In this document: positions 1 to 16,073 of the stretch, piece by piece
How positions within the stretch are numbered: position 1 is the first letter of the stretch
How the letters are laid out: every line of letters begins with the position of its first letter
Assembly (NCBI GenBank): GCA_019136325.1
Contig: JAGVUJ010000190.1
Location: 1-16,073 of the forward strand
DNA from: Deltaproteobacteria bacterium
GTDB taxonomy: Bacteria > Desulfobacterota > Syntrophia > Syntrophales > Smithellaceae
Direction: 5' to 3'
DNA: 16,073 nucleotides
Position numbers and translations under genes: made by a program
Notes under the pieces: generated by a model
Seen by the model: only the letters and a program-made list of their open reading frames with translations
The model's database searches: none
What the model was told of the DNA's origin: nothing

Positions 1-1566
1 ATCGATACAGCCCGCACAGCCCGAAGGCTGGGATCCGACGTCACCATCCTTTACCGCAGAACCATCGCCGAGATGCCTGCCCATAAAGAAGAAATCGACG
101 CCGCCGTCCAGGAGGGAGTAAAAATAAACTTCCTGTGCGCCCCTGTCGCAAAAAACGACAACGGGACCCTGACCTGCCAGAAAATGGAGCTCGGACCTGC
201 CGATGCAAGCGGCAGACCCAAACCCGTTCCCGTCCGGGGCAGCGAACACACCGTATCCTTCGACACCCTCATTGCGGCCGTCGGCCAGGACCTTCAAGCG
301 CAAGGATTTGAATCCCTGCTGGGTTCCTCCTGGATTGGAGCCGATGCGTTGGGAGGGACAAAAGAAAAAGGACTCTTTGCCGGTGGCGATGCCGTGACCG
401 GACCGGGGTTGGTTGCCGAAGCCATCGGAGCGGGCAGAAAAGCCGCGCTGGCCATGGATGCTTTCATTAACAGCAAGCAAGTAGAATGGCCGGAGAAGAA
501 AGAAATCAACTATTCCGGCGTCCCGCTGAACGACAGGAAAAGCATTGCCCGAAACGATGCGGCGGAGCTCGGTGTCGCCGAAAGACTGAAAAAGATCGAT
601 GCCGAAGTTACCCTGGCTCTCGACAGCAGTCACGTACTTGCCGAAAGCGGCAGATGTCTGGGCTGCGGTTTGCAGGAGCCGAAATTTACCGGAATGCCCT
701 ACTTCGGAAAAGTCTGCCTCGCCTGCCACAATTGCGAAGCCATCTGTCCACAGGAAGCATTATCGTTTCCCTTCTATTATCAAGTTGATAAAGGCCGGTG
801 GGCCTACGACTTCGACTATGCCGCACCCGGGCAGGGTATACCCAACCCGCTCATGCTGGCGAAACCGGCGCCCCTCAAGGAGATCGAATCACAACTGACG
901 GAAGTGGAAAAAGTCATATATCGCCGGCGTTCCGTCCGGGTCTATAAAAAAGATCCCGTGCCCAGAGAAATGATCCAGCGGGTGCTCGAGGCGGGCCGAT
1001 TTGCTCCTTCCGCGGGAAACTGTCAGGGATGGAAATTTGTTGTCGTCACCGACAGAAAGCTGATGGACGATCTGTCCGCGTCCACGGTAAAGTTTCTCAA
1101 CGTATTTACAAAGCTCTATCAGGGCAAAGGTCCGGGCCGGACCCTTCTCAAAAAGATGCTGGCGTTCATCAAACCCAACTCCATCGACATGAGGCCCATG
1201 GTCGCCATTCAGGCCCTGTCGACGCCCAAATTCGGCGAGGGCAAGCTGGATTGTTTCTTCGGCGCGCCGGCTGCCATCATTCTGGTAACGCATCACCTGC
1301 ATGTGTCCGAGCCGGAACTCGGGATGGGCATCTGCGGACAGAATATGGTTCTGGCGGCTCATTCCCTCGGGCTGGGAAGCTGCTATGTGGGTTTCGTCTC
1401 CAATGCGCTGAACCTCGATCCCATCACCAAAATGAAGTTCAGGAAGAAACTCGGCATTGCGTGGCCCTATGATTCCGTCGCCACGGTGCTGACCCTCGGT
1501 TATCCTGCCGTTCCCATGGATAAACCGCTGGATCGGGAGTTTCCCAAAATTAAGTGGGTGGAATAA
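1..1566 (+). CDS. GltD-like flavoprotein / ferredoxin / nitroreductase fusion (5' partial)
   Basis: The reading frame is open from base 1, so the N-terminus lies outside the window; 521 codons are visible. Codons 1-200 match the NAD(P)/FAD half of glutamate-synthase small-subunit-like oxidoreductases: an ARTARRLGSDVTILYRR stretch near the start, an EMPAH motif, and the FAD-binding GLFAGGDAVTGPG segment. A ferredoxin-like segment follows, with CLGC (C219, C222) and CLACHNCEAICP (C239, C242, C245, C249), enough for one [4Fe-4S] cluster. From about codon 300 there is a nitroreductase-type FMN domain (YRRRSVRVY at 307, then APSAGNCQGW and GICGQNMVLAAHSLGLGSCYVG). The layout implies electron flow NAD(P)H to FAD to Fe-S to FMN, then an unknown acceptor, probably in the cytoplasm. 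The next gene is 169 bp downstream on the same strand. Domain calls are firm; the substrate is unknown. Confidence 0.88.
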   Translation: MDTARTARRLGSDVTILYRRTIAEMPAHKEEIDAAVQEGVKINFLCAPVAKNDNGTLTCQKMELGPADASGRPKPVPVRGSEHTVSFDTLIAAVGQDLQAQGFESLLGSSWIGADALGGTKEKGLFAGGDAVTGPGLVAEAIGAGRKAALAMDAFINSKQVEWPEKKEINYSGVPLNDRKSIARNDAAELGVAERLKKIDAEVTLALDSSHVLAESGRCLGCGLQEPKFTGMPYFGKVCLACHNCEAICPQEALSFPFYYQVDKGRWAYDFDYAAPGQGIPNPLMLAKPAPLKEIESQLTEVEKVIYRRRSVRVYKKDPVPREMIQRVLEAGRFAPSAGNCQGWKFVVVTDRKLMDDLSASTVKFLNVFTKLYQGKGPGRTLLKKMLAFIKPNSIDMRPMVAIQALSTPKFGEGKLDCFFGAPAAIILVTHHLHVSEPELGMGICGQNMVLAAHSLGLGSCYVGFVSNALNLDPITKMKFRKKLGIAWPYDSVATVLTLGYPAVPMDKPLDREFPKIKWVE

Positions 1567-1735
1567 AGCTAGAACACAGTGCTTCCAATAGATAGAATTT
1601 CATCAGGCTGTTGAGAATCAAAACAGAGCGCCGCCTTTTTCAAGCACGCCGGATGAGAGAAAACCCGTCTGCTTCATGACAGGATAATGAATGGACTTCG
1701 GTAGCGCCGGATAAATTGGGGAGAGGTCATCAGGA
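1567..1735. other. Intergenic gap before the Old Yellow Enzyme-type gene
   Basis: This 169-bp gap has no credible ORF, no hairpin with a T-run and no convincing promoter. The octamer CGCCGGAT occurs twice in direct orientation (1647-1654 and 1705-1712), which may be chance. A purine-rich GGGGAGAGG at 1718-1726 is the likely ribosome binding site for the GTG start at 1736. Confidence 0.4.
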
Positions 1736-3697
1736 GTGAAGCTCTTAGAGAAGATCACTGTCGAAGGAATGGAGCTCAAGAACCGGATGGCGTTTCCACC
1801 CATTACGACGGCATTCGGTGCTGTGGACGGGTGCTTCACGGACATCGAGACCGCCTATATGATCGAACGGGCCCGCGGCGGAGCGGCCCTTGTTTTCACG
1901 GACGGCGTGGCTGTTGACAGGAATCACCAGCTCAGCGTCGGAACAAATCTACCTTATTTCGACAACGACAGGCAAATCTCAAGTTATGCAAGATATACCG
2001 ATGCCCTGCGCAACGAAGGGGTGAAAACCTGTATCCAACTCTATCATGCGGGGCGCCAAACCACTCTTGCCAAGCGTGGCGGCAAGGAGCCTATCGCGCC
2101 CTCGGCTGTGTCCACAAAGATGCTGGGGCTCATACCCTTTCCTGACGCCGTGGCGATGACGAAGGCGGATATCGAGTGCACCATACGGTCCTTTGTGCTG
2201 GCCGCGAGCCGCGCCAAAACCGCGGGATTCGACGCGGTCGACATCGACGGCGGAGCCGGTTATCTGATTCAGCAGTTCATGTCTCCGTACACCAATAAAA
2301 GATGCGACGAGTGGGGCGGAACTTTTGATAAGAGGATGAGATTTGCCCTTGAGATTGTGTCCAGGGTGAGGGAAGTTGTCGGAAGAAGTTATCCCATGGT
2401 TTTCGACCTACCCATGGATGAATATGTCCCCGGAGGCATTACTCCGGACGATGGGGTACAGATAGCCCTGGCGTTGGAAGAGGCCGGTGTCAACGCCTTC
2501 AGGGTACATGGCGTTGTGCTCGAGACCTATAACCGCATGTTTCCGACCATGGCTGCCCCAAGAGGCGTCAATGCTCCGCTGGGAGCCATGCTCAAGAACC
2601 GGCTCAGGGCGAAAGTCATGCTGGGCCAGAGGATAAATGAACCATTGCTTGCAGAAAAATTGCTGCAGGACGGCGTGTGCGACATTATCCTCCTGGGCAG
2701 AGCCATGCTTGCAGATCCGGATTTTCCGGTCAAGGTGAAGACTGGCAGGACACGGGAAATTAGAAAGTGTCTTGCCTGCAACACCTGCGTAGACCAACTG
2801 GGGTTCAACAAGCCGATCCGGTGTGCGGTGAACGCCCGCTTGGGGTTCGAACGTGAATACCGGATCAAAAAGACCGGAACGTCTAAAACCATCCTGGTTG
2901 CCGGCGGAGGGCCTGCGGGGATGGAGGCGGCGAGAGTCTTTGCCATGACCGGACACCAGGTAGTGCTTTGCGAAAAAAAAGATGCGCTCGGCGGTCAACT
3001 CCTTCAAGCCTTGGTTCCGCCGCACAAAGAAGAGCTTTCCAATCTGGTGGAGTATCTAGCCGGACAGATGGAAATACTTGGCGTGGATGTCCGGTTGAAA
3101 ACAACGCTCGACAAAGAACTCGTCCGGCAGATGAAACCTGATGCCGTGATTATCACCACAGGAGCCGTGCCGGTGCTGCCGCCTATTCCCGGATCTGACG
3201 GTGAACAGGTTTTCCTAGCCAAAGATGTTATCGTGAAAAACGACGACATCCAAAAGAAAAAGGTTCTCATCGTGGGCGGCGGATCTGTCGGCGCGGAGAC
3301 GGCGGAGCTTCTCTGGAGTCGGGGAAACAAAGTCACGGTTCTGGAAATGCTCGATACGATTGCCGCGGACATGGGCCTTTTTATATCGCTCGATTTCCTG
3401 GAGCGCATGCAAAACACGGACATCATGTTTATTACTGGGGCGCGAGTGAAGGAGATTCTGGGAAATGGTGCGGTTTACGAGGACTCAGCAGGATCTGAAC
3501 ACTTCGTGGAATCTGATTTAGTGGTCCTTGCCGTGGGGTATGCGGCGGATCAGACCTTGGCCCGGGAACTTGAGGATATGGATATTCCCATCGTCATTGC
3601 GGGCGATGCCGTGCGCGCAAGAAATATCATGAGTGCAGTGCACGAAGGATTCCACACGGCGCGCATTCTGAATGAAAATCTGGAAGGAGGAGGATGA
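1736..3697 (+). CDS. Old Yellow Enzyme-type NAD(P)H:flavin oxidoreductase, 2,4-dienoyl-CoA reductase (FadH)-like
   Basis: 653 aa, close to the length of FadH-type enzymes. The order is an FMN TIM barrel (about 1-335), a [4Fe-4S] motif CLACNTC (C345, C348, C351) plus C363, an FAD-binding Rossmann fold (VAGGGPAGMEAARVF, about 387) and an NAD(P) fold (VLIVGGGSVGAETAELL), ending in a VIAGDAV flavin motif. The family reduces alpha,beta-unsaturated carbonyl or enoyl-CoA substrates with NAD(P)H. The barrel has IDGGAGYLI where many Old Yellow Enzymes have a His-x-x-His pair. Tyr176 is kept, as in FadH, but no obvious equivalent of the FadH catalytic His is visible. The GTG start is chosen because MKLLEKITVEGMELKNR matches the family's usual N-terminus and GGGGAGAGG lies about 9 bp upstream. 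The family is sure; dienoyl-CoA, enoate, aryl-CoA or other substrates are all possible. Confidence 0.92.
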   Translation: MKLLEKITVEGMELKNRMAFPPITTAFGAVDGCFTDIETAYMIERARGGAALVFTDGVAVDRNHQLSVGTNLPYFDNDRQISSYARYTDALRNEGVKTCIQLYHAGRQTTLAKRGGKEPIAPSAVSTKMLGLIPFPDAVAMTKADIECTIRSFVLAASRAKTAGFDAVDIDGGAGYLIQQFMSPYTNKRCDEWGGTFDKRMRFALEIVSRVREVVGRSYPMVFDLPMDEYVPGGITPDDGVQIALALEEAGVNAFRVHGVVLETYNRMFPTMAAPRGVNAPLGAMLKNRLRAKVMLGQRINEPLLAEKLLQDGVCDIILLGRAMLADPDFPVKVKTGRTREIRKCLACNTCVDQLGFNKPIRCAVNARLGFEREYRIKKTGTSKTILVAGGGPAGMEAARVFAMTGHQVVLCEKKDALGGQLLQALVPPHKEELSNLVEYLAGQMEILGVDVRLKTTLDKELVRQMKPDAVIITTGAVPVLPPIPGSDGEQVFLAKDVIVKNDDIQKKKVLIVGGGSVGAETAELLWSRGNKVTVLEMLDTIAADMGLFISLDFLERMQNTDIMFITGARVKEILGNGAVYEDSAGSEHFVESDLVVLAVGYAADQTLARELEDMDIPIVIAGDAVRARNIMSAVHEGFHTARILNENLEGGG

Positions 3698-3701
3698 AGC
3701 A

Positions 3702-4049
3702 ATGACATCCGCCAAGCTTGTGGAGGCCATTGTCATGGAAAATTCCACCTGCGGCATGCAGATGGATGCATTCCGGAGGAACCCATCCGACCCTGTCCGG
3801 GTGGCTATCGATCTTGCCGAACAGGTGTTCAGGCTGCCGAAACGGCTCCGGAGTTTTCCGGAGTTGGAAAAAGAACTGGAAGGGCTGTTCATAAAGCAAA
3901 TCAGACCCGGTTCCATCCCGGCTATGACGATCCGCATGGCCAAGGGCCTGTCAGACTCCGCGGGGCCTAAAGAGGGCTTGACCAAAGCGCTCATTAAAAG
4001 CGCGTGTTTATCGATGGGATTAAGAATCCCGGGGGAGCGGGAAGCATAG
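3702..4049 (+). CDS. Small protein of unknown function, likely coupled to the upstream reductase
   Basis: 115 aa, soluble, no signal peptide or membrane segment. I do not recognise it. ATG 3702 is chosen because a strong Shine-Dalgarno run (GGAAGGAGGAGG, 3682-3693) sits 8 bp upstream; an in-frame ATG at 3672 lies inside the previous gene and has no such site. The start is 4 bp after the reductase stop, so translation is probably coupled. The sequence is rich in Met, Leu, Lys and Arg, with an acidic/amphipathic middle (FPELEKELEGLF) and three Cys residues (STCGM near the N-terminus, SACLS near the C-terminus, not in a metal-binding spacing). It may be an accessory or assembly factor of the flavoenzyme, but that rests on position only. 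Confidence 0.7.
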   Translation: MTSAKLVEAIVMENSTCGMQMDAFRRNPSDPVRVAIDLAEQVFRLPKRLRSFPELEKELEGLFIKQIRPGSIPAMTIRMAKGLSDSAGPKEGLTKALIKSACLSMGLRIPGEREA

Positions 4050-4144
4050 CAGGGAAATATTGAATTCCTTTATGCTGCGGAAGAGTTCAGACGGACAAGT
4101 ACACAGGATATGTTTGAGAAAAATAAAGGGGAAGGGATTTCTTC

Positions 4145-5101
4145 ATGGAGCATATTCTCATTACAGGCGTTTCAGGGTATTTCGGGCAGAAACTTGTCAA
4201 ACTCCTCGAGAATAAAATCGAGGTTGCCCGTATTACCGGAATCGATATTAAACCTCCAGCATTCACTTTGCCCAAACTGAAGTTCTTTAAATACGATGTC
4301 AGAGATAATTTGGACAAGGTATTCCGCGGACGGAACATAGACTGTGTCATCCATACTGCCTACATCCTTCCGCCGATCCACGATACCGGTCTCATGGAAG
4401 ATATCAATATAAACGGAACTAAAAACGTGCTGAACACTTCGGCGGCCTATGGGGTCAGGCAGATCCTCGACTGTTCTTCGAGCACCGCTTATGGGTTTCA
4501 TCCCGATAATCCCGAACGCCTTACCGAGGAAAGTCCGCTCCGGGGCAACGATGATTTCACATACGCTAAAAATAAAAAGGAGATCGAAGCGTGGATGAGA
4601 GGCTTTGAAAAAGAAAATCCGGAGATTCTCTTCACTACGATACGGCCGTGTTTCGTGGTGGGGCCGGGATTTACCAATCCTCTGGCGCGCCACCTTGCAA
4701 AAAAGATATGCATCCTGCCCCTGGAAACCGCGCCGTTCCAGTACATCCACGAGGACGACCTGGTGGAAATAATATACCTGCTTGTGAAAGAAAAAAAAGA
4801 GGGAATATTTAATATTGGGTCAGACGGTACGATGACCTTTGACGACATGCTCCGTATTCTCGGCGGATGGCCTTTAAAAATTCCAATGTGGCTTTTGTGG
4901 CCGCTGAACAATCTCATGTGGCGGTTGCGCATGACCTTTATGACAGAATTCCCCAGTCCTTGTCTGAATATGATTCGCTATCCGTGGATTGCGAGCAATG
5001 ATAAGATTAAGAAGGAATTGTGCTATCGTTTCAGATACACCACCAGACAGGCATTTGAAGACTTTGCCCGGTATGTGAAGGCAAATGACGGAGTCCGGTA
5101 A
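4145..5101 (+). CDS. Extended short-chain dehydrogenase (NAD-dependent epimerase/dehydratase family)
   Basis: 318 aa, a usual length for extended SDRs. The N-terminus has the NAD-binding glycine motif TGVSGYFG (G8, G11, G14), an acidic residue after beta-2 (GIDIKP) suggesting NAD preference, and a Ser-rich catalytic strand (LDCSSSTAYG). The Tyr/Lys pair is YAKNK (Y140, K144), followed by RPCFVVGPG typical of the family. The hydrophobic C-terminal stretch IPMWLLWPLNNLMW may be a membrane-facing helix. Relatives include sugar-nucleotide epimerases and 3-beta-hydroxysteroid-dehydrogenase-like enzymes; which applies cannot be decided here. A purine-rich site (AAGGGGAAGGG) lies just upstream of ATG 4145. 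Its place behind an enoate-type reductase suggests oxidation or reduction of a hydroxy/keto group in the same pathway; this is inference. Confidence 0.85.
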   Translation: MEHILITGVSGYFGQKLVKLLENKIEVARITGIDIKPPAFTLPKLKFFKYDVRDNLDKVFRGRNIDCVIHTAYILPPIHDTGLMEDININGTKNVLNTSAAYGVRQILDCSSSTAYGFHPDNPERLTEESPLRGNDDFTYAKNKKEIEAWMRGFEKENPEILFTTIRPCFVVGPGFTNPLARHLAKKICILPLETAPFQYIHEDDLVEIIYLLVKEKKEGIFNIGSDGTMTFDDMLRILGGWPLKIPMWLLWPLNNLMWRLRMTFMTEFPSPCLNMIRYPWIASNDKIKKELCYRFRYTTRQAFEDFARYVKANDGVR

Positions 5102-5243
5102 ATTGGTGATGTGATTGCCGACGTCCGTCGGGAAAAGGAGTGGTGATTGTTCATGATCGATTGATCAGTAAACGGGTATGATGAAATAACACGACCTGAA
5201 AGACGAAAAATTCTTTAAAAGGCTGAGAGAAGGGAGAGAAACG

Positions 5244-5903
5244 ATGAGAATGTGGAAAAAGCTTCTGCTGGGTATCGGAATCCTGATTGTTGTGCTGCTG
5301 GTTTTATTATTCATTAATATTCTTCAGAACGGCACGGGCGGATGGGATGGCCGGTCCATCGAAAAGATTCTGGGGGTTCCGCCTCAGCAGGCTACCGTGG
5401 CTGATATTGAAAAACTCTCGAAGTCTGACGTCATGCAGCTTTTCTTAGCGGCTTCTCCGCCCGAGTTCTCCAGCGTCAAGGGCGAATACAAAGCCAAAAT
5501 CCTTCAGGTTGGCATCATGGGGCCGATCGCTCCGTTATATACAAAATATCTTCTCGGCCCCGGTGACTGGAAGGCCAAGGCCTTCTATCCCTTTCAAAAA
5601 GATGCCGGCTGGGGATACAATCTGTGGGAGATCAGGGAGAACGGACAGCCGAAGATTATTCGCACCGTAAAAATGAGAACATTCATCGGAAAATCCCGGA
5701 TTGACGGCAGGGACTCCTTCCAACTCGACTACAGCCCTTTCAACGGCGGTATTGATTATCACATGAAAGATGAAGTCCGGCGGATAAACGACCGGCTTTA
5801 TATCTGCATGGGAATGGTCATCCCTGTGGGGCATCGGTTTAACCCCAATGCCTTCGTTTTATATGATCCGACGCCGTGGATCGGACCGGATAAGGCACAA
5901 TAG
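5244..5903 (+). CDS. Membrane-anchored protein of unknown function
   Basis: 219 aa. A positively charged start (MRMWKK) is followed by one strong hydrophobic helix (about residues 7-28, LLLGIGILIVVLLVLLFINI) with no clear cleavage or lipobox site, so it is probably an N-terminal anchor with the rest outside the cytoplasm. The remainder is beta-rich and aromatic, with GDWKAKAFYPF, a GWGYNLW segment and a YICMGMVIP strand. This could be a small lipocalin-like or beta-barrel fold, possibly distantly like DUF4334-type proteins, but I cannot assign a family. ATG 5244 has a good ribosome binding site (AAGGGAG). It lies between two SDR genes on the same strand, which hints at a role with a hydrophobic substrate or product. 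Confidence 0.75.
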   Translation: MRMWKKLLLGIGILIVVLLVLLFINILQNGTGGWDGRSIEKILGVPPQQATVADIEKLSKSDVMQLFLAASPPEFSSVKGEYKAKILQVGIMGPIAPLYTKYLLGPGDWKAKAFYPFQKDAGWGYNLWEIRENGQPKIIRTVKMRTFIGKSRIDGRDSFQLDYSPFNGGIDYHMKDEVRRINDRLYICMGMVIPVGHRFNPNAFVLYDPTPWIGPDKAQ

Positions 5904-6059
5904 ATAAAATATCAACAATATCTCCAGGGATATTATGCAAGACGATCCGTGAGACTATGTCATGCGTTTGGAAAGACCAATATCTGTATAAACCGCATGT
6001 AACATCGTGCGTCATGAGGTCAAAATGAGGTTCGAATCATTCGAGAAAGGATCACGATT
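5904..6059. other. Intergenic gap between membrane protein and SDR genes
   Basis: This 156-bp gap has no ORF of interest. A weak hairpin AATATC/GATATT with a 6-nt loop (5917-5934) follows the upstream stop but lacks a T-run, so it is not a convincing terminator. CATGCG and CGCATG also occur as an inverted pair around 5960-5998. GAAAGGA just upstream of 6060 is the ribosome binding site of the next gene. Confidence 0.3.
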
Positions 6060-6920
6060 ATGAAATTGAAGGTAAAGGGCAGGAATGTACTGGTGACCGG
6101 AGCGGCAATGGGCATTGGCAGAGGATTGTCGGAATGCTTTGCCAGAGAAGGGGCAAATATCATTTTAGTCGATCTTCCGGCGCAGAAAGAATGTCTGACT
6201 GAATGGGCGGAAAAACTCCGGAAGAATTTCGGCGTCAGAATCTGGACTTTTTACAGGGATCTCACGGAGTCCGACGGTCCGGAAGAACTCTATAAACAGG
6301 TTGTCCGGGAAGTGCCCGACGTTCATGTGCTGGTGAACAACGCCGGCGTTTGCTGGTTCGGCAGGTTTTCGGAAATGCCCATGGATAGGCTCAATACGAT
6401 GATTCTGCTTAATTGCGTGGCCTATGCAAAGATGAGCCGGCTTTATCTGCCCGCTATGATTGCGCGTAACGAAGGCGGCATCCTGAATATTTCATCCGTG
6501 TCTGCTTTTCAACCTGTTCCGACACTCGGACTTTATGCTTCGACGAAGGCACTGACCCAAAGCCTCACCGAATCAATCAGAGCGGAACTGCCCGGAGGAA
6601 GCAAGGTGGTGGTTTCAACATTGAATCCGCCGTTTACCAGAACGCATCTCATCGAAGATGCGGGAGTGCCGCTGGATTACATCCCGGTGAAGATGTCTTT
6701 CATGAGTGTTGATGAGGTCGTTTCTTCAGGGGTAAGAGCGTTTATGCGCGGCAAAGAAAGATATGTGCCCGGTTTCTTCAACAGAATCTTCTATCTGGGA
6801 TTGTCCAAGTTTACACCTCACAGCATTTTAAACAGGATTTCCCGGTTGCTCACCCGCAGGCTTTCCGATTTCATTCCTGTCCCGGTCATGGCGTTCTTCA
6901 ATGATCTGAAATCGAAATAA
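6060..6920 (+). CDS. Classical short-chain dehydrogenase/reductase
   Basis: 286 aa. The cofactor motif TGAAMGIG (G14, G18, G20), an Asp after beta-2 (LVDLP) suggesting NAD(H), the NNAG motif, a catalytic Ser in NISSVSAF and the YASTK pair (Y159, K163) are all present, so the enzyme should be active. The C-terminal 70 residues are longer than in the simplest SDRs and amphipathic/aromatic (GFFNRIFYLGLSKF), possibly for a bulky hydrophobic substrate or membrane contact. It has the usual length and motifs of cytoplasmic SDRs acting on hydroxy/keto substrates. It is the last + strand gene of the redox island and faces purC. The actual substrate is not predictable. Confidence 0.88.
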   Translation: MKLKVKGRNVLVTGAAMGIGRGLSECFAREGANIILVDLPAQKECLTEWAEKLRKNFGVRIWTFYRDLTESDGPEELYKQVVREVPDVHVLVNNAGVCWFGRFSEMPMDRLNTMILLNCVAYAKMSRLYLPAMIARNEGGILNISSVSAFQPVPTLGLYASTKALTQSLTESIRAELPGGSKVVVSTLNPPFTRTHLIEDAGVPLDYIPVKMSFMSVDEVVSSGVRAFMRGKERYVPGFFNRIFYLGLSKFTPHSILNRISRLLTRRLSDFIPVPVMAFFNDLKSK

Positions 6921-7192
6921 GGCCGCCCATTGAATGGAATGGTTCAATTTATTTTGATTCATCTGCCATGCAGAAGGTGATGGGAATCATCCCTGCACGG
7001 CAAATGCCCTGTTTTATTTAGGACAGGTTGATGTATATTTTCCTCTCATCTTGCCGGACATCAAACGCTATTTCCGGGGGAATAAAATATGTAAAATATT
7101 CTTCCCGATTTGCGAGAAAACTAGAAGCAAAATGATAATTTAACAGCATTTCCGTTTAAATTTTGTTTCAGGACCGGCTCAATGAATGGCGC
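6921..7192. other. Convergent intergenic region
   Basis: This 272-bp gap lies between two converging genes, AT-rich, with no ORF worth calling. It holds a small ATTGAA/TTCAAT hairpin just after the SDR stop (about 6930-6949, followed by TTATTTTG), a strong hairpin at 6964-7002, a CCTGT/ACAGG pair at 7008-7027, and a bulged GGGGAATA/TATTCTTCCC pair near 7076-7106. One or more probably end transcription from either side, but none has a clean T-run directly behind it. Confidence 0.45.
6964..7002 (+). terminator. Strong hairpin with GNRA-type loop, possible 3'-end structure of the SDR transcript
   Basis: Read as + strand RNA, TGCCATGCAG (6964-6973) pairs with CTGCACGGCA (6993-7002) with one mismatch. 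An inner GGTGAT/ATCATCC stem with a one-base bulge closes a GGGA loop (6982-6985). The next bases are AATGCCCTGTTTTATTT, so the T-rich stretch is offset by about 8 bases. This makes it an imperfect terminator; it may instead stabilise the 3' end or act in both directions. Confidence 0.4.
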
Positions 7193-8026
7193 TTACACAA
7201 AGGCCTCAATAAGCTCCGCCGCGACAACCTGATTTTTGTTTTTGATCGTTCTTTTGCCGTCCGCAACATTCGTGACGGTGCATCTGTTGAACACCGTGCA
7301 GTTTCCGGACTTGTCCGATTTGAAGCCGCGGCACACGCGTAGCACGTCGGGCGATATCTCATCGATCAGCACAATCTTTCCGTCGCCGTATTTCAGCCGT
7401 CCCAGCTCGAACTTGCCGTCGATGACATGCAGCTTTTTGGACGTGAATTCCTGCGAGACAATCCCGGCGATTTTTTTCACAAGCTTCACGCTATCGGCGA
7501 TTTCTTTTTTCGTCAGCGCGCCGGTTTCCTCCAGCGCTTCCATGGTAATCAGAATATCGCTATCGCCTTTGGTCCAGGCCTCGACAACCTTGTGCAGATT
7601 CACGCACGGTTTTACAAACGGATACCGCCGCCAGAAACTTCCGGTCGCGTTATTGCGCCAGGTGAATTCCAGATTCGTCAGGGGAGCGGATCCGGCAAAT
7701 TGCGGTGCGGCTTCCTTCATGCTCAGCGGAATGGCCGGTTCCACAATCATTTCGTTGTCGCTGATGGTGTCAATGTAGTGGGTGGCAACGCCCTTCGCTT
7801 TCAGCAGTTTGAAAAAATAGGTGGCGAAACGGCAGGCGATGGCGCCTTTGCCGGGAATTTCACCGACCACCACATCATAGCCCGGATCGAAAACCACCTT
7901 GCCTTTTTCGATGTAGCCTGTTCCCCGGTCCGTAAAGACGAACCGGTACTTTCCTTTGTATTTGCCGCCGGTGATTTTATAAACGTCTTTTGATTTGCCG
8001 CGATAGACAAGGTTTTTTTCCGCCAT
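7193..8026 (-). CDS. purC: SAICAR synthetase-like protein (phosphoribosylaminoimidazole-succinocarboxamide synthase), divergent
   Basis: 277 aa. PurC joins aspartate to CAIR with ATP to give SAICAR in purine synthesis. Visible family signs are an N-terminal YRGKSKDVY nucleotide-binding segment, a conserved KG in IPGKGAIACRF, the signature RNNATGS (R-x3-T-G-S), the second signature VIDGKFELG, and DEISPD near residue 220. It is longer than minimal PurC. It lacks the Asp-Pro in the mid-protein loop (K-N-D-A-x-H-D-P in E. coli; here TKGDSDILI), and its region after residue 40 is unusual. ATG 8026 has AAGGAG 9 bp upstream. It is last in the - strand series, after a 299-bp gap. Membership of the family is likely; true PurC activity rather than a paralogue with altered substrate is less certain. 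Confidence 0.78.
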   Translation of the reverse strand: MAEKNLVYRGKSKDVYKITGGKYKGKYRFVFTDRGTGYIEKGKVVFDPGYDVVVGEIPGKGAIACRFATYFFKLLKAKGVATHYIDTISDNEMIVEPAIPLSMKEAAPQFAGSAPLTNLEFTWRNNATGSFWRRYPFVKPCVNLHKVVEAWTKGDSDILITMEALEETGALTKKEIADSVKLVKKIAGIVSQEFTSKKLHVIDGKFELGRLKYGDGKIVLIDEISPDVLRVCRGFKSDKSGNCTVFNRCTVTNVADGKRTIKNKNQVVAAELIEAFV

Positions 8027-8122
8027 TTTATTTGCTCCTTCGAGAAGTTATTGAATTTAAATTTCTTTTAGAAATGCATTGTTAATCCCGTTACGATATG
8101 CATAAGAGATCATTCTGCTGAT

Positions 8123-8152
8123 AAGTTTCAGGTCGTTTTGCTCTTGAAACTT
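8123..8152 (-). promoter_or_regulatory. Perfect 8-bp inverted repeat upstream of purC
   Basis: AAGTTTCA (8123-8130) and TGAAACTT (8145-8152) are exact reverse complements separated by 14 bases. It lies about 97 bp upstream of the purC ATG. It may be an operator or a leader hairpin; no known motif was recognised. Confidence 0.35.
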
Positions 8153-8164
8153 GAGCCTCACGAG

Positions 8165-8189
8165 TCCCGCACCGCGTTGCTATACGGGA
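8165..8189. repeat. Short inverted repeat TCCCG...CGGGA
   Basis: TCCCG (8165-8169) and CGGGA (8185-8189) flank a GC-rich centre. The unit resembles the nearby 8247-8277 palindrome (shared TCCCGC start and GGGAT/GGATT end) and may be a decayed copy of the same element. Confidence 0.35.
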
Positions 8190-8246
8190 TAAAGCGAATA
8201 ACCGATTTCCTTACGCTTCACTTGCGAAAAATTAATAAGGTGTCTC

Positions 8247-8277
8247 TAATCCCGCGTCGCTTCGCGATGCAGGATTA
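8247..8277. repeat. REP-like palindrome, 14-bp arms
   Basis: TAATCCCGCGTCGC (8247-8260), a TTC loop, and GCGATGCAGGATTA (8264-8277) pair along 14 positions, with one mismatch and one wobble pair on either strand. On the - strand the T-run precedes rather than follows the stem, so it is not an intrinsic terminator for the citrate synthase gene. The shape and position (non-coding, between genes) fit a REP-type extragenic palindrome. Confidence 0.5.
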
Positions 8278-8325
8278 AAAAACTAACGGATTTCGGTGCA
8301 CTGCATTTCTGAAACGCGAGTTTTT

Positions 8326-10209
8326 CTAGTGATGGCCGTGCTTTGCCTTGGACTTCATCTCTTTATATTCTGCGCGCAGGGTAATATGATCCATCTCTTC
8401 CATGTCCTCCGCTCTCTTGACCCAGTCTTCAAATTGAATATCGACACCGAAGATGCCGATCATTTCGTCCTGCTCGTTAACAAGAGGGGCGGAAACCGTA
8501 AAACATAATACTCCCGTCATTTTGGAAATGAAGAAATCGGATACGAAAACCTTGCCGGTGCGCAGGGGATTGATGAACCATTGCCTGTCGGACTGATCGG
8601 TGCCCACACCGTAGTTTTCATATTTGGCCCGATCATCGATATTGGTGATGTTTTTTGTGGTTTTACGTCCGTTCATGTCCACAATATAAGCGAACTGAAC
8701 GGAAGGATGTTCATCCACAAAACCCTGCATGATAGTTTCCTGTTTTTCCGTATCCATTGTCTTCATCAGGGGGTGTTCGATAATCTGATTGACCGCGGCA
8801 ACGGCGGCTTTTTCGGCAATGTATTTGATCTTTTCCAGTTCGGACATGAAGTGTTCAGGCAGATACAGACGGACTTTCTTTTCCATTTCTTCGGGAGAAA
8901 TGGAGGTGATGCGGCCGGCTTCGTATTGTTCCATAACCCACTTGTGAATTTTGGAAATTCCCGGGTGTCTTTTGTCCACCACTTTGTTGCCTTCCAGATC
9001 AAAACGCTGATTGATCCAGAAAGCGATGCCGGCATTGCCGGACTTGTCCGTGATGGTCGTGGTGATCGGTCGTTTTAAAATTTTCCTGGTATCAAAGATA
9101 TTGTAAATTTCCTCGCATTTAATCAGGCCGTCGGCATGCACACCGGCGCTGGTGACGTTGAAACCCGAACCGACAAACGGATAATTATGCGGTATTTTTA
9201 CGCCGATTTCCTTCTCAAAATATTCGGCGATATCGGTGATGACGGTGGTGTCGATGCCGTTTCTTCCCCGCAGGGCTATGTATTCGATGATCAGGCCTTC
9301 AATGGGTGGATTGCCGGTGCGCTCGCCCATGCCCAGAAGCGTGGAATTGGCGGCGCTGCAGCCATAGAGCCAGGCGGTCGTTGCGTTGATCATGGCTTTA
9401 TGAAAATCGTTGTGCCCGTGCCATTCCAGCAGATGTCCGGGAACTCCGGCATCGTGGATAAAAGCATAAATAAGTTTATCAACGCTGCGGGGCAGCGCAG
9501 CGCCGGGGTAGGTGATGCCGTAGCCCATCGTGTCGCAAAGTCTGATTTTAATGTCAATGCCGCTTTCATCCCGGAGTTTCATCAATTCCTGGGCAAAGGG
9601 AATGCAGAATCCGTGAATATCGGCGCGGGTCACATCCTCAAAATGGCAGCGGGGGATGATCCCCAGATCAAGAATGGATTTGACGATGCCGAGATAACCG
9701 TCCATGGCCTGGCTTCGTTTTTTATTCAGTTTGAGAAAAATATGATAATCGGAAACGGACGTGAGAATGCCGGTTTCCTTCAAACCAAACTGTTTGACCA
9801 GGGGGACATCTTCTTTCGCCGCTCTGATCCAGCTTGTGATTTCCGGATAGGGCAATCCCAACTCCAGGCATTTTAATACGGCGTCCTTGTCTTTTTTGCT
9901 GTAGAGAAAAAATTCCGACTGACGGATTACTCCGTTGGGACCGCCCAGTTTGCTGAGCAATGCAAATATGGCGACGATCTGTTCCGCTGTGTAGGGAGGA
10001 CGGGACTGCTGGCCGTCACGAAAGGTCGTGTCCGTGATAAAAATTTCTTTGGCCGGTCTCATGGGGACGGTTTTGTGATCGAAAACAATCTTGCTGACTT
10101 CCGAGTATGGGAAAATGTCTTTATAGAGATTAGGTTCTTCCAGTTCTTTTAATTTGAATTTCTTTAATTTACTGGTCACCGGTTTTTTTTCTTGCTTTGT
10201 TTTAACCAT
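8326..10209 (-). CDS. Re-type citrate synthase homologue with C-terminal Cache/PDC-like sensor domain
   Basis: 627 aa from ATG 10209. The N-terminal part is an HMGL-like acyltransferase barrel: ITDTTFRDGQQ (residues 58-68) and the metal-binding HGHND (264-268), followed by LGMGERTGNPPIEGL. The segments EPNLYKDIFPY, LGGPNGVIRQSEFFLY and LTSVSDYHIFLKL resemble the Re-citrate synthases described in Clostridium kluyveri and Syntrophus aciditrophicus rather than LeuA. These condense oxaloacetate and acetyl-CoA to citrate for glutamate synthesis in anaerobes. From about residue 490 to 596 there is an added domain (FAYIVDMNGR, YGVGTDQSDRQWF, FISKMTGVLCFTVSAPLV, IGIFGVDIQF) typical of ligand-binding Cache/PDC sensors, then a charged tail ending HGHH. 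There is no membrane segment, so this sensor is cytoplasmic. It lies 19 bp after aspS. A TTG start at 10236 is possible but less likely. 2-Isopropylmalate or homocitrate synthase is the alternative. Confidence 0.85.
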   Translation of the reverse strand: MVKTKQEKKPVTSKLKKFKLKELEEPNLYKDIFPYSEVSKIVFDHKTVPMRPAKEIFITDTTFRDGQQSRPPYTAEQIVAIFALLSKLGGPNGVIRQSEFFLYSKKDKDAVLKCLELGLPYPEITSWIRAAKEDVPLVKQFGLKETGILTSVSDYHIFLKLNKKRSQAMDGYLGIVKSILDLGIIPRCHFEDVTRADIHGFCIPFAQELMKLRDESGIDIKIRLCDTMGYGITYPGAALPRSVDKLIYAFIHDAGVPGHLLEWHGHNDFHKAMINATTAWLYGCSAANSTLLGMGERTGNPPIEGLIIEYIALRGRNGIDTTVITDIAEYFEKEIGVKIPHNYPFVGSGFNVTSAGVHADGLIKCEEIYNIFDTRKILKRPITTTITDKSGNAGIAFWINQRFDLEGNKVVDKRHPGISKIHKWVMEQYEAGRITSISPEEMEKKVRLYLPEHFMSELEKIKYIAEKAAVAAVNQIIEHPLMKTMDTEKQETIMQGFVDEHPSVQFAYIVDMNGRKTTKNITNIDDRAKYENYGVGTDQSDRQWFINPLRTGKVFVSDFFISKMTGVLCFTVSAPLVNEQDEMIGIFGVDIQFEDWVKRAEDMEEMDHITLRAEYKEMKSKAKHGHH

Positions 10210-10215
10210 GTTGTT

Positions 10216-10219
10216 CTCC
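10216..10219 (-). promoter_or_regulatory. Ribosome binding site deciding the citrate synthase start
   Basis: On the - strand GGAG (10219 to 10216) is followed by AACAAC and then ATG at 10209, a normal 6-base spacing. The upstream in-frame starts (TTG at 10236, which would overlap aspS, and ATG at 10221) have no comparable site. Confidence 0.65.
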
Positions 10220-10228
10220 ATCCGAAAA

Positions 10229-12010
10229 TTAAACAATTTTTAACGACAACTCCATTAACTGCTCGATGCCGACTCTGGAAGGAGCGTCGGTCATGAGACA
10301 GGCCGCTTTCTGCGTTTTCGGGAAAGCGATGACATCCCGGATCGACTCGGCTTTGGTCATGATCATGGTCAGCCGGTCCAGTCCGAAAGCCAGGCCTCCG
10401 TGAGGCGGAGCGCCATACTCGAGAGCGTCCAGGAGGAATCCGAATTTCAGCCTCGCCTCCTCATCGGTCAATTTCAGCGCACTGAAGACCTGAGCCTGCA
10501 CATCCTTATGGTGAATACGAATACTGCCGCCGCCGATTTCCGAACCGTTCAGTACAAGGTCGTAGGCTCTGGCGCGGACTTTTCCCGGATCGGTTGTTAA
10601 AAAGGGCAGGTCTTCCAGAAAAGGCGATGTAAACGGGTGATGTGTGGAAACAAAGCGTTTCTCCGATTCCGAGTATTCCATCAGCGGAAACTCCGTAATC
10701 CAGGTAAACGCCAGCGCATCCGGATCAATGAGATTCAGTTTTTTCCCGAGATGAAGGCGTAAGTTGCCGAGAGAATCGGAGACAACTTTCGGCGTGTCCG
10801 CCACAAAGAAAATAATATCTCCTTCTTTCGCGTTCATCGCTTTGGCGATGCCGTCAACTTCCTCGGGTTTGAGGAATTTAAAAATAGGCGATGTCCAGTC
10901 GGCTGCGTTGACTTTGGCCCAGGCCAGTCCCTTGGCGCCGTAAATGGCGACGACATCTTTCAAACCGTCCAGGTCTTTGCGGGAGAGTGCGGAGGCCTGT
11001 TCGGCTTTAATCGCTTTGATGACGCCTCCGGAAGCTGCCACTTCTGAGAAAAGTTTGAATCCTGAATCTTTGGCGATGGCTGTCAGATCCACAATTTCCA
11101 TGCCGAAACGCACGTCGGGATTATCCTTGCCGTAGCGGCTGATCGCTTCGGCATAAGTCAGCCGGGGCAGGGGAAGGGTCAGCTCTTTATTCAGGCAGGC
11201 CTTGAAGATGGATTTCATCAGGCCTTCCATCATCGCCATGATGTCTTCTTCGGTGATGAAAGACATTTCCACATCAATCTGTGTGAATTCCGGCTGACGG
11301 TCGGCGCGCAAGTCTTCATCGCGGAAACATTTGACTATTTGGTAATAACGGTCGAAGCCGGAAACCATCAGCAGTTGTTTGAATATCTGAGGCGATTGCG
11401 GCAGCGCGTAAAACATTCCTTTGTAAATTCGGCTGGGAACAAGGTAGTCCCGCGCACCTTCCGGTGTGCTCTTGCCCAGGAAGGGTGTTTCCACTTCGAT
11501 AAAACCGTTGTCTTCGAAATACCGGCGGGTTGCCCCGGCCAGTCGGCTTCGTAAGAAAAGATTCTTCTGAATCGCGGGACGTCGCAAATCCAGATAACGG
11601 TATTTTAAGCGGATATTTTCCGAAATGTCATCATCGTCAAAAGAGAAGGGCGGTGTCTTGGATTCATTCATGATTTCCAGAACGGAGACAATGACTTCTA
11701 TCTGACCGGTTTTCAGCGCCGGATTCTCCATCCCTTCGGGGCGTTTTCTGACCTTGCCTTTAACAGCCAGGACATATTCGTTGCGGATTTTATGCGCTTC
11801 ACTGTGCACGCTTTCTCCGGCGTCGGGATTAAAAACGACCTGGACCATTCCCTCCCGGTCACGAAGATCCACGAAAATCACGCCACCGTGATCACGACGG
11901 CGATGAGCCCAGCCCATTAATACAACGTCCTGTCCGTCAACGGATGCATCAAGGCTTCCGCAATAATGAGTTCTTTTATCTTTTGTTAGGAATTCAGCCA
12001 AAATTTTCAT
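10229..12010 (-). CDS. aspS: Aspartyl-tRNA synthetase, bacterial type, probably non-discriminating
   Basis: 593 aa, the usual length for bacterial AspRS. An OB-fold anticodon domain (about 15-120) is followed by the class II core, with [16 protein letters not shown] (motif 2) and [13 protein letters not shown] (motif 3), and a GAD insertion including [12 protein letters not shown]. The enzyme charges tRNA-Asp with aspartate. In the anticodon domain the motif RRRDHGG has His41 where discriminating E. coli AspRS has Leu30, and Gly93 (RPEGM) aligns where E. coli has Lys81. Both match His31/Gly82 of the Pseudomonas aeruginosa enzyme, which also charges tRNA-Asn. It overlaps hisS by 4 bp (ATGA) with AAGGAG just ahead of its ATG, so the two are translationally coupled. 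Confidence 0.97.
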
Positions 12011-13281
12011 TTCTCCTTAATAATTTTAATAACAGATTCCATCAATCCGTCTAAAGGGATGTTCTGCTGTTCTTTGTTTCTCATGTTTCTCATGATGACC
12101 TGTTTTTCTTCCATCTCTTTATCGCCAAGGATCAGGGCGAAAGAACTGTTCAACTTATCGGCTTTCTTGAGCTGGGATTTCAGGCTTTTGCCTGAATAAT
12201 CCGTTTCGGCGGAGAGTCCGGCGGTTCGGATTCTGTTCGTGAGTTCGAAAGCGATTTTCTGGGCCTGTGTCCCCAGGGCGGCGATGAAGAGATCGGTTTT
12301 AAATGCGTCCTGAGCATGGTCCGGCAGACAAGAGATCAGACGTTCCAAACCGACGCCAAATCCGATTCCGGCGACTTCCGGTCCTCCCAGAGAACTGACC
12401 AGGCCGTTATATCTGCCGCCGCCGGCAATGGCGTTCTGCGCGCCCAGGGCGTTTGTTTTGACTTCAAATGCTGTTTTCGTGTAGTAATCCAACCCGCGAA
12501 CCATTCGGGGATTGATGGCAAAGGCTATACGGATATCGTTAAGAAAAGACTGCACCTGTGCAAAATGGCTTTCGCAGTCAGCGCATAAGAAATCAAGTAT
12601 GCTTGGCGCTTTGGCTATGGTGGATGCACAGGTTTCCACTTTGCAGTCGAAAACACGCAGAGGATTGGCATGGATGCGTCTTTGACAATCGGGACAGAGA
12701 TTTTTTTCGCTGTCTTTTAAAAAGTCGACAACGGCTTTGGAAAATACCGGACGGCAGGCTTTGCAGCCCAGAGAATTAATTTCCAATTGCAGATCCTGCA
12801 AACCGGCGCCGGATAGAAAATGCATCAGCATGAAAATGACTTCGGCATCCGATTGCGGTGTGTCATCGCCGAAAACTTCGACATCGATCTGATTAAACTG
12901 GCGGAACCGCCCCTTCTGCGGCCGTTCCCTGCGGAACATCGGACCCATGGTAAAAAGTTTGGAGATCGGTTCGCTGGCGAACATATTGTGCTCAATGTAG
13001 GCGCGGATGACCGAAGCGGTGGCTTCCGGACGCAGGGTGATGAGTTCGTTGTCCCGATCGGGAAATGTGTACATTTCTTTTTCGACGATGTCGGTTGTTT
13101 CTCCGATACTTCTTTGAAATAGAAGAGTTTTTTCGATGATGGGGACGCGTATTTCCCTGAAACCGAAAGAATCAAAAATGGTTCGGGCCAGGGATTCGAT
13201 TCTGCAGAAAGCAAGCGCATCTTCCGGCAGGATATCTTTGAAACCTCGAATAGCTGTAATTTTTTCCATAGAGATAACCAT
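12007..13281 (-). CDS. hisS: Histidyl-tRNA synthetase
   Basis: 424 aa, normal length. It charges tRNA-His with histidine. Class II motifs are clear: [19 protein letters not shown] (motif 2), the histidine-specific [13 protein letters not shown], and [11 protein letters not shown] (motif 3). An insertion with CPDC and Cys-rich surroundings lies in the middle, and the C-terminal anticodon-binding domain ends the protein. Two starts are possible, ATG 13281 and ATG 13269 ([15 protein letters not shown], closer to the family's usual beginning); neither has a strong ribosome binding site. It follows the response-regulator terminator and begins a likely hisS-aspS-citrate synthase operon. Confidence 0.97.
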
Positions 13282-13360
13282 AATTTTAAGCCAGTTTTAC
13301 TAACATATTTGATTATTCTTCGCAATGAGAAAATCGGTTAAAAAATATTGATAAGAATTG

Positions 13361-13407
13361 ATAAATAAAGGCATAATCGCAACCCTGCGGAAGGTTGCGA
13401 TTATGCC
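13361..13407 (-). terminator. Intrinsic terminator of the response regulator gene
   Basis: On the - strand GGCATAATCGCAACC and GGTTGCGATTATGCC form a perfect 15-bp stem (13393-13407 with 13370-13384) around an 8-base loop, followed at once by TTTATTTAT (13369 down to 13361). It begins 32 bp after the regulator stop codon and separates the signalling genes from hisS. Confidence 0.9.
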
Positions 13408-13438
13408 GCTTATGCGCGAAAATCAATGACGGAATATT

Positions 13439-15196
13439 TTAACTGAGCGTGAAATTTCTCTCGCGGAATAACCTCAGGCAGGCGTCCACGACAGCCGCGT
13501 CATAAAGAGTATTTTTGTTTTTGATAATTTCATCGAGTGCAAAATCAATTCCCAGGGTGGGCCGGTAAGGACGATGGGAAGAAATGGCCTCAACGACGTC
13601 GGCTACCGCCAGAATTCTTGACTCCAGAAGAATATCCCTCCCTTGCAGCTTTTGCGGGTAGCCTGAACCGTTCATCCGTTCATGATGCTGTAAAATGGCA
13701 ATGGCGACCGGCCAGGGGAATTCGATATCCTTAAGGATGTTGTATCCGGACTGAGAATGGGTCTTAATCAGCTCGAATTCGAGATTGGTCAGTCTGGTGG
13801 GCTTGCTGAGAATTTCCGACGGGATGGATAATTTCCCGATATCGTGAATGATCGCGGCTGTTTCGATAAATTCTTTTGTATCGTTGTTCAGTCCCATTTC
13901 TTCGGCAATCGCCCGGGCCAGCATGGACACCCTTCTTTGATGGCCTGTCGTGTAGGGATCTCGCGTCTCGACCATGGTTGCGATAGCGCTCACCGTCGCA
14001 TCCAGCGTTTTCTTTATTTTAAGAAAACTCTGGGAGCGTTCCTCTTCCAGTTGTTTGCTTTCCGTGATATCTTTCAAAAAATTCAGGGTGGCGTTTTTTT
14101 TCTCCCATTCGACAAGAGAGGTATTCAGCTCCATCCATTTTTCCGTTTTGTCCCGGCAAACGATTCGGAAAGAATAAACGGAAGGCACTGTTTCTCCATT
14201 CAACCTCTTTAAATGATAATTGCGGACCATGGCGGCATCATCGGGGTGGATAAGACTGATGAAATCCATCATATTCAACTCTGCCAGAGAGTATCCCGTG
14301 TTCGTTGAAGTGGCGCTGTTGGCGAAAACAATTTTCATGTCCTGCGTGATGAGAATGGCTTCTCTGGCGTTTTCCACGACGATGCGATAACGCTCCTCGC
14401 TGGCCCGAAGGTTTTTTTCCGCCTGTTTACGGGAGGTGATGTCGTTGTAAAGAGCTTGAAATTGCATTTGACCATTCCAAAGAACCTGTTTGCGGAACAC
14501 TTCCAGATGGCGAATGGTGCCGTCCTTGCGGATAATGCTGACTTCATAATGCGGCGGAACGTATTCGCCGCGTTTTCTCATTTCAATTCTTTTTTCATAT
14601 TCGAGAAAGGTCTCCGGCGTGTATCTCTGCATATGAGAGATGGATTTCAACTCATTAATGCTTTCGTAACCGAACATGTTTAAAATTTCCCGGTTGGCGT
14701 ACAGTAACTCGCCGTCGGACGTGACGATGCGCACGCCCAGCGGAGATTCATCGAGCGAATTGCGGAAATTTTCTTCGCTTCTTTTGAGCATTTCCTCCGT
14801 ATTTTTTTTATCCCGTCTGATTTTCGCTTCGCTGATTTCACGCTGCACCGCGACCGGAAGCTTGGTGAGCTTGTCTTTCATCAGATAATCGTGAGCCCCT
14901 GCCTTCATGGCCTCGACAGCCGTTTCCTCGCCGATGGCGCCGGAAACAATAATAAAGGGGATATTGGGATTGATTTCCTGCGCCAGTTTCAGGGCCGCCG
15001 GAGCGCTGAAATTGGGCATTTTGTAATCACAGAGAATGACATCCCATTGTTTTTTCCCCAGGGCTTTTTTCATCTCCGAATGAGTGTCCACACGTTCCCA
15101 TTCCGGATCGAAACCGCTATTGCGTAATTTACGTATGATCAGACTGCAGTCATCCTCCGAATCATCAACGACAAGAACGCGAAGAATATCAGCCAT
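13439..15196 (-). CDS. Response regulator: REC-PAS-PAS-HD-GYP (putative cyclic-di-GMP phosphodiesterase)
   Basis: 585 aa. The N-terminal receiver (about 5-125) has the acidic pair D11/D12, phospho-acceptor D57 (LCDYKMP) and the conserved Lys in YLMKDKL. Two PAS domains follow (about 140-260 and 265-385), each ending in a PAC-type NDITSRKQAE or KDITESKQLE segment. The C-terminal HD-GYP domain (about 400-570) keeps GHQRR (H419), HDIGK (H451, D452), and HHERMNGSGYP (H504 to P514), so it should be catalytically competent. HD-GYP domains hydrolyse c-di-GMP. ATG 15196 has AAGGAG upstream. The gene lies 95 bp after a histidine kinase on the same strand, its probable partner, and ends at an intrinsic terminator. 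Confidence 0.93.
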   Translation of the reverse strand: MADILRVLVVDDSEDDCSLIIRKLRNSGFDPEWERVDTHSEMKKALGKKQWDVILCDYKMPNFSAPAALKLAQEINPNIPFIIVSGAIGEETAVEAMKAGAHDYLMKDKLTKLPVAVQREISEAKIRRDKKNTEEMLKRSEENFRNSLDESPLGVRIVTSDGELLYANREILNMFGYESINELKSISHMQRYTPETFLEYEKRIEMRKRGEYVPPHYEVSIIRKDGTIRHLEVFRKQVLWNGQMQFQALYNDITSRKQAEKNLRASEERYRIVVENAREAILITQDMKIVFANSATSTNTGYSLAELNMMDFISLIHPDDAAMVRNYHLKRLNGETVPSVYSFRIVCRDKTEKWMELNTSLVEWEKKNATLNFLKDITESKQLEEERSQSFLKIKKTLDATVSAIATMVETRDPYTTGHQRRVSMLARAIAEEMGLNNDTKEFIETAAIIHDIGKLSIPSEILSKPTRLTNLEFELIKTHSQSGYNILKDIEFPWPVAIAILQHHERMNGSGYPQKLQGRDILLESRILAVADVVEAISSHRPYRPTLGIDFALDEIIKNKNTLYDAAVVDACLRLFRERNFTLS

Positions 15197-15291
15197 GCGA
15201 AGCTCTCCTTTGTTGGAAAATAATTAATGCTTTATGAAATAACATTGTCATATTTTAGTGCAAACGGAACAGCGTTTCACGATGCTTTGTA

Positions 15292-16073
15292 TCATTGCAG
15301 CGTAAAATAAAAAGTCGCTCCCTTATCCTGCGCGCCTTCGGCCCATACAATTCCGCCGTGACGGCTGATAATCCGCCTGATGGTGGCCAGGCCGATTCCC
15401 GTGCCGGGGAATTCATCGATGTTGTGCAATCGCTGAAACGGAGCAAATAACTTATCCACATAGTCCATGTCAAAACCGGCGCCGTTGTCCCGGACGAAAT
15501 ATGCTTTTTTCCCGCCTTTATTTGTCACACCGAATTCTATTTCAGCATCCGTCTTCTTGCCCGTAAATTTCCAGGCGTTGCCCAGGAGATTTTCAAGTAC
15601 AATTTTTATTAATCTCGAATCGGCGTAATCGATGAGGGAATCCGCGATGGTCACATTGACGAAACGATCGGGATGAGCTTTGCGCAGTTCATCAACGACT
15701 GTCAACGCAATATTGGAAAGGTTGATATCGGCTTTGTCAATTTCCGTCCGCGTTATTCTGGAGAGTTTCAGCATGTCGTCGATCAGCTCACTCATGATTT
15801 CGGTCGCTCTCCTGATTCGGCTGATATAATCTTTGGCCTGATTATCCAGCTTATCGCTGTAGTCCTCAACCAGCGCAACGCTGAATCCCTCGATTGTTCT
15901 TAGCGGCGCCCGGAGATCGTGAGACACCGAATAGGAAAAGGCTTCCAGCTCTCTGGTACGCTCCTGAACCTTTTCTTCCAGGGATTCGTTCAGTCTGAGA
16001 ATTTCCTGCTCGGCTTTTTTGCGTTCACTGATATCCACGCCAATGCCCAGAAGATAATTCTGGCCCGAGACGG
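15292..16073 (-). CDS. PAS-containing sensor histidine kinase (5' partial)
   Basis: The frame is open to the window edge, so the N-terminus is missing; 259 residues are visible. The first residues (SGQNYLLGIGVDISERKKAEQE) are the end of a PAS/PAC domain; the GTG at 16038 is internal, not the start. A short coiled coil leads to a HisKA dimerisation domain with the phospho-acceptor His in SVSHDLRAPLR (codon 15919-15921). The HATPase_c domain has ENLLGNAWKF (N box), RDNGAGFDMDYVDKLFAPF (G1) and GTGIGLATIRRII (G2). No membrane segment is visible in this part. It is probably the kinase for the HD-GYP regulator downstream. Confidence 0.95.
   Translation of the reverse strand, partial: VSGQNYLLGIGVDISERKKAEQEILRLNESLEEKVQERTRELEAFSYSVSHDLRAPLRTIEGFSVALVEDYSDKLDNQAKDYISRIRRATEIMSELIDDMLKLSRITRTEIDKADINLSNIALTVVDELRKAHPDRFVNVTIADSLIDYADSRLIKIVLENLLGNAWKFTGKKTDAEIEFGVTNKGGKKAYFVRDNGAGFDMDYVDKLFAPFQRLHNIDEFPGTGIGLATIRRIISRHGGIVWAEGAQDKGATFYFTLQ

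Follow-up and report, generated by a model that had tools for sequence, protein, structure and literature searches.

Can a sensor domain known mainly from the outside of the cell serve as the regulatory part of a soluble metabolic enzyme? This question is raised by one gene in the 16,073 nucleotides of a Smithellaceae contig (phylum Desulfobacterota; this whole stretch of DNA is hereafter the window), in which a Re-citrate-synthase-like acyltransferase is followed by a C-terminal PDC/Cache domain (Table 1). According to a passage of PMC4822843, Cache domains are the chief extracellular sensors in prokaryotes and usually located between membrane helices; it describes them as principally extracellular except for two small families (i.e. 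Diacid_rec and YkuI_C), and states that they had until then been identified exclusively together with output signalling domains. Among the open-licence papers listed by our term-based searches, none describes a Cache, PDC or PAS domain paired with a Re-citrate, citrate or isopropylmalate synthase. Both domains on these proteins are already known to databases. The fusion appears to follow the plan of the regulated acyltransferases, with a domain of a new kind at the C-terminus, the regulation itself being putative.

Architecture and genomic setting of the fusion gene

The product of the fusion gene matches PF00682 above the Pfam cut-off, and the residues of the HMGL R-D and HxH motifs (i.e. R64, D65, H264 and H266) are unchanged in 58 sequences. 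Its C-terminal part matches PF22673 with 44.1 bits against a cut-off of 27; matches to PF22673 are present in 58 of 58 family members at E 0.001. The accessory region behind the barrel matches HCS_D2 in 12 of the 58. The C-terminus is a genuine single PDC/Cache domain, and the PF22673 match agrees with the sequence-only reading, which had placed a domain of this type near residues 490–596. That reading also held that the domain lies in the cytoplasm and has no membrane segment, and that its design differs from the LeuA regulatory domain. Both statements stand: a simple membrane-segment scan of the window protein (P0001) found no such segment, and neither a LeuA dimerisation domain nor a RAM domain gave a Pfam match up to E 1. 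The classical Cache arrangement between two membrane helices is accordingly absent, and the Pfam matches show the PDC domain joined to an HMGL acyltransferase instead of a signalling output domain.

Table 1. Features of the fusion gene and its upstream neighbours in the window (nucleotide positions; residues are those of the fusion protein).
Feature	Position	Strand	Residues, motifs and evidence
Fusion gene, Re-citrate-synthase-like enzyme with C-terminal PDC/Cache domain	8326..10209	-	627 aa; open frame and Pfam
HMGL/DRE-TIM barrel	9223..10041	-	Residues 57–329; motifs DTTFRDGQQ, HGHND, GERTGNPP
Post-barrel accessory region	8845..9222	-	Residues 330–455; unfused relatives stop near here; end of 6ktq match
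PDC/Cache domain	8410..8817	-	Residues 465–600; Pfam match 497–595 (8425–8721)
R542-Q-W544-F545 pocket motif	8575..8586	-	Alignment to PctA R126-W128-Y129; also to the position changed by mutation in KinD entry 4jgq
F560-I-S562 pocket positions	8524..8532	-	Conservation among fused forms
D590 pocket position	8440..8442	-	Aligned with PctA D173
aspS (aspartyl-tRNA synthetase)	10229..12010	-	Pfam tRNA-synt_2 and GAD; directly upstream of the fusion gene
hisS (histidyl-tRNA synthetase)	12007..13281	-	Pfam; 4-bp overlap with aspS

Structure prediction and a structural search, which had been proposed as a check, give the C-terminus a fold like that of KinD, WalK and Tlp3, with CitA also among the best fold matches. 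The domain model, a monomer without ligand, consists of a long N-terminal helix (residues 33–53 of the model) followed by the strands of a PAS-like sheet. For the catalytic part, the nearest solved fold is 6ktq, the catalytic part of the homocitrate synthase of Sulfolobus acidocaldarius, and this match stops at residue 453, immediately ahead of the PDC domain.

The fusion gene lies 19 bp behind aspS on the same strand, in the order hisS–aspS–fusion gene (8326–13281). Among the 68 loci with at least 2.2 kb of upstream sequence, aspS is present in 34, and in 29 it is adjacent, on the same strand and within 400 bp; hisS is present in 27 of the best 80 loci, each time together with aspS. The eight loci with identities of at least 69% (L001–L006, L036 and L055) all contain aspS, with gaps of 1.4 kb in L004 and 0.8 kb in L005. 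This shared neighbourhood suggests co-transcription, and the fusion gene and aspS probably form one operon, a link that may be passive. Judged from their record titles, the loci that carry aspS are on the deltaproteobacterial side. Elsewhere in the window, Pfam assigns a response regulator receiver, PAS stretches and an HD_5 domain to 13439–15196, next to which an open reading frame at 15292–16038 looks histidine-kinase-like by eye; two further frames (5244–5903, 219 aa; 3672–4049, 125 aa) have no Pfam match up to E 1.

Identity of the catalytic part

The barrel had been read as having Re-citrate-synthase-like signatures. The fusion protein has matches to the isopropylmalate, homocitrate and citramalate synthase models of NCBIfam, all far below their cut-offs (124.7 against 517 and 123.3 against 462.9). 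A barrel tree was built from 110 relatives and, as outgroup, nine further HMGL proteins of four genomes. It places the relatives on a branch of their own with a support of 83, for which the long outgroup branches call for caution. The nine outgroup proteins include four isopropylmalate and three citramalate synthases above their NCBIfam cut-offs, one homocitrate-like protein below its cut-off (L089) and one protein without a match. The tree thus separates the barrel from isopropylmalate and citramalate synthases; for homocitrate synthases, the comparison is limited to the below-cut-off row L089.

We then compared the distribution of the family with that of the ordinary citrate synthase (Citrate_synt, PF00285). 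Among 198 Desulfobacterota genomes, a fusion-family protein is present in 99 and PF00285 in 100: 16 genomes have both, 83 the family only, 84 PF00285 only and 15 neither (Fisher p 2e-23, in a test that ignores kinship). If the 11 Desulfobacterota genomes with only a partial or weak PF00285 match are counted as lacking it, these four classes become 14, 85, 75 and 24 (p 6e-19), a recount made for Desulfobacterota only. Among 198 Spirochaetota genomes, the corresponding numbers are 14, 19, 132 and 33 (Fisher p 4e-5, the test again ignoring kinship). Both types of citrate synthase therefore coexist in 16 of the 99 Desulfobacterota and 14 of the 33 Spirochaetota genomes that bear the family; in the latter phylum, PF00285 accompanies a fused copy in 3 of 13 genomes and unfused copies alone in 11 of 19 (p 0.075), which makes a link between the PDC domain and a missing Si-citrate synthase tentative at most. 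In brief, the gene tends to replace the ordinary citrate synthase in two phyla.

The neighbours of two unfused relatives were also inspected. One (L135) adjoins a malate/lactate dehydrogenase and a fumarase; the other (L136) adjoins a PF00180 dehydrogenase that scores highest on isocitrate dehydrogenase models, at 475.6 bits and so below the cut-off of 510, and reaches 227.6 against 353.2 on the isopropylmalate dehydrogenase model. Database names among the homologues listed are mostly isopropylmalate, homocitrate or citramalate synthase, and five automatic names are citrate (Re)-synthase. Several proteins (P0010, P0019, P0031 and others) are named histone-lysine N-methyltransferase in public records, a name to which the Pfam scan gives no support.

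Because the barrel stands apart from isopropylmalate and citramalate synthases and the gene is distributed inversely to citrate synthase, a Re-citrate synthase is the best reading of the enzyme; we strongly infer this identity, with the stereochemistry as a putative part of it. PMC12016533 takes Syntrophus aciditrophicus and Clostridium kluyveri to have known Re-citrate synthases, which group apart from a Thermoanaerobacter, Clostridioides and heliobacterial set. For Thermodesulfatator indicus, a passage of PMC12743299 describes a homologue of Re-citrate synthase together with labelling results that indicate an oxidative route to 2-oxoglutarate. In our data, a Thermodesulfatator sp. genome (L020) carries the fused form. 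By the present evidence, the Syntrophus aciditrophicus and Clostridium kluyveri proteins are probably the same kind of enzyme, and Syntrophus belongs to the same order as the nearest relatives of the window (Smithella). The Syntrophus enzyme is reportedly a homotetramer with subunits of ~73 kDa, as Kim et al. are said to have found in 2013, a subunit size that fits the fused form; the Clostridium kluyveri enzyme was reportedly the subject of work by Li et al. in 2007. To our knowledge, a C-terminal domain has been described on neither of the two.

Distribution, pocket residues and origin of the PDC domain

All of the best 120 homologues listed carry both domains in databases. A contig search of the best 80 loci yielded 76 full-length fused genes, the other four being cut or broken; the titles of their records name Deltaproteobacteria/Thermodesulfobacteriota, Nitrospirae, Spirochaetes, Omnitrophota, Elusimicrobia, Lentisphaerae, Armatimonadetes, Fibrobacteres, Termititenax and others. 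The architecture is thus common to related syntrophs, as had been supposed, and fused copies extend across many phyla. This recurrence rules out a local oddity or an annotation artefact. A giant fusion of 1474 aa at G840 was not reproduced, the frame there having 536 aa. In one of the loci closest to the window (L006, from a metagenome assembly), the gene is split into two frames of 95 and 511 residues, and it was excluded from the counts.

Genome samples of six phyla, each called after the record through which it was reached, were searched with the fused query at E 1e-50, which favours fused copies, and a copy was called fused if its match ended at residue 590 or beyond and unfused if it ended at residues 410–470. 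Together they gave 154 fused copies, 47 unfused copies and four of neither class, where the fused count takes in three C-terminal pieces from Desulfobacterota and three split genes from Nitrospirota. Fused copies predominate in Desulfobacterota (matches in 99 of 198 genomes; 96 fused, two unfused, one of neither class) and Nitrospirota (31 of 118 genomes; 29 fused, none unfused, two of neither class). Spirochaetota have matches in 33 of 198 genomes, with 35 copies (13 fused, 21 unfused, one of neither class), and two of these genomes (G211 and G247) hold a fused and an unfused copy each. The phylum of the Lentisphaerae record (14 of 194 genomes) has three fused and 11 unfused copies, Omnitrophota (5 of 117) three and two, and the phylum of the Armatimonadetes record (21 of 121) 10 and 11. 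In uncut unfused copies, the last matched residue of the window protein is at ~444–465. The 47 unfused copies in the six samples indicate that the PDC domain is not needed for catalysis.

For trees and conservation counts, seven of the 211 matching loci were dropped as cut or broken (L006, L060, L078, L080, L148, L160 and L220), and further rows were removed by identity before the tree, the conservation count and the domain tree. Among the resulting 106 non-redundant fused forms, W544, S562 and D590 are invariant (106/106), F545 is present in 105 and T571 in 104; position 560 is Y in 88 and F in 15 (Y or F in 103), the window having F. R542 is kept in 93 of the 106. The 13 forms in which it is replaced by H, K, S, C or T are all derived from Spirochaetota, Lentisphaerae or Armatimonadetes, and the ligand may differ in these loci. 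Replacements by H, K or T were noted in L149, L069, L077, L146, L147, L193, L194, L071, L076 and L219. Taken as a whole, the PDC domain varies more than the barrel does (1.85 versus 1.00 bits of mean entropy); dN is lower in the PDC domain than in the catalytic part in five of six close pairs, which share members and have synonymous sites near saturation.

A passage of PMC10104139 gives the motif residues of PctA and their roles (i.e. Y121, R126, W128, Y129, Y144 and D173), and a passage of PMC8694187 states that KinD binds small carboxylates. The domain profile aligns the pocket residues of the fusion with PctA R126, W128, Y129, Y144 and D173, and also with Tlp3 and KinD. The equivalent of Y121 is not kept (T537 in the window, variable among the 106 fused forms), and the equivalent of D146 is S, as in KinD. 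Part of the dCache_1AA motif is therefore retained, namely R, W, F (for Y129), F or, in most relatives, Y (for Y144), and D. Membership of the dCache_1AA class of amino-acid sensors was ruled out by the missing Y121, the change of D146 to S, a dCache_1 profile score below the cut-off and the single module. Judged from the alignment, the pocket signature is a mixture of KinD (R, S and T) and of amino-acid sensors (W and D), and it fits a small carboxylate or an amino acid as putative ligand.

The domain also has relatives outside the enzyme family. PF22673 matches occur in 26 of 39 Desulfobacterota genomes, with the fusion enzyme accounting for 18 of the 30 matches fetched. Among these 30 fetched loci, the best non-enzyme relative is a domain at the C-terminus of a chemoreceptor-like protein in G019; this domain scores 114 bits and shares 34% identity with the window domain over 140 residues. 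A search with this domain returned 110 proteins, 109 of which list the chemotaxis signalling domain PF00015 and all of which list PF02743 or PF22673; in 109 of the 110, at most 40 residues separate the PDC domain from the C-terminus, and 91 have no membrane segment in a simple scan. The five pocket positions read R, W, Y, S and D in all 110, where some sharing is expected in a set selected by similarity. These proteins (P0122–P0231, together with L261:1486-3108) are mostly soluble chemoreceptors with a C-terminal domain of the Cache clan and a fixed R-x-W-[FY] / Y-x-S / D pattern. Among the open-licence papers listed by a search, we found no report of ligands for these soluble chemoreceptor PDC domains. 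Of eight further PDC domains of the same phylum, whose limits were set by hand, seven have W, six the equivalent of D590 and one that of S562 (five have D there). W544 and D590 may thus partly reflect the fold. From these alignments, S562, and R542 together with S562, are the features that set the fusion and chemoreceptor group apart from other PDC domains.

In a domain tree of 136 columns, the 48 enzyme domains taken as representatives fall into one starred group beside the chemoreceptor PDC domains, with a stray row on a very long branch (L253_ext) inside the fused-domain group and with chemoreceptor rows that are not one clade. The barrel tree mixes fused with unfused forms and requires at least six changes between them (five on a thinner tree); the data do not reject one clade that unites the fused barrels (p-AU 0.278). 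Several independent fusions are not favoured given the one starred domain group, the stray row notwithstanding, and this p-AU value. Since the free barrel trees need six or five changes between fused and unfused forms, losses or transfers after the fusion are likely. The simplest history suggested by the trees would be one capture of a cytoplasmic chemoreceptor-type domain, followed by losses or transfers.

Proposed regulation and comparison with known systems

We consider it probable that the PDC/Cache domain is an allosteric module on a Re-citrate synthase, which would read a cytoplasmic metabolite, as yet a putative ligand, and tune citrate and glutamate synthesis. Its ligand class, its allosteric coupling and its feedback direction are the parts that we infer. 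In this scheme, (i) the catalytic part would form citrate from acetyl-CoA and oxaloacetate; (ii) the PDC/Cache domain would be a cytoplasmic ligand-binding module at the C-terminus; (iii) R542, W544, S562 and D590 would hold a small carboxylate that bears a 2-oxo or an alpha-amino group, with glutamate, 2-oxoglutarate, aspartate, oxaloacetate and pyruvate as candidates; and (iv) binding would alter how the PDC domain packs on the catalytic part or on a partner subunit, and thereby the rate. The C-terminal RAM domain of homocitrate synthase and the LeuA domain of isopropylmalate synthase serve feedback control, and the PDC domain would take their place after the catalytic part. This position, together with the alignment of the pocket with binders of small carboxylates, suggests that a metabolite near the citrate–glutamate branch may bind the PDC domain and change the rate.

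Alternatively, the PDC domain could be a structural or oligomerisation module that joins or spaces subunits and has no regulatory ligand, its conserved residues keeping the fold. A passage of PMC8694187 notes that Cache and PAS domains also act in dimerisation, the existence of unfused enzymes indicates that the domain could be dispensable, and other PDC domains, too, often have W and D at these positions (7/8 and 6/8). However, three invariant residues align with ligand contacts of PctA and with KinD, and the sensor-type chemoreceptor relatives share the five pocket letters throughout (110/110), so that we regard a purely structural role as rather unlikely.

The two remaining alternatives keep a sensory domain and change either the enzyme or the recipient of the signal. 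If the catalytic part were another acyltransferase, making homocitrate or a new product under the control of the PDC domain, most of the database names among the homologues listed would be in its favour, as would the sole homocitrate-like row of the tree being below its cut-off; this is very unlikely in view of the wide shortfall on the NCBIfam cut-offs, the inverse distribution to PF00285 in two phyla, the TCA-type genes beside unfused copies and the five automatic names. That the domain instead signals to another protein (i.e. a partner or the chemotaxis system) and not to the attached active site would accord with its nearest relatives found, which are chemoreceptor domains with a signalling output. 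It is nevertheless joined covalently to a single family of enzymes in many phyla, at the position that feedback domains hold in relatives, and the fusion enzyme is the only PF22673 match (E 0.001) in eight of the nine genomes of other, diverse phyla reached via their loci, which makes such a reporting role most improbable.

Returning to the allosteric module on a Re-citrate synthase, a wider and tentative proposal, which we hold to be possible though somewhat doubtful, is that a single sensor capture gave rise to a widespread ligand-gated citrate synthase that responds to the same metabolite as the soluble chemoreceptors, such that one kind of pocket would govern taxis as well as the flow of carbon towards glutamate. 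What the data bring forward is a cytoplasmic Cache family on an apparent enzyme of primary metabolism in many bacterial phyla, and with it a directly testable candidate for what controls glutamate synthesis at its first step in syntrophs and sulfate reducers, among others. They also point to a group of cytoplasmic C-terminal PDC domains in soluble chemoreceptors, and the soluble enzyme would offer a convenient system for learning the ligands of PDC pockets. If the allosteric reading is true, a Cache domain would be used as the allosteric domain of an enzyme of central metabolism, and an intracellular metabolite could turn citrate production up or down.

Among known systems, the homocitrate synthase of Sulfolobus acidocaldarius (RAM), which has the same catalytic fold (6ktq), and the LeuA enzymes share the plan of a catalytic barrel followed by a C-terminal domain; the fusion enzyme differs from both in that this domain has the PDC/Cache fold. 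The KinD sensor (4jgo; 4jgp with pyruvate) and the amino-acid sensors PctA and Tlp3 are among the best profile and fold matches: R542 aligns with the KinD arginine changed in 4jgq, S562 and T565 are the same as in KinD, and D590 is shared with PctA and Tlp3. These three are extracytoplasmic parts of membrane receptors and contain two PDC modules, in contrast to the one cytoplasmic module on the enzyme. YkuI of Bacillus subtilis combines an EAL domain with a cytoplasmic Cache domain (YkuI_C) of a different Pfam family, which sits on a c-di-GMP signalling domain, whereas the PDC domain of the fusion sits on an enzyme of central metabolism. The mostly soluble chemoreceptors, the nearest domain relatives found, have the same pocket letters and a C-terminal PDC domain, and differ from the fusion enzyme in their output, a chemotaxis signalling domain.
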